Origin: an uncultured bacterium
Lineage (GTDB): Bacteria; Cyanobacteriota; Vampirovibrionia; Gastranaerophilales; Gastranaerophilaceae
NCBI GenBank assembly: GCA_949284985.1
Contig: CASDWY010000028.1
Coordinates: forward strand, 1-50,605
Length of the DNA: 50,605 nt
Reading direction: 5' to 3'
This document shows positions 1 through 50,605 of this stretch, in pieces. Both the position numbers and the translations under genes were made by a program. Position 1 is the stretch's first letter. Each line of letters opens with the position of its first letter. The notes beneath the pieces are model-generated. The model had not been told where the DNA came from. It did not search any database and saw nothing but the letters and a program-made list of their open reading frames with translations.

Positions 1-143
1 ATAATAGTTAGAGTAATCAAAGTTTCAGCTAAAGTAAAAGCAGCTTTTTTTAGGCTAAACTTATTATATTTAATAAGTTTTTGATTTACATCAACTGTAA
101 AAGCGGTTTTAGTACCGCTTGTTATATAACTGTCAAACTTCAT
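1..143 (-). CDS. Type IV pilin-like prepilin, C-terminus cut off by window edge
   Basis: Only the first 47 or so codons are present; the rest lies beyond position 1. The start ATG (143-141) has GGAGG six bases upstream. The visible protein has a long basic leader of about 34 residues, then KKAAFTLAETLITLTII, the class III/type IV prepilin processing and methylation motif that begins the hydrophobic N-terminal helix. It is nearly identical to the start of the complete prepilin at 49607-50473, so the two are paralogues. The residue before the predicted cut is Ala rather than the usual Gly. It probably encodes a minor pilin or pseudopilin that is cut by a prepilin peptidase and inserted in the inner membrane. 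Confidence 0.85.
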   Translation of the reverse strand, partial: MKFDSYITSGTKTAFTVDVNQKLIKYNKFSLKKAAFTLAETLITLTI

Positions 144-202
144 ATGATACCTCCATATTCAAATAAAAATATTTAACTAAAAAAGAGAATAAAAATTCAC
201 AC

Positions 203-230
203 AAAAAATCAAGCCTAATCACTTGGCTTG
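203..230 (-). terminator. Terminator-like hairpin in the prepilin leader
   Basis: On the minus strand CAAGCC (230-225) pairs with GGCTTG (215-210) across a 9-nt loop and is followed by A and six T. The equivalent hairpin at 50540-50560 has a different loop and one stem base changed from C-G to a U-G pair, so pairing is kept. It lies about 65 bases before the prepilin start. It could end an upstream transcript or act as a leader attenuator. Confidence 0.6.
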
Positions 231-278
231 AAAAACAACTTGCTAAACCCTTAAAACCCTTGCTACGACTTAGTATTC

Positions 279-290
279 GGGGGGGGGGGG
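279..290. repeat. 12-G homopolymer tract
   Basis: Twelve consecutive G in otherwise AT-rich DNA, about 136 bases upstream of the prepilin start (poly-C when read in the gene's direction). The right-hand copy of the flanking sequence ends at the window edge three bases before the matching position. It could be a slippage-prone tract, or a sequencing or assembly artefact. Confidence 0.9.
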
Positions 291-304
291 CAAGTTAAAT
301 GTAC

Positions 305-367
305 AACAGGAGTGTGTTTTAACTTATTAATCGTATTAAAATTAAGGTGCATCAAAACTCTCCTGTT
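305..367. other. Inverted repeat in the 144-512 gene-free stretch
   Basis: AACAGGAG (305-312) is complementary to CTCCTGTT (360-367), with TTTT/AAAA continuing inside the stem. A second imperfect pair is AAGTTAAA (292-299) with TTTAACTT (318-325). No gene was found between the truncated prepilin and hydC. Besides these repeats the stretch holds the duplicated leader, the G tract and a possible hydrogenase promoter (TTGTTT at 438-443, TGTAAT at 461-466, 17-bp spacer). Confidence 0.4.
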
Positions 368-512
368 TAAGTATTACTTTTTTATTTTACAAAACTTTTA
401 TGGAAAAATCAATAAGACTAAAAATCATTTAAAAAATTGTTTGCTATTGGGTTAAATGTGTGTAATAATTTACTATATTATGTTTCGTGTAAAGATAGAA
501 AAGGAGAGTCGC

Positions 513-1013
513 ATGACTGCATCAACCAGAGATTCTGCTGACTGGAAAAGAGTTGACGGAATAATAGATACCTACAGTGCAAAGAAATCGAATTTAATTG
601 CAATTTTACAAAGAGTTCAAGAGGAATTTAGGTATCTTCCAGAAGACATTATGACATATATTGGTACAAAGATAGATGGGCTTTCGCCTGCAACAGTTTA
701 TGGAGTTGCGACGTTTTACGCTCAATTTTCATTAGAGCCAAAAGGTAAATATATTATTAAATGTTGTGATGGAACTGCGTGTCACGTTAGAGGTTCAATG
801 CCTGTGTATATGTCCTTAAAGCAGCGTTTTGGCTTGGAGGACGGAACATTTACCTCTAAGGATGGGTTGTTTACTGTAGAAACAGTCAGTTGTCTTGGAG
901 CATGCGGGCTTGCTCCTGTTGTAGTTATAAATGATAAGGTTTATCCTCAAATGACTACTGATGCTATGAAAATCATTATTGACACGATTTTAGATGAAGA
1001 AAAAGGAGAGTAG
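513..1013 (+). CDS. hydC: NuoE-like [2Fe-2S] subunit of the bifurcating [FeFe] hydrogenase
   Basis: A 166-aa thioredoxin-fold subunit of the NuoE/HoxE/HydC family. The four cluster ligands are visible as CCDGTAC and CLGAC in the C-terminal half. In trimeric bifurcating hydrogenases this subunit relays electrons between the NAD-binding and catalytic subunits in the cytoplasm. An upstream in-frame ATG at 456 exists, but the start at 513 is preferred because AAGGAGAG lies just before it and the family begins near this point. It is the first gene of hydC-hydB-hydA; the next start lies three bases after its stop. Length is normal for the family. A complex I NuoE is an alternative, but no other nuo genes are present and hydA follows directly. 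Confidence 0.9.
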   Translation: MTASTRDSADWKRVDGIIDTYSAKKSNLIAILQRVQEEFRYLPEDIMTYIGTKIDGLSPATVYGVATFYAQFSLEPKGKYIIKCCDGTACHVRGSMPVYMSLKQRFGLEDGTFTSKDGLFTVETVSCLGACGLAPVVVINDKVYPQMTTDAMKIIIDTILDEEKGE

Positions 1014-1016
1014 CAA

Positions 1017-2879
1017 ATGGGCGCAAAAACTTTGAATATTAATATAAAGGACGAACAACAGCGTGCCATGGATGCAATAAAAGCTCAAGGGTTGAGAGTT
1101 TTGGTCTGTAACGGTACAGGCTGTATAGCTAATGGCTCAAATGATGTTATTGCACGGTTTAAAGAGCTTGGTGCAGATGTTTCTGTTCTTACTCAAAAAG
1201 ATAAGATGACAATTGTTCCTACAGGATGTCATGGTTTTTGTGAGCAAGGTGTTTTAGTTATTATTCCTGATTTAGATATTACTTATGTAAAAGTAAAGCC
1301 TGCTGACGTAGATGAAATTGTTGATAGTCATATTAAGAATGGAAAACCTGTTGAAAGACTTTTGTATACATCGCCAAAAACAGGTGAACATATTCATAAG
1401 AATGAAGATATTGAGTTTTATGCTCGTCAGACAAGAACTTCATTGGCAAATTGTGGCAAAATTAATGCAGAATGTATAGATGAGGCTATTGCTATGCATG
1501 CATATGAAGCATTAGCAAAAGTATTAGAGCAAAATGATCCTGATGCCGTAATAGAAGAAATAGAGAAATCCGGCTTAAGAGGTCGCGGTGGCGGTGGGTT
1601 CCCTACAGGTCGCAAATGGCGATTTACTGCAAATAATAGAGGCGGAAAATCATATGTTGTTTGTAATGGTGATGAGGGAGACCCAGGTGCTTTTATGGAC
1701 AGAAGTGTTATGGAAGGAGACCCTCATAAACTGCTTGAAGGTATGGCGATAGCAGGGTTTGCTATCGGCTCAGATGAAGCTTATATATATGTACGTGCTG
1801 AGTATCCTTTGGCAATTAAACGATTGAAAATAGCTATAGAACAAGCTGAAAGTCGTGGATATCTCGGTAAAAATATAATGGGTAGTGATTTTAGTTTTGA
1901 AATACATATTAAAGAGGGTGCTGGTGCGTTTGTTTGTGGCGAAGAAACTGCACTAATAGCGTCTATTGAGGGTGAAAGAGGTATGCCAAGACCAAAACCT
2001 CCTTTCCCTGCGAATAAAGGTCTTTTTGGGCGACCAACTTTAATTAATAATGTAGAAACACTTGCAAATGTTCCTGTTATTATTCGCAAAGGAGCTGAAT
2101 GGTTTAATGCTTTTGGAACTGAAACTTCAAAAGGTACGAAAACTTTTGCTCTTACCGGAGAAGTTAATAATACCGGTTTGATTGAAGTTCCAATGGGAAC
2201 AACTTTGAGAGAAATTGTTTTTGATATAGGCGGTGGAATTAGAAACGGTAAAAAGTTTAAAGCTGTTCAAATTGGTGGACCATCTGGCGGATGTCTTACT
2301 GAAGAACATTTGGATTTGCCAATGGATTATGACAACTTGATAAAAGCTGGTGCTATGGTCGGTTCAGGTGGATTAGTTGTTATGAATGAGGATACCTGTA
2401 TTGTCGAAGTTGCACGATTTTTCATGCATTTTACTCAAAGTGAAAGTTGCGGTAAGTGTGTGCCTTGTCGTGAAGGTACCAAAAATATGTTAAAAATATT
2501 AGAAAAGATCGTTCGTGGACAAGGTGAAATGAAAGATTTGGATACATTGGAAGAACTAGCTTTGGCGGTTAAGGAGGGCTCTTTATGTGGGCTAGGAAAA
2601 ACTGCTCCAAATCCGGTGCTTTCTACTTTAAAATATTTTAGAGATGAGTATATTGCTCATATTAAAGAAAAACGTTGTCCTGCAGGTGTATGTACAGCTT
2701 TGAAAACAATTAGGATTGAAGAAACAGAGTGCAAGGGTTGTACAAAGTGTGCAAGGACTTGTCCTGTTGGTGCAATTAGTGGAACTGTAAAAAATCCGCA
2801 TAAAATTGATCAATCAAAATGTATAAAATGCGGTGCTTGTCTGGAAGCATGTCCGTTCAAAGCAATAAAACAATCATAG
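1017..2879 (+). CDS. hydB: NuoF-like NAD(P)H-binding flavoprotein subunit of the hydrogenase
   Basis: A 620-aa protein with the full HydB architecture. An N-terminal thioredoxin-like [2Fe-2S] domain (CNGTGC near residue 31, CHGFC near 72) is followed by the NADH site GRGGGGFPTGRKW (about 189) and the FMN region NGDEGDPGAFMD (about 217). Then come the SLBB region, a NuoF-type [4Fe-4S] motif SCGKCVPC (about 476), and a C-terminal 2[4Fe-4S] ferredoxin module (CKGCTKC near 572, CIKCGAC near 602). It exchanges electrons with NAD(H) at FMN and passes them to HydA and HydC. The fused ferredoxin module separates HydB from plain NuoF. It is translated from a strong GGAGAG site overlapping the end of hydC. 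Electron bifurcation between NADH, ferredoxin and H2 is inferred from the subunit set. Confidence 0.93.
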   Translation: MGAKTLNINIKDEQQRAMDAIKAQGLRVLVCNGTGCIANGSNDVIARFKELGADVSVLTQKDKMTIVPTGCHGFCEQGVLVIIPDLDITYVKVKPADVDEIVDSHIKNGKPVERLLYTSPKTGEHIHKNEDIEFYARQTRTSLANCGKINAECIDEAIAMHAYEALAKVLEQNDPDAVIEEIEKSGLRGRGGGGFPTGRKWRFTANNRGGKSYVVCNGDEGDPGAFMDRSVMEGDPHKLLEGMAIAGFAIGSDEAYIYVRAEYPLAIKRLKIAIEQAESRGYLGKNIMGSDFSFEIHIKEGAGAFVCGEETALIASIEGERGMPRPKPPFPANKGLFGRPTLINNVETLANVPVIIRKGAEWFNAFGTETSKGTKTFALTGEVNNTGLIEVPMGTTLREIVFDIGGGIRNGKKFKAVQIGGPSGGCLTEEHLDLPMDYDNLIKAGAMVGSGGLVVMNEDTCIVEVARFFMHFTQSESCGKCVPCREGTKNMLKILEKIVRGQGEMKDLDTLEELALAVKEGSLCGLGKTAPNPVLSTLKYFRDEYIAHIKEKRCPAGVCTALKTIRIEETECKGCTKCARTCPVGAISGTVKNPHKIDQSKCIKCGACLEACPFKAIKQS

Positions 2880-2892
2880 AAAGGATTTTTAT

Positions 2893-4650
2893 ATGGCAAA
2901 TACATTATTTATAAATGGTAAAGAGTGTGAGTACACAGACGAGCCAAATTTATTGGAAGTTATAAGAAAAAATGGATTTAATGTTCCTACTTTTTGTTAC
3001 AGACCCGATTTAACTCAGTTTGGCGCTTGCAGAATGTGTGTTGTTGAGATTGAAGGACGTGGTATTCAGTCATCTTGTACAATGCCTCCTGAACCAGGGT
3101 TGAAAATTCATACAAATACTGAAAAAACAAGACGAATTCGTAAAATTGTGCTGGAGCTTCTTTTGGCAAATCACGATAGAGAATGTACGACTTGTGAAAA
3201 ATCCGGAAAATGTGAACTTCAAAAGTATGCAGAAGAATATGGTATAAAAGATATTCGTTTTGCACAGAAGAAGGATAGTGAGTATTTGCCAATTGATGAT
3301 TCTAACCCGTCTTTGGTGCGTGATCCTAATAAATGTATTCTTTGCGGAGCTTGTGTCAGAGCTTGCAGTGAGTTCCAAGGACACAGTGTTTTAGGGTTTG
3401 CAAATCGTGGCTCTAAGACTGTTGTTCAGCCAATGGCTGGAAGACATATGTCCAGCGTGGATTGTGTTTTTTGTGGGCAGTGTCAGGCTGTTTGTCCAAC
3501 TGGTGCGCTAACAATAAAATCAGATGTGGACGCTGTATGGAGCTTGGTAACAAATCCACAGGTTAGAACTGTTGTTCAAATGGCGCCGTCTGTAAGAGTT
3601 GCTCTTGGTGAAGAGTTTAATCTGAAACCGGGAGAAAATGTTATTGGTAAACTTAATGCTGCATTGCGGAAAATAGGGTTTGATCTTATTTTCGATACAA
3701 ATTTTTCTGCTGATTTAACCATTATGGAAGAGGCATCTGAGTTTATAGAAAGACTTTCAAAGGGCGAAAATCTTCCATTGTTTACTTCTTGCTGTCCGGC
3801 TTGGGTTAGATATATGGAAACTCAGCATCCTGAGTTGTTAAATCATCTTTCTACTTGTAAATCACCACAAGGAATGCTTTCTTCCGTTTTGAAAGAGCTT
3901 GTTCCAAAATATTTTGATGGCTATACAAAAGAAAATACATATGTGATATCAATTATGCCTTGTACTGCAAAAAAAGTTGAAGCAAGGCGAGCACAGCTTG
4001 TTAAAGATGGTCGTTCTGAAACAGATTATGTTTTAACAACTCAAGAAATTGCAAAAATGATAAAAAGCGCAGGGTTGAACTTAGCTGAACTCGAACCCGA
4101 ACCAAACGATTCGCCTTTTGGATTATATTCAGGTGCCGGTACTATTTTTGGTGCATCCGGTGGAGTTGCAGAAGCTGCTGTGCGTACTGCTTATGAGTTT
4201 GTTACTGGTGAAACACTTGAAAACCTTGATTTTAAACCGTTGCGTGGGGTAGATGCCGCTTCCAGAACTAAGGATGCTGTTGTAGATATTAAAGGCAATA
4301 AGGTTAAGGTTCGTGTTGTCTCTACGTTGAAAGAAGCGGAAAAATCTATTAAACAATTGCAGGAAGGTGCAGCAGATTTTCATATTCTGGAAGTAATGGC
4401 TTGCCCAGGTGGGTGTATTAATGGCGGTGGACAACCAAGAAGCTGTGATAACTCAAAAATAAAAGAGGAGCGTGCTGCTGGACTTTATAAGGAAGATGCG
4501 CAACTCCCTTATAGAAAATCTCATGATAATCCTGATATTAAAAAATTATATGCTGAGTTTTTGGAAAAACCAAATTCTCATAAGGCACATGAGTTACTGC
4601 ATACACATTATAAAAATTTGTTTGCAAATTCTTATAAGGATTTAAAATAA
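2893..4650 (+). CDS. hydA: [FeFe] hydrogenase catalytic subunit
   Basis: A 585-aa [FeFe] hydrogenase. The N-terminus has a plant-type [2Fe-2S] domain (CYRPD, GACRMC), a His-ligated [4Fe-4S] site (HDRECTTCEKSGKC) and two ferredoxin motifs (CILCGAC, CVFCGQC). The H-cluster motifs are intact: L1 TSCCPAW near residue 298, including the proton-transfer Cys; L2 IMPCTAKK near 355; L3 ACPGGCINGGGQP near 503. It reversibly makes H2 in the cytoplasm, here most likely as the HydA of a trimeric enzyme since hydC and hydB directly precede it. The HydE, HydF and HydG maturases it would need are not in the window. A strong terminator follows the stop immediately. This points to a fermentative, H2-producing or H2-using anaerobe. 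Confidence 0.97.
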   Translation: MANTLFINGKECEYTDEPNLLEVIRKNGFNVPTFCYRPDLTQFGACRMCVVEIEGRGIQSSCTMPPEPGLKIHTNTEKTRRIRKIVLELLLANHDRECTTCEKSGKCELQKYAEEYGIKDIRFAQKKDSEYLPIDDSNPSLVRDPNKCILCGACVRACSEFQGHSVLGFANRGSKTVVQPMAGRHMSSVDCVFCGQCQAVCPTGALTIKSDVDAVWSLVTNPQVRTVVQMAPSVRVALGEEFNLKPGENVIGKLNAALRKIGFDLIFDTNFSADLTIMEEASEFIERLSKGENLPLFTSCCPAWVRYMETQHPELLNHLSTCKSPQGMLSSVLKELVPKYFDGYTKENTYVISIMPCTAKKVEARRAQLVKDGRSETDYVLTTQEIAKMIKSAGLNLAELEPEPNDSPFGLYSGAGTIFGASGGVAEAAVRTAYEFVTGETLENLDFKPLRGVDAASRTKDAVVDIKGNKVKVRVVSTLKEAEKSIKQLQEGAADFHILEVMACPGGCINGGGQPRSCDNSKIKEERAAGLYKEDAQLPYRKSHDNPDIKKLYAEFLEKPNSHKAHELLHTHYKNLFANSYKDLK

Positions 4651-4683
4651 TAAAAGAAACGACCTAAATGGTCGTTTCTTTTA
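4651..4683. terminator. Bidirectional terminator after hydA
   Basis: Fourteen-base perfect stem (4651-4664 with 4670-4683) and 5-nt loop, starting at the base after the hydA stop. The A- and T-rich arm ends allow termination in both directions, so it can also serve the convergent glutaredoxin gene. Confidence 0.9.
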
Positions 4684-4727
4684 TTTTAAAATTTTAATAA
4701 TTTGAGTGATTAGCTTGTTTTGAAGAT

Positions 4728-4982
4728 TTAATCAAACTTAAGTGCGCCTGACTCATACAAGCCTATCATATCGGTGTAACCGCCTATGCGGTTGCCATCA
4801 ATAATTATTTGAGGCACAGTTACGTCACCTTTAATGTGGTATTTTTTGCCAAGTTCTTCTCTCATTTCATCTTCGTTTTCGGTGATGTCGTGGTTAGTAT
4901 AATCTGCGTTGTGTTCATCAAGAAACTTTAATGCTTTATGGCAGTATGGACAGTAGTCTACAGTATATATTTCTATGTTCAT
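4728..4982 (-). CDS. Glutaredoxin
   Basis: An 84-aa glutaredoxin of the GrxC type. The redox motif CPYC lies at residues 11-14 after a first beta strand (IEIYTVDY). The cis-Pro segment TVPQIIIDG and the GGYTDM glutathione-contact region follow in the expected order. It reduces disulfides or deglutathionylates proteins in the cytoplasm. An ATG four codons upstream is less likely because GGAGGG overlaps it and sits at the right distance from the chosen start. It is a single gene, convergent with hydA. Whether glutathione or another thiol reduces it cannot be told here. Confidence 0.93.
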   Translation of the reverse strand: MNIEIYTVDYCPYCHKALKFLDEHNADYTNHDITENEDEMREELGKKYHIKGDVTVPQIIIDGNRIGGYTDMIGLYESGALKFD

Positions 4983-5040
4983 TTTTCCCTCCATTTTTTA
5001 TAATAACATGCGTGTATTTTTTTTCATTATACTTTTAGGT

Positions 5041-5070
5041 AAAAAAACAGCCAGTAAAGGCTGTTTTTTT
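5041..5070. terminator. Terminator for the starch-synthase-like gene
   Basis: Twelve-base perfect stem (5041-5052 with 5059-5070) and 6-nt loop with T-runs on both strands, 15 bases past the stop of the minus-strand gene ending at 5086. Confidence 0.9.
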
Positions 5071-5085
5071 GAAAAATATTTTTAT

Positions 5086-7929
5086 TTAGTTTATTTTAGA
5101 AAATACTTTGGGAATGTTCATTTTAAATTGTATTATGTTAGAAGTAGTTTCTTGAGGTTTATTATTGGATAATGGAGAGTTGATATTAGTTTTGTCTTTG
5201 ATAGTTTTTTCTTTTGGTGTTTTGATGAAATACATAACAGTGCTGCCTATTGCTACAAGTCCAATAGCTGCGGTTGTTATAAGTTTACCTGTTTTTCCGA
5301 AAGATGTTTTGCTTCCGGCATTTGCAATGGTTTTAGTGGTTTCTTCTATTGTTGTTTTTACTGTTTTCTGAATGTTTTCAACTGTTGGTTCTATTATATT
5401 AGAAATATTTTCAGTATGTTCTTTAAGTTTTTGAGGAATTGCTTCAATTGTAGTTTTAATACTATCACCGAAATGTCCAACGAGTCGGTTAAGTGGTTTT
5501 TTATTTCTTTCAAGACCTAAGATTGGACTTAATGTTTTTTCATCGAGATGCCAAAATTCTCGCATATAACGAGTTGTTGCAGAATCACCTCCATTAAATG
5601 CCGCATTTTCATTCCAATCAACAAGCTGTTTAAAAGCATTTATGGTCATTTTTTTATAATTTTCATCATTAAGCGATACGGAATCTTTTATGCATTGAGC
5701 AATTTCATCTGATGCTATAGTGCGTCTGCAATCATCTATTACGCTAAACATATCCTCTGGCTTAATATCTTTTAATTGAGTAGGCGTAAGTCCAAGATTC
5801 TCTGGGTTTCTCAAGTAAGGACCTTTTGTCAAAAATCCTGTTTCGTTAGTTACCAAACCTTTTTGTGCATCATAATGAGTAATAAAGTCAGGAGCACCGC
5901 CGGTTCTAATAGAAGAAACAGGTGTTCCTGCAGCGTATGACTCAAGTGGTGTAATACCGCAAGGTTCGAACACTGAGGTGAACAAAGAACTGTGAGCACA
6001 GCCTACAAGTCTGTTTGGAAATAAGCCGTTTACGTACATTACGTTGCCTTTGTATTTGCCGTTATCAAGTTCTTGTATTTCTTTAATAAATTTTTGAATA
6101 TTTTTCCAATCCCTGGCGTCGTCAGGCCAAGTGTCAGCACCTGCGCCTACGAGAAGTTTTGTATGTTGTTTAAGATTTTCATCTACTGATGGATCTTTAA
6201 GATATTTTAAAAATCCTTCAAATGTAGTTGGGTAACCTTTTTGCGGATCAGGACGTCCCCAGCCCATAATTAGTTTATCACCTTCTTGGTAGGCTGATAG
6301 TTTGCCTAAAACTGTTGATGGACGACCTTTTTGCGGATGAATAGATTCATTGTCAAAAAATAATTTTTGTAGTGCTTCTGGATCTTTGTCATCACAATTT
6401 GCAATAAGGTTTATAAGCCATTTTGCGTTATTTTTCTTTGCTTCTAATATTTCATCAATATTTTTTACAACGCCATCTTGAATGTCAGCCTTGTAGGTTT
6501 TAAACCCGGCTTTGTTAGCTGTAAGTCCATTGTTTCCGCGTCCAAAACCTGCATTTGGATCGTCTAATCTAAGGTTTGCCGGTGTTGAACCATTGGTTAT
6601 ATTCACAGTTACAGTAGAGGCAAATTTGCTAGTAAGCCCTTCTGCTATACTAAAAGTATTATGGTTCATCATTTCACGACCATAATTTCTTGAAACTGTT
6701 CCTGATATAATATTGTGTGGATTTGCTTGGGTTCCTCTAATAGGAATCATAGTCATATTGTAGGTGCCTAAGTCATCTATAAACGGTTCTAAGAAAGGTT
6801 TTAAGATTTTATTAGCTTTGGCAACATCCTCAATAGACGCCTTACCTGTTCTCATAGCAATATCGGCTTGTTTTAAAAACTCAAAATCCGGATGTTTTTG
6901 AAGTTCTTCAATATCTTTTGGACTTGCAACCAAGCGGAGGAATTCAAATGGGTTTCCATAAGCACCTTGGTATGATCTTCCTGGATTGTGATATGTTCCG
7001 CCAATTCTTAATCCTTGGAAATAGCTGTCTTGAGCTGCTGAACGATCTGCAATTTCTGAGATTAAAGGGAAAGCTGTGCGATCGTGTGCCCAAATGTTTG
7101 CAGGATTGAAGTCTCCAAATTCCTTTTTATTAAGTTTGGGTAAAGCATCTATTACAGCTTTATCATTGTCTGCGTATGCGAGGTCTGTGCAGCCACCTCC
7201 GCCGTATGCTGTGTAGGCACCATTTTTGTAGGCTCCATTTCCATATGCACCATATGCTCCGTACGAATCTCCGCTTCCATATGATTGAGCCATTTGAGCC
7301 ATATCTTGTGTGTGCATAATATAGCGAGTTACACCATCTTGAGTCGGTAAATTTATAACTTTAAACAAATGGTATGGAATTTCTTTTTGAGCCAGTTCTG
7401 TTTCTGATAAGCGTTTTACTGTTCCTTTGATGCCTGTGTGCTCAAGTTCTACAAATTTTGATAGGCCATTGGAGGGTTTACTTTGTATAACAAAACGTTC
7501 CCCCTCTTGTAGTTGATAATTTGGAGAAACGGTTTTAAATAAAGCTGGCGGCATTGCATCTACTCTTTTTCCATCTTTGTATTCAATTTTTAAAACTTTT
7601 ATACCGCCATCAGTATTGTCATAGCTGTGATATGGAGAAAAAGATCTGATATCCATTCCTTGGTGTTTAGCCCAGCTTGCAGGTGCTTCTTGAGCGACAA
7701 CTCCGAGTCCTCCGCGATTGTATTCAGGAAGTCCTAACCCTTTGTCTTCTGCAGCTATGCTCGCTGTTTGTTTATAATTTTTCTCTGGATTCCCTTTAAA
7801 ACTTATTCTGACAATTGGCCCAAGCGGTTCTGAGTTTTTAACTGATGTGGTTTTGTTTTCATTAACTAAGCCTACACTGCGATACTTGGGGGGCGTGTGT
7901 AAGCGAGAGGATGAAAAATCAATTTTCAT
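5086..7929 (-). CDS. GT5 (starch/glycogen synthase)-like glycosyltransferase with C-terminal membrane anchor
   Basis: A 947-aa protein, about twice the usual glycogen synthase length. Residues from about 70 carry GT5 signatures: RGGLGVVAQEAPASWAKH matches the sugar-nucleotide loop (usual KxGGL, here R-GGL), PANIWAHDRTAFPL the HDWHT region, WGRPDPQKGY the second Rossmann domain start, and FEPCGITPLES the E-x7-E catalytic motif. Extras are an N-terminal tail with ISFKGNP (about 43-49), a Gly/Ala/Tyr-rich insert near 217-245 (GAYGAYGNGAYKNGAY), a Lys/Thr-rich C-terminal stretch, and a hydrophobic segment LITTAAIGLVAIGSTVMYFI with a basic end. It is probably a glucan synthase tethered to the inner membrane; donor and product are not visible. 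The start ATG has GGGAG 11 bases upstream, and the gene stands alone with its own terminator. Confidence 0.72.
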   Translation of the reverse strand: MKIDFSSSRLHTPPKYRSVGLVNENKTTSVKNSEPLGPIVRISFKGNPEKNYKQTASIAAEDKGLGLPEYNRGGLGVVAQEAPASWAKHQGMDIRSFSPYHSYDNTDGGIKVLKIEYKDGKRVDAMPPALFKTVSPNYQLQEGERFVIQSKPSNGLSKFVELEHTGIKGTVKRLSETELAQKEIPYHLFKVINLPTQDGVTRYIMHTQDMAQMAQSYGSGDSYGAYGAYGNGAYKNGAYTAYGGGGCTDLAYADNDKAVIDALPKLNKKEFGDFNPANIWAHDRTAFPLISEIADRSAAQDSYFQGLRIGGTYHNPGRSYQGAYGNPFEFLRLVASPKDIEELQKHPDFEFLKQADIAMRTGKASIEDVAKANKILKPFLEPFIDDLGTYNMTMIPIRGTQANPHNIISGTVSRNYGREMMNHNTFSIAEGLTSKFASTVTVNITNGSTPANLRLDDPNAGFGRGNNGLTANKAGFKTYKADIQDGVVKNIDEILEAKKNNAKWLINLIANCDDKDPEALQKLFFDNESIHPQKGRPSTVLGKLSAYQEGDKLIMGWGRPDPQKGYPTTFEGFLKYLKDPSVDENLKQHTKLLVGAGADTWPDDARDWKNIQKFIKEIQELDNGKYKGNVMYVNGLFPNRLVGCAHSSLFTSVFEPCGITPLESYAAGTPVSSIRTGGAPDFITHYDAQKGLVTNETGFLTKGPYLRNPENLGLTPTQLKDIKPEDMFSVIDDCRRTIASDEIAQCIKDSVSLNDENYKKMTINAFKQLVDWNENAAFNGGDSATTRYMREFWHLDEKTLSPILGLERNKKPLNRLVGHFGDSIKTTIEAIPQKLKEHTENISNIIEPTVENIQKTVKTTIEETTKTIANAGSKTSFGKTGKLITTAAIGLVAIGSTVMYFIKTPKEKTIKDKTNINSPLSNNKPQETTSNIIQFKMNIPKVFSKIN

Positions 7930-8018
7930 AGCACATTTTCTCCCTGCCTATTAAATTGTAATGACCATTTTTTTCAAGTTAGCATAAAGATATACTTTTT
8001 GCAACCTGTTTGCGAATT

Positions 8019-8774
8019 TTAATTAAGTTTTTTTAAGAAATTAGAAATTTTTTCTTTTTCTTCCTGTGGAATTTCATGACTTAAGTAGGTTTCAAAGTAT
8101 TCTTTTGCGTCTTCTTTATCTCCTCTAGAGAAGAAAAGAACTCCGAGATTTTTATATGAATGAACAAATTGAGGGTCTACTGTAATAGCTTTAAGGTGAT
8201 TAGAGATAGCTTTGTCTATTTCATCATTAGCTTCGTAGGCAAGAGCTACGTTATAATAAATTAGAGGATTATTGTCAACAAACTCCAGAACTTTTTCGTA
8301 GTTTGAAATTGCCATGTCCCAAACTCCAAGTTCAAAATATACTCTACCCAAGTCCCAGTAAGCATCGTAGTTTTTGGGTGAAAGTTCAAGAACAGCGTCT
8401 AGTTGATCAATTGCTATGTCATATCTTGAATCATCTATGTAAACTCTTGCTAAATAATGCCTAAGCGCAGGATTGTCTGGAAGTTGGTAAACTCCGTTTT
8501 GTAAAATTTCTATAGCTTTTAGCATTTCGTGTTGACGATAGTATAAGTCTGCAAGGTTTATATAGATTTGAACAATTTTATTATCTATTGCAAGTGCTTC
8601 TAAAAATGCTCTTTCTGCATTGTTATAGTCTTCAAGATAAATGTTACACAAGCCAATATTATTTAAAATATGTGGGTTATTTTTGTCTTCTTCAAGCGCA
8701 TCTTTAAACAATTTAAGTGCTTCAGCATAGTTAGCTTTTTTAAAAGTTTCTAAAGCGAGTTCTATAGTATTCAT
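8019..8774 (-). CDS. TPR-repeat protein
   Basis: A 251-aa protein built almost wholly of tetratricopeptide repeats, about seven units such as NNPHILNNIGLCNIYLEDYN and PQFVHSYKNLGVLFFSRGD. It has no signal peptide or membrane span, so it is a likely cytoplasmic scaffold. The start at 8774 is chosen because AGGTG lies five bases upstream; the longer reading from 8825 adds a hydrophobic stretch with no ribosome binding site. It is divergent from yebC with about 77 bases between. The partner is unknown. Confidence 0.85.
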   Translation of the reverse strand: MNTIELALETFKKANYAEALKLFKDALEEDKNNPHILNNIGLCNIYLEDYNNAERAFLEALAIDNKIVQIYINLADLYYRQHEMLKAIEILQNGVYQLPDNPALRHYLARVYIDDSRYDIAIDQLDAVLELSPKNYDAYWDLGRVYFELGVWDMAISNYEKVLEFVDNNPLIYYNVALAYEANDEIDKAISNHLKAITVDPQFVHSYKNLGVLFFSRGDKEDAKEYFETYLSHEIPQEEKEKISNFLKKLN

Positions 8775-8851
8775 TTTCACCTGCAATTTTATTTTTACAA
8801 TTTTTATAATACAATAAAAATACAAAGAATATTATAAATAAGGAAAATTAT

Positions 8852-9598
8852 ATGTCAGGACACTCAAAATGGTCAACAATAAAACGTAAAAAAGCGAAAG
8901 TGGATTCAGCAAGAGCTGCAGAGTTTCAAAAGTTTTCGCGAGAATTGATGGTTGCATCAAAACTTGGTGGACCAGATCCGGCAGCAAATTTTAGACTAAA
9001 AACAGCTATTGATAGAGCAAAAGCCGCAGGTTTGCCAGCTGATAATATTAAGCGTGCTATTGAAAAAGGTTCAGGAGCTTCTAATCAAGATAATTATGAA
9101 GAACTTACTTATGAAGGATATGGTCCTGGTGGAGTTGCAATTTTTATTGAAGCCATGACGGATAATAGAAATCGTACTGCCGGAGATATTCGTAGTTATT
9201 TTACAAAATTCGGCGGAAATCTCGGTGAAACGGGTTGTGTAGGTTGGATGTTCAAACCTGTAGGGTTGATAACTTTTGATAAATCTGTTGATTACGAAAA
9301 ACTTTTTGAAGCTGCTATAACTTTAGGGGCAGATGATATTGAAGAAGATGAAGATGAAACAAGAATTATAACTTCTGTAGAAAATTTTCAAGCTGTTGTT
9401 GAAGGCTTAGAAAAAGAAGGTTTTGCCTCTATTGGCGCTGATTTAACTCGTTTGCCCGAAAATGATCTTGAAATTACGGATGAGTCTGTAGCTACTAAAA
9501 TACTTAGACTTTTAGAAAAATTGGAAGAACACGATGATGTTCAAAATGTTTATTCAAATGTTGATATTGATGAAGATTTGGCAGAAAAAATAGGCTAA
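8852..9598 (+). CDS. yebC: YebC/PmpR family regulator
   Basis: A 248-aa protein with the invariant family start SGHSKWSTIKRKKAKVDSA and the typical order RAKAAGLPADNIKRAIEKG, YEGYGPGGVA, NRTAGDIRSYFTKFGG. YebC proteins bind DNA, and some act on ribosomes stalled at proline motifs; which role holds here is not visible. Length is standard. AAGGA precedes the ATG and a hairpin terminator follows. Confidence 0.95.
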   Translation: MSGHSKWSTIKRKKAKVDSARAAEFQKFSRELMVASKLGGPDPAANFRLKTAIDRAKAAGLPADNIKRAIEKGSGASNQDNYEELTYEGYGPGGVAIFIEAMTDNRNRTAGDIRSYFTKFGGNLGETGCVGWMFKPVGLITFDKSVDYEKLFEAAITLGADDIEEDEDETRIITSVENFQAVVEGLEKEGFASIGADLTRLPENDLEITDESVATKILRLLEKLEEHDDVQNVYSNVDIDEDLAEKIG

Positions 9599-9633
9599 AT
9601 TTTATTGTATTTTATGTTGATAATTTTTTGAAG

Positions 9634-9668
9634 TTAATCCTGCATTGCTTTGCAACGTAGGATTAAAT
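9634..9668 (+). terminator. Terminator after yebC
   Basis: TTAATCCT (9634-9641) pairs with AGGATTAA (9659-9666), with an inner TTGC/GCAA helix and a following ATTTTGTTTT run. Confidence 0.75.
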
Positions 9669-9770
9669 TTTGTTTTGGTGAATTTTTGTAGATTTTAATC
9701 CTTATGGTTATAGTAATGCGTTTTTTTTTTTTAAATTATTTGAATTGTTTTAATATTTAATTTTGAGTAA

Positions 9771-9815
9771 TTTGTAAATTTATGTAAAAAAACCAAAACC
9801 CTTTGAAAATATAAT
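9771..9815 (+). promoter_or_regulatory. HLR1-type RpaB site (9771-9788) and -10 TATAAT (9810-9815)
   Basis: On the minus strand 9788-9771 reads TTTACATAAATTTACAAA. This fits every position of the cyanobacterial HLR1 consensus: (G/T)TTACA, two A/T, two free bases, (G/T)TTACA, two A/T. A perfect TATAAT follows at 9810-9815, and no good -35 is seen at 17 bp. With transcription from about 9822 the site lies around -51 to -34, where RpaB acts as an activator in Cyanobacteria. The RpaB gene is in this window. Confidence 0.6.
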
Positions 9816-9863
9816 TTATATTTATTTTTTATATATTAGTGATAGTTTTATGAGGTGAACAGC

Positions 9864-10040
9864 ATGGGTGTTATGTCTAGACGAATGGTAAGAGATATGA
9901 TAGAAGAAAGAAGTCTTTTAATTCAAGATAGTTTAGATGAAATTAGTAATAATATATTATTGCAGCAGCGAGACGAAGATCTAATATCTACAATGTCTGT
10001 TCTTGAGTTTGATGAGTTGGTATATAAGCAGCTTGTTTAA
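9864..10040 (+). CDS. Small acidic helical protein, function unknown
   Basis: A 58-aa protein that I do not recognise. It starts with a short basic segment (MSRRMVRDMI) and then reads as one acidic amphipathic helix (ERSLLIQDSLDEISNN, LEFDELVYKQL), with no Cys, signal peptide or membrane span. AGGTG sits six bases before the ATG at 9864; a GTG at 9855 in the same frame overlaps that site and is less likely. The coding call rests on the good ribosome binding site, the clear -10 and the perfect HLR1 element upstream. It could be a small regulator or adaptor under RpaB control. It ends ten bases before the convergent holB gene. Confidence 0.7.
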   Translation: MGVMSRRMVRDMIEERSLLIQDSLDEISNNILLQQRDEDLISTMSVLEFDELVYKQLV

Positions 10041-10050
10041 TCTCTCAAAG

Positions 10051-11022
10051 TTAAGTCCAGTTTTTATAAATAGAAAACAAAGCATTTTCAAGTGCAGCTT
10101 GCGGTTTTATGTAAGACTTAAGCTGCATTTGAGCTTTATTAAGTGTATTTATGTCATCAAGCATTTTTGCAACATAAGTTGGATTATCTGTGTTATTTAG
10201 AGCTGTTTTTTTTATAAATTGTTGAAATTTTGTAAAAAGTTCTTCCGGCTCTAAGTTAAGGGTATCTGATTGGTTAATTAGTGTGGTGGCAATATCGCCA
10301 ATTTCAAAAGGGTTTATTTCCGGATAGAATTTTAGCGTATCAAAAATTATTGTTAAATCATTGTCTTGCATATATTTTGATGGCACATAGAAGCATTGAG
10401 ACCGAGAAATAATTGTTTCAATAAGATCTGTTTTATCTTTAGTTAGAAAAATGAAACTTGTTCTTGGTGGAGGTTCTTCAATTACTTTTAAAAGTGAATT
10501 TGCACTTTCTTCTTGAAAAACTTTTTGATTAAGTCCTTTGGGAATCCAAAATTTATTGTGTTCTTCGTCTTCGTACGGAAACGAAAAGTTGTTAGATTTA
10601 AGGATTGATATTTTTTCTTTTTCGTTTTTGTTTGGTGTTTTTATATCTGCATCGCAAATTATAAAAATACGATGATATTCACTTGTTGTAGCGAGAAGAT
10701 TTTTTAGAGCAAGAGTTTGTTTGACGGAGATAACTGTTTTTGAGTTGTCATTATCTGGTTTAAAATCTAATTTTGATACGGTTATTACAGCTGGGTGGCT
10801 GTTTGTTGTTATCCAGTTACAGTTAATACAATTACAGTTAAATTCGCTGGTATTTTGGCAGTTAAGTATTTTCCCAAAGTTTAAAGCGAGCAGGTATTGT
10901 GCAAAGATATCTTCTCCATAGAGGATTATTGATTGAGGAAATGTTGATTTGTTATTGTTTAACAAAAGTGAAAAATAGTCGTTTATAAATTTTAAATTGT
11001 TTTTTATGAATGGTGCAAACAT
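10051..11022 (-). CDS. holB: DNA polymerase III delta' subunit (clamp loader)
   Basis: A 323-aa AAA+ clamp-loader protein. Family marks are FPQSIILYGEDIFAQYLLAL (a degenerate P-loop, as in ATP-inactive delta'), a zinc-binding cysteine cluster (CNCINCNW) and SANSLLKVIEEPPPRTSFIF with the following sensor-like SRSQCF. It is a rigid subunit of the loader that places the beta clamp on DNA. Its ATG shares a base with the holA stop (TAATG), so translation is coupled. It is the last gene of glcK-holA-holB. The chain is AT-biased, with long Lys/Asn stretches, but no disruption was seen. Confidence 0.9.
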   Translation of the reverse strand: MFAPFIKNNLKFINDYFSLLLNNNKSTFPQSIILYGEDIFAQYLLALNFGKILNCQNTSEFNCNCINCNWITTNSHPAVITVSKLDFKPDNDNSKTVISVKQTLALKNLLATTSEYHRIFIICDADIKTPNKNEKEKISILKSNNFSFPYEDEEHNKFWIPKGLNQKVFQEESANSLLKVIEEPPPRTSFIFLTKDKTDLIETIISRSQCFYVPSKYMQDNDLTIIFDTLKFYPEINPFEIGDIATTLINQSDTLNLEPEELFTKFQQFIKKTALNNTDNPTYVAKMLDDINTLNKAQMQLKSYIKPQAALENALFSIYKNWT

Positions 11023-12002
11023 TATTCTGCCTTTCCAAGTAATATTTGTTCAACGGCTAATTCTTCAGAAGCGGTTTGTCCTGATTTAATCTTAAATTCA
11101 CAGTTTAGTAGATTTTGTTTTAGTTGTAAAAGGTCGATATATTTATAATTACGTATTTTTTCTAGTTCAAGTTTTACTCTGTATTCATGCATATTAATTT
11201 TTTTGGATATTTCAAATGTTCCCATTTTACGAGACAAAAGTTTTAGTGTAATAAATCTTGATACAGTATTTTGTAAAAGGACTAAAATTTGAAGTGGGTG
11301 TTGCGTTTGAGCAAGTAGTTTAAATTCTTTCATTGCAAGGGCTTTGTTTACGGAAACAAAGTAGTCAATTAGTTTAAAAACATCTTGCGAAAAGCAACAT
11401 ATATTTTCAATATCTTGAGCGGATGGTGTGTTTTGTGGGTAAATATACAGTTTAAGTTTTTTTATTTCGTTATCAATAATTCTCATGTTAGAACCGAGCA
11501 TTTCAATTATTTTAGTTGCAGATTTAGGGTTAAGTTCAATTCCATTTTCTTTACCAAGTTTTATTATTGTTGCAGGAAGATTTTTATCATAAGTTGGAAG
11601 TTGTTTGTATTCTGAGATGGTACAGTATTTTGAGAGTATTTTGTATAATTTTTTTCTGGTATCAATTTTTTTGTTAATATTTCTGTCTATTTTGTAGAGA
11701 AAAACGATATTTATTTGTGGAGAAACAGAATTAAGAGCGCTTTCTAGTCTTGATAATTGTTTGTCATCAAAAGTGGTTTCAGATTTAGATTCGAAGTAAG
11801 CTTCACAATCAATGAGAATTAAGCTGTTGCCAAACATCATTGGTTGAGTGCTTAAAATGTCTAAAAGGTCATTAAATTTTGGATTAGAAAATTTTTTAAA
11901 ATTCATAGAAATAAAAGATTTATCGAGAAGCTTTTTTTTAAGCTTCTCGATTTCTTTTTCCATCAAAAATTCTTCTTGTCCATGAAAAAAATATAAAGTC
12001 AT
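11022..12002 (-). CDS. holA: DNA polymerase III delta subunit (clamp loader)
   Basis: A 326-aa protein with the HolA layout: MTLYFFHGQEEFLMEKEI at the start (N-terminal AAA+-like fold without a true Walker A), the conserved mid part ELNPKSATKIIEMLGSNMR, and a C-terminal helical domain. Delta opens the beta clamp during loading. It begins five bases after the glcK stop and overlaps holB by one base. Codons about 18-27 contain an unusual 11-bp perfect hairpin (11923-11950). The delta and delta' genes being adjacent strengthens both calls. Confidence 0.9.
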   Translation of the reverse strand: MTLYFFHGQEEFLMEKEIEKLKKKLLDKSFISMNFKKFSNPKFNDLLDILSTQPMMFGNSLILIDCEAYFESKSETTFDDKQLSRLESALNSVSPQINIVFLYKIDRNINKKIDTRKKLYKILSKYCTISEYKQLPTYDKNLPATIIKLGKENGIELNPKSATKIIEMLGSNMRIIDNEIKKLKLYIYPQNTPSAQDIENICCFSQDVFKLIDYFVSVNKALAMKEFKLLAQTQHPLQILVLLQNTVSRFITLKLLSRKMGTFEISKKINMHEYRVKLELEKIRNYKYIDLLQLKQNLLNCEFKIKSGQTASEELAVEQILLGKAE

Positions 12003-12007
12003 ACAAA

Positions 12008-12964
12008 TTAGCTTTCAATAAGAAGACTTGCTCCAATAACGCCGGCTGTATTGCCGAGTTGAGCGGGAACAATTTCAACAGAGCTTCCTGCTATGGGCAT
12101 AGCTCTTTCTTTTAGAGATTTTTCTATAGGTTTAAGTAAAATATCACCTGCATCAGCGACTCCGCCGCCAATAATAATTTTTTCAGGGTTAAGCAAGTTA
12201 ACAACGCTTGCCAAACCTATTCCGATATATTTTCCCATAGTAGCAAATATACGTTTAGCTATGGCATCGCCTTGTTTAGCTGCTTCTGCAACAACGTATG
12301 GAGTTATGTCGGGATTAGCCAGTTCACGATATTTTGTAGATTTTCCGCCTTTAATATATTCTTCTGCCATAGCTACAATAGCAGGACCTGAGGCATATGC
12401 TTCGAGGCATCCTGTATCTCCGCATCCGCAAATTGGAGATGCATCATCCATAGAAAGTTTAATGTGTCCAATTTCTCCGGCAGAATTGTCTGCACCTCGT
12501 ACAATTTTTCCGTTAACAATTAGACCTGAACCGATACCTGTACCAATTGTTATACAGATTAGATTTTGGCAACCTTTGCCAGCTCCGTAGTTGAGTTCTC
12601 CTAATGCTGCACAGCGGACATCGTTGTCAACTTTTGTAGGGAGTTGAAATTCGTCTTGCATTATTTTAGCAATTGGAATATTTACCCATCCGGGAATATT
12701 TGGCAGGTGTCTGACTACGCCGTTTGTACAGTCAATTTGACCGGGAAAACCAAAGCCTATTCCTTCAATTGAGTCTTTTGTTGTTTTAGTTTCTTTCATA
12801 AGATCAGATATAGCTTGTTTAATGCTGGAAACAGTATATTCATAACCCATTTCGGCTCTTGTTGGTATAGAGTTTGAATAAATTATGTTTCCGTCTTTGT
12901 CTACGAGTGCTATTTTTACGTTAGTTCCGCCAACGTCAACTCCTATTCTGTATTTTTTGTTCAT
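12008..12964 (-). CDS. glcK: ROK-family glucokinase
   Basis: A 318-aa ROK kinase. The ATP-binding start is RIGVDVGGTNVKIALVD, the sugar-site segment ends in GEIGH, and the ROK zinc motif is present as CGCGDTGCLE. It phosphorylates glucose (or a related hexose) in the cytoplasm and feeds glycolysis, which suits a fermenter and the glucan synthase-like gene nearby. ROK repressors have an N-terminal HTH, absent here. AGGGAG lies six bases before the ATG. An extended -10 (TGCTAAAAT) is visible on the minus strand about 40 bases upstream. It is the first gene of the operon with holA and holB. Confidence 0.92.
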   Translation of the reverse strand: MNKKYRIGVDVGGTNVKIALVDKDGNIIYSNSIPTRAEMGYEYTVSSIKQAISDLMKETKTTKDSIEGIGFGFPGQIDCTNGVVRHLPNIPGWVNIPIAKIMQDEFQLPTKVDNDVRCAALGELNYGAGKGCQNLICITIGTGIGSGLIVNGKIVRGADNSAGEIGHIKLSMDDASPICGCGDTGCLEAYASGPAIVAMAEEYIKGGKSTKYRELANPDITPYVVAEAAKQGDAIAKRIFATMGKYIGIGLASVVNLLNPEKIIIGGGVADAGDILLKPIEKSLKERAMPIAGSSVEIVPAQLGNTAGVIGASLLIES

Positions 12965-13079
12965 AATTCACTCCCTAAAATATTGTCTTGATTAGATTTT
13001 AGCATAAAAAATCTTTTAAAGCTCGGGATGTTAAAATAGAACCTATTTTTTTTACAAATTTGATTAATGCTTTACAATT

Positions 13080-13107
13080 ATGACTTTTTACTTTTGCAAA
13101 GTATAAT
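13080..13107 (+). promoter_or_regulatory. Promoter giving a leaderless transcript
   Basis: TATAAT at 13102-13107 lies six bases before the ATG at 13114, with a weak -35 (ATGACT, 13080-13085, 16-bp spacer). A start seven bases past the -10 falls on the A of ATG. No Shine-Dalgarno sequence is present. Confidence 0.55.
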
Positions 13108-13113
13108 ATATGT

Positions 13114-13767
13114 ATGAAGAAATTTTTTGCATTATTAATTACATTTTGTATAATTTCTCCGGTATATTCGTTTTCGTTGTTTGGAAAAAAAGACGAGGGG
13201 GAACCTTTATCAGAGAGTACTAATTCAGGTTATGCAGGAACTTTACCGGATATTACATCTGAATTTGATTATTTAAGACCAAATGTTGAGTCAAAAGATG
13301 TTATTAGAGTGGATGAAAATGCGACTATAGAGGATTTAATCCCTGCACCTCGTCAAGAAAAAATGTATATTGATATTATAAAGAAAAAAGACAAAACTTC
13401 TAATTATATACATGATATTAATGATATTATTTTGGCATTAGAAAAGCTTAAAATTACAATTATACAAGGTATAAAAACATCTGTTTTTAATGCGCAAGTC
13501 AGTTATTTTATTGATCTGGCGTATTATTTACAAAAGGAATATTCTAATAAACCGGAAGCATCATATGTTTCGTATAAAAGAATAATGGAGCTTTCAAATC
13601 AAGCTTATAGTGTTGCAACACTTAGGCGTGAAGCTGCTTATTATGGCAAATATTTAAGCTATAGTGAGGAGGGGTATATTTATAGTCCTGAGTATGTTGA
13701 TGAACAAATGCAGTACCTTTTGGATTCAATAAATCAAGTTTTACCGATATTAAAAGATATTGAATAG
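13114..13767 (+). CDS. Secreted or periplasmic protein, function unknown
   Basis: A 217-aa protein that I do not recognise. It has a clear Sec signal peptide (MKKFFALLITFCIISPVYSF, cut near residue 20) and then an acidic, Ser/Gly-rich linker. The predicted helical C-terminal part is rich in Tyr and charged residues (YFIDLAYYLQKEY, YKRIMELSNQAY). It has no Cys pair in the mature part and no later membrane span. It is convergent with the giant flagellin gene, whose stop lies 20 bases beyond; no terminator was seen between them. The mRNA is probably leaderless. A link to the flagellum is possible by position only. Confidence 0.8.
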   Translation: MKKFFALLITFCIISPVYSFSLFGKKDEGEPLSESTNSGYAGTLPDITSEFDYLRPNVESKDVIRVDENATIEDLIPAPRQEKMYIDIIKKKDKTSNYIHDINDIILALEKLKITIIQGIKTSVFNAQVSYFIDLAYYLQKEYSNKPEASYVSYKRIMELSNQAYSVATLRREAAYYGKYLSYSEEGYIYSPEYVDEQMQYLLDSINQVLPILKDIE

Positions 13768-13786
13768 AAATCAAAGTTTTGAGTAT

Positions 13787-16700
13787 TTAGCTGGCAATAC
13801 TGTTAATAAGACTTAGGAATACAGAGGCTTGGTTTTGCATAAGTTGAGTTTGGAGAAGTTGTGCCGCTTGTATTTTTGATGCTTGGGTTAAGAGATTATT
13901 GTATTCTGCTGCAATATCAGCATCAATTAATGTAGATTGAGAATTTGATAGGTTAGTAAGACGCGTTAAATTTGTTTCCATAATAGAATTTAGCATGTTT
14001 TTTTGGAATCCAATGTCGACTCGTGAACTGGTTAAATTTAACATTATTGCATCAATTTTATCTAATGCTTCAAGAGCACTTTCTCTAGTGCTTACATCTA
14101 TTGTTATATCAGGAAGAACTAGTCCTGTTGAAATATTAAATGTGGAGTTATTTGAAAGATTACCATCTATTTGAATGTTAAAACTTGAATTTTTATCAAC
14201 GAGTTCATTCATTTGAGAGTACGTTGTATCCGTACCATTGTTTGATATTTTGTCATAGCCAGTGCCACCACTTATGGTATTGTTTTTGCCTGATATCACT
14301 GCAACGTAGTCATCATCTGAACCTCCTTTAACAACATTTTGGTCTCCGGAGATGTAAATGCTATCATCACCTGCTTCACCGTAAACTTCAGCATGGTTGG
14401 CGTTTATAGTGATTTTATCATCACCGTTCCCGCCATAAATATGTGCGCCATTAACAATATGATTGCTTGTTATATTATCGTTACCTTCACCACCGTTGAT
14501 AGATACTCCACCACCGGTATTTATAATAGTATCATTACCGTCTTCGCCGTTAATAGTAACGTCATCGGTATAATTATATATTTTATCATTGCCGGCTCCG
14601 CCATGAATGTCATGGAAAACAAAGTCATTGTTTATTATTGTATCTTCATCATCTTCACCATATAAAGCACTGGCATTGCCATTGTTTGTAATAATATCAT
14701 TGCCGGCTCCGCCATGAATTTCAATATAGTTGTTTTCAAAGTCATTGTTGTTTATGATTGTATCATTGCCATCGCCAGTCCAGATACCAATACTGGAGAG
14801 CATAGTGTTGCCAATGGTAACCTTATCATTCATGTCCCCTGTATATATGTTTATCTGCATGCCTTCAATAATAATATTGTCTTCTTGACCATCTGCTGCG
14901 GTAATTGTGACGTTTGTACCTGTAAAGGTTATTTCTCCGGTGTCTTTATTTAAAGACCATGATAATTGAGGTTGAGAAGATTCACCGGTGTTGTATGTTG
15001 AGGTAATAGTATATTTTTTACCGTCAATATCAATTGTACTTGAGTCTCCTTTGTTTATTGTTATAGAACCTTCTGTTGGAGAACCAAAATTTGTTGTAGT
15101 ATTAGAAGAATTTCCGCTGTTATCAATAAGTGTGTTTGAGCCTGCGCCACCGTCAATAGTGTTATAGCATGAACCACTAGTAATAGTTACGGTATCGTTT
15201 CCTGCTTCTGTATTTATGGCGCTACGCCACGAATTGCTTATGGTAATAGTATCATCTCCGTCACCAGTATTCAGACTTCCTTTATAGTTGTCCCATATAA
15301 CAGTATCGTTTAGGTCGCCTGTGTTTACATTGTTCCATAATCCATTCACAATAATATTATCTTCTTGACCGCTTGCAGCTGTTATTGTGAAATAGTCTCC
15401 ATCAAAAGTAATTTGACCGTTATCGTCTATTGTCCAAGTGAGAGTGTTTGAAGATGATGTGTTATTTACAACAGTATAAGATTTATCTCCGATTTGGATT
15501 TGTTTAGTTTCGTCTTGAGTAAAGTTTATTATTTGTCCGTCAGGGTAATTTGTTGCGTTAATAATAATATTGGGCTCATTACTGTTATCAGTTACAGAGT
15601 TTATTCCCTCTCCACCGTCGATAGTGTTGTAGAATGAGCCATTTTCAAGGGTTACAGAGTCATTTCCGTCTCCTGTATTAAGAGAGCCTTGGTATCCGTT
15701 CCAGATAACGGTATCATCCATATCGCCAGTGTTTATTATATTATAATTTCCATCAACAATAATATTATCTTCTTGTCCGCTTGCAGCTGTTATTGAGAAA
15801 TTTCCACCATCAAAAGTAATTTGACCGTTATCGTCTATTGTCCAAGTGAGAGTGTTTGAACTACTCCTATTATTACTAACAGTATAAGATTTGTCTCCGA
15901 TTTGAATTTGTTGAGATTCGTTAGCGTCAAATGAGTATGTTCCGTTGGCACTGTTTAGCGGAAGTTCAAAGTTTGTTATAGTGTTTGTGTATCCACTGTT
16001 GTTGATAAGAGTATCTTTTCCAATACCACCGTCGATGGTGTTGTCGAATGTGTTATTTTCGATGGTTACCGTATCATTACCAGTACCAGTGTTAATATTG
16101 TTGTTGTGTGAGCCATTAGCAAGAATTACCGTATCGTTTAGGTCACCTGTGTTTACAGTGTTCCATGAGCCTTTGACAATAATATTATCTTCTTGGTTAT
16201 CAGCAGCAGTAATTGTAAAAAAATCGCCATTAAATGTAATTTGACCGTTATCATCTATTGACCAAGTTAGAGTCTTTGAATAAGATGATTTATTAGTAAC
16301 AGTATAATATTTATCTCCGATTTGGATTTGTTGTGTTTCATTATTATTGAGAGTTATACCATTAGGGTAATTTGTTGCGTTTATAATAGTATTGGAGGAA
16401 TTACTGCTATCAGTTACGGTGTTTGTACCGGTACCACCGTCGATAGTGTTGTCGAATGCGTTATTTTCGATGGTTACCGTATCATTCCCAGTACCAGTGT
16501 TAATATTGTTGTTGTGTGAGCCATTAGCAAGAACTACGGTATCGTTTTGGTCGCTTGTGTTTAGCGTTATGTGGTACCCATTAACAATAATATTATCTTC
16601 TTGACCGCTTGCAGCTGTTATTGAGAAATGTCCACCATCAAAAGTAATTTGACCATTTTCATCTGTTGACCAAGTGAGAGTGTTTGAATATGAGGCTTTA

Positions 16701-19700
16701 TTAGTAACAGTATAAGATTTGTCTCCGATTTGAATTTGTTGAGATTCACCTGTGCCGAATTCATAAGATCCGTTTGCGCCACTCAGCGGAAGCTCGAAGT
16801 TTGTAATGGTGTTTGTTGAATCATTGCTGTTGTCAATAAGAGTGTCGTTACCTGCGCCGCCGTCTACTTTAGCGTATCGGATACCAGAATTGAGTGTAAC
16901 GGTGTCATTTCCATCGCCGGTATTAAGAGTTACTCTTGTGTTATTTACAACAATATTATCGTCGCCATCACCGGTATTAAGCGTGATAAAGCGTCCGTTA
17001 ACAACAATGTTGTCATTTTGACCGCTCGCAGCGGTTATTTCATAATCTTCACCCTCAAAGGTAATTTGACCGTTTTCGTCAACAGTCCAGGATAAAGGAT
17101 GAAGAGAATCATAAAGCTTTTTGACAGTATAGGTTTTGTCACCTATTTGGATTTCTTGTGTTTCATCTTTTTTAAGATATATCCCGGTTGGATGTCCATC
17201 AAAGTTTATGATATAATTAGAGTTTGCTGGAGTTATAAAATTGATTATAGTGTTGTGTCCTGTTCCGCCATCAACTACGTTGTTTTGCGAGTAGTAGTCC
17301 ATTTCAACATTGTCATCACCGTCTCCGAGGCGAACAATGTTATCACGTCCAGATATATAAACATTGTCATTTTGTCCATCAGCAGCTGTAATTTCAACCC
17401 AACTAGCATTTATTCTGATTTGGCCGTCTGGTTGAATTTCCCAAGAAACAGTTTTAGAGGAAGCTGACGGATTTGTGAATGTATAAGTTTTGTCACCGAT
17501 TTGAATTTGTTGTGACTGATTTTCGGTTAAGGTTATTTCGCCTACGTTTTCAAAATTAGTTACGGTGTTATTGCCTGTATTTAGAACCATATCATTGCCG
17601 TCACCACCATCAACAATGTTGTTCATTCCAAAAGACATATTGTTTAAATTAACAATATCATCACCATCGCCAGTGTTGATTTTGTTGTCAGAACCTTTGA
17701 TTGATAGGTTATCTTCTTGTCCATTAGCGGCAGTAATGGTGAAGTCGCTACCCATAAAAGTAATTTGACCGTTTTCGTTAGTTGACCAGGTGAGCGTGTT
17801 TAAAGGCCGAGCATAATCTTTGTGCTCATAAGTAACTGTGTATGTCTTGTCCCCAATTTGGATTGTTGCAGTTTCTCCTTGTGCTAGTGTTAGTCCATCA
17901 TTGTAGTTGGTTGCATTAACAATGCGATTGGCATAAGTATTGGGTACGACTGTATTAGTGCCTGTTCCACCGTCTATGATGTTAGAGGATGCGTTATTTG
18001 CCAGTGTAATAGTGTCATTTCCATCACCGGCGTCGAGGGTGTTGTTGTTGCCGTTAATTTTGATATTGTCATCTTGTCCGCTGGTAGCTCGGATTGCGAA
18101 ATCGCTACCTGAAAAAGTTATTTGACCGTTATCGTCTATTGTCCAAGTGAGAGTGTTTGAAGATGATGTGTTATTTACAACAGTATAAGATTTGTCTCCG
18201 ATTTGAATTTGTTGAGATTCGTTAGCGTCAAAGGAGTATGTTCCGTTGGCACTGTTTAGCGGAAGTTCAAAGTTTGTTATAGTGTTTGTGTATCCACTGT
18301 TGTTGATAAGAGTATCTTTTCCAATACCACCGTCGATAGTGTTACTGTGTGAGCCATTAGCAAGAACTACGGTATCGTTAAGGTCTCCTGTGTTTATTAT
18401 ATTATAATTTCCATCAACAATAATATTATCTTCTTGACCGCTTGCAGCTGTTATTGAGAAATCTCCACCATCAAAAGTAATTTGACCATTTTCATCTGTT
18501 GACCAAGTGAGAGTATTTGAATAGGAGGCTTTATTAGTAACAGTATAATATTTATCTCCAATTTGGATTAGTTGAGTTTCATTTTTACCAAGAGTTATAC
18601 CATCAGGATAATCTGTAGCATTAAAAATAGTATTTGAACTGCTGCTATTGTTTGTTACAGTATTAGTTCCGGTTCCACCGTCGATGGTGTTATTGTATGA
18701 GCTGCTAGCAATAGTTACAGTATCGTCTTGGTCACCTGTGTTTACATTGTTCCATGAGCCATTAACAATAACATTATCTTCTTGACCGCTTGCAGCTGTT
18801 ATTGAGAAATCTCCACCATCAAAAGTAATTTGACCATTTTCATCTGTTGACCAAGTGAGAGTGTTTGATTCGCCATAAGTGTAATTATTAGTAACAGTAT
18901 AAGATTTGTCTCCGATTTGAATTTGTTTAGTTTCGTTTTTGGTAAAAGAAAGGGTATTTGCGTTTTCAACATTATTGACTTTGTTATTCTTACCGTAATT
19001 AATTAATGTATCAGTACCGTCTCCACCGTAGATAGTGTTGTTGGAAGAGTTACTAGCAATAGTTACGGTATCATCCATATCGCCAGTGTTTATTATATTA
19101 TTATATCCATCAACAACAATATTATCTTCTTGCCCAGCAGCTGCGTTAATTGTGAAAGAGTTGCCATCAAAAGTAATTTGACCATTTTCATCTGTTGACC
19201 AAGTGAGAGTGTTTGAACTACTCCTATTATTACTAACAGTATAAGCTTTGTCTCCGATTTGAATTTGTTGAGATTCGTTAGCGTCAAAGGAGTATGTTCC
19301 GTTGGCACTGTTTAGCGGAAGTTCAAAGTTTGTTATGGTATTAGAAGAATTACCGCTGTTATTAATAAGAGTATCCTTGCCTGTACCGCCGTCTATGGTG
19401 TTATTGTATGAGCTGCTAGCAATAGTTACAGTATCGTTTCCGTCTCCTGTATTAATATATCCGTGATATCCGTTTAATATAACAGTGTCGCTCATGTCAC
19501 CTGTGTTTATTATATTATTATATCCATCAACAACAATATTATCTTCTTGGTTATCAGCAGCAGTAATTGTAAAAAAATCGCCATTAAATGTAATTTGACC
19601 GTTATCATCTATTGACCAAGTGAGAGTATTTGAAGATGATGTGTTATTTACAACAGTATAAGATTTATCTCCGATTTGGATTTGTTTAGTTTCGTTTTGA

Positions 19701-22700
19701 GTAAAGTTTATTACGTCACCGTTAGGATAATTTGTTGCGTTTATAATAATATTATTATTAGCATTGCTATTGTTATTAACAGTGTTGGTACCTGCTCCAC
19801 CGTCAATAGTGTTGTAGGATGAGCCACCAGCAAGAGTTATGGTATCGTTTCCGTCTCCCACGTCAATAGTGTTGTGGGATGAGCCGCTAGCAAGAGTTAC
19901 CGTATCGTTTTGGTCGCTTGTGTTTAGCGTTATCTTGTGCCCATTAACAATAATATTATCTTCTTGCCCAGCAGTTGCGGCAATTGTGAAATCGTTGCCA
20001 TCAAAAGTAATTTGACCGTTTTCATCTGTTGACCAAGTGAGAGTGTTTGATTCGCCATAAGTGTAATTATTAGTAACAGTATAATACTTGTCTCCAATTT
20101 GGATTTGTTTTGTTTCGTTTTGAGTAAATGAAATGGTATTTGCGTTTTCAACATTATTGACTTTGTTATTCTTACCGTAATTAATTAATGTATCAGTACC
20201 GTCTCCACCGTAGATAGTGTTGTTGGAAGAGTTACTAGCAAGAGTTATGGTATCGTTTCCGTCTCCCACGTCAATAGTGTTGTAGGATGAGCCGCTAGCA
20301 AGAGTTACCGTATCGTTTTGGTCACCTGTGTTTACATTGTTACTTGAGCCATTAACAATAATATTATCTTCTTGACCGCTTGCAGCTGTTATTGAGAAAT
20401 TTCCACCATCAAAAGTAATTTGACCGCTATCATCTGTTGACCAAGTAAGAGTGTTTGAATTATCCCAGGAATTATTGTTTGTAACGGTATAATACTTATC
20501 TCCGATTTGGATTTGTTTAGTTTCGTCTTGAGTAAAGTTTATTATTTGTCCGTCAGGGTAATTTGTTGCGTTAATAATAATATTAGAGTTACTACCGCTG
20601 TTATCAGTTACGGTGTTTGTACCCGCTCCTCCGTCGATAGTGTTGTAGGATGAGCTGCTAGCAATAGTTACAGTATCGTTTAGGTCACCTGTGTTTATTA
20701 TATTATTATATCCATCAACAACAATATTATCTTCTTGCCCAGCAGTTGCGGCAATTGTGAAATAGTTGCCATCAAAAGTAATTTGACCATTTTCATCTGT
20801 TGACCAAGTGAGAGTGTTTGAACTACTCCTATTATTACTAACAGTATAAGCTTTATCTCCGATTTGAATTTGTTGAGATTCGTTAGCGTCAAAGGAGTAT
20901 GTTCCGTTGGCACTGTTTAGCGGAAGTTCAAAGTTTGTTATAGTATTAGAAGAACTACTGCTGTTATTAATAAGAGTATCTTTTCCAGTACCACCGTCGA
21001 TGGTGTTATTGTATGAGCTGCTAGCAATAGTTACAGTATCGTTAAGGTCTCCTGTGTTGAGTGTATTATGACCACCATTAACAATAATATTATCTTCTTG
21101 ACCGCTTGCAGCTGTTATTGAGAAATATCCACCATCAAAAGTAATTTGACCGCTATCATCTATTGACCAAGTGAGAGTGTTTGATTCGCCATAAGTGTAA
21201 TTATTAGTAACAGTATAATACTTGTCTCCAATTTGGATTTGTTTTGTTTCGTTTTGGGTAAAGTTTATTACTTCACCGTCAGGGTAATTTGTTGCGTTAA
21301 TAATAATATTAGAGTTACTACCGCTGTTATCAGTTACGGTGTTTGTACCCGCTCCTCCGTCGATAGTATTGTAGGATGAGCCACTAGCAAGAGTTATGGT
21401 ATCATTTTGGTCACCTGTGTTAAGAGAGCCTTGGTATCCGTTCCAGATAACGGTATCATCCATATCGCCAGTGTTTATTATATTATAAATTCCATCAACA
21501 ATAATATTATCTTCTTGACCATCGGTTGCGGTGATTGTGAAATGTCCACCATCAAAAGTAATTTGACCGTTATCATCTGTTGACCAAGTAAGAGTGTTTG
21601 AATTATCCCAGGAATTATTGTTTGTAACGGTATAATACTTATCTCCGATTTGAATGGTTTTTGTTTCGTTTTGGGTAAAACTTTGAGAGCCTTCCAGAGA
21701 ATCTGTATTTGGACCAAAATTTGTTATAGTATTAGTAGAATTACCACTATTATCAATAAGAGTGTTTATACCTGTACCGCCATCAATAGTGTTATAGTAT
21801 GTATTATTAAGTATTACTGTGTCGTCACCTGCTCCTGCATATATTTCGTTGCCTCGGGTTGTGTCTTCATTGCTAGTATGAACTCTAATTGTATCATTGC
21901 CATCCCCACTGTTGATTACACCTCCAGATGAATTTACATCAATTGAGTCATCCATATCACCGGTGTTAAGTGTTCCGTAATCAACGCTCCAATCAATATT
22001 ATCAATCTGACCTTCAATTGCTGTTACATCGTAATTTGAACCATTAAAGAAGATTTGTCCGGTACTTGAGTTTGTGTCATAACTTATAGTTGCCCCTGTA
22101 GAGCCGTAGGTGGTTTTGTCAGTAATGGTATAGATTTTACCGTTAATCATAGCAGTAATAGTTTGCCCTACAGATAGCCCATAGCTACCAGAGGTTCCAA
22201 GATCAATATCATATTCTCCCGAGGAAGAACTTCCACCAGAAGAAGAACTTCCAAAATTTGTTATAGTATTAGTAGAATTACCACTATTATCAATAAGCGT
22301 GTTTATACCTGTACCGCCATCGATAGTATTCCTTCCTGTATCATTAAGTGTAACTGTATCGTCGCCACCCTCGGTGTATACGTTGTTATCTGAGGTTGTT
22401 ATTGTTACGTTATCGTTGCCATCACCGCTATAAATAGCGCCTGTAGTACTGAATACGGTAATCGTATCGTCCATGTCCCCTGTATACAGGGTACCGTTTG
22501 TAATATCCCATTTTATATTATCTGTTTGACCGCTTGCCGCAGTGACAGTGAACAAATCGCGTCTGTTTTGTTCAGATTCTGACAGCATATTGTTGTAACT
22601 TCTGCTCATTGTTATTTGACCTGTAGCAGAATCAGTTTCGTAGATAAAGTATTCAGTGTAATTTGAGTTGTTAGTGATGGTATAAATTTGGCCGTTGATC

Positions 22701-23521
22701 ATAGCCGTAATTGTTTGGCCGGAAGAAAGGCTGTAGCTTCCGGAGGTGCCAAGATCTACGTCATAGGAAGAACTATACGCAGCAGGAGCGGCCATGGATC
22801 TTGCCACCATCATCCTTGGCGCCATAGCGGGTGCCATTGCCGGTGCTGTAGGTTCTGTTGTTGAAGTGGTTTCTGTTGTGGTTACTTCTTCATCAGCACT
22901 TGACGCAGCTAACGTGTTTGTTTCGTCAGTTGTGGGTTCATTTGTTGTTGAAGTTTCAGATGAAGTTGTTGCAGGTCTGTCGCCAAGACGATTTAACGTC
23001 ATGCCTGCAGCGGTTGTTACTGTTTGAGGATCTCTGATGGCATACCTTGATTGACTGCTCGGGGGATCATTTGTGTACGTTGTGTTTTTGTCCAGAATAA
23101 TGGAGTTGGAGAAAAGCTTGTTGCCGTTGTATTCGGCACCCTCTTTTATTTGCTTGGCCTGTGCAAATAATTTGTTGATTTTCTCCTGGTTTGCCTCTCT
23201 TTCTGCGGGCGTCATGTACTCGTTTGTACTTTTTGAAACTAAATCTCTAATTTCTCCCATAATATTATTAATTTCATCAATAGAATCATCTGCAATACCA
23301 AGCAGGTTTATTGCAGTTTGAATATTATTGTTTGCGGTTTCCAAGCCTTTAATTTGTGTGGCTAAGTTGCTTGAAATATAAAATCCTGAGGGATTATCGG
23401 CTGGAGAGTTGATTTTTAGTCCTGTCATCATTCTTTGTAATGACGTAGTTAAGGACTGCATGCTCTTGAGTATGCTGTTTGATAGTTTTAAATTAAGAAC
23501 ATTATTATTAATAGAGATCAC
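13787..23521 (-). CDS. fliC: Giant flagellin (3244 aa) with RTX-like repeat insert
   Basis: Both ends are flagellin. Residues 1-150 match the D0/D1 N-terminus (INNNVLNLKLSNSI, SLQRMMTGLKINSPADNPSG, IQTAINLLGIADDSIDEI). The last 103 residues match the C-terminus (STLIDADIAAEYNNLLTQAS, ending QASVFLSLINS). Between them lie about 2,900 residues: a Thr/Glu-rich linker, a Met/Ala/Pro patch (APAMAPAMAPRMM), about 20 repeat units and a dense RTX-type stretch. Typical flagellins have 270-600 residues; giant flagellins are known elsewhere, but I know of none with this beta-roll array. Only one Cys was noticed. It should be exported by the flagellar system and expose the insert on the filament. The start is GTG; a weak AGGT lies upstream and is itself in an AGGT/ACCT inverted repeat. 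Control by CsrA/FliW is likely. Confidence 0.9.
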   Translation of the reverse strand: MISINNNVLNLKLSNSILKSMQSLTTSLQRMMTGLKINSPADNPSGFYISSNLATQIKGLETANNNIQTAINLLGIADDSIDEINNIMGEIRDLVSKSTNEYMTPAEREANQEKINKLFAQAKQIKEGAEYNGNKLFSNSIILDKNTTYTNDPPSSQSRYAIRDPQTVTTAAGMTLNRLGDRPATTSSETSTTNEPTTDETNTLAASSADEEVTTTETTSTTEPTAPAMAPAMAPRMMVARSMAAPAAYSSSYDVDLGTSGSYSLSSGQTITAMINGQIYTITNNSNYTEYFIYETDSATGQITMSRSYNNMLSESEQNRRDLFTVTAASGQTDNIKWDITNGTLYTGDMDDTITVFSTTGAIYSGDGNDNVTITTSDNNVYTEGGDDTVTLNDTGRNTIDGGTGINTLIDNSGNSTNTITNFGSSSSGGSSSSGEYDIDLGTSGSYGLSVGQTITAMINGKIYTITDKTTYGSTGATISYDTNSSTGQIFFNGSNYDVTAIEGQIDNIDWSVDYGTLNTGDMDDSIDVNSSGGVINSGDGNDTIRVHTSNEDTTRGNEIYAGAGDDTVILNNTYYNTIDGGTGINTLIDNSGNSTNTITNFGPNTDSLEGSQSFTQNETKTIQIGDKYYTVTNNNSWDNSNTLTWSTDDNGQITFDGGHFTITATDGQEDNIIVDGIYNIINTGDMDDTVIWNGYQGSLNTGDQNDTITLASGSSYNTIDGGAGTNTVTDNSGSNSNIIINATNYPDGEVINFTQNETKQIQIGDKYYTVTNNYTYGESNTLTWSIDDSGQITFDGGYFSITAASGQEDNIIVNGGHNTLNTGDLNDTVTIASSSYNNTIDGGTGKDTLINNSSSSSNTITNFELPLNSANGTYSFDANESQQIQIGDKAYTVSNNRSSSNTLTWSTDENGQITFDGNYFTIAATAGQEDNIVVDGYNNIINTGDLNDTVTIASSSSYNTIDGGAGTNTVTDNSGSNSNIIINATNYPDGQIINFTQDETKQIQIGDKYYTVTNNNSWDNSNTLTWSTDDSGQITFDGGNFSITAASGQEDNIIVNGSSNNVNTGDQNDTVTLASGSSYNTIDVGDGNDTITLASNSSNNTIYGGDGTDTLINYGKNNKVNNVENANTISFTQNETKQIQIGDKYYTVTNNYTYGESNTLTWSTDENGQITFDGNDFTIAATAGQEDNIIVNGHKITLNTSDQNDTVTLASGSSHNTIDVGDGNDTITLAGGSSYNTIDGGAGTNTVNNNSNANNNIIINATNYPNGDVINFTQNETKQIQIGDKSYTVVNNTSSSNTLTWSIDDNGQITFNGDFFTITAADNQEDNIVVDGYNNIINTGDMSDTVILNGYHGYINTGDGNDTVTIASSSYNNTIDGGTGKDTLINNSGNSSNTITNFELPLNSANGTYSFDANESQQIQIGDKAYTVSNNRSSSNTLTWSTDENGQITFDGNSFTINAAAGQEDNIVVDGYNNIINTGDMDDTVTIASNSSNNTIYGGDGTDTLINYGKNNKVNNVENANTLSFTKNETKQIQIGDKSYTVTNNYTYGESNTLTWSTDENGQITFDGGDFSITAASGQEDNVIVNGSWNNVNTGDQDDTVTIASSSYNNTIDGGTGTNTVTNNSSSSNTIFNATDYPDGITLGKNETQLIQIGDKYYTVTNKASYSNTLTWSTDENGQITFDGGDFSITAASGQEDNIIVDGNYNIINTGDLNDTVVLANGSHSNTIDGGIGKDTLINNSGYTNTITNFELPLNSANGTYSFDANESQQIQIGDKSYTVVNNTSSSNTLTWTIDDNGQITFSGSDFAIRATSGQDDNIKINGNNNTLDAGDGNDTITLANNASSNIIDGGTGTNTVVPNTYANRIVNATNYNDGLTLAQGETATIQIGDKTYTVTYEHKDYARPLNTLTWSTNENGQITFMGSDFTITAANGQEDNLSIKGSDNKINTGDGDDIVNLNNMSFGMNNIVDGGDGNDMVLNTGNNTVTNFENVGEITLTENQSQQIQIGDKTYTFTNPSASSKTVSWEIQPDGQIRINASWVEITAADGQNDNVYISGRDNIVRLGDGDDNVEMDYYSQNNVVDGGTGHNTIINFITPANSNYIINFDGHPTGIYLKKDETQEIQIGDKTYTVKKLYDSLHPLSWTVDENGQITFEGEDYEITAASGQNDNIVVNGRFITLNTGDGDDNIVVNNTRVTLNTGDGNDTVTLNSGIRYAKVDGGAGNDTLIDNSNDSTNTITNFELPLSGANGSYEFGTGESQQIQIGDKSYTVTNKASYSNTLTWSTDENGQITFDGGHFSITAASGQEDNIIVNGYHITLNTSDQNDTVVLANGSHNNNINTGTGNDTVTIENNAFDNTIDGGTGTNTVTDSSNSSNTIINATNYPNGITLNNNETQQIQIGDKYYTVTNKSSYSKTLTWSIDDNGQITFNGDFFTITAADNQEDNIIVKGSWNTVNTGDLNDTVILANGSHNNNINTGTGNDTVTIENNTFDNTIDGGIGKDTLINNSGYTNTITNFELPLNSANGTYSFDANESQQIQIGDKSYTVSNNRSSSNTLTWTIDDNGQITFDGGNFSITAASGQEDNIIVDGNYNIINTGDMDDTVIWNGYQGSLNTGDGNDSVTLENGSFYNTIDGGEGINSVTDNSNEPNIIINATNYPDGQIINFTQDETKQIQIGDKSYTVVNNTSSSNTLTWTIDDNGQITFDGDYFTITAASGQEDNIIVNGLWNNVNTGDLNDTVIWDNYKGSLNTGDGDDTITISNSWRSAINTEAGNDTVTITSGSCYNTIDGGAGSNTLIDNSGNSSNTTTNFGSPTEGSITINKGDSSTIDIDGKKYTITSTYNTGESSQPQLSWSLNKDTGEITFTGTNVTITAADGQEDNIIIEGMQINIYTGDMNDKVTIGNTMLSSIGIWTGDGNDTIINNNDFENNYIEIHGGAGNDIITNNGNASALYGEDDEDTIINNDFVFHDIHGGAGNDKIYNYTDDVTINGEDGNDTIINTGGGVSINGGEGNDNITSNHIVNGAHIYGGNGDDKITINANHAEVYGEAGDDSIYISGDQNVVKGGSDDDYVAVISGKNNTISGGTGYDKISNNGTDTTYSQMNELVDKNSSFNIQIDGNLSNNSTFNISTGLVLPDITIDVSTRESALEALDKIDAIMLNLTSSRVDIGFQKNMLNSIMETNLTRLTNLSNSQSTLIDADIAAEYNNLLTQASKIQAAQLLQTQLMQNQASVFLSLINSIAS
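14240..22770 (-). repeat. Coding beta-roll repeat array inside the flagellin
   Basis: About 20 protein units. Seventeen carry QIQIGDK(Y/S/A/T)YTV, then NTLTWSxDENGQITF, then TAAsGQEDNIIV, then NTGDxNDTVxLA and NTIDGGxGxNTV. Two N-terminal units use TITAMINGxIYTIT, and one C-terminal unit is divergent. About 14240-15080 encodes short GGxGNDxI repeats (IHGGAGNDIITN, INGEDGNDTIIN), the calcium-binding RTX nonapeptide pattern. Adjacent and distant units are nearly identical at DNA level. Confidence 0.92.
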
Positions 23522-23556
23522 AGGTGGCCAACCTCGTTAGTTTTATAAGTTATATT

Positions 23557-23587
23557 CTCCAAAAAACTTCCTATTGCGTTTTTGGAG
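23557..23587 (-). promoter_or_regulatory. Candidate CsrA-binding hairpin in the flagellin leader
   Basis: In the flagellin mRNA CUCCAAAAAC (23587-23578) pairs with GUUUUUUGGAG (23567-23557, one extra U). The loop GCAAUAGGAA contains AGGA, the preferred CsrA target in a loop. It lies about 35-66 bases before the GTG. A second hairpin (CTTACA/TGTAAG) sits just 5' at 23596-23616. A weak -10 (GATAAT, 23631-23626 minus) would give a leader of about 100 bases. Confidence 0.55.
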
Positions 23588-23733
23588 GTTTGATTTCTTA
23601 CAAAGGTTTATTGTAAGGATATTTAATTATCTTGTCGGATAAGCAGGGAAAGAACTTAAGCAAAATTTTGATAAGTTTTACAAATCTACATAATTTGGTG
23701 GAGAATATAAAAATTTAATTTTAAAAATTTGTA

Positions 23734-23751
23734 TTTACAATTCGTTACATA
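23734..23751 (+). promoter_or_regulatory. HLR1-type RpaB site
   Basis: TTTACAATTCGTTACATA fits all defined positions of the HLR1 consensus. It lies 213 bases upstream of the giant flagellin start, and about 41-58 bases before a possible plus-strand start near 23792 (-10 TAAGAT at 23780-23785). Confidence 0.55.
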
Positions 23752-23791
23752 AGTAGCAAATTATTTTTTTGAGGTGAATTAAGATAAACGT

Positions 23792-23877
23792 ACAAACTCC
23801 TCTATAAACTCCATAAACTAATTCTATCCATCTCGGCTTAATAATATTGCTTAATAGCAACAAGCCGATTTTTTTTA
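23792..23877 (+). ncRNA. Candidate small RNA upstream of the giant flagellin gene
   Basis: No plus-strand gene lies near, yet a strong plus-strand terminator ends at 23877. A plausible -10 (TAAGAT) and a perfect HLR1 site lie upstream, which would give an RNA of about 86 bases. No ORF with a ribosome binding site was found in it. The gene-free stretch 23522-23907 otherwise holds the flagellin leader and its hairpins. The RNA start is a guess. Confidence 0.3.
23833..23877 (+). terminator. Orphan plus-strand terminator
   Basis: TCGGCTT (23833-23839) pairs with AAGCCGA (23862-23868). An inner TTGCT/AGCAA helix lies between them, and a run of eight T follows. No plus-strand gene precedes it for 10 kb. 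Confidence 0.7.
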
Positions 23878-23883
23878 TGCAAA

Positions 23884-23909
23884 AAAAAGAGCCCAATTTG
23901 GACTCTTTT
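23884..23909 (-). terminator. Terminator of the 60-aa gene
   Basis: Read on the minus strand, AAAAGAG...CTCTTTT forms a stem with a CCAA-type inner part, followed by eight T (23888-23881). It overlaps the stop codon at 23908-23910. Confidence 0.7.
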
Positions 23910-24090
23910 AACATATAAAGTTTGTTCCGTACCTTGTTGCTCCTAAGAAAACACATTCTTGAAGCAATGTTGTCATATTAGTATAAACTTTTCTTGGAGG
24001 TTTTTTTTGTGCTTCTGCTATTCTTGTTGCTGTTGATGTGTAGTCTTCTGCAATTGCAAGTGTATATTTTTTAAACGGGTTTTCAGTCAT
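23908..24090 (-). CDS. Small protein, function unknown
   Basis: A 60-aa protein that I do not recognise. It is preceded by GAGAGGAATAATAAA, a good ribosome binding site, and ended by its own terminator. A helical N-terminal half (KKYTLAIAEDYTSTATRIAEAQ) is followed by a basic KKPPRK hinge and a short C-terminal part with two Cys, the last at the very end. It lies 33 bases after the stop of the 130-aa gene and on the same strand, so the two are likely one transcript, just upstream of the giant flagellin. Confidence 0.7.
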   Translation of the reverse strand: MTENPFKKYTLAIAEDYTSTATRIAEAQKKPPRKVYTNMTTLLQECVFLGATRYGTNFIC

Positions 24091-24123
24091 TTTATTATTC
24101 CTCTCTTTATATAGTTCTTATTA

Positions 24124-24516
24124 TTAGTTGCCTCCATAACTAAAGGCGGATTTTATTCCGGATTCAATCATTTTGTCTATACCTTCAGATTCTGTGTCAA
24201 GGGCTTTTTCTTGTGTTTCAAGTTGTTTTTTCTCGTTTGTGAGAAGTTTTTCTTTTGCATTATATTGTGCAGTAATATTATTATATAATGCAGTAAAATC
24301 CTCACTCGTCATAACATCAGCCGTTACCGAAGGTTCATCTGCGCCCTCTGCTGCAGCTACTTGTGCCTGAAATTGCGATAGTAAAGTCGTGGTTTCATTT
24401 GATACATTGTAGGCTAATCGTGCAAGTTGATCGGTTATTTGCATAAGCCGATATTCTATTTGCGCTTTTCTCATAATAATGAATAAACTGGTGCCTTGAG
24501 CTACTGCTAATGACAT
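24124..24516 (-). CDS. Coiled-coil protein, function unknown
   Basis: A 130-aa, almost wholly helical protein. It opens with SLAVAQGTSLFIIMRKAQIEYRL (mildly hydrophobic, without a classical signal peptide), has an Ala/Gly/Glu-rich middle, and ends in a long Lys/Glu coiled coil (NAKEKLLTNEKKQLETQEKA) with a GIKSAFSYGGN tail. This shape resembles small structural or export-dependent helical proteins, but I cannot place it in a family. AGAGAGAA precedes the ATG. Its position between the giant flagellin and deoC, with the 60-aa gene, makes a flagellar or surface role possible; this is inference from position only. Confidence 0.75.
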   Translation of the reverse strand: MSLAVAQGTSLFIIMRKAQIEYRLMQITDQLARLAYNVSNETTTLLSQFQAQVAAAEGADEPSVTADVMTSEDFTALYNNITAQYNAKEKLLTNEKKQLETQEKALDTESEGIDKMIESGIKSAFSYGGN

Positions 24517-24629
24517 ATATTCTCTCTTTCTCTAAATTGTTCTCTATTAATTTTTAATGTGGTTGTATATCTCTCGTATATATATAAAGTTTATTAGTAT
24601 ATAAAAGTTGCTTTTTTGTATATAAAACT

Positions 24630-24661
24630 CTTAACAATTTGTAATATTTGTAATTGTTAAG
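24630..24661. other. Intergenic palindrome between divergent genes
   Basis: CTTAACAATT (24630-24639) and AATTGTTAAG (24652-24661) form perfect 10-bp arms around 12 bases that include TGTAA and TTGTAA. It lies between the 130-aa gene and deoC. It could be an operator for either gene. The rest of 24517-24737 is AT-rich with a deoC -10 (TATAAT, about 24709). Confidence 0.5.
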
Positions 24662-24737
24662 CTTTCTTATTTTCTTTCAAAAATACCGTTTTTATTATAA
24701 AATAAGGGTATAATGTATTGGGGATGAGGATAATTTT

Positions 24738-25385
24738 ATGAAACTTAATCAGTATATAGAACATACACTTCTAAAACAGGATGCACGAAAAGAAGATTTG
24801 AAGAATTTATTTGAAGAAGCAATAAAATACGGGTTTTATGGTGTTTGTGTGAACCCTGTTAATGTAGCTTTTGCAAAGGAAGCTTTAAAAGATAGTAATG
24901 TAAAAGTTGTGACAGTGTGTGGTTTTCCTCTTGGAGCAAATGTTTCTGAAGTAAAAGCATTTGAAGCAAAGAGAGCTATTGCAGATGGTGCGGATGAAGT
25001 AGATATGGTAATAAATGTTTCTGCACTTAAGGATGGCAATTATGAGCTTGTAAAAGAAGACATTCGTTTAGTAAAAGAAGCTTGCGGAGAGCATGTTTTA
25101 AAAGTTATTATTGAAACTGATCTTTTGACACAAGAAGAAATAAAAAAAGCTTGTGAACTTAGTGCTTTAGCCGGGGCAAATTTTGTTAAGACATCTACCG
25201 GTTTTGTAAATGGTGGTGAAGGTGCAAAGCCTCAAGATGTTAAGCTTATGAATGAGATTGTTTCTAAATATGGTATGTTCGTTAAGGCATCCGGTGGAAT
25301 TAGGGATGCGCAAAAAGCGGAGCTTGTGGTTAAAAATGGTGCTTCTAGAATAGGCACGTCTTCATCGGTAAAAATAATTCAGTAG
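24738..25385 (+). CDS. deoC: Deoxyribose-phosphate aldolase
   Basis: A 215-aa class I aldolase. IEHTLLKQDA at the start, CGFPLG, EVDMVINV and the Schiff-base lysine segment FVKTSTGF are all present, followed by KASGGIRD. It splits 2-deoxyribose-5-phosphate into glyceraldehyde-3-phosphate and acetaldehyde, which feeds nucleoside scavenging into glycolysis. GGATGAGG lies before the ATG, with TATAAT further upstream. The amidase gene follows after 23 bases, so co-transcription is possible. Length is normal. Confidence 0.95.
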   Translation: MKLNQYIEHTLLKQDARKEDLKNLFEEAIKYGFYGVCVNPVNVAFAKEALKDSNVKVVTVCGFPLGANVSEVKAFEAKRAIADGADEVDMVINVSALKDGNYELVKEDIRLVKEACGEHVLKVIIETDLLTQEEIKKACELSALAGANFVKTSTGFVNGGEGAKPQDVKLMNEIVSKYGMFVKASGGIRDAQKAELVVKNGASRIGTSSSVKIIQ

Positions 25386-25408
25386 TAATTGTTTTATAAG
25401 AGGGCAAG

Positions 25409-27313
25409 TTGAAACGTTTTAGACAAAGATTTTTAATATTCATTGTGTTTTTGTTCACCTGGATTTTTGGGTTGAGCGCATATGCTGATGTAAAAATAAA
25501 CAATGTGAATTTTGATAGTTCTTCAGCTTTTATGTTTTTGTCAACGTCTAATGCTCATACGACTGAACCTGGGGAAATATTTTCAACTGCATTAAAAAAT
25601 CCGAATAGAGTTTTTTTTGATATAAATGGTGCTATTTTAACAAGACCTAATGAAACTTGGTATTTTAAGGGTAGTGAAATTACACAAATTAGAGTTTCTC
25701 AGTTTACAACAAATCCTAATGTTGTGCGAGTTGTTTTCTATCATACACCTGGATTTAATCCTAAAAAGATAAGTGTTATAAATGTAAAAGGTAATTATTT
25801 GTTTAAATATGGAGATATAGCCTTAAACCAGACGGATTTTTTTGAATCTTATCGTTCTGAGCATGCAAAAGAATCTGATTATATTGAGAAGGCTGTTTAT
25901 ATTCCGGCAAGCGAAATTCAACAGGTACCATCGTCCCAAGGTGTTTCTGCTGCTAATGTGCAAAAAGCTTTTGCAAATGCATTGCAAAATGCTACTCAAC
26001 CAACAGAAGTTTCAAAAGTAGTTAATTCCGAAGTTCCAAATAGTTTTTCGTGGGGAAAAGTCTTTAAATTAAGGACGAATTATTTTCTTTCAAGAGTTGA
26101 TGTAAAACGTGGAAACATATTGCTTTTAGGGCTTGGGCGTGCGGAAATTGAAAAACCTATGTATTTGTCTAATCCGACAAGGGTTGTTTTTGATTTGCCA
26201 AATACAATGGTGGCTAAAAGATTTAAAAATGTTGAGATACAACTTTCTGAAACAGAAACATTAAAAGTAGGTCAATTTGAACCATCAAAAGTTAGATTGG
26301 TAATAACAACATCTACGCCAAAGGCATATAGACCTATATATTCTAATGATGGTCAAGGTATTTTATTGGGGCATGATTATCGCTTATCTGGCATAAAGCT
26401 ATATGATAAGGGGGCTCAGACGTTAAAAACTACAGTTTCTTCTATAAATGCACTAACAGATGTTTTAAAATTGGATTATGCTGCGCCGGTTGTTTATTCT
26501 GTTAAAGAAGCCGATAATAATTTGGAATTAAAAATATATAATGCAACAGGCTTCAACGATGAAATTTTCAAAAAAGCTATTGCCTCAACAAAGCTTGATT
26601 CTGTATCGGCAAGTAAAATGAATATAGGTGGGGTTCAGTATGTTTTTAAACTAAAACAAGGTGCTGATGTTAATGTATATGCCCGTGAAGATGGTAAGCA
26701 ATTAAAAGTTGTTATAAAGAATAAAAAACAAGAAAACGTTGTTACTCCAAACAAAGATCAAAGTTATAAAGGTTGTGGGTTGATTGTTATTGATCCGGGG
26801 CATGGTGGGATAGACGCAGGGGCTATTAGGGCTGGTATAAATGAAAAAGATATTAACCTTGAAGTTTCAAAAATAGTTGCCAGAATATTGAATAAAAAAG
26901 GGTATAAAGTTGATTTAACTCGTTGGGAAGATAAAACAGTTTCATTACAAGAAAGAGTTGATTTTTCGGATGCAAATAAAGCTTCTGTTTTTGTTAGTAT
27001 ACATGTTAACTCAAGTGTAAGTTCTGAGCCTCAAGGAATAGAAACACATTGGTGGACAGAAGATGGGCATAGACTTGCAAAAGTTGTTCATGAATCTTTT
27101 GCATCTAGTGTAAAAGCTGTTGACAGAGGACTTGTTAAATCTAAGTTTTATGTTATTAATCATACTAAGGCCAAATCTATACTTGTTGAAATTGGTTTCC
27201 TTTCAAATGATAATGAACGTAATGAACTTATTACAAAGGATAGGAAACAAAAAACCGCAGAAGGAATAGCAGAAGGAATAATTAAATTTATGAAAAAAGA
27301 AGGAATAAAGTAA
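25409..27313 (+). CDS. N-acetylmuramoyl-L-alanine amidase with AMIN domains
   Basis: A 634-aa cell-wall hydrolase. It has a Sec signal peptide (KRFRQRFLIFIVFLFTWIFG, cut after SAYA), two AMIN-type beta regions (about 30-140 and 210-320), and a C-terminal Amidase_3 domain from about residue 450. The zinc ligands are visible: His in DPGHGG, Glu in NEKD, His in SIHVN; the catalytic Glu is in VEIGFLSN. It cuts the bond between muramic acid and the stem peptide, for example in daughter-cell separation. The start is TTG with AGAGGG upstream; an in-frame ATG would lose the signal peptide. It is followed after two bases by murI, making a cell-wall pair. Confidence 0.92.
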   Translation: MKRFRQRFLIFIVFLFTWIFGLSAYADVKINNVNFDSSSAFMFLSTSNAHTTEPGEIFSTALKNPNRVFFDINGAILTRPNETWYFKGSEITQIRVSQFTTNPNVVRVVFYHTPGFNPKKISVINVKGNYLFKYGDIALNQTDFFESYRSEHAKESDYIEKAVYIPASEIQQVPSSQGVSAANVQKAFANALQNATQPTEVSKVVNSEVPNSFSWGKVFKLRTNYFLSRVDVKRGNILLLGLGRAEIEKPMYLSNPTRVVFDLPNTMVAKRFKNVEIQLSETETLKVGQFEPSKVRLVITTSTPKAYRPIYSNDGQGILLGHDYRLSGIKLYDKGAQTLKTTVSSINALTDVLKLDYAAPVVYSVKEADNNLELKIYNATGFNDEIFKKAIASTKLDSVSASKMNIGGVQYVFKLKQGADVNVYAREDGKQLKVVIKNKKQENVVTPNKDQSYKGCGLIVIDPGHGGIDAGAIRAGINEKDINLEVSKIVARILNKKGYKVDLTRWEDKTVSLQERVDFSDANKASVFVSIHVNSSVSSEPQGIETHWWTEDGHRLAKVVHESFASSVKAVDRGLVKSKFYVINHTKAKSILVEIGFLSNDNERNELITKDRKQKTAEGIAEGIIKFMKKEGIK

Positions 27314-27315
27314 CA

Positions 27316-28104
27316 ATGGATAATCGTGCAATAGGCGTATATGATTCCGGTATTGGCGGAACAACCGTATTTAAAGATTTAAATAAATTGCTCGAAAATG
27401 AAAATTACATATATTTTGGAGATACAAAAAATTTACCATATGGGACAAAAAGCAAGGAGGAATTGTTGGCGATATCGTCGTCAATTTTTGATTTTTTTGC
27501 TAAAAAAAATGTAAAAGCTGTTGTTATGGCTTGTAATACAACATCGTCTATGGTTTATGATGAAATTAAAAGTCGTTATGATTATGAAGTTTATCCTATT
27601 ATTCAAATCGCAGCAAAATGTATAGCACCGCGTTATAATGGAAAAATGGGTGTTTTAGCCACTATAGGAACTGTTGGATCAAATAAATACAAACAGGCGT
27701 TGCTTAAAAACAATAAAAATCTTGAAGTATTTCAGCAAGCTTGCCCTGATTGGGTTAAAATTGTAGAAAGTGGTGATTATACAAGCAAAAAAAATCTCGA
27801 AATTATAGAAAAATGTTTGAGACCTTTAATAGAGAAAGGTTGTAAGAATATTATTCTTGGATGTACACATTACCCATATTTAACGCAGGTTTTGACGCAG
27901 ATGAGCGAGGGGAAAGTTAATTTTATAAACCCATCTATGGATTTTACTAAGTTTATAAAAGAAGATCTTACGAGGAAGAATTTTTTGTCGGAGAAAAGAC
28001 TCTATGAGCCTGAGTTTTTTGTATCTTCAAATCCCGAAGCGTTTAAAATTGCTTCTAAAGGATTTTATGAGTTAGATAAATTACCGCAGCTTGTTATATT
28101 ATAG
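27316..28104 (+). CDS. murI: Glutamate racemase
   Basis: A 262-aa enzyme that supplies D-glutamate for peptidoglycan. It has the family start IGVYDSGIGGTTVFKDL, the two catalytic cysteines in ACNTTSS and GCTHYP, and YFGDTKNLPYGTKS. It begins two bases after the amidase stop, so the two are co-translated. The last 40 bases overlap the convergent TPR gene. Length is normal. Confidence 0.95.
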   Translation: MDNRAIGVYDSGIGGTTVFKDLNKLLENENYIYFGDTKNLPYGTKSKEELLAISSSIFDFFAKKNVKAVVMACNTTSSMVYDEIKSRYDYEVYPIIQIAAKCIAPRYNGKMGVLATIGTVGSNKYKQALLKNNKNLEVFQQACPDWVKIVESGDYTSKKNLEIIEKCLRPLIEKGCKNIILGCTHYPYLTQVLTQMSEGKVNFINPSMDFTKFIKEDLTRKNFLSEKRLYEPEFFVSSNPEAFKIASKGFYELDKLPQLVIL

Positions 28105-28700
28105 GTTGTTTTTATAATATTTAACATGTTTGATGCTGGAAAATAATGTGGGTTTTGTTGAACAGTTTCGCTAAGAACGCTTGCTGCATTGTTAAATTGT
28201 AGTTTATAGATGTAGTATTCAGCAATTAAGTAGTTAACTTCGGGATCAGTATAACATATGTCTTTAGCTTTTTTTAGAAACTCAAAACCAAATTCAAGGT
28301 AGCCTTGTTGTATTAGGACTCTACCAATAAACTTTGGGGTTTCTGTATTATATTCGGTTAAAAATTCTTCTGCACTAATAATATTTTCTGCATATTTAAG
28401 CTGTTTATTTTCTATAAGGAGTGTGAGGTCTCTTTCTAGGAAATTTCTTATTTGAAAAAATGTAAGGGAGTAAGGAATTTTAAGGTTAATAAGTTCAATT
28501 AAAGATAACCCCCATTTTATTGCAGGGCTGTCGATTTTGGAGTTTTCCCATATGGATTTTGCTTCATTTAGGTTCGCTTGAATAAGCTTACAGTAACCAC
28601 ATTCATATTGTAAGTTGAGCTTTTTAAATAAATTAAAAGCCTTATCGTATTCCTTTTTATAGAATAAATCTAGCGCTTTATAGTAGTCTTTGCTGTTCAT
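28065..28700 (-). CDS. TPR-like protein in the csrA operon
   Basis: A 211-aa helical-repeat protein with TPR-like units (YYKALDLFYKKEYDKAFNLF near the start, YLIAEYYIYKLQFNNAASVL and NPHYFPASNML near the end). It has no signal peptide, so it is likely cytoplasmic. Its ATG follows the csrA stop by five bases, and it is the last gene of the secreted-TPR/fliW/csrA operon. Its 3' end overlaps the convergent murI by 40 bases. A role in flagellar regulation is suggested by context only. Confidence 0.8.
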   Translation of the reverse strand: MNSKDYYKALDLFYKKEYDKAFNLFKKLNLQYECGYCKLIQANLNEAKSIWENSKIDSPAIKWGLSLIELINLKIPYSLTFFQIRNFLERDLTLLIENKQLKYAENIISAEEFLTEYNTETPKFIGRVLIQQGYLEFGFEFLKKAKDICYTDPEVNYLIAEYYIYKLQFNNAASVLSETVQQNPHYFPASNMLNIIKTTYNITSCGNLSNS

Positions 28701-28705
28701 ATTAT

Positions 28706-28963
28706 TTACTGTCCGAAAGATTCGACAATAGAATTTTCTGTTGTTGTAATTTTGTTAAGCTTTTCAAGTGCTTTGGCTGTACTTTTGTTAGATTCTACAT
28801 TTGCCTCTTTTACTGCTGTGTAGATTTCTTCGCGATAAATTTTTACTCCAGCGGGTGCATTAATTCCAAGTTTTATATTGCCACAACCATTATCTAGAAT
28901 TGTAATTTCTATGTTATCGTTAATTATAAGTTTTTGACCTTGTTTCCTTGATAGTATTAGCAT
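28706..28963 (-). CDS. csrA: Carbon storage/flagellin translational regulator CsrA
   Basis: An 85-aa CsrA, a little longer than the common 60-75. The beta strand start MLILSRKQGQKLIIND and the RNA-contact segment APAGVKIYREEIY are intact; the C-terminal tail after about residue 60 is extended. CsrA dimers bind GGA in hairpin loops and block translation. In flagellate Firmicutes and Campylobacter, FliW titrates CsrA off flagellin mRNA. Here csrA starts inside the fliW stop (TAATG), giving tight coupling. The likely target is the hairpin at 23557-23587. Confidence 0.95.
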   Translation of the reverse strand: MLILSRKQGQKLIINDNIEITILDNGCGNIKLGINAPAGVKIYREEIYTAVKEANVESNKSTAKALEKLNKITTTENSIVESFGQ

Positions 28964-29400
28964 TATATTACTCCTTGTGGAAATAAGGGTTGTTTAACGA
29001 GGTTTGAGGAGCCGTTTAAGATAAGTTGGACTCCTGCTTTTGTTCTTTTATTTATAATTATTGGAGCCAAAAGATTTATTGTTGATTTTTGTGGTTTTCC
29101 TTTTGGAATATTAACTATGTTTATAGCCAGAACATCTTCAATTGATTTTAAATCCAGTAATTCAACTGTTTGATCATCAATTTCAAAATTATATTCAATT
29201 TTAAAATTTGAAGCTGTCGAAACAGGGAACGCAAGCTCAGGAAATTCTGTTGATTGAAGCCACCTAAAAATATTATTATTGTCATTTTCTATTAAAATAT
29301 ATTTTTTAGCATGTTCGAAACCAATTATTGGTGAAACAAAAGTGAATACAAGGCTTTCGTCTGCTTCTACCTCTCCAAATCTTGTTGTATTAATTTTCAT
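28963..29400 (-). CDS. fliW: Flagellar assembly factor FliW
   Basis: A 145-aa FliW. Family features are TTRFGEVEADESLVFTF at the start, the IIGFEHAKKYILIE segment, and the C-terminal strand INLLAPIIINKRTKAGVQLI. FliW binds CsrA as an antagonist and also binds newly made flagellin, so flagellin levels feed back on their own translation. It overlaps csrA by one base. The secreted TPR gene lies 27 bases upstream. No other flagellar structural gene except the flagellin is in the window. Confidence 0.93.
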   Translation of the reverse strand: MKINTTRFGEVEADESLVFTFVSPIIGFEHAKKYILIENDNNNIFRWLQSTEFPELAFPVSTASNFKIEYNFEIDDQTVELLDLKSIEDVLAINIVNIPKGKPQKSTINLLAPIIINKRTKAGVQLILNGSSNLVKQPLFPQGVI

Positions 29401-29427
29401 TTAATAGAATCCTCTGGGTTTTAGTTG

Positions 29428-30225
29428 TTAGTATTTATCATTGTTAACATCAAAAGTAGTATTGATGTTGCCCATCATTGATGACATCATCATGTTTTTC
29501 AGCATGTCAGCTGACATCTTTGGGTTAGATTGTGTTGAATTTTTTTGAGAAAGGAAATAAGGCAGCATGCTCATAAAGTCTGTAGAATTATTTTGATTAT
29601 TACCAAGCATCATTTGAAGCTGCATGTATTCTGGATTTTGGTATAGAGCTTGCTGAGCTTGAGCGTATGGATTTTGTATTCCTTGTAGGGGATTAAATCC
29701 GGCTCTTGCAAGTGTTTTAACGGCTTGTGCAATTTCTGCATCTGTTGGCATTTCGCCTTTGAGATCGGCATCTTTGTTAATTTGGTTTTTCATTTGTTCA
29801 AGTTGGATTTTTTTGAGTTGATCTGTTGCTTCTTTTGATAATTCAGAGCCGCTTCTTATAAAACGATCAAGTTCTGTATCGGAGAAGGAATTTTTAGGTT
29901 TGCATTCTTCTGGAGTTGTTAGACATGTGCTGCCTTTACGAGCGTATTCTACAAGAGTAAGATTAGTAGAAAGAGCTATAACTTTATCATAGGCAGAAAC
30001 TGCTTTTTCCTTGTTTCCTATATTTGCGTATGCAATTGCCATATAGTAGTAAGCAACGGCATTTGCCGGATCTTTCTTGGTTATTTCTTCGGTATCTTGT
30101 ATGCAGCCTACATAGTTTTGAGCCTTGTATTTTTTTATTGCACCTGCTAAATCCGGCTCAGTTGCATAAGCACTGGAGCCCAACGATATTACAAGTGCTA
30201 TTAATGCTATTAAGTATTTTTTCAT
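29428..30225 (-). CDS. Secreted TPR protein
   Basis: A 265-aa protein with a Sec signal peptide (MKKYLIALIALVISLGSSAY, cut after AYA). At least two TPR units follow (AIKKYKAQNYVGCIQDTEEI, AVAYYYMAIAYANIGNKEKA). The C-terminal half is rich in Gln, Asn and Met (QNPYAQAQQALYQNPEYMQL, ending in a Met-rich stretch). It is probably periplasmic or surface-exposed. It heads the operon with fliW and csrA, so it may be co-regulated with flagellin. No specific family was recognised. Confidence 0.8.
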   Translation of the reverse strand: MKKYLIALIALVISLGSSAYATEPDLAGAIKKYKAQNYVGCIQDTEEITKKDPANAVAYYYMAIAYANIGNKEKAVSAYDKVIALSTNLTLVEYARKGSTCLTTPEECKPKNSFSDTELDRFIRSGSELSKEATDQLKKIQLEQMKNQINKDADLKGEMPTDAEIAQAVKTLARAGFNPLQGIQNPYAQAQQALYQNPEYMQLQMMLGNNQNNSTDFMSMLPYFLSQKNSTQSNPKMSADMLKNMMMSSMMGNINTTFDVNNDKY

Positions 30226-30468
30226 AATATTTCTTCCCTTATATTTTAATTTTAATAGTTTTTATAATTGTGTCAATTTTATATACTTATATTATAAGTA
30301 ATGATGCGATTTGTTTTCTAATTTAAATAGAGGAATAAGTTGGAATAAGTTTTCATATTTGTAGTGCAAAAGGATGAAATTTCTTTTTTGAGGCTATTAA
30401 ATACTTCAAGAGAATGTATAATACTATAAGAAATTGTATACTAATGTAATTGTTTAATAGGAACGGTT

Positions 30469-30696
30469 ATGAAAATTAAAATTAAAGAAGCAGCGCAGAA
30501 ATTTCGCAAATGGAGTTTGTATAGGTTAGCAAAGGAATTAAATCTTCCGCAACAGACTGTATATTCTTGGGCAAATGGTCGTACACAACCGTCTTATGAA
30601 AATATGGACAAGTTATGTGATATTTTGGGTTGTGAGGTTGATGATTTATTTGAAGCAGAGCCTGTTCAAAAGAAACTTAATATTGCTTTTGCGTAG
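30469..30696 (+). CDS. XRE/Cro-type DNA-binding protein
   Basis: A 75-aa single-domain HTH_3 protein. The helix-turn-helix is RLAKELNLPQQTVYSWANGR, followed by the typical MDKLCDILGCEVDDLFE. It is preceded by TAGGAACGGTT as a ribosome binding site and by a TATAAT-like -10 near 30417. It probably dimerises on a small operator. No partner toxin or phage gene is next to it. The target is unknown. Confidence 0.88.
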   Translation: MKIKIKEAAQKFRKWSLYRLAKELNLPQQTVYSWANGRTQPSYENMDKLCDILGCEVDDLFEAEPVQKKLNIAFA

Positions 30697-30705
30697 GGGT
30701 ATGTT

Positions 30706-31053
30706 CTAAATTGGGTTGTTATTTTCGTCAACCATAACAATTGTTGGTTCAAAATTGGTTTCTTCTTCTTTTGTTAGGTATGCGTAGGCTACGATTATTA
30801 TCTTGTCGCCTTTTTGAACTTTTCTGGCTGCTGCACCATTTAAGCAAATATCTCTATTACCACTTTGCCCTTTTATTATGTATGTTTGGAATCGCTCTCC
30901 ATTGTTTATATCTAAAATATCGACTTTTTGTCCTACTTTAAGATTGGCTTTCTCCATTAATTCTTCGTCTATAGTAATTGAGCCGACGTAGTTTAGATTT
31001 GCATCTGTAACAGTTGCGCGATGTATTTTTGAGTATAAAAATTCGAATAACAT
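30706..31053 (-). CDS. panD: Aspartate 1-decarboxylase
   Basis: A 115-aa pyruvoyl enzyme that makes beta-alanine for pantothenate and Co[21 protein letters not shown] is the family segment. With the start at 31053 the self-cleavage pair falls exactly at Gly24-Ser25, as in characterised PanD. GAGG precedes that ATG, while an ATG four codons upstream overlaps the ribosome binding site. The pro-enzyme cuts itself to form the pyruvoyl group on Ser25. It is a single gene; panB and panC are not in the window. Confidence 0.95.
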
Positions 31054-31082
31054 ATTTAACCTCATTTGATATGGTTATTTTA

Positions 31083-32369
31083 TCACAAACCAAATCTTTG
31101 ATAAATTTTATCTATGTTTTTTAAGTATGCATTATAATCAAAGCATGACTCTATTTCTGGTAAAGAAAGAGTTACATTTGTATCGTTGATTAAATTTTGT
31201 TTAAAACTTCCGTTGTTGTTAAAGGCTTCATGTGCATTTTTCTGGACGATTGTGTATGCATTTTCTCTTGACAGTCCTTTTTCTATAAGTTTTAAGAGAA
31301 CTTTTTGTGAAAAGACGATACCTCCGTAGGAGTGTGCATTTTTGTACATATTTTCTTTTTTAATAACAAGATTTTCCAGTGTGTTGCAAAAACGGTTAAG
31401 CATGTAGTCAATAAGAATTGTGCTATCAGGGAAAATAATTCTTTCTGCAGAGCTGTGTGAGATGTCTCTTTCATGCCAAAGAGGAATGTTTTCAAGTGAT
31501 GCAATAGAATTTGCTCGAACAATACGAGCGAGCCCACATAAGTTTTCTGAAGATATGGGATTCTTTTTATGCGGCATTGCAGATGAACCTTTTTGTCCTG
31601 ATTTAAAACCTTCTTCTGCTTCATTAACCTCTGTTCTTTGTAGGTGTCTGATTTCTGTTGCACACTGCTCAATTGATGTTGCTATTAAAGCAAGTGTTTG
31701 TAAGTAGTGTGCGTGATAGTCTCGTTGAATAATTTGTGTTGAAATACGTGCTGGTTTTAGGTTGAGAAGTTTGCAGGTTATTTCTTCTATTTGTGGTGTA
31801 ACGTTAGAAAACGTTCCTACCGGACCAGAAATTTGTCCTATTCGTATTTCTTCTGTTGCAAAATTAAATCTTTCGTATTGGCGTTCAAAAATGTCAAGCC
31901 AGTTAAGAAGTTTTACGCCAAATGTCATTGGTTCTGCTTGAATACCATGAGAACGTCCTATACATAGAGTTTTTCTGTGTTGTTGCGCTAAATTTTTTAA
32001 TACTTCTATAAGTCTTTCGATATCTTTTTTTATAATTTTTGAGGCTTCTTGGATTTGTATAGCTAGTGCCGTATCGATGATATCCGAACTGGTTAGCCCC
32101 ATGTGCATGTACTTTGCATCTTCTTTAAGTGATTCATTTACGTTTGTTAAAAAGGCAATAACATCGTGATTAACTACTGCTTCAATTTCGTCAATTCGAT
32201 TAAGTGAAAAAGTTGCGTTATTTTTAATTCTTTCAAGCGCTTCGGTAGGAATTTGTCCGAGTTGTTCGTAAGCACTGCATACTGCAAGTTCTACATCAAG
32301 ATAGTACTGAAATTTTTGTTCCGGCTCCCAAATTTTTTTTATTTCTTCGCGGGAATATCTTTCAATCAT
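31083..32369 (-). CDS. purB: Adenylosuccinate lyase
   Basis: A 428-aa member of the fumarase/aspartase superfamily. The signature loop is GSSAMPHKKNPISSENL. MIERYSREEIKKIWEPEQKF is the typical PurB start, with TSSDIIDTALAIQ and GRSHGIQAEPMTFG carrying catalytic His and Ser/Thr contacts. It acts twice in purine synthesis, releasing fumarate from SAICAR and adenylosuccinate. GAGGT lies before the ATG. Length is normal. Confidence 0.96.
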   Translation of the reverse strand: MIERYSREEIKKIWEPEQKFQYYLDVELAVCSAYEQLGQIPTEALERIKNNATFSLNRIDEIEAVVNHDVIAFLTNVNESLKEDAKYMHMGLTSSDIIDTALAIQIQEASKIIKKDIERLIEVLKNLAQQHRKTLCIGRSHGIQAEPMTFGVKLLNWLDIFERQYERFNFATEEIRIGQISGPVGTFSNVTPQIEEITCKLLNLKPARISTQIIQRDYHAHYLQTLALIATSIEQCATEIRHLQRTEVNEAEEGFKSGQKGSSAMPHKKNPISSENLCGLARIVRANSIASLENIPLWHERDISHSSAERIIFPDSTILIDYMLNRFCNTLENLVIKKENMYKNAHSYGGIVFSQKVLLKLIEKGLSRENAYTIVQKNAHEAFNNNGSFKQNLINDTNVTLSLPEIESCFDYNAYLKNIDKIYQRFGL

Positions 32370-32426
32370 ATTTTTACCTCATTCTTACTGTTTGATTTTA
32401 ATATAAAGAAAGATATTTTAAAATGT

Positions 32427-33674
32427 TTATACTTTATTTGTATTTGTTTTGTTTAGTTTTTTATTCCAAACTTTTTCTGCAAGCATTGTCGATATCCAAG
32501 GAGTTACCCATCTGTACATCATTCCGAAAATCATTGCTGATTTAACAATTTTTAATCCTCTTAATTGTTTATCAATGTTTGGGTCATTTTTATTAATGGT
32601 TTTAAATTTTTCTTGGAATTTGTTAAGGGAGTTATTTAGTAGTTTGTCTATAGAATAGCCACCTGCTGTAGATAGCGCCCATGAAATAATAGAGTTGTAA
32701 ATTAGTGGTTGTTTACGTTCTTCTGGAATTTTTTTTGATTTAACGGTATTTATTACGTAAAAAGATGAAACTATTGTTCCAGAAGCAGCCATAACGTGAT
32801 TTTCTATGGAGGTGTTTTGAAATTTATTTGCAAGCTTTTGAACCTTGGAGGAGTCCATTATTTTACCAAAGAAATGTGCCAGATGCTCTATTGCTGAATT
32901 ATATAGTTTGCCTTTGAATGAAACTTTTGCTTGATTTTTTTTGCTTTGGTTACTTTTAAAGAAAACGTAATTTTTTTGGTTTGAAAAATCTTGGTTAGTA
33001 AGTTGTTTTTTTTGTGACTTTTTCTTAAATATCAAATTAAGAATGGGAGGAATAAGTAAAATAGTAAGTGAACCTTTTGGTGCTGCAGCTATCATATCTG
33101 CGCTCATTTTGAAAAAGCGAGTTGCCAGATTATAGGCTTTTGCTTTTTCAATATTTTGTATATTTTCACCGATTAGATTTTTAATTGTTTCAGGTTTTAA
33201 ATATTTTTGAGGGTTTTTATTTATTTTTTTGACAGCATGTTCAATTGGTTTTGAAACGAGAAACATTAGAGCAAAACCAATTAGTCCTGAAGCTATGGAT
33301 TTAGCAGAGGCAATTTTGCGATTTTCCATTTCAACATTAGGTGATGCCATTATTGTTGCAGGGCGTAATACACAACAAGCAAGCATCATTGCTGAGGCAG
33401 AACAAAGTGCACCATTATCCGCAGATTTTTCTAGAAGCTTCTTAAAAAGTTTACTACTTGAAAGTCCGCCGAAACTTATATTCGACGGACTTTTTCCAAA
33501 ATTATTTTCATTTTTTTTCGCATCAGCACTAAACATTATATTATTTTTATTTTGCGCAGGCGTGTTTGTTTGTTTAAACCCATTTTTTTTACGCACCGCC
33601 TTACTTGAATCGTACAGACTTTGCTTGTACGTATAGTTTGGAATATTCTCTTTTCTTGTTATTAGAGTGTTCAT
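32427..33674 (-). CDS. Multi-spanning membrane protein with SFGG/SFKG motifs, function unknown
   Basis: A 415-aa protein that I do not recognise. The first 65 residues are polar, Asn/Lys-rich and without a signal peptide, ending in SNISFGGLSSS. About five or six hydrophobic segments follow (for example GLIGFALMFLVSKPI, GSLTILLIPPILNLIF, NSIISWALSTAGGYS). A Lys/Gln-rich loop in the middle carries AKVSFKGKLYNSAIEH. The same SF(K/G)G motif stands near the N-terminus of the starch-synthase-like protein at 5086-7929. A 13-bp hairpin in the DNA (33461-33493) lies exactly over the first motif. The ribosome binding site is weak (GGAA). It is likely an inner-membrane protein restricted to this lineage. 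Confidence 0.75.
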   Translation of the reverse strand: MNTLITRKENIPNYTYKQSLYDSSKAVRKKNGFKQTNTPAQNKNNIMFSADAKKNENNFGKSPSNISFGGLSSSKLFKKLLEKSADNGALCSASAMMLACCVLRPATIMASPNVEMENRKIASAKSIASGLIGFALMFLVSKPIEHAVKKINKNPQKYLKPETIKNLIGENIQNIEKAKAYNLATRFFKMSADMIAAAPKGSLTILLIPPILNLIFKKKSQKKQLTNQDFSNQKNYVFFKSNQSKKNQAKVSFKGKLYNSAIEHLAHFFGKIMDSSKVQKLANKFQNTSIENHVMAASGTIVSSFYVINTVKSKKIPEERKQPLIYNSIISWALSTAGGYSIDKLLNNSLNKFQEKFKTINKNDPNIDKQLRGLKIVKSAMIFGMMYRWVTPWISTMLAEKVWNKKLNKTNTNKV

Positions 33675-33727
33675 GATTCCATAACTGTGCTGTGTATTTA
33701 ACTAGGATAGCATTTAAAATTTTTTTG

Positions 33728-34912
33728 TCAATTATTTTTTGGTGATTGCGAATAGCCTATTTTTACAATGTTTTTTTTGTAACGTTTTGTAAGTTTATCT
33801 ATGCTTTGGCATAGTTTATCTTTTTTGTTTTCTTTTTCAATATTTTCAAATAGAGACAATTGTATGTCTTGTGTTCTAATTAAGTTTTCAACTACAACTC
33901 CTGAGCTTCTGTAAATTGTATTTTTTTGATAAATTTTTTCAAATAGTGTTAATGCAACATTAATAAGATCTGAGTCCCAAGAGCTGGGAGATGGAAGTAA
34001 TTGTTTTTCACAAAAATATTTAAAGTCTTTACTTCTTAGTATTATTTTTATTCCTCCGGCTTTTAGTCCAAGTTCACGCAACCTTTCACAGGAGTGGTTT
34101 ATGTGATAAATTATTGAGTTTTTTATGTATTCTTTATCAGTTGTAAAGTTTGCAAATGAACGAGTATTTTGTATGGATTTTGGAAGTGTTGAGATATTGT
34201 TTATTTTAAAGATGGAGTTGCCTAGAAGTTCTTCTTTGGTTTGTAAACCTCTAATTCCGAGTTTAGCTTTTAGCCATTCGTCATTTTGGCTTGTAAATTC
34301 ATACGCTGTTTTTATTCCAAATTTTTCCATAAGAGCATTTGTATTGTGCCCTATTCCCCATATCTCACTAAGTTTTGTATTTTGAAGTTCTTTTTTTATT
34401 GATCTGTAACCGATAATATATGTGCCAGAACTTTGTTTAGCTTTGTGAGAAGCAAGTTTTGCTAAGGTTTTTGTTGTGCTTATGCCGATGGAAACCGGAA
34501 TACCTATTTTTGTCTTAATTTCTTCTCTTATCATTTTAGCTATTTCAATGTAACTTCTGCGATAGAGTCGTCTTAATCCTGTAAAATCTATAAAAGCTTC
34601 ATCAATAGAATATTGCTCTATCGTTGGACTAAAAGTTGAAAGTAAGCCTATTGTGCGTTTTGATAATTCAACATATCTTTGATAGCGTCCGGATATATAA
34701 ATTGCGTTTGGAAATTCTTTTTTTGCCATAAAATGAGGCATACCCATGCGTACGCCCATTTCTTTTGCTTCTTTAGATCTTGAGATTATGCAGCCATCGT
34801 TGTTCCCGAGAACGCAAACCGCCTTGCCCAGTAAAGACGGATTATCAAGTTGTTCACAAGATACAAAAAATGAGTCGCAGTCCATTAAAGCTATTATCTG
34901 TAAGTTTGTCAT
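33728..34912 (-). CDS. umuC: Y-family translesion polymerase (UmuC type)
   Basis: A 394-aa Y-family polymerase. The palm motif is ALMDCDSFFVSCEQ, the finger segment LGNNDGCIISRSKEAKE is typical of UmuC rather than DinB, and the second acidic motif is YSIDEAFIDFTG. The C-terminus has QLSLFEN, a beta-clamp-binding motif. It copies damaged DNA in the SOS response. The ATG at 34912 is preferred; a TTG at 34948 overlapping lexA is also possible. No clear ribosome binding site precedes either, so translation may be coupled to lexA, whose stop lies 19 bases upstream of this ATG. Transcription is presumably from the SOS promoter of lexA. Confidence 0.9.
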   Translation of the reverse strand: MTNLQIIALMDCDSFFVSCEQLDNPSLLGKAVCVLGNNDGCIISRSKEAKEMGVRMGMPHFMAKKEFPNAIYISGRYQRYVELSKRTIGLLSTFSPTIEQYSIDEAFIDFTGLRRLYRRSYIEIAKMIREEIKTKIGIPVSIGISTTKTLAKLASHKAKQSSGTYIIGYRSIKKELQNTKLSEIWGIGHNTNALMEKFGIKTAYEFTSQNDEWLKAKLGIRGLQTKEELLGNSIFKINNISTLPKSIQNTRSFANFTTDKEYIKNSIIYHINHSCERLRELGLKAGGIKIILRSKDFKYFCEKQLLPSPSSWDSDLINVALTLFEKIYQKNTIYRSSGVVVENLIRTQDIQLSLFENIEKENKKDKLCQSIDKLTKRYKKNIVKIGYSQSPKNN

Positions 34913-34931
34913 AGTTAATTTTAATAATATT

Positions 34932-35540
34932 TTAGTACTTTCGCACAAGTCCGGTTACAAGTCCTACAACAGAAAGTTCATTTTGAGGTTCAATTATTGG
35001 GTAACGAGAGTTTGCTGGTTCAAGATAAATTTTCCCGTTTCTGTTTCGGTAAAACTTTAGTGTAAATTCACCGTCTACGTTTGCAACAATAATATCTCCG
35101 TCTTGAATTCTCAGACCTTTTTCGACAACAACAATATCTCCATCACAAATTCCGGCATCTATCATGGAGTCTCCTATTACGGTAACAGAAAAAGTTGAAT
35201 TGGGGTTTTTTATAAGCATTTCATCGAAACTTATATTTGTATCGATATATCCTTCTGCCATTGTTGGAAAACCTGCTCTTACACCATCGCTAAAGTGAGG
35301 AATTTTAGGGAAAAATGAGCGGGATGTATCTTCCCCGCTCAGATTAGGAGGAATGAAAAATCTATTAAATTTTTCTTTAATAAGTCCAAGTTCGAGAAAT
35401 TTTTGAAAATATTGCCATATGGAATTTTTGGATTTAAATCCAAGATCATGCTTTAATATATCAAAGCTGGGTAAGGGTTCAAATCCATAGAGTTTGACTA
35501 ATTTATTAAATAATTCTTGTTGTTTTTTTGTAAGCTTCAT
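34932..35540 (-). CDS. lexA: LexA/UmuD-like SOS repressor-autoprotease
   Basis: A 202-aa protein with an N-terminal winged-helix domain (LTKKQQELFNKLVKLYGFEP, FKSKNSIWQYFQKFLELGLI) and a C-terminal S24 peptidase. The self-cleavage Ala-Gly (VRAGFPTMAEG), the nucleophile Ser in VIGDSMIDAG and the general-base Lys in FTLKFY are present. It represses SOS genes until RecA triggers self-cleavage. The N-terminal domain makes it LexA-like; the pairing with umuC is umuDC-like, so it may do both jobs or be a dedicated local repressor. The mRNA seems leaderless, since the start codon lies six bases past the -10. Confidence 0.88.
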   Translation of the reverse strand: MKLTKKQQELFNKLVKLYGFEPLPSFDILKHDLGFKSKNSIWQYFQKFLELGLIKEKFNRFFIPPNLSGEDTSRSFFPKIPHFSDGVRAGFPTMAEGYIDTNISFDEMLIKNPNSTFSVTVIGDSMIDAGICDGDIVVVEKGLRIQDGDIIVANVDGEFTLKFYRNRNGKIYLEPANSRYPIIEPQNELSVVGLVTGLVRKY

Positions 35541-35546
35541 AATTTT

Positions 35547-35575
35547 ATTATGAACAAATGTTCATAAAATGTCAA
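35547..35575 (-). promoter_or_regulatory. SOS box within the lexA promoter
   Basis: Minus-strand promoter: TTGACA (35575-35570), 17-bp spacer, CATAAT (35552-35547). A perfect palindrome, TTATGAACA-AA-TGTTCATAA (35548-35567), sits between and over them. It contains GAAC-N4-GTTC, the core of the Bacillus-type LexA box. LexA bound here would block RNA polymerase directly and autoregulate lexA-umuC. Confidence 0.88.
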
Positions 35576-35707
35576 GACCATTATGTATTTATGTAATGAT
35601 TTGCAAATTTTTATTTAACATTTTAGGTATATAGTGTTTTTTGTTGTTTTGCAATGAGATTTTTTTGGTCTATAATTGTCTTTGAAAGAAAAATTAAGAG
35701 GCAAAAA

Positions 35708-36742
35708 ATGAAACAGCAACTTGAAAATATTTTGAATAGCGCATTGGCTGAAATTGAAACAGCAAAAACTTCTGCTGATATTGAAACAATTAAATTAAAT
35801 TATTTAAGTAGAAAAGGTACGTTAAATTCGATTAAAAAGAACTTAAAGGATCTTTCTGTTGAGGATAAAAAAATTGTTGGAGCGTTTGCAAATGAGGTTG
35901 CTCAAATTCTTGAGAATAAGCTTGCTGAAAAATCTGATGTAATATATGCAAAGGAACTTGAAAAGAAGCTCGAAAGTGAAAAAATTGATGTAACTTTGAC
36001 TGGTTTAGGGCATCAAGCAGGTCGTGTAAATCCTTTAACTTCAACAATAAATGAAATTGTTGAAATTTTTCAAGGTTTAGGTTTTAGCCTTATCAAAAAT
36101 GAAAATAGCCCGGAAGTAGAAACGGAATATATTAATTTTGATATGCTCAATTTTCCACCGGATCATCCGGCAAAAGATATGCAAGATACTTTTTATGCTG
36201 AGCTTGCACCTAATGTCATTTTGAGAAGTCAAACCTCAAATGCTCAAATTCGTGAAATGTTTTCTGCAAAGCCGCCAATCAGAGTAATTGCTCCTGGAAG
36301 GGTTTATAGATGTGAATCTGTTTCTGCTCGTAAGAATAACCTATTTCATCAAATAGAGGGACTTTTGATAGATACCAATATTACATTTGGTGATTTGAAG
36401 GGAGTTTTAAATGAATTTATTAGAATATATTTTGGTGAAGCTAGACCAACAAGATTTAGGAGCAGTTTTTTCCCATTTACAGAACCATCTGCCGAAGTTG
36501 ATGTGCAATGTATTATGTGTGGTGGAAAAGGTTGCAGAGTATGCTCAGGAACAGGTTGGTTAGAAGTTCTTGGTGCTGGAATGGTAGATGTTAATGTCTT
36601 AAAAAATGTTGATATTGATCCTGAAATCTATAGTGGTTTTGCCTTTGGCATGGGGGTAGAAAGATTGGCTATGCTTAAGTATGCTATAGATGATATTAGA
36701 CTGTTTTATAACAATGATGTTAGATTCTTAAAACAGTTTTAG
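35708..36742 (+). CDS. pheS: Phenylalanyl-tRNA synthetase alpha subunit
   Basis: A 344-aa class II synthetase subunit. It has an N-terminal coiled coil, then FDMLNFPPDHPAKDMQDTFY and VYRCESVSARKNNLFHQIEG (motif 2 region), and GFAFGMGVERLAML (motif 3). A zinc-ribbon-like CIMCGGKGCRVC lies before the end. It attaches phenylalanine to its tRNA together with PheT, which is not in the window although pheS and pheT are usually adjacent. The ATG at 35708 follows AGAGGC; a longer reading from 35654 crosses the likely -10 (TATAAT, about 35670) and is rejected. Confidence 0.95.
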   Translation: MKQQLENILNSALAEIETAKTSADIETIKLNYLSRKGTLNSIKKNLKDLSVEDKKIVGAFANEVAQILENKLAEKSDVIYAKELEKKLESEKIDVTLTGLGHQAGRVNPLTSTINEIVEIFQGLGFSLIKNENSPEVETEYINFDMLNFPPDHPAKDMQDTFYAELAPNVILRSQTSNAQIREMFSAKPPIRVIAPGRVYRCESVSARKNNLFHQIEGLLIDTNITFGDLKGVLNEFIRIYFGEARPTRFRSSFFPFTEPSAEVDVQCIMCGGKGCRVCSGTGWLEVLGAGMVDVNVLKNVDIDPEIYSGFAFGMGVERLAMLKYAIDDIRLFYNNDVRFLKQF

Positions 36743-36761
36743 TTTTGTTTTAAACAAGTTT

Positions 36762-36794
36762 AAACTCCTGTAATGTTGTTTTACAGGAGTTTTA
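36762..36794 (+). terminator. Terminator after pheS
   Basis: AAACTCCTGTAA (36762-36773) pairs with TTACAGGAGTTT (36781-36792) across a 7-nt loop, then TTATT. It lies between convergent genes and may serve both. Confidence 0.85.
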
Positions 36795-36811
36795 TTAGGA
36801 ATTTAGAATTG

Positions 36812-37648
36812 TTATTTGTTGTTTGCCCAGTTTATGCATTGAGCACAAAATTCTGTTTCAAGATAACATTTTTGGGCAAAAGCGGCAAAAGTTGTGCCTG
36901 TTCTTGCGCGATAGTCATTAACTAGCATAGGGCAGTTAAAGACACCCTTTGCTGTTAAAATTCTTGAGTTGTGACATGATAGAAGAGTGACATTTTTGGG
37001 TGTATTTATTTCTGTTTCGTTTGATGCGTTTTTGTCGAACCAAGGTAAAATTTCAAGTATAATATCTTCCCATTCAATATTATAGCGGTTGAGTAAAGTT
37101 TTCATTGATTCAATTATTAAGCTTTCATCTTCTTTGTAGAAGTTTGTATATTTTATTGTTGGTGTGAATGTGTATTTGATAAGGCTTTGTATTGCACCAA
37201 TTGCTTTTCTAAAGGAGCCGCGACCTCTTATATCATCATTTTTTCTTTCATCGTAGCAATCTATACTTATGTTAAAGAAAAGCTCTTGGTCTCCCTCGTC
37301 TTCTACTTTTTTAAGAAAGCGTGCTTTTTTATCGTTAATATTAATCCCATTAGAAAAGATTGTAACCGGTTTATATTTTAGACAAGTGCGTAAAATTGTA
37401 TTGAAATCCGGGTGTAAAAGCGGTTCTCCTCCTGTTAAATATATCATTTTTACATTAAGATTTTTGGTATCTTGGAGTGCTTGTTTTATTACATCTACAG
37501 GGATAAAATCTTTAATTTTTTTGTATGAATCAAAGTTTATGTAACAATGTTTGCATTTTAAATTGCAATTTTGATTTGTAAGCTCGATAAATAAGTTATC
37601 AAGGTTTGATAGTTCTACGATTGGTGCTGTTAATATAGTTGTACCCAT
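36812..37648 (-). CDS. Radical SAM protein
   Basis: A 278-aa radical SAM enzyme. The cluster motif CNLKCKHCYI follows IELTNQN, and MIYLTGGEPLLHPDF is the SAM-binding GGE segment. A short cysteine-rich C-terminus (CHNSRIL, CPML, CYLETEFCAQC) suggests an auxiliary cluster, as in SPASM or twitch enzymes. AGGAG precedes the ATG. No peptide substrate or other pathway gene is adjacent, so the reaction is unknown. Guesses range from peptide maturase to activating enzyme. Confidence 0.85.
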   Translation of the reverse strand: MGTTILTAPIVELSNLDNLFIELTNQNCNLKCKHCYINFDSYKKIKDFIPVDVIKQALQDTKNLNVKMIYLTGGEPLLHPDFNTILRTCLKYKPVTIFSNGININDKKARFLKKVEDEGDQELFFNISIDCYDERKNDDIRGRGSFRKAIGAIQSLIKYTFTPTIKYTNFYKEDESLIIESMKTLLNRYNIEWEDIILEILPWFDKNASNETEINTPKNVTLLSCHNSRILTAKGVFNCPMLVNDYRARTGTTFAAFAQKCYLETEFCAQCINWANNK

Positions 37649-37794
37649 TTCTTTCTCCTGTTGTCTAACATGATAATTTTAGAACATAAACCTTTTTTGA
37701 AAATTAGACGGTTGTATATTTAAAATTAATCAAAAATAGTCTTGTGGGGTTATTTACAATAAAAAATATGTGTATTATATTTTTTACGAAGCAA

Positions 37795-38517
37795 TTAAAG
37801 CACAACGCTGTTGCCTGTTTTTATCCGATTTAAAAGTTTTTTGGAGGTATCAAATTCTTTGCAGAGATTCACTACGAAGTCTATTGCTTCTATATCTCTT
37901 GCAATAGCTTCTTTTAGTGAAATAATTTCTGAGAGAGTTAAATTAGAAATATCTTCTTGTTTTAGTGTTTTGAAAATATGCTTAAAGTTTTCTTGTTCTT
38001 TAAAGTTAAAACCAGGAAGTCCAAGTTTGTAGCTGTACCATTTATGAAATTGATGAATCATGTAATAAATGTCAACTTTAAGCGGTCTAAGTATAAACAT
38101 TTCATTACTTTTAAAGGAAATTATAAGCTTATTATAGACTAAGAGGTTTACAAAAAGATTGATAAATAATGCTTTAAGCCCTATTGCTGGGGTAATAAAA
38201 CCTTCTTCTTCTCCAACCAGTTTTAAAATTAAATTGGCATTTTTAATGCGAAAAACATCTGTTCCTTCAGTACTAATAAAGTTGAGTAGTTTTTCAGGAT
38301 CATCAAGTTTTGTTTTTACTATTTCTTTGATTTTTTTGTTAAGCTCTGTTTTTTTAAGTTCTGTTTCTGCGCTTAGAATTAATTCATTTTCTCCATGGAA
38401 AATCATTTTAGAACTTCCATTTTTAAAAGTTGAATTAAGCTTTTTGGTTCGTATTTTATACAAAAAGTTTTGAAGCTTAAGTATGAATTGCGTTAATTTA
38501 TAAATTAAAATATGCAT
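37795..38517 (-). CDS. Protein of unknown function
   Basis: A 240-aa protein that I do not recognise. It starts with a mildly hydrophobic, basic helix (MHILIYKLTQFILKLQNFLY). A mixed alpha/beta region follows (KMIFHGENELILSAETELKK, FRIKNANLILKLVGEEEGF), then a hydrophobic stretch (ALFINLFVNLLVYNKLIISF) and an all-helical C-terminus with His/Tyr-rich IYYMIHQFHKWYSYKLGLPG. The ATG at 38517 is chosen over one 13 codons upstream because GGGAAG stands before it. It lies alone between a radical SAM gene and secF on the same strand. It could be peripheral to the membrane. Confidence 0.7.
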   Translation of the reverse strand: MHILIYKLTQFILKLQNFLYKIRTKKLNSTFKNGSSKMIFHGENELILSAETELKKTELNKKIKEIVKTKLDDPEKLLNFISTEGTDVFRIKNANLILKLVGEEEGFITPAIGLKALFINLFVNLLVYNKLIISFKSNEMFILRPLKVDIYYMIHQFHKWYSYKLGLPGFNFKEQENFKHIFKTLKQEDISNLTLSEIISLKEAIARDIEAIDFVVNLCKEFDTSKKLLNRIKTGNSVVL

Positions 38518-38641
38518 TGAACTTCCCAATAAGTCGTTATATATGTATAAAAACAATTTATTTAAAATAATTGCTCGGAAAGTTACTTTGTTTTAATAAA
38601 ACAAGTGAAATTTAGTTTTTTAATGAAAAAACTTTAGTCAA

Positions 38642-38667
38642 ACAAATAGACGGTAACAACCGTCTAT
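38642..38667 (-). terminator. Terminator of the secD-secF operon
   Basis: AAATAGACGGT (38642-38652) pairs perfectly with ACCGTCTATTT (38657-38667) around a 4-nt loop, 31 bases past the secF stop. Confidence 0.8.
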
Positions 38668-38698
38668 TTACTTATTTATTTATTTTTAGGGCAATTGT

Positions 38699-39727
38699 CT
38701 ATACAGTAGCTTCAATTTGTTTTTTGGGGCCTTTTTTATGCGCTTCATCCCAATCTCTATGCCATGCCAAAAGCATACTAGCAAAGAAAATACTTGAATA
38801 TGTACCAATTGCAATACCCAAAATCATAACTAACACAAAATCTTTTGTTGTTACACCACCAAAGAAATATAATGCCAAAAGTGTTATTAAAGTTGTTAAA
38901 GAAGTATTTATGCTTCGAGCTAGAGTTTGGTTAACACTTGCATTAACTATTTCATCAAAACTTGCTTTTTTAGCTAAAAATCTCATATTTTCTCTTACTC
39001 GGTCAAAAACTACGATTGTATCGTGAACCGAGAAGCCAATTACTGTAAGTATTGCAGTTATAAATAAGCTGTCTATTTCTACGTTGTATAGCAAACCGAG
39101 TATTGAGAATACGCCAACTACAAATAAAACATCGTGAATAAGTGAAAGCAAGGCTATAACTGCATAATCAAGTCTAAAACGGATTGTCAGATAAGCAACT
39201 ATTCCGATAAAAGCCAGTCCCATAGCAATAAGAGAGTTTTTGTATAATTCTTTACCAAGAGTTGGCCCTACGGAATTTACAGAAATTAAATTTGCTTCGG
39301 GATAATCTGCTTGAACAGCTGATGTGACTTTAGCAAGTGAGGTTTGATCTTTTTCGTCAATAAACTTTGTTCTAATTGAAATTATATGTTGAATACTTGC
39401 TTTGCTTTCTGGATTTGCCACGTCATTTGAGTTGTTGGCATTAATAATTTGAATAGAGGCTGAGTCTATGTTGTGTTTATCCAGAGAGGTTCTTAGTTTA
39501 GTTATACTTGTGTTGTCTACGGTTTCTTTAACTCCGTATTGGATAACAGTTCCGCCTGTAAAATCTATACCGACTTTAAGCGGAGTGTGTGTAGGCAAAG
39601 TTATTGTTGAGTATATCATCGCAAATAAGCCTGGAAAAATTAAAATTACTGACAAAGAAAGCCAAACCCATCTGTATTTTACGATATCTATTATATTTTT
39701 ATTTCCTATAACATTTGTTTCAGACAT
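38699..39727 (-). CDS. secF: Protein translocase subunit SecF
   Basis: A 342-aa RND-type membrane protein. An N-terminal span is followed by the periplasmic part with GIDFTGGTVIQYG and then five spans; the family motif GFSVHDTIVVFDRVRENM is in the fourth. With SecD it uses the proton (or sodium) gradient to pull exported proteins out of SecYEG. It starts 16 bases after secD, with a good ribosome binding site (AAGGAG). Standard length. Confidence 0.96.
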   Translation of the reverse strand: MSETNVIGNKNIIDIVKYRWVWLSLSVILIFPGLFAMIYSTITLPTHTPLKVGIDFTGGTVIQYGVKETVDNTSITKLRTSLDKHNIDSASIQIINANNSNDVANPESKASIQHIISIRTKFIDEKDQTSLAKVTSAVQADYPEANLISVNSVGPTLGKELYKNSLIAMGLAFIGIVAYLTIRFRLDYAVIALLSLIHDVLFVVGVFSILGLLYNVEIDSLFITAILTVIGFSVHDTIVVFDRVRENMRFLAKKASFDEIVNASVNQTLARSINTSLTTLITLLALYFFGGVTTKDFVLVMILGIAIGTYSSIFFASMLLAWHRDWDEAHKKGPKKQIEATV

Positions 39728-39743
39728 TTTTTTCTCCTTAAGA

Positions 39744-41051
39744 TTAATCTAAAACGCCAAATCTGGCTTTTTCGCGTTTTGTTTCTGTTGCTTGGTATGC
39801 TTGACCTATATCACTTTGTTTTAATCCAAACCAAGCTGGGTGTTTAAGTTGACCTGTTCCAAACAAAAGGTGCATAAAGTTTTTAGTGACAGTAATAGCT
39901 GTAAACATACTAACAATTACACCAATAGCCAAAGTGAGAGCAAATCCTTTTACAATACTTGTGCCAAGTAGATATAGTATTGCGCAAGTTATAATAGTGG
40001 TCATATTTGAGTCAAAAATACTTGTGAAAGCTCTGTCAAAACCTGAATTTATTGCAGTAAAAAGTGTTCTGCCTTGTTTTAGCTCTTCTTTTGTTCTTTC
40101 AAATATAAGAATATTTGCGTCTACAGCCATGCCTATACTTAGAATAAATCCGGATATACCTGCAAGAGTAAGTGTTACAGGTACAATTTTAAATATTGCA
40201 AAAAGAATTAGTCCATATATTCCAAGAGCTAAGTCAGCAATTATTCCCGGAACTCTATAGTATAGAACCATAAAGATCATTACAAGTCCAATACCGATTA
40301 TGCCTGCAAATTTGCTTTTTTCAACACTGTCAGCACCAAGAGTAGGTCCAACAGTATTTTCTTCAATAATTTTTGCTGGAACAGGTAAAGCTCCGGCATT
40401 AAGCAGGTCTACCATTTTTTTTGCTTCTTCATATGCAAACCCATTGTCCCCACCTGTTATTTGAGCTTGTCCGCCTATAATAGGTTCTTGAATTGTTGGT
40501 GCTGAACTAAGTTCTCCGTTAAAGAATATAGCCATAGGTTGTCCGACCAATTCTCTTGTGAGTTGTGCAAATTTTTTAGCTCCTTTGTCGTTAAATTCAA
40601 GACTTACTGCCCATTGACCGCCGCTTGTGGTTGTAACCATTGCTTTTTTTACATCGTTTCCGGTGAGTCCTGAGTCTTGCCAGGTTTGGACGTTGTTAAT
40701 AACAGGTCCTGGTCGTTTAAAGACTAATTCTGCTGTTTCTCCTAAAAATTCCCGTGCTTGTTTCGGATCGGAAACGTTTGGTATTTCAATTAAAAGTCTT
40801 TTGTCTCCTGTTTTTTGCACAATTGTTTCTGATACTCCAAGTGCGTTAACACGATTTTCTATGGCAAATTGCAAACTATCCATCATATCTGGAGTTATTT
40901 TTGCAATGTTGTTTGTGGTTTGCGCTTCAAGCACTAATCTGGAACCGCCTACAAGGTCTAATCCAAGTTTTGTAGGTTTTATACAGATTGTTGCAGTAGA
41001 AGCAATCACAATGGCTATAATAGCCCAAAACATTAGAATTTTATTTTTCAT
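39744..41051 (-). CDS. secD: Protein translocase subunit SecD
   Basis: A 435-aa RND-type membrane protein. It has an N-terminal span, the GLDLVGGSRLVLEAQT segment, a periplasmic head of about 220 residues, and five further spans with GMAVDANILIFERTKEEL. It is the short, single-headed type of many bacteria, without the extra loops of E. coli SecD. It is the first gene of secD-secF. It probably supports export of the signal-peptide proteins in this window. Confidence 0.96.
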   Translation of the reverse strand: MKNKILMFWAIIAIVIASTATICIKPTKLGLDLVGGSRLVLEAQTTNNIAKITPDMMDSLQFAIENRVNALGVSETIVQKTGDKRLLIEIPNVSDPKQAREFLGETAELVFKRPGPVINNVQTWQDSGLTGNDVKKAMVTTTSGGQWAVSLEFNDKGAKKFAQLTRELVGQPMAIFFNGELSSAPTIQEPIIGGQAQITGGDNGFAYEEAKKMVDLLNAGALPVPAKIIEENTVGPTLGADSVEKSKFAGIIGIGLVMIFMVLYYRVPGIIADLALGIYGLILFAIFKIVPVTLTLAGISGFILSIGMAVDANILIFERTKEELKQGRTLFTAINSGFDRAFTSIFDSNMTTIITCAILYLLGTSIVKGFALTLAIGVIVSMFTAITVTKNFMHLLFGTGQLKHPAWFGLKQSDIGQAYQATETKREKARFGVLD

Positions 41052-41133
41052 GATGTCCCCAATTTATACTGATACTCAACTTAACTGTATATTAGCAAAA
41101 ATAAAAAAAATAATCTAATACTTTTGGCTAATT

Positions 41134-42177
41134 TTAACAATTATCTCCAAAAAGTAATTCGTTCATCTCTGTAAAGTCAAATTTCTTTGTAGTTGCATAT
41201 TCAAATATAGTAGAGGTTTTTAGGGATTTCAGCGTAGATATTTTGTAGTTTAATTCTTTTGGTTTGTCAAGATTTATGTACGGTATTTGTGCATCAAGTG
41301 ATAGTTTTTCGACTTTTTCATCATAATTAATTGCTAATGTTTTTATGCCAAATTTAATAGCTAGCAGGCATGCGTGAAAGCGCATGGCTATGAGATACTC
41401 AAGTGTTTTCATGTTTTCTTGAATGTTAAGTGGCGAATCATTTTTGATTATTTTAGTTTTAATCATTGGGTTTTTAATTAATAATCTTGTTTGAAAATCT
41501 TTACATATTTCAAAATCTTGTGAGTCTTGGAATGAGAAAATTAAAATTTCTTTATCCGAAAAGTTTTGTATAATTTCATCTGAGAGTACTTTTAAAAAAG
41601 GTTCGTTAAGGTATTTCCAAGCCCTCAATTGAATGCCTACACGATTTTGGGGTGAATATGGGGGAAGCTCTAAATTAAATGCCGGGTCTGGTTGTAATTT
41701 TGCGCAAATTCCCCAACCTCGCAGTAAAAAAAGACTTTTTTCATCTCGAACAGTTATTTGATGTGCAAATTTTAGTATAAATTTTGTCAGTAACCGACCA
41801 ATGCGGTTAGTTATCGGGCCTATTCCTTGTGCAAATATTATAATTTTTTTGTTAAAAACTTTTGCTAGTAAAATTATAAAAAGATAATATATTAAACTTT
41901 TTAAGCTGGTTTTATCCTGTAAAATGCTGCCTCCTCCAGAAATTAGAGCATCTGAATTAGCTATAGCAAAAATTATTGATAAAATGTTAAAGGTTTTGCA
42001 AGTTTTTATTTTGTGCAAACTTGCGGTTTTTTGAGGATTTGAAGATATTGCAGTGATTTGGGCATTATTTTTTTTAAGATTCTGGCACAAGACATCAAAT
42101 ATAGCTTCATCACCAAAATTATCAAATCCTATGTAGCCGGAAATAACGATTTTAGGATACTTCTTTTTTATAGGCAT
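41134..42177 (-). CDS. csaB: Polysaccharide pyruvyl transferase (CsaB family)
   Basis: A 347-aa protein. It has the family start KIVISGYIGFDNFGDEAIFD, then ALISGGGSILQDKTS, the segment IIIFAQGIGPI with ITVRDEKS, and late in the chain MRFHACLLAIKFG. CsaB-type enzymes move pyruvate from PEP to a cell-wall or surface sugar, which can anchor SLH-domain proteins to peptidoglycan. Its ATG abuts the stop of the sugar kinase upstream, with AAGGAA inside that gene's end, so the two are co-translated. The acceptor glycan cannot be told. Confidence 0.88.
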   Translation of the reverse strand: MPIKKKYPKIVISGYIGFDNFGDEAIFDVLCQNLKKNNAQITAISSNPQKTASLHKIKTCKTFNILSIIFAIANSDALISGGGSILQDKTSLKSLIYYLFIILLAKVFNKKIIIFAQGIGPITNRIGRLLTKFILKFAHQITVRDEKSLFLLRGWGICAKLQPDPAFNLELPPYSPQNRVGIQLRAWKYLNEPFLKVLSDEIIQNFSDKEILIFSFQDSQDFEICKDFQTRLLIKNPMIKTKIIKNDSPLNIQENMKTLEYLIAMRFHACLLAIKFGIKTLAINYDEKVEKLSLDAQIPYINLDKPKELNYKISTLKSLKTSTIFEYATTKKFDFTEMNELLFGDNC

Positions 42178-43116
42178 TTACATTTCCTTTAATTTTTCAA
42201 AAACTTGTTCTTTGGTGGGAATAGATTTTATTGCGCCAACGCCCATTGCTTGAAGTGCGCCTGTTGCAGAAGCTATTCTGGATGCTTCAAAAGGTGTTTT
42301 GCCTTGTGACAGCCCGTATAAGAATGCTCCGTTATAAGCGTCGCCTGTACTTGTGGCATCAACAATTTGCGAGTTTTTGAATTCTTCAAAAATTATGTTG
42401 CCTTCTGCTCCGACGTAATTCCCATATGTTTTTGAGCATCTGATTGATACAATTTGGATTCCTATATCCCAAAAATGTTTTATAAGTTTTTCAGGTGAGC
42501 TGCATTCAAAAAGTTTTTCACCATCTCTTGACTGGTTCAAAAATATTACGTCTAAATATGGTGCAATTTCTTCAAATGCTTCTTTTGCATCAAGTACATT
42601 CCATATACTTTCAGAGTAATTTGGATCGTATGCGCAAAGAAGATTATTTTCTTTTGCAATTTTATACGCTTTTTGAATTGCTTCTTTTGCATTAAGTGAA
42701 AGGGCTTGTGTTGTGCCTGTAGCGTAAAAAATTCCTGCATTTTTTATATATTCTTCGTCTATATCGTCCACATTTAAATAAGTTGCTGCAGATTTTTTAC
42801 GGTAGTGTGCAAATTCTTTTTCGCTGTCTATTGGGCGAGCAATAAAGTAAATACCATTAAAACCTTTGACCAATTTAACTTGTGAAATATCAAGTCCTTC
42901 GTTTTGCCAACAGTCGAGAAGATAATCTTTAAAAGGATCAATTCCTATTTTTGTTATATATCCGACTTTTGCACCCAACCGAAGAGCTGTAATAGCCGTA
43001 CAAAGAGTGTCTCCTCCATAGTATTTTTGCAGATTGTCGGCAAAAGTGAGACTTTCATCACTGGAAAATTCAATTAGACTTTCACCTACTGTTATTATAT
43101 CTAATTTTTCTGTCAT
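42178..43116 (-). CDS. PfkB-family sugar kinase (2-keto-3-deoxygluconate kinase-like)
   Basis: A 312-aa ribokinase-fold enzyme. Visible are GESLIEFSSDESLTFADN at the start, YYGGDTLCTAITALRLGAKV, and the C-terminal anion-hole and catalytic motif DATSTGDAYNGAFLYGL, whose usual GAGD is TSTGD here. The closest pattern is KDG kinase, with fructokinase as an alternative. It phosphorylates a sugar or sugar acid in the cytoplasm. AGAGG precedes the ATG. It shares a transcript with csaB, although no pathway link is obvious. Confidence 0.85.
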   Translation of the reverse strand: MTEKLDIITVGESLIEFSSDESLTFADNLQKYYGGDTLCTAITALRLGAKVGYITKIGIDPFKDYLLDCWQNEGLDISQVKLVKGFNGIYFIARPIDSEKEFAHYRKKSAATYLNVDDIDEEYIKNAGIFYATGTTQALSLNAKEAIQKAYKIAKENNLLCAYDPNYSESIWNVLDAKEAFEEIAPYLDVIFLNQSRDGEKLFECSSPEKLIKHFWDIGIQIVSIRCSKTYGNYVGAEGNIIFEEFKNSQIVDATSTGDAYNGAFLYGLSQGKTPFEASRIASATGALQAMGVGAIKSIPTKEQVFEKLKEM

Positions 43117-43157
43117 AAAACCTCTTTTTTTATTGACAATATCACAAAGGTAAATTT

Positions 43158-43187
43158 TTGGTCAATTTTTTAAATTTAAGTTAGAAT
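43158..43187 (+). promoter_or_regulatory. Promoter giving a leaderless transcript
   Basis: TTGGTC (43158-43163), 18-bp spacer, TAGAAT (43182-43187). The ATG at 43195 lies seven bases past the -10, so it coincides with the expected RNA start. No Shine-Dalgarno sequence is seen. Confidence 0.5.
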
Positions 43188-43194
43188 AAACTAT

Positions 43195-44286
43195 ATGATA
43201 GATTATTCTAAAATTTTTGACATAGCACGTGACCTTTATGCTGAGGTATCTTATAAATCACGTAGTGGTAAAGCAATTGTACCTTTGCGTTATTTCTTTG
43301 AGCTTACATATAGATGTAATTTGGCTTGTCCTTATTGTTATGTTGGGTTGGATAGAAAAAAAGATGAACTTACTTTGCAAGAGTGGAAAAATATTATAAA
43401 TCAAATTCCATTTTATTCTTTTGTGACTTTGGTTGGTGGAGAACCGCTTGTTAGAAAAGATTTCCTTGATATTATGTTTGAGGTCTCAAAAAAAACATTA
43501 GGAAAATTTAATGTTGTAACTAATGGTGTTCTTATTACAGATGAAATAATAGATGCATTTATAAAAAGTCGAATGATGCTTTTGTCTGTTTCTTTAGACG
43601 GGTATGGAAAGAATCATGATATAAATCGAGGTTGTGAGGGGATTTGGGATAAAATTATTGATAATCTTGATAGATTGATGATAAAAAAATCTGAACATAA
43701 AAAATCTAAGCCAATGGTTGATATTAAAACAATATTGCTTGAGAATAATATGGATGATTTGCCCAAATTGTATAAATTAGCTTCTAAAATGGGTTTTGAT
43801 TTTTTTTCTGTATCTTTTTTGAGAAATAATAATCTTAAGCAAAATTCATGCTTAAGGGAGTCTTTTGACGAAGATTTTTGGGAAAAGGAATACCCTATTC
43901 AGCCTTATTTTGATTTAATGCACTTTGAAGAAGTTTATAAGGAACTTAAAGCTCTTTCAAAATCATCAAGGGTTAGAATCAGATATGCGCCTAAGTTTGA
44001 TGGTGGAGACGAGCTTGGAAAAATAAAGAAATTTTATACTTTGGGTGTTAATAAAAAAATTACGGATATTTATTATCCTTGTAAGTACCCTTATTCTAAT
44101 ATGATGATTAATCCGCAAGGAGATGTATATCCTTGTTTGGCACTTAAAATTGGTAATGTTAGGAAAACACCGTTACGAGAAGTTTTTAATTTACCTAAGT
44201 TTAGATGTTTCAGAAAAAATTTACAATGCTCAAAACTTTTTACCTCCTGTCAAATGTGCTGTGAGTTGAAAGTTAAGAACCTGTAA
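43195..44286 (+). CDS. Radical SAM/SPASM-type protein
   Basis: A 363-aa radical SAM enzyme. YRCNLACPYCYVG carries the cluster ligands and FVTLVGGEPLVRKDF the SAM contact. The C-terminus has PCKYPYSNMMINPQGDVYPC and a dense cysteine set (CSKLFTSCQMCCELK), which fits a SPASM domain with auxiliary [4Fe-4S] clusters. Such enzymes often modify peptides or act on membrane or cofactor substrates. No small precursor peptide is adjacent. It stands alone between a sugar kinase and a division gene. The start has no ribosome binding site, and the mRNA appears leaderless. Confidence 0.87.
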   Translation: MIDYSKIFDIARDLYAEVSYKSRSGKAIVPLRYFFELTYRCNLACPYCYVGLDRKKDELTLQEWKNIINQIPFYSFVTLVGGEPLVRKDFLDIMFEVSKKTLGKFNVVTNGVLITDEIIDAFIKSRMMLLSVSLDGYGKNHDINRGCEGIWDKIIDNLDRLMIKKSEHKKSKPMVDIKTILLENNMDDLPKLYKLASKMGFDFFSVSFLRNNNLKQNSCLRESFDEDFWEKEYPIQPYFDLMHFEEVYKELKALSKSSRVRIRYAPKFDGGDELGKIKKFYTLGVNKKITDIYYPCKYPYSNMMINPQGDVYPCLALKIGNVRKTPLREVFNLPKFRCFRKNLQCSKLFTSCQMCCELKVKNL

Positions 44287-44355
44287 TTGTTTGTTATTTG
44301 TTTGTTTTAAGTTTTGATGTTATAATACCAATATTCTGTGCTTAGGAGTGATTTT

Positions 44356-44763
44356 ATGACAAGCAAACCTCAGAGTAAGAAAAGTAAAAATAATAAGAAA
44401 AAACGTGAGTTCAAAATGCGATATTCATTTCTCACAGTTGTGCTTTTGGCGTGTCTTGTTCATGTTGGAGTAAGCGCATTTTATAATATATCTAAAACTA
44501 TAAATTATCAGGTAAAAATTCGTAAGATGGATCAGTTAAAAAATAAAGCTGCACAAGACAATATTAGACTTAAAGAGGAATTGGATAATTTTAATTCACT
44601 TGAAAGCTTAGAAGCAATAGCAAGAAACAACTTAAAGATGGCAGGTGAAGACGAAGTTTTGGTTATTATAAATAAAAAATCAGACCCAAAAATGCAGCCT
44701 CAGCAGCAAGAAAATACTGAAGCAAAAAATTTGCCTTTAAAAAAGCTTGAAAAAAAGCATTAA
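44356..44763 (+). CDS. FtsL/FtsB (DivIC)-like cell-division protein
   Basis: A 135-aa bitopic membrane protein. A strongly basic cytoplasmic tail (SKPQSKKSKNNKKKREFKMR) precedes one span (YSFLTVVLLACLVHVGVSAF). A periplasmic coiled coil (IRKMDQLKNKAAQDNIRLKEEL) and a conserved-looking LEAIARNNLKMAGEDEVLVI segment follow, as in septum-formation initiators. It would link early and late divisome proteins. The ATG at 44356 is chosen because TAGGAG lies nine bases upstream; an ATG six codons earlier lacks one. TATAAT lies at about 44323. Gene-level identity (FtsL or FtsB/DivIC) cannot be settled here. Confidence 0.8.
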   Translation: MTSKPQSKKSKNNKKKREFKMRYSFLTVVLLACLVHVGVSAFYNISKTINYQVKIRKMDQLKNKAAQDNIRLKEELDNFNSLESLEAIARNNLKMAGEDEVLVIINKKSDPKMQPQQQENTEAKNLPLKKLEKKH

Positions 44764-44771
44764 AATAAAAA

Positions 44772-44791
44772 TGTCTGCCATTTGGCAGACA
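44772..44791 (-). terminator. Terminator of the 51-aa gene
   Basis: TGTCTGCC and GGCAGACA (44772-44779, 44784-44791) form an 8-bp stem with a 4-nt loop. On the minus strand it is followed by five T and then ATTTTA, so it best fits the minus-strand small gene ending at 44860. Confidence 0.75.
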
Positions 44792-44859
44792 GAAGAGTTT
44801 ATTGTGTTAATATATCCCTAAATAAACACCACATACACCACTCAACGAGTGATAATCTT

Positions 44860-45015
44860 TTATTTTATAGCAATTAGCTTTGGATTGAAGCCGAGTTCTG
44901 CGTTGATCATTTTAGCGCTGGCAATTGCCATAGAGCGACGTTTTTTTGCCCCTCTTAAGATAAACTCTACTCCATCATTTATGTTACTGCTTGCTGTTTT
45001 TATTTTTTTTAACAT
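44860..45015 (-). CDS. Small basic protein, function unknown
   Basis: A 51-aa protein found by reading the minus strand of the gap between the FtsL-like gene and rpaB. It begins MLKKIKTASSNINDGVEFIL, is rich in Lys and Arg (GAKKRRS), and ends MINAELGFNPKLIAIK. AAGGGG lies seven bases before the ATG, and a good terminator follows the stop. It has no Cys or membrane span. It is probably helical and could bind nucleic acid or ribosomes, judging only from charge. The opposite strand has a 75-codon open frame that is hydrophobic and lacks a ribosome binding site. Confidence 0.7.
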   Translation of the reverse strand: MLKKIKTASSNINDGVEFILRGAKKRRSMAIASAKMINAELGFNPKLIAIK

Positions 45016-45120
45016 CTTGAACCCCTTAGCTTGTATTTTTTATATCGGTTCAATTTTTAATAACTTTAAAATTTAGAGTAAAATGTTACAAAGGTTAATA
45101 TAAAAATGAAAGTAAGTATA

Positions 45121-45156
45121 AAAAAAAGGTTTCTAAGAAATTAGAAACCTTTTTTT
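45121..45156. terminator. Terminator of rpaB
   Basis: Sixteen-base perfect stem (45121-45136 with 45141-45156) around GAAA, with A/T-rich ends on both strands, 15 bases past the rpaB stop. Confidence 0.9.
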
Positions 45157-45171
45157 TGAAAGTAAATTTAC

Positions 45172-45924
45172 TTATGAAATTCTTTGGAACATATACCCAA
45201 TGCCACGAGCAGTTAAGATGAGTTCCGGGTTTGTCGGATCTTGTTCAAGTTTTGAACGCAGTCTTGAGATATGAACATCTACAACACGTGTGTCAATTCT
45301 ATGATCAGCAGGATAAGCCCAAACATGCTGCAAAATTTCGTTTCTTGAGTAAGCTTGACCTGAGTTATTAACTAATAATTCAAGTAAGCTAAACTCCATA
45401 CCCGTTAAGCGAATTCTTTCATTTTTTCTGAAAACTTGTCTTCTTGCAGTGTCAATTTTAATTTGTCCTGTAGTAATAACATTTTTAGCAACTTTTCCGC
45501 CAACAGGAGCTGCAACTTCACGACTAGAAGTTCTTCTTAATACTGCTTTAACGCGAGCTTCTAGTTCTTTAGGACTAAAAGGTTTAATTACATAATCATC
45601 AGCCCCAAGTTCAAGACCTGTGATTCTTTCTGAAACATCTCCAAGTGCAGTTAATATAATTATTGGAACGTCAGAATTACGTCTAATTTCTCTTGTAACG
45701 CCATATCCGTCAGTTTTTGGCATCATTACATCGAGAATCACTAAGTCAGGATTGTGTTTATTAAATTGGGCAATAGCTTCTTCGCCGTCAGCTGCTGTAA
45801 TAACATCGTAACCAATCATTTTAAGGCGAGTTTCAAGAATTCTTCTAATACTAGCTTCATCATCGGCTACAAGAATTTTTTGGCGTGATTCGAGTTGTTC
45901 TGCTGTGTCGGTGTTTGTTGTCAT
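45172..45924 (-). CDS. rpaB: OmpR-type response regulator, RpaB orthologue
   Basis: A 250-aa two-domain regulator. The receiver has ILVADDEASIRRILETRLKM, the phospho-acceptor Asp65 in ILDVMMPKTDGYG, and LELGADDYVIKPFSPKELEA. The winged-helix domain has ERIRLTGMEFSLLELLV and DTRVVDVHISRLRSKLEQDP. The whole chain reads like cyanobacterial RpaB (Ycf27), a regulator of photosynthesis and high-light genes that binds HLR1 sites. In an apparently non-photosynthetic genome its targets must differ; two perfect HLR1 matches in this window are candidates. The partner kinase (NblS/Hik33 in Cyanobacteria) is not in the window. It is a single gene with its own terminator, divergent from lpd. Confidence 0.9.
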   Translation of the reverse strand: MTTNTDTAEQLESRQKILVADDEASIRRILETRLKMIGYDVITAADGEEAIAQFNKHNPDLVILDVMMPKTDGYGVTREIRRNSDVPIIILTALGDVSERITGLELGADDYVIKPFSPKELEARVKAVLRRTSSREVAAPVGGKVAKNVITTGQIKIDTARRQVFRKNERIRLTGMEFSLLELLVNNSGQAYSRNEILQHVWAYPADHRIDTRVVDVHISRLRSKLEQDPTNPELILTARGIGYMFQRIS

Positions 45925-46063
45925 TGTCTTTCCCTTCTTCCGTATTAATTATTGATTTATGTATATTTTTTACTAATTGTTTCTGAATATTAAAAAATAT
46001 ATATTTTCTTATAGATATATTACCACAATGTAATGAAAATTAACAAGTTTTTTTTTATAAATT

Positions 46064-46072
46064 TGATATAAT
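46064..46072 (+). promoter_or_regulatory. Extended -10 giving a leaderless lpd transcript
   Basis: TGATATAAT (TG at 46064-46065, TATAAT at 46067-46072) lies six bases before the lpd ATG at 46079, separated only by T. A start seven bases past the -10 is the A of ATG. No Shine-Dalgarno sequence is present. Confidence 0.55.
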
Positions 46073-46078
46073 TTTTTT

Positions 46079-47440
46079 ATGGAGAGAAAAATTTACGAAT
46101 ATGGAATATTAGGTGGTGGACCTGCTGGTTATACTCTGGCTTTGAAGTTAGCTATGAGCGGGGCTTGTGTTGTTCTATTTGAAAAAGAAAATCTGGGAGG
46201 AACATGCCTTAATAAAGGTTGCATTCCAACAAAGTCAATACTTTATAATACAAATTTAATTTATAAAACAAGAACTTTGACAAAATTTGGAATTAATATT
46301 GATGCTTCGGGGTTAGATTTTTCTAAAATAATTGAAAACAAAAATAATACCGTAGAAAAATTAAATAAGTCTTTAGGCTTGCTTTTAAAAAGTTATGATA
46401 TTGAGATAATTAAAGAGGAAGTTATAAGTTTTGAGCAGGGAAGAATTAATACAACTGATGCTCAATACGAGTGTAAAAAAATTATACTCGCTACAGGGAC
46501 GATTCCTGCAAAAATTCCTGGATTGGAAACTAATAATAAGACGATTTTTAATTCTGATGGGATATTAAATTTAGTTAGGTTGCCTGAGTCAGTAGCGATA
46601 ATAGGCTCAGGAGCGATTGGAATAGAATGGAGTCGTATATTTTCTGACCTTGGTTTAGAAGTAACGTTAATAGAAGCTCAAAAAAATATTTTACCTTTAG
46701 CTGATATAGATGTTTCATTAAGGGTGGAGAGACTTTTAAAGAAGAAAAGGGTTAAAGTAGAAAAGAATGTTACAGTGACTAAAATTGATGGAAGTAAATT
46801 GTTACTTTCTGACGGAAAAGAGATAACTTCCAATATTGTACTTGTTGCAATAGGTCGCAGCCCAATTATGCCTGAACATAATTTAGAGTTTAATTATGAT
46901 GGAAAGTTTTTGGCAGTTGATGAAAAATTTATGACTAATGTAGACGACATCTATGCGATAGGTGATCTGAATGGATTATCTTTGTTGGCGCATAGTGCGG
47001 CTCATCAAGCTGTTGAGCTTGCTGATTATTTTTTGAAAGGGAAAATGCCTGAGTTTTTTAAAAAGGATATTCCATCTGTTGTTTACGGAACGCCTAAGGT
47101 TGCTTGGTTTGGTGTGACAGAGCAAACTCTTGAAAAAAATAATGCAGATTATAAAAAGGTTTTGTTTCCTATTTCTGCAATTGGGAAATCACATACGGAT
47201 GATGAGATAGATGGATTTGTTAAAATTCTTGTGCAAAATGAAAAAATACTGGGAGTGTCAATAATTGCGCCGGAGGCCGCATCTATGTTAATGCAGTTTA
47301 TGATAGCAAAAGCTAATAATTTACCCTATAAAGCTATTTTAAATACCATTTTCCCTCATCCAACGTTTTCTGAAGCGGTTAATGAAGCTGTTTTAGCCAT
47401 TGATAATCAATCTTTGTGTTTACCAAAAGGAAAAAATTAA
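46079..47440 (+). CDS. lpd: Dihydrolipoyl dehydrogenase
   Basis: A 453-aa flavoprotein disulfide reductase. It has the FAD-binding ILGGGPAGYTLALKLAMSG, the redox pair GGTCLNKGCIPTKS, the NAD fold AIIGSGAIGIEWSRIF, and the C-terminal catalytic His in FPHPTFSEA. It reoxidises lipoamide in 2-oxoacid dehydrogenase or glycine cleavage complexes. The other complex subunits are not in the window, but lipA follows at once, so this is a lipoate pair. The mRNA appears leaderless. Confidence 0.94.
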   Translation: MERKIYEYGILGGGPAGYTLALKLAMSGACVVLFEKENLGGTCLNKGCIPTKSILYNTNLIYKTRTLTKFGINIDASGLDFSKIIENKNNTVEKLNKSLGLLLKSYDIEIIKEEVISFEQGRINTTDAQYECKKIILATGTIPAKIPGLETNNKTIFNSDGILNLVRLPESVAIIGSGAIGIEWSRIFSDLGLEVTLIEAQKNILPLADIDVSLRVERLLKKKRVKVEKNVTVTKIDGSKLLLSDGKEITSNIVLVAIGRSPIMPEHNLEFNYDGKFLAVDEKFMTNVDDIYAIGDLNGLSLLAHSAAHQAVELADYFLKGKMPEFFKKDIPSVVYGTPKVAWFGVTEQTLEKNNADYKKVLFPISAIGKSHTDDEIDGFVKILVQNEKILGVSIIAPEAASMLMQFMIAKANNLPYKAILNTIFPHPTFSEAVNEAVLAIDNQSLCLPKGKN

Positions 47441-47441
47441 T

Positions 47442-48305
47442 ATGCGATTGCCTGATTATTTAAAGCGAGGGATTGTTGATACAGAAAAAACAAAAAAAGT
47501 TCGTGCACTTTTAAAACAATACTGTTTGCATACAATTTGCGAGTCTGGTCGTTGTCCTAATAAAGCAGAGTGTTATTCTCATAATACGGCAAGTTTTTTA
47601 ATAATGGGCGATGTTTGTACAAGAAATTGCAGATATTGTAATGTAAAAACAGGCAAACCCTTACAAATAGATGAAAATGAACCGCAAAAGCTTGCAGAAA
47701 CGATTAAAGCTTTGGACTTAAAATATGCAGTAATAACATCTGTTACCAGAGATGATTTACAGGATGGTGGGGCAGAGCATTTTGCTAAAACAATCAAGGC
47801 AATTAAAAATTTAGTTTGTAATATTAAAGTAGAAGTTTTGGTGCCGGATTTTAAAGGGGATAAAGATGCTGTGGATAAAGTTTTGTCTGCAGAGCCGGAT
47901 GTATTTAATCATAATATTGAAGTTGTTCCGTCGTTATATAAAATTGCTCGCCCACAAGGAAGTTTTCAGCGAGCGATTGATGTTTTGTCTTATGCTAAAA
48001 TGCAACGACCGAATATGCCTATAAAAACAGGCATGATGATTGGTTTAGGTGAAACGAAACAAGAAATTATTGAAGTGCTTGAAAAATTAAATTCTATAGG
48101 TTGTGATATTGTTACAATTGGTCAGTATATGCAACCATCAAAAGCACATATGGAAGTAAAAAAATATTATACTTTGCAGGAATATGACGAGTTAAGAGAT
48201 ATTGCAAAAAAAATAGGAATAAAAGCCCCTGTTTTTGCTCCTTTGGTGCGAAGTTCTTACAATGCATGTCTTGCGCTTGAGCAGCTTGAGAATGGTATTG
48301 AATAA
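47442..48305 (+). CDS. lipA: Lipoyl synthase
   Basis: A 287-aa radical SAM enzyme that inserts two sulfurs into octanoyl groups. The auxiliary cluster motif CESGRCPNKAEC (with an earlier Cys) and the radical motif CTRNCRYC are present, as are VTSVTRDDLQDGGAEHF and the C-terminal VRSSYNA, whose Ser ligates the auxiliary cluster. The ATG at 47442 gives the standard start RLPDYLKRG; a longer frame from 47400 overlaps lpd and is rejected. It begins one base after the lpd stop, with AAAAGG upstream. Confidence 0.95.
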   Translation: MRLPDYLKRGIVDTEKTKKVRALLKQYCLHTICESGRCPNKAECYSHNTASFLIMGDVCTRNCRYCNVKTGKPLQIDENEPQKLAETIKALDLKYAVITSVTRDDLQDGGAEHFAKTIKAIKNLVCNIKVEVLVPDFKGDKDAVDKVLSAEPDVFNHNIEVVPSLYKIARPQGSFQRAIDVLSYAKMQRPNMPIKTGMMIGLGETKQEIIEVLEKLNSIGCDIVTIGQYMQPSKAHMEVKKYYTLQEYDELRDIAKKIGIKAPVFAPLVRSSYNACLALEQLENGIE

Positions 48306-48425
48306 TTTTTAGTATAAAGCGACAATTTATTATAAAAGAACATATTTATATTGTTGATATTTTAATATTAAAAGGTTTTGAGTGTTCACAAATGTTAATC
48401 TTGTAATAAAAAACTTTGATTAACG

Positions 48426-48454
48426 TTGACATCGGGCTTTGCTTGTAGTGTAAT
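48426..48454 (+). promoter_or_regulatory. Promoter of rpsL-rpsG
   Basis: TTGACA (48426-48431), 17-bp spacer, TGTAAT (48449-48454). The expected start near 48461 gives a leader of about 115 bases. The remainder of 48306-48425 shows nothing else of note. Confidence 0.85.
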
Positions 48455-48459
48455 TTATA

Positions 48460-48508
48460 TTACCGTAGAAGATAGTATCTTTTGTGCTGAAAAGATGTTT
48501 TGCGGTAA
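48460..48508 (+). promoter_or_regulatory. Structured leader of rpsL
   Basis: TTACCG (48460-48465) pairs with CGGTAA (48503-48508) and encloses AAGAT/ATCTT (48469-48481) and a weaker AAAA/TTTT helix, a possible three-way junction at the very 5' end of the mRNA. A further TCAAG/CTTGA hairpin follows near 48517-48536. Confidence 0.4.
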
Positions 48509-48575
48509 ATAACCCATCAAGACTTTTTAGCCTTGAAAAAACAGATAATAACACTTTGAAATAAAGGAGTATTTA

Positions 48576-48950
48576 ATGCCTACAATAGCACAATTAGTTA
48601 GAAAAGAGCGTAAAAAACTAACTGACAAAACAAAATCACCGGCTTTGGTAAATTGTCCGCAAAAACGTGGCGTTTGCACAAGGGTTTATACAACAACTCC
48701 TAAAAAGCCGAATTCAGCTCTTAGAAAAGTTGCAAGGGTTAGACTTACAAATGGATTTGAAGTTACTTCTTATATCCCTGGAATTGGTCATAACTTGCAA
48801 GAGCACTCTGTTGTTTTAATTAGAGGCGGCAGGGTAAAAGATCTTCCTGGTGTTCGTTATCACATTGTTAGAGGAACATTAGATTCTGCAGGTGTTGCGA
48901 ATAGAAATCAAGCAAGATCAAAATACGGTGCAAAAAAACCTAAAAAATAG
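48576..48950 (+). CDS. rpsL: Ribosomal protein S12
   Basis: A 124-aa S12. It has [14 protein letters not shown] at the start, the decoding-site loop [18 protein letters not shown] and the second loop [11 protein letters not shown]. It contributes to codon-anticodon checking in the 30S subunit. The lysine where streptomycin-resistance changes occur in other bacteria is the normal residue. AAAGGAG precedes the ATG. It is transcribed with rpsG. Confidence 0.98.
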
Positions 48951-48953
48951 GTT

Positions 48954-48988
48954 TTAAGCCTAGGGTGCGTTTAAGATAACCGGCTTAA
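48954..48988 (+). promoter_or_regulatory. Hairpin between rpsL and rpsG
   Basis: TTAAGCC (48954-48960) pairs with GGCTTAA (48982-48988) across 21 bases. It lies in the 104-base rpsL-rpsG gap, where S7 autoregulates in E. coli. No T-run follows, so it is not a terminator. Confidence 0.45.
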
Positions 48989-49054
48989 GCGTGTTAGCCC
49001 AATACGGTCCTCAATATAGAGTAAGACATTTGAAAAAGGAAAAGGAAATTAAAC

Positions 49055-49525
49055 ATGTCAAGACGTAATAAACCGGCAAGAAGAATCCCCGCAGCAGATC
49101 CTGTATATGGTAGCGTGGATGTTGCTAAATTCATTAATAGACTAATGAGACGTGGTAAAAGATCAGTTGCTGAAAAAATCTTTTACTCAACTATGGATAA
49201 TATAAAAGAAAAAACAAAAGAAGAAGCTACTGACGTATTTAAAAAAGCTTTAACAAACGTTATTCCTTTATTGGAAGTTAAAGCTAGACGTATAGGTGGT
49301 TCAACTTATCAAGTACCTATCGAAGTTAAGGCAGATAGAGGTATGGCACTTGGAACAAGCTGGATAATTGAATCTGCTAAAAAACGTAGCGGCAAATCAA
49401 TGATTGAAAAATTAACTAATGAAATTCTTGATGCTGCTAATGGTTCTGGCGCATCTGTTAAAAAGCGTGAAGATACCCACAAAATGGCAGAAGCAAATAA
49501 AGCTTTCGCTCATTACAGATACTAA
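49055..49525 (+). CDS. rpsG: Ribosomal protein S7
   Basis: A 156-aa S7. It has SRRNKPARRIPAADPVYGSV, FINRLMRRGKRSVAEKIFY, VIPLLEVKARRIGGSTYQVP and the C-terminal KREDTHKMAEANKAFAHYRY. It nucleates assembly of the 30S head and may repress its own operon. AAAAGGAAA lies upstream. A terminator and an opposing prepilin gene follow, so fusA and tuf are not in their usual places after it. Confidence 0.98.
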   Translation: MSRRNKPARRIPAADPVYGSVDVAKFINRLMRRGKRSVAEKIFYSTMDNIKEKTKEEATDVFKKALTNVIPLLEVKARRIGGSTYQVPIEVKADRGMALGTSWIIESAKKRSGKSMIEKLTNEILDAANGSGASVKKREDTHKMAEANKAFAHYRY

Positions 49526-49544
49526 TTGTAAAAATAAATACTTT

Positions 49545-49574
49545 AAAATCGGTTGCGTTGAGCGACCGATTTTT
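49545..49574 (+). terminator. Terminator after rpsG
   Basis: AAAATCGGT (49545-49553) pairs with ACCGATTTT (49565-49573), followed by TGTTT. Confidence 0.85.
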
Positions 49575-49606
49575 GTTTAAATATTAAGTTAAAAAGATTC
49601 AAGTTT

Positions 49607-50473
49607 TTAGTAATTCATCGCATCTTCTTCTAGGACACGCCCTGCACAGTATTTTCCTCCATATTCTCCTTTGTTAACATTTTCCGTTGTGCATTTTTGG
49701 TTATTTTTCCAGTAACTGCTTTCACCACCGCCATATGAAACATTAATATTTAATTTTGAACCTGCTGGCACAACTAAACCTTGCGGAAGACCTCTTGATG
49801 ATTCATCTTCATGGTCTGTTATTTTGAAAAGAAATTGATCTCGACCTAGTTTATTAGGTCCTTTGAACCCATTTACATCTATATTATAAGTGTAGGTAGC
49901 ATTTCCTACAGAACTTATAATCATTCCATCATTAGTAATAAAAGAAGAGCCACCATAGTAATAGTTTCCTTTTGCTGTAGAGAGGTTATTTTTAATTTTT
50001 TTACATATTTCATCAGTTGAGCCCGTGTAGCACAGTTTATTAATTTTGAACTGTTTAGAGAGAAGATATGTCCGCTTGTTCCCAATCGTTCCATTAAACT
50101 CCTGCCCCTCAATGTTTGTTACGTCACTAACCCAATGCCCATCGCTATCATAGTATCTTTCATAATACCACCCTGCGCAATCAAAATCTCCTGATGGACA
50201 GCCTTGAGTAATAGGAATCATCTTCATAGCATTTTGAAGTTGAGAGTAGGCTTTTTTAAGCCCGACAACATAGGTGTGTTTTTGGTATTCAGATATTAAA
50301 GACGGTATAGTTAAAGCAGCAATAACGCCGATAATAGTTAGAGTAATCAAGGTTTCAGCAAGCGTAAAAGCAGCTTTTTTTAGGCTAAACTTATTATATT
50401 TAATAAGTTTTTGATTTACAGCCACTGTAAAAGCTGTTTTAGTTCCGCTAGTGATATAACTGTCAAAGTTCAT
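49607..50473 (-). CDS. Type IV pilin-like prepilin with cysteine-rich C-domain
   Basis: A 288-aa prepilin. The leader is long (about 34 residues, with Lys-rich KYNKFSLKK), followed by AAFTLAETLITLTIIGVIAA, the processing motif and N-terminal helix, with Ala before the predicted cut instead of Gly. The C-terminal domain has six or more Cys (CPSGDFDC, CYTGSTDEIC, CTTEN, KYCAG), likely disulfides in a surface pilin head, and a Gly/Tyr-rich middle (GNYYYGGSS). GGAGG lies six bases before the ATG. It is close to the truncated gene at 1-143 in both start and leader. A minor pilin, pseudopilin or adhesin are all possible; assembly genes are not in the window. Confidence 0.9.
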   Translation of the reverse strand: MNFDSYITSGTKTAFTVAVNQKLIKYNKFSLKKAAFTLAETLITLTIIGVIAALTIPSLISEYQKHTYVVGLKKAYSQLQNAMKMIPITQGCPSGDFDCAGWYYERYYDSDGHWVSDVTNIEGQEFNGTIGNKRTYLLSKQFKINKLCYTGSTDEICKKIKNNLSTAKGNYYYGGSSFITNDGMIISSVGNATYTYNIDVNGFKGPNKLGRDQFLFKITDHEDESSRGLPQGLVVPAGSKLNINVSYGGGESSYWKNNQKCTTENVNKGEYGGKYCAGRVLEEDAMNY

Positions 50474-50605
50474 ATGATACCTCCATATTCAAATAAAAAT
50501 ATTTAACTAAAAAAGAGAATAAAAATTCACACAAAAAATCAAGCCTCATTATGTGACTTGAAAAACAACTTGCTAAATCCTTAAAACCCTTGCTACGACT
50601 TAGTA
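50331..50605 (-). repeat. Prepilin 5' region duplicate, right copy
   Basis: Gapless partner of 1-275. It holds the prepilin start, ribosome binding site, AT-rich leader, the hairpin at 50540-50560 and the segment with two CTTGCTA copies that ends the window. The match stops only because the window ends. Confidence 0.93.

Follow-up and report, generated by a model that had tools for sequence, protein, structure and literature searches.

The locus

The window analysed here is a stretch of 50,605 nucleotides from an uncultured bacterium of the Gastranaerophilales (contig CASDWY010000028.1 of the assembly GCA_949284985.1). Between yebC and a small open reading frame (ORF) on the same strand it carries a sequence that fits, at every defined position, the HLR1 consensus KTTACAWWNNKTTACAWW used in PMC11633204 and PMC13421787. 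The features relevant to this site are listed below; type B denotes a composite promoter class defined in the following section.

8852–9598, plus strand: yebC, upstream neighbour and synteny anchor, 85–90% identical in the congeners G001 and G002
9771–9788, minus strand: HLR1 site TTTACATAAATTTACAAA, an 18-mer perfectly matching the consensus, intergenic
9805–9810, plus strand: GAAAAT, predicted type-B upstream promoter element, starting 17 nt past the HLR1 end (register as in 59 of 78 type-B composites)
9810–9815, plus strand: TATAAT, probably not the -10 element used
9828–9835, plus strand: TTTATATA, type-B downstream element and likely -10 region, starting 40 nt past the HLR1 end (register as in 57 of 78 type-B composites)
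9852–9858, plus strand: GAGGTGA, ribosome-binding-like, read from the sequence
9864–10040, plus strand: P0001, an orphan ORF of 58 aa, acidic, with one helix (residues 6–57) and a weak coding signal
23734–23751, plus strand: second perfect HLR1 site, upstream of a flagellin-like giant gene (13787–23521, minus strand)
45172–45924, minus strand: rpaB, presumed cognate regulator

These two perfect HLR1 sites are the only ones in the window and both are intergenic, while 100 dinucleotide-preserving shuffles of the window contained on average 0.04 perfect sites and none of them reached two. The original prediction had described the full match at 9771–9788 and the two intergenic sites in the same way, and its estimate of about 0.02 chance matches per window is close to the shuffle value. 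At the level of sequence, 9771–9788 is thus confirmed as a genuine HLR1-class site. The second site is separated by about 213 nt from the GTG called as the start of the giant gene (Flagellin_N, 86.7 bits) and hence falls outside the usual distance of 60–99 nt. The product of this gene is a flagellin-like protein of 3244 aa, encoded near FliW (28963–29400, minus strand) and an 85-aa protein that resembles CsrA by eye (28706–28963, minus strand). A scan for intrinsic terminators over 9580–10120 reported none; an inverted repeat TTAATCC...GGATTAA followed by ATTTTGTTTT at 9634–9666, after yebC, looks by eye like a possible terminator and is absent from the output of the scan.

HLR1 enrichment and composite promoters in the clade

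The genome to which the window belongs contains 10 exact HLR1 sites versus 3 matches to the reversed pattern, a control that preserves composition but not dinucleotides, and its half-site pairs peak at the 10-bp period (16 pairs; no other spacing has more than 6). Across 59 related genomes, all of them assemblies, there are 925 exact HLR1 sites versus 114 control matches, an excess of about 8-fold. The sole genome from outside the order (G058) is uninformative, as it has neither HLR1 sites nor control matches. Examination of 96 HLR1 sites (loci from G025, G017, G023, G034, G046 and the own genome) placed 93 of them outside ORFs and 3 inside, against about 75% of bases lying within genes. Start codons 60–99 nt from the site were found in 53 of 85 cases in the opposite-strand orientation, and in 22 in the same-strand orientation. 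The sites follow a fixed grammar, in which HLR1 lies on the strand opposite to the gene, usually 60–99 nt upstream of the start codon, with the promoter at a fixed distance.

Two kinds of such composites can be distinguished. In type A, HLR1 is followed by a sigma-28-like promoter, with TAAAG at +18/+19 and GCCG downstream; among the HLR1-aligned loci, 11 of 13 such cases have AAAG starting at +19, and this is then followed by GYCG. In type B, a class defined here, GMAAW (G[AC]AAW) and TTTATA stand at +17 and +40, respectively, counted from the HLR1 end. Both types were first spotted by eye in part of the data later counted, and since the patterns had been noticed in the same data, they were recounted as whole composites across the 59 genomes, which yielded 107 matches for type A and 135 for type B versus 0 for the reversed control in either case. 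The shuffle expectation is 0.08 for type A and 0.15 for type B, versus 13 and 10 observed. The search pattern for type B permitted a range of positions beyond +17 and +40; nevertheless, of the 78 type-B composites in the fetched loci, 59 have GMAAW beginning at +17 and 57 have TTTATA beginning at +40.

The promoter consensus of sigma-28 (FliA) is TAAAGTTT-N11-GCCGATAA, and the type-A elements are similar to it. The own genome encodes a sigma factor of the FliA/WhiG type (TIGR02479, 238 bits, cut-off 189.6). Unlike ordinary sigma-28 promoters, type A is joined to an upstream HLR1 at a fixed distance. No strict type A was found in the own genome, and the site in the window is of type B.

The promoter behind the flagged site

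The site at 9771–9788 is one of 3 strict type-B matches in its genome and meets the class in exact register, with GMAAW at 9805 (+17) and TTTATA at 9828 (+40). The distance of 75 nt between the HLR1 end and the ATG of the 58-aa ORF likewise falls within the range of the class. The original prediction took the TATAAT at 9810–9815 as the -10 element, with HLR1 at -51/-34. This assignment was revised, because TATAAT-like hexamers show no positional peak at such a distance among the 96 HLR1 sites, and because the class layout points to the elements at 9805–9810 and 9828–9835 instead. With this register, the likely transcription start is about 9841 instead of about 9822, and HLR1 would lie at about -70/-53, near the range of about -66 to -45 that HLR1 occupies at activated genes of Cyanobacteria (PMC13421787). 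The activator-like upstream placement proposed originally appears supported, although in a different, predicted register. The candidate promoter also resembles the RpaB-bound atpT promoter, reported to lack a consensus -35 (PMC9241938), in having no consensus -35 of its own.

The regulator

RpaB is known as a master switch of photosynthesis genes. The protein encoded at 45172–45924 exceeds the equivalog cut-off of the NCBIfam model for RpaB (NF045944: 360.5 versus 330 bits), and its recognition helix DTRVVDVHISRLRSKL is identical in 16 of 16 residues to that of RpaB from the marine cyanobacteria Synechococcus and Prochlorococcus (L227, L228, L229, L233). Both results support its identification as a bona fide RpaB. 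Its closest records come from Candidatus Gastranaerophilales, in agreement with the original suggestion of a dark (non-photosynthetic) relative of Cyanobacteria. A Pfam search found three winged-helix regulators of the OmpR type in the genome, i.e. RpaB and two paralogues (C5:90392 and C29:164867), whose DNA-binding domains are 31–33% and helices 39% identical to those of RpaB and which score 211.6 and 216.5 bits on the RpaB model, below its cut-off. RpaB is found above the cut-off in 52 of the 59 related genomes. The remaining seven include G040, which is 99% complete and carries HLR1 and composite sites, and in G005 (93% complete) the situation is similar. Contig gaps may account for the missing RpaB in these two genomes.

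The gene behind the site and other targets

The 58-aa product was described originally as acidic and helical, which is borne out by its pI of 4.3 and by the single-sequence structure prediction, in which the modelled helix has a pLDDT of 93. It was also expected to be a conserved RpaB target, and here the result is negative: no homologue was found in the 59 relatives, in the scan of GTDB contigs, in Pfam or in NCBIfam, and 383 genomes of the family returned matches at chance level only. One weak match (G111:C29) was dropped, as it has no HLR1 nearby and sits in the opposite frame to a longer ORF. P0001 has a coding score of 0.08 per codon, which falls between the values of real genes (0.38 ± 0.13) and those of shadow ORFs (-0.06 ± 0.23). 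The product of the putative transcript would presumably be the 58-aa protein.

In both congeners the slot behind yebC (L046, 2484-; L047, 2562-) is occupied by a gene that replaces the 58-aa ORF; its product has 189 aa in one congener and 192 aa in the other, and the two proteins are 37% identical to each other. Their promoters show two half-sites at a 9-bp period, i.e. a degenerate HLR1, and GCAAT at +17, which indicates that the promoter class persists there although neither the gene nor the exact site is the same. The site at 9771–9788 is a true example of the promoter class with a non-conserved 58-aa gene behind it; what is conserved is the class itself and, within the genus, its position behind yebC, and not the gene that it drives.

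A conserved small HLR1 target does appear to exist in the form of a distinct family of proteins of about 55 aa (A1), with 18 members of 51–59 aa in 18 genomes, among them the own genome (L309) and the two congeners, all behind type-B composites. Members in the alignment (L309, L312, L314 and others) have no Pfam match. P0001 was considered as a divergent member and rejected, since its profile score of 2.4 bits is within the range of its own shuffles. Further targets include a 15-member cluster containing MGxxASQARLL-type proteins, and flagellin-like genes start near some of the HLR1 sites. No photosynthesis genes were found among the targets examined, which are flagellin-like or uncharacterised.

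Two further loci may be mentioned. A 130-aa protein (24124–24516, minus strand) resembles the MGxxASQARLL cluster by eye and has upstream a promoter-like stretch GCAAC...ACTTTATATATATA without a good HLR1. A sigma-70 family gene elsewhere in the genome (L158, G000:C29:81802) carries an exact HLR1 in its upstream region, about 270 nt before the called start; sigma factor genes are RpaB targets in Cyanobacteria too (PMC13421787).

Proposed function and alternative explanations

We consider it probable that 9771–9788 functions within a large RpaB/HLR1 regulon which the non-photosynthetic Gastranaerophilales have retained, with a promoter of type B and most likely with activation as the outcome. 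RpaB, encoded in the same window, would bind the two half-sites, which are spaced by 10 bp and immediately precede a promoter without a consensus -35, and would most likely recruit RNA polymerase. In this type of promoter HLR1 stands on the strand opposite to the gene, with the start codon usually following 60–99 nt past its end. That an intergenic stretch rich in AT matches the consensus merely by chance is very improbable. The genome is indeed AT-rich and has three exact control matches, but only 0.04 sites are expected per window, the composite in exact register has no control matches over 59 genomes, and a similar promoter occupies the syntenic spot in the congeners. A more serious alternative, still quite unlikely, is that the HLR1 sites belong to one of the two OmpR paralogues binding a similar direct repeat, with RpaB as a bystander. 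Three regulators of this type are available in the genome, and the sites in G040, where no RpaB was detected above the cut-off, count against RpaB as the assigned regulator. On the other hand, HLR1 is the characterised binding site of RpaB (PMC13421787, PMC9241938), and the helix that reads it in Cyanobacteria is present in RpaB only. We infer that RpaB rather than a paralogue is the binder of HLR1 here, and that its effect would be activation.

Somewhat less remote, though unlikely as well, is the possibility that RpaB binds but represses, or that the transcript is a small RNA and not the message of the 58-aa ORF. In Cyanobacteria an HLR1 overlapping the start site represses (PMC13421787), and the TATAAT at 9810–9815, if it were the -10, would bring the site to -51/-34; the register of type B, in contrast, puts it upstream of the promoter elements. 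A small RNA would agree with the orphan status and the weak coding signal of the ORF, but the ribosome-binding-like GAGGTGA and the distance from HLR1 to the ATG, which matches the class, argue for a message, and Rfam gave no match above the gathering score.

Relation to the cyanobacterial regulon

The proposed regulon of Gastranaerophilales shares with that of Cyanobacteria the 18-bp direct-repeat consensus, an RpaB orthologue whose recognition helix is identical, and a predicted upstream placement of HLR1 close to that at activated genes. It differs in its targets, none of those examined being photosynthetic, and in the fixed opposite-strand orientation and the fixed registers of the composites, of which we found no description in the parts of the cyanobacterial HLR1/RpaB literature consulted. 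The presence of RpaB in non-photosynthetic relatives was noted already in 2013, without known targets: homologues of RpaA, RpaB and NblS were reported in Melainabacteria with their function left open (PMC3787301, PMC5877343), and the portions of these reports consulted agree on the presence of the regulator and give neither a binding motif nor targets.

It is possible, albeit doubtful, that before the rise of oxygenic photosynthesis RpaB controlled proteins of the surface, of motility and of secreted type, that Cyanobacteria later redirected the HLR1 code, itself unchanged, to photosynthesis genes, and that the old role survives in Gastranaerophilales in the form of composite HLR1 promoters. 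If the regulon proposed here is real, the DNA code would be conserved while the functions under its control differ, and the role of RpaB outside photosynthesis would be directly testable with the purified protein and a few promoters.
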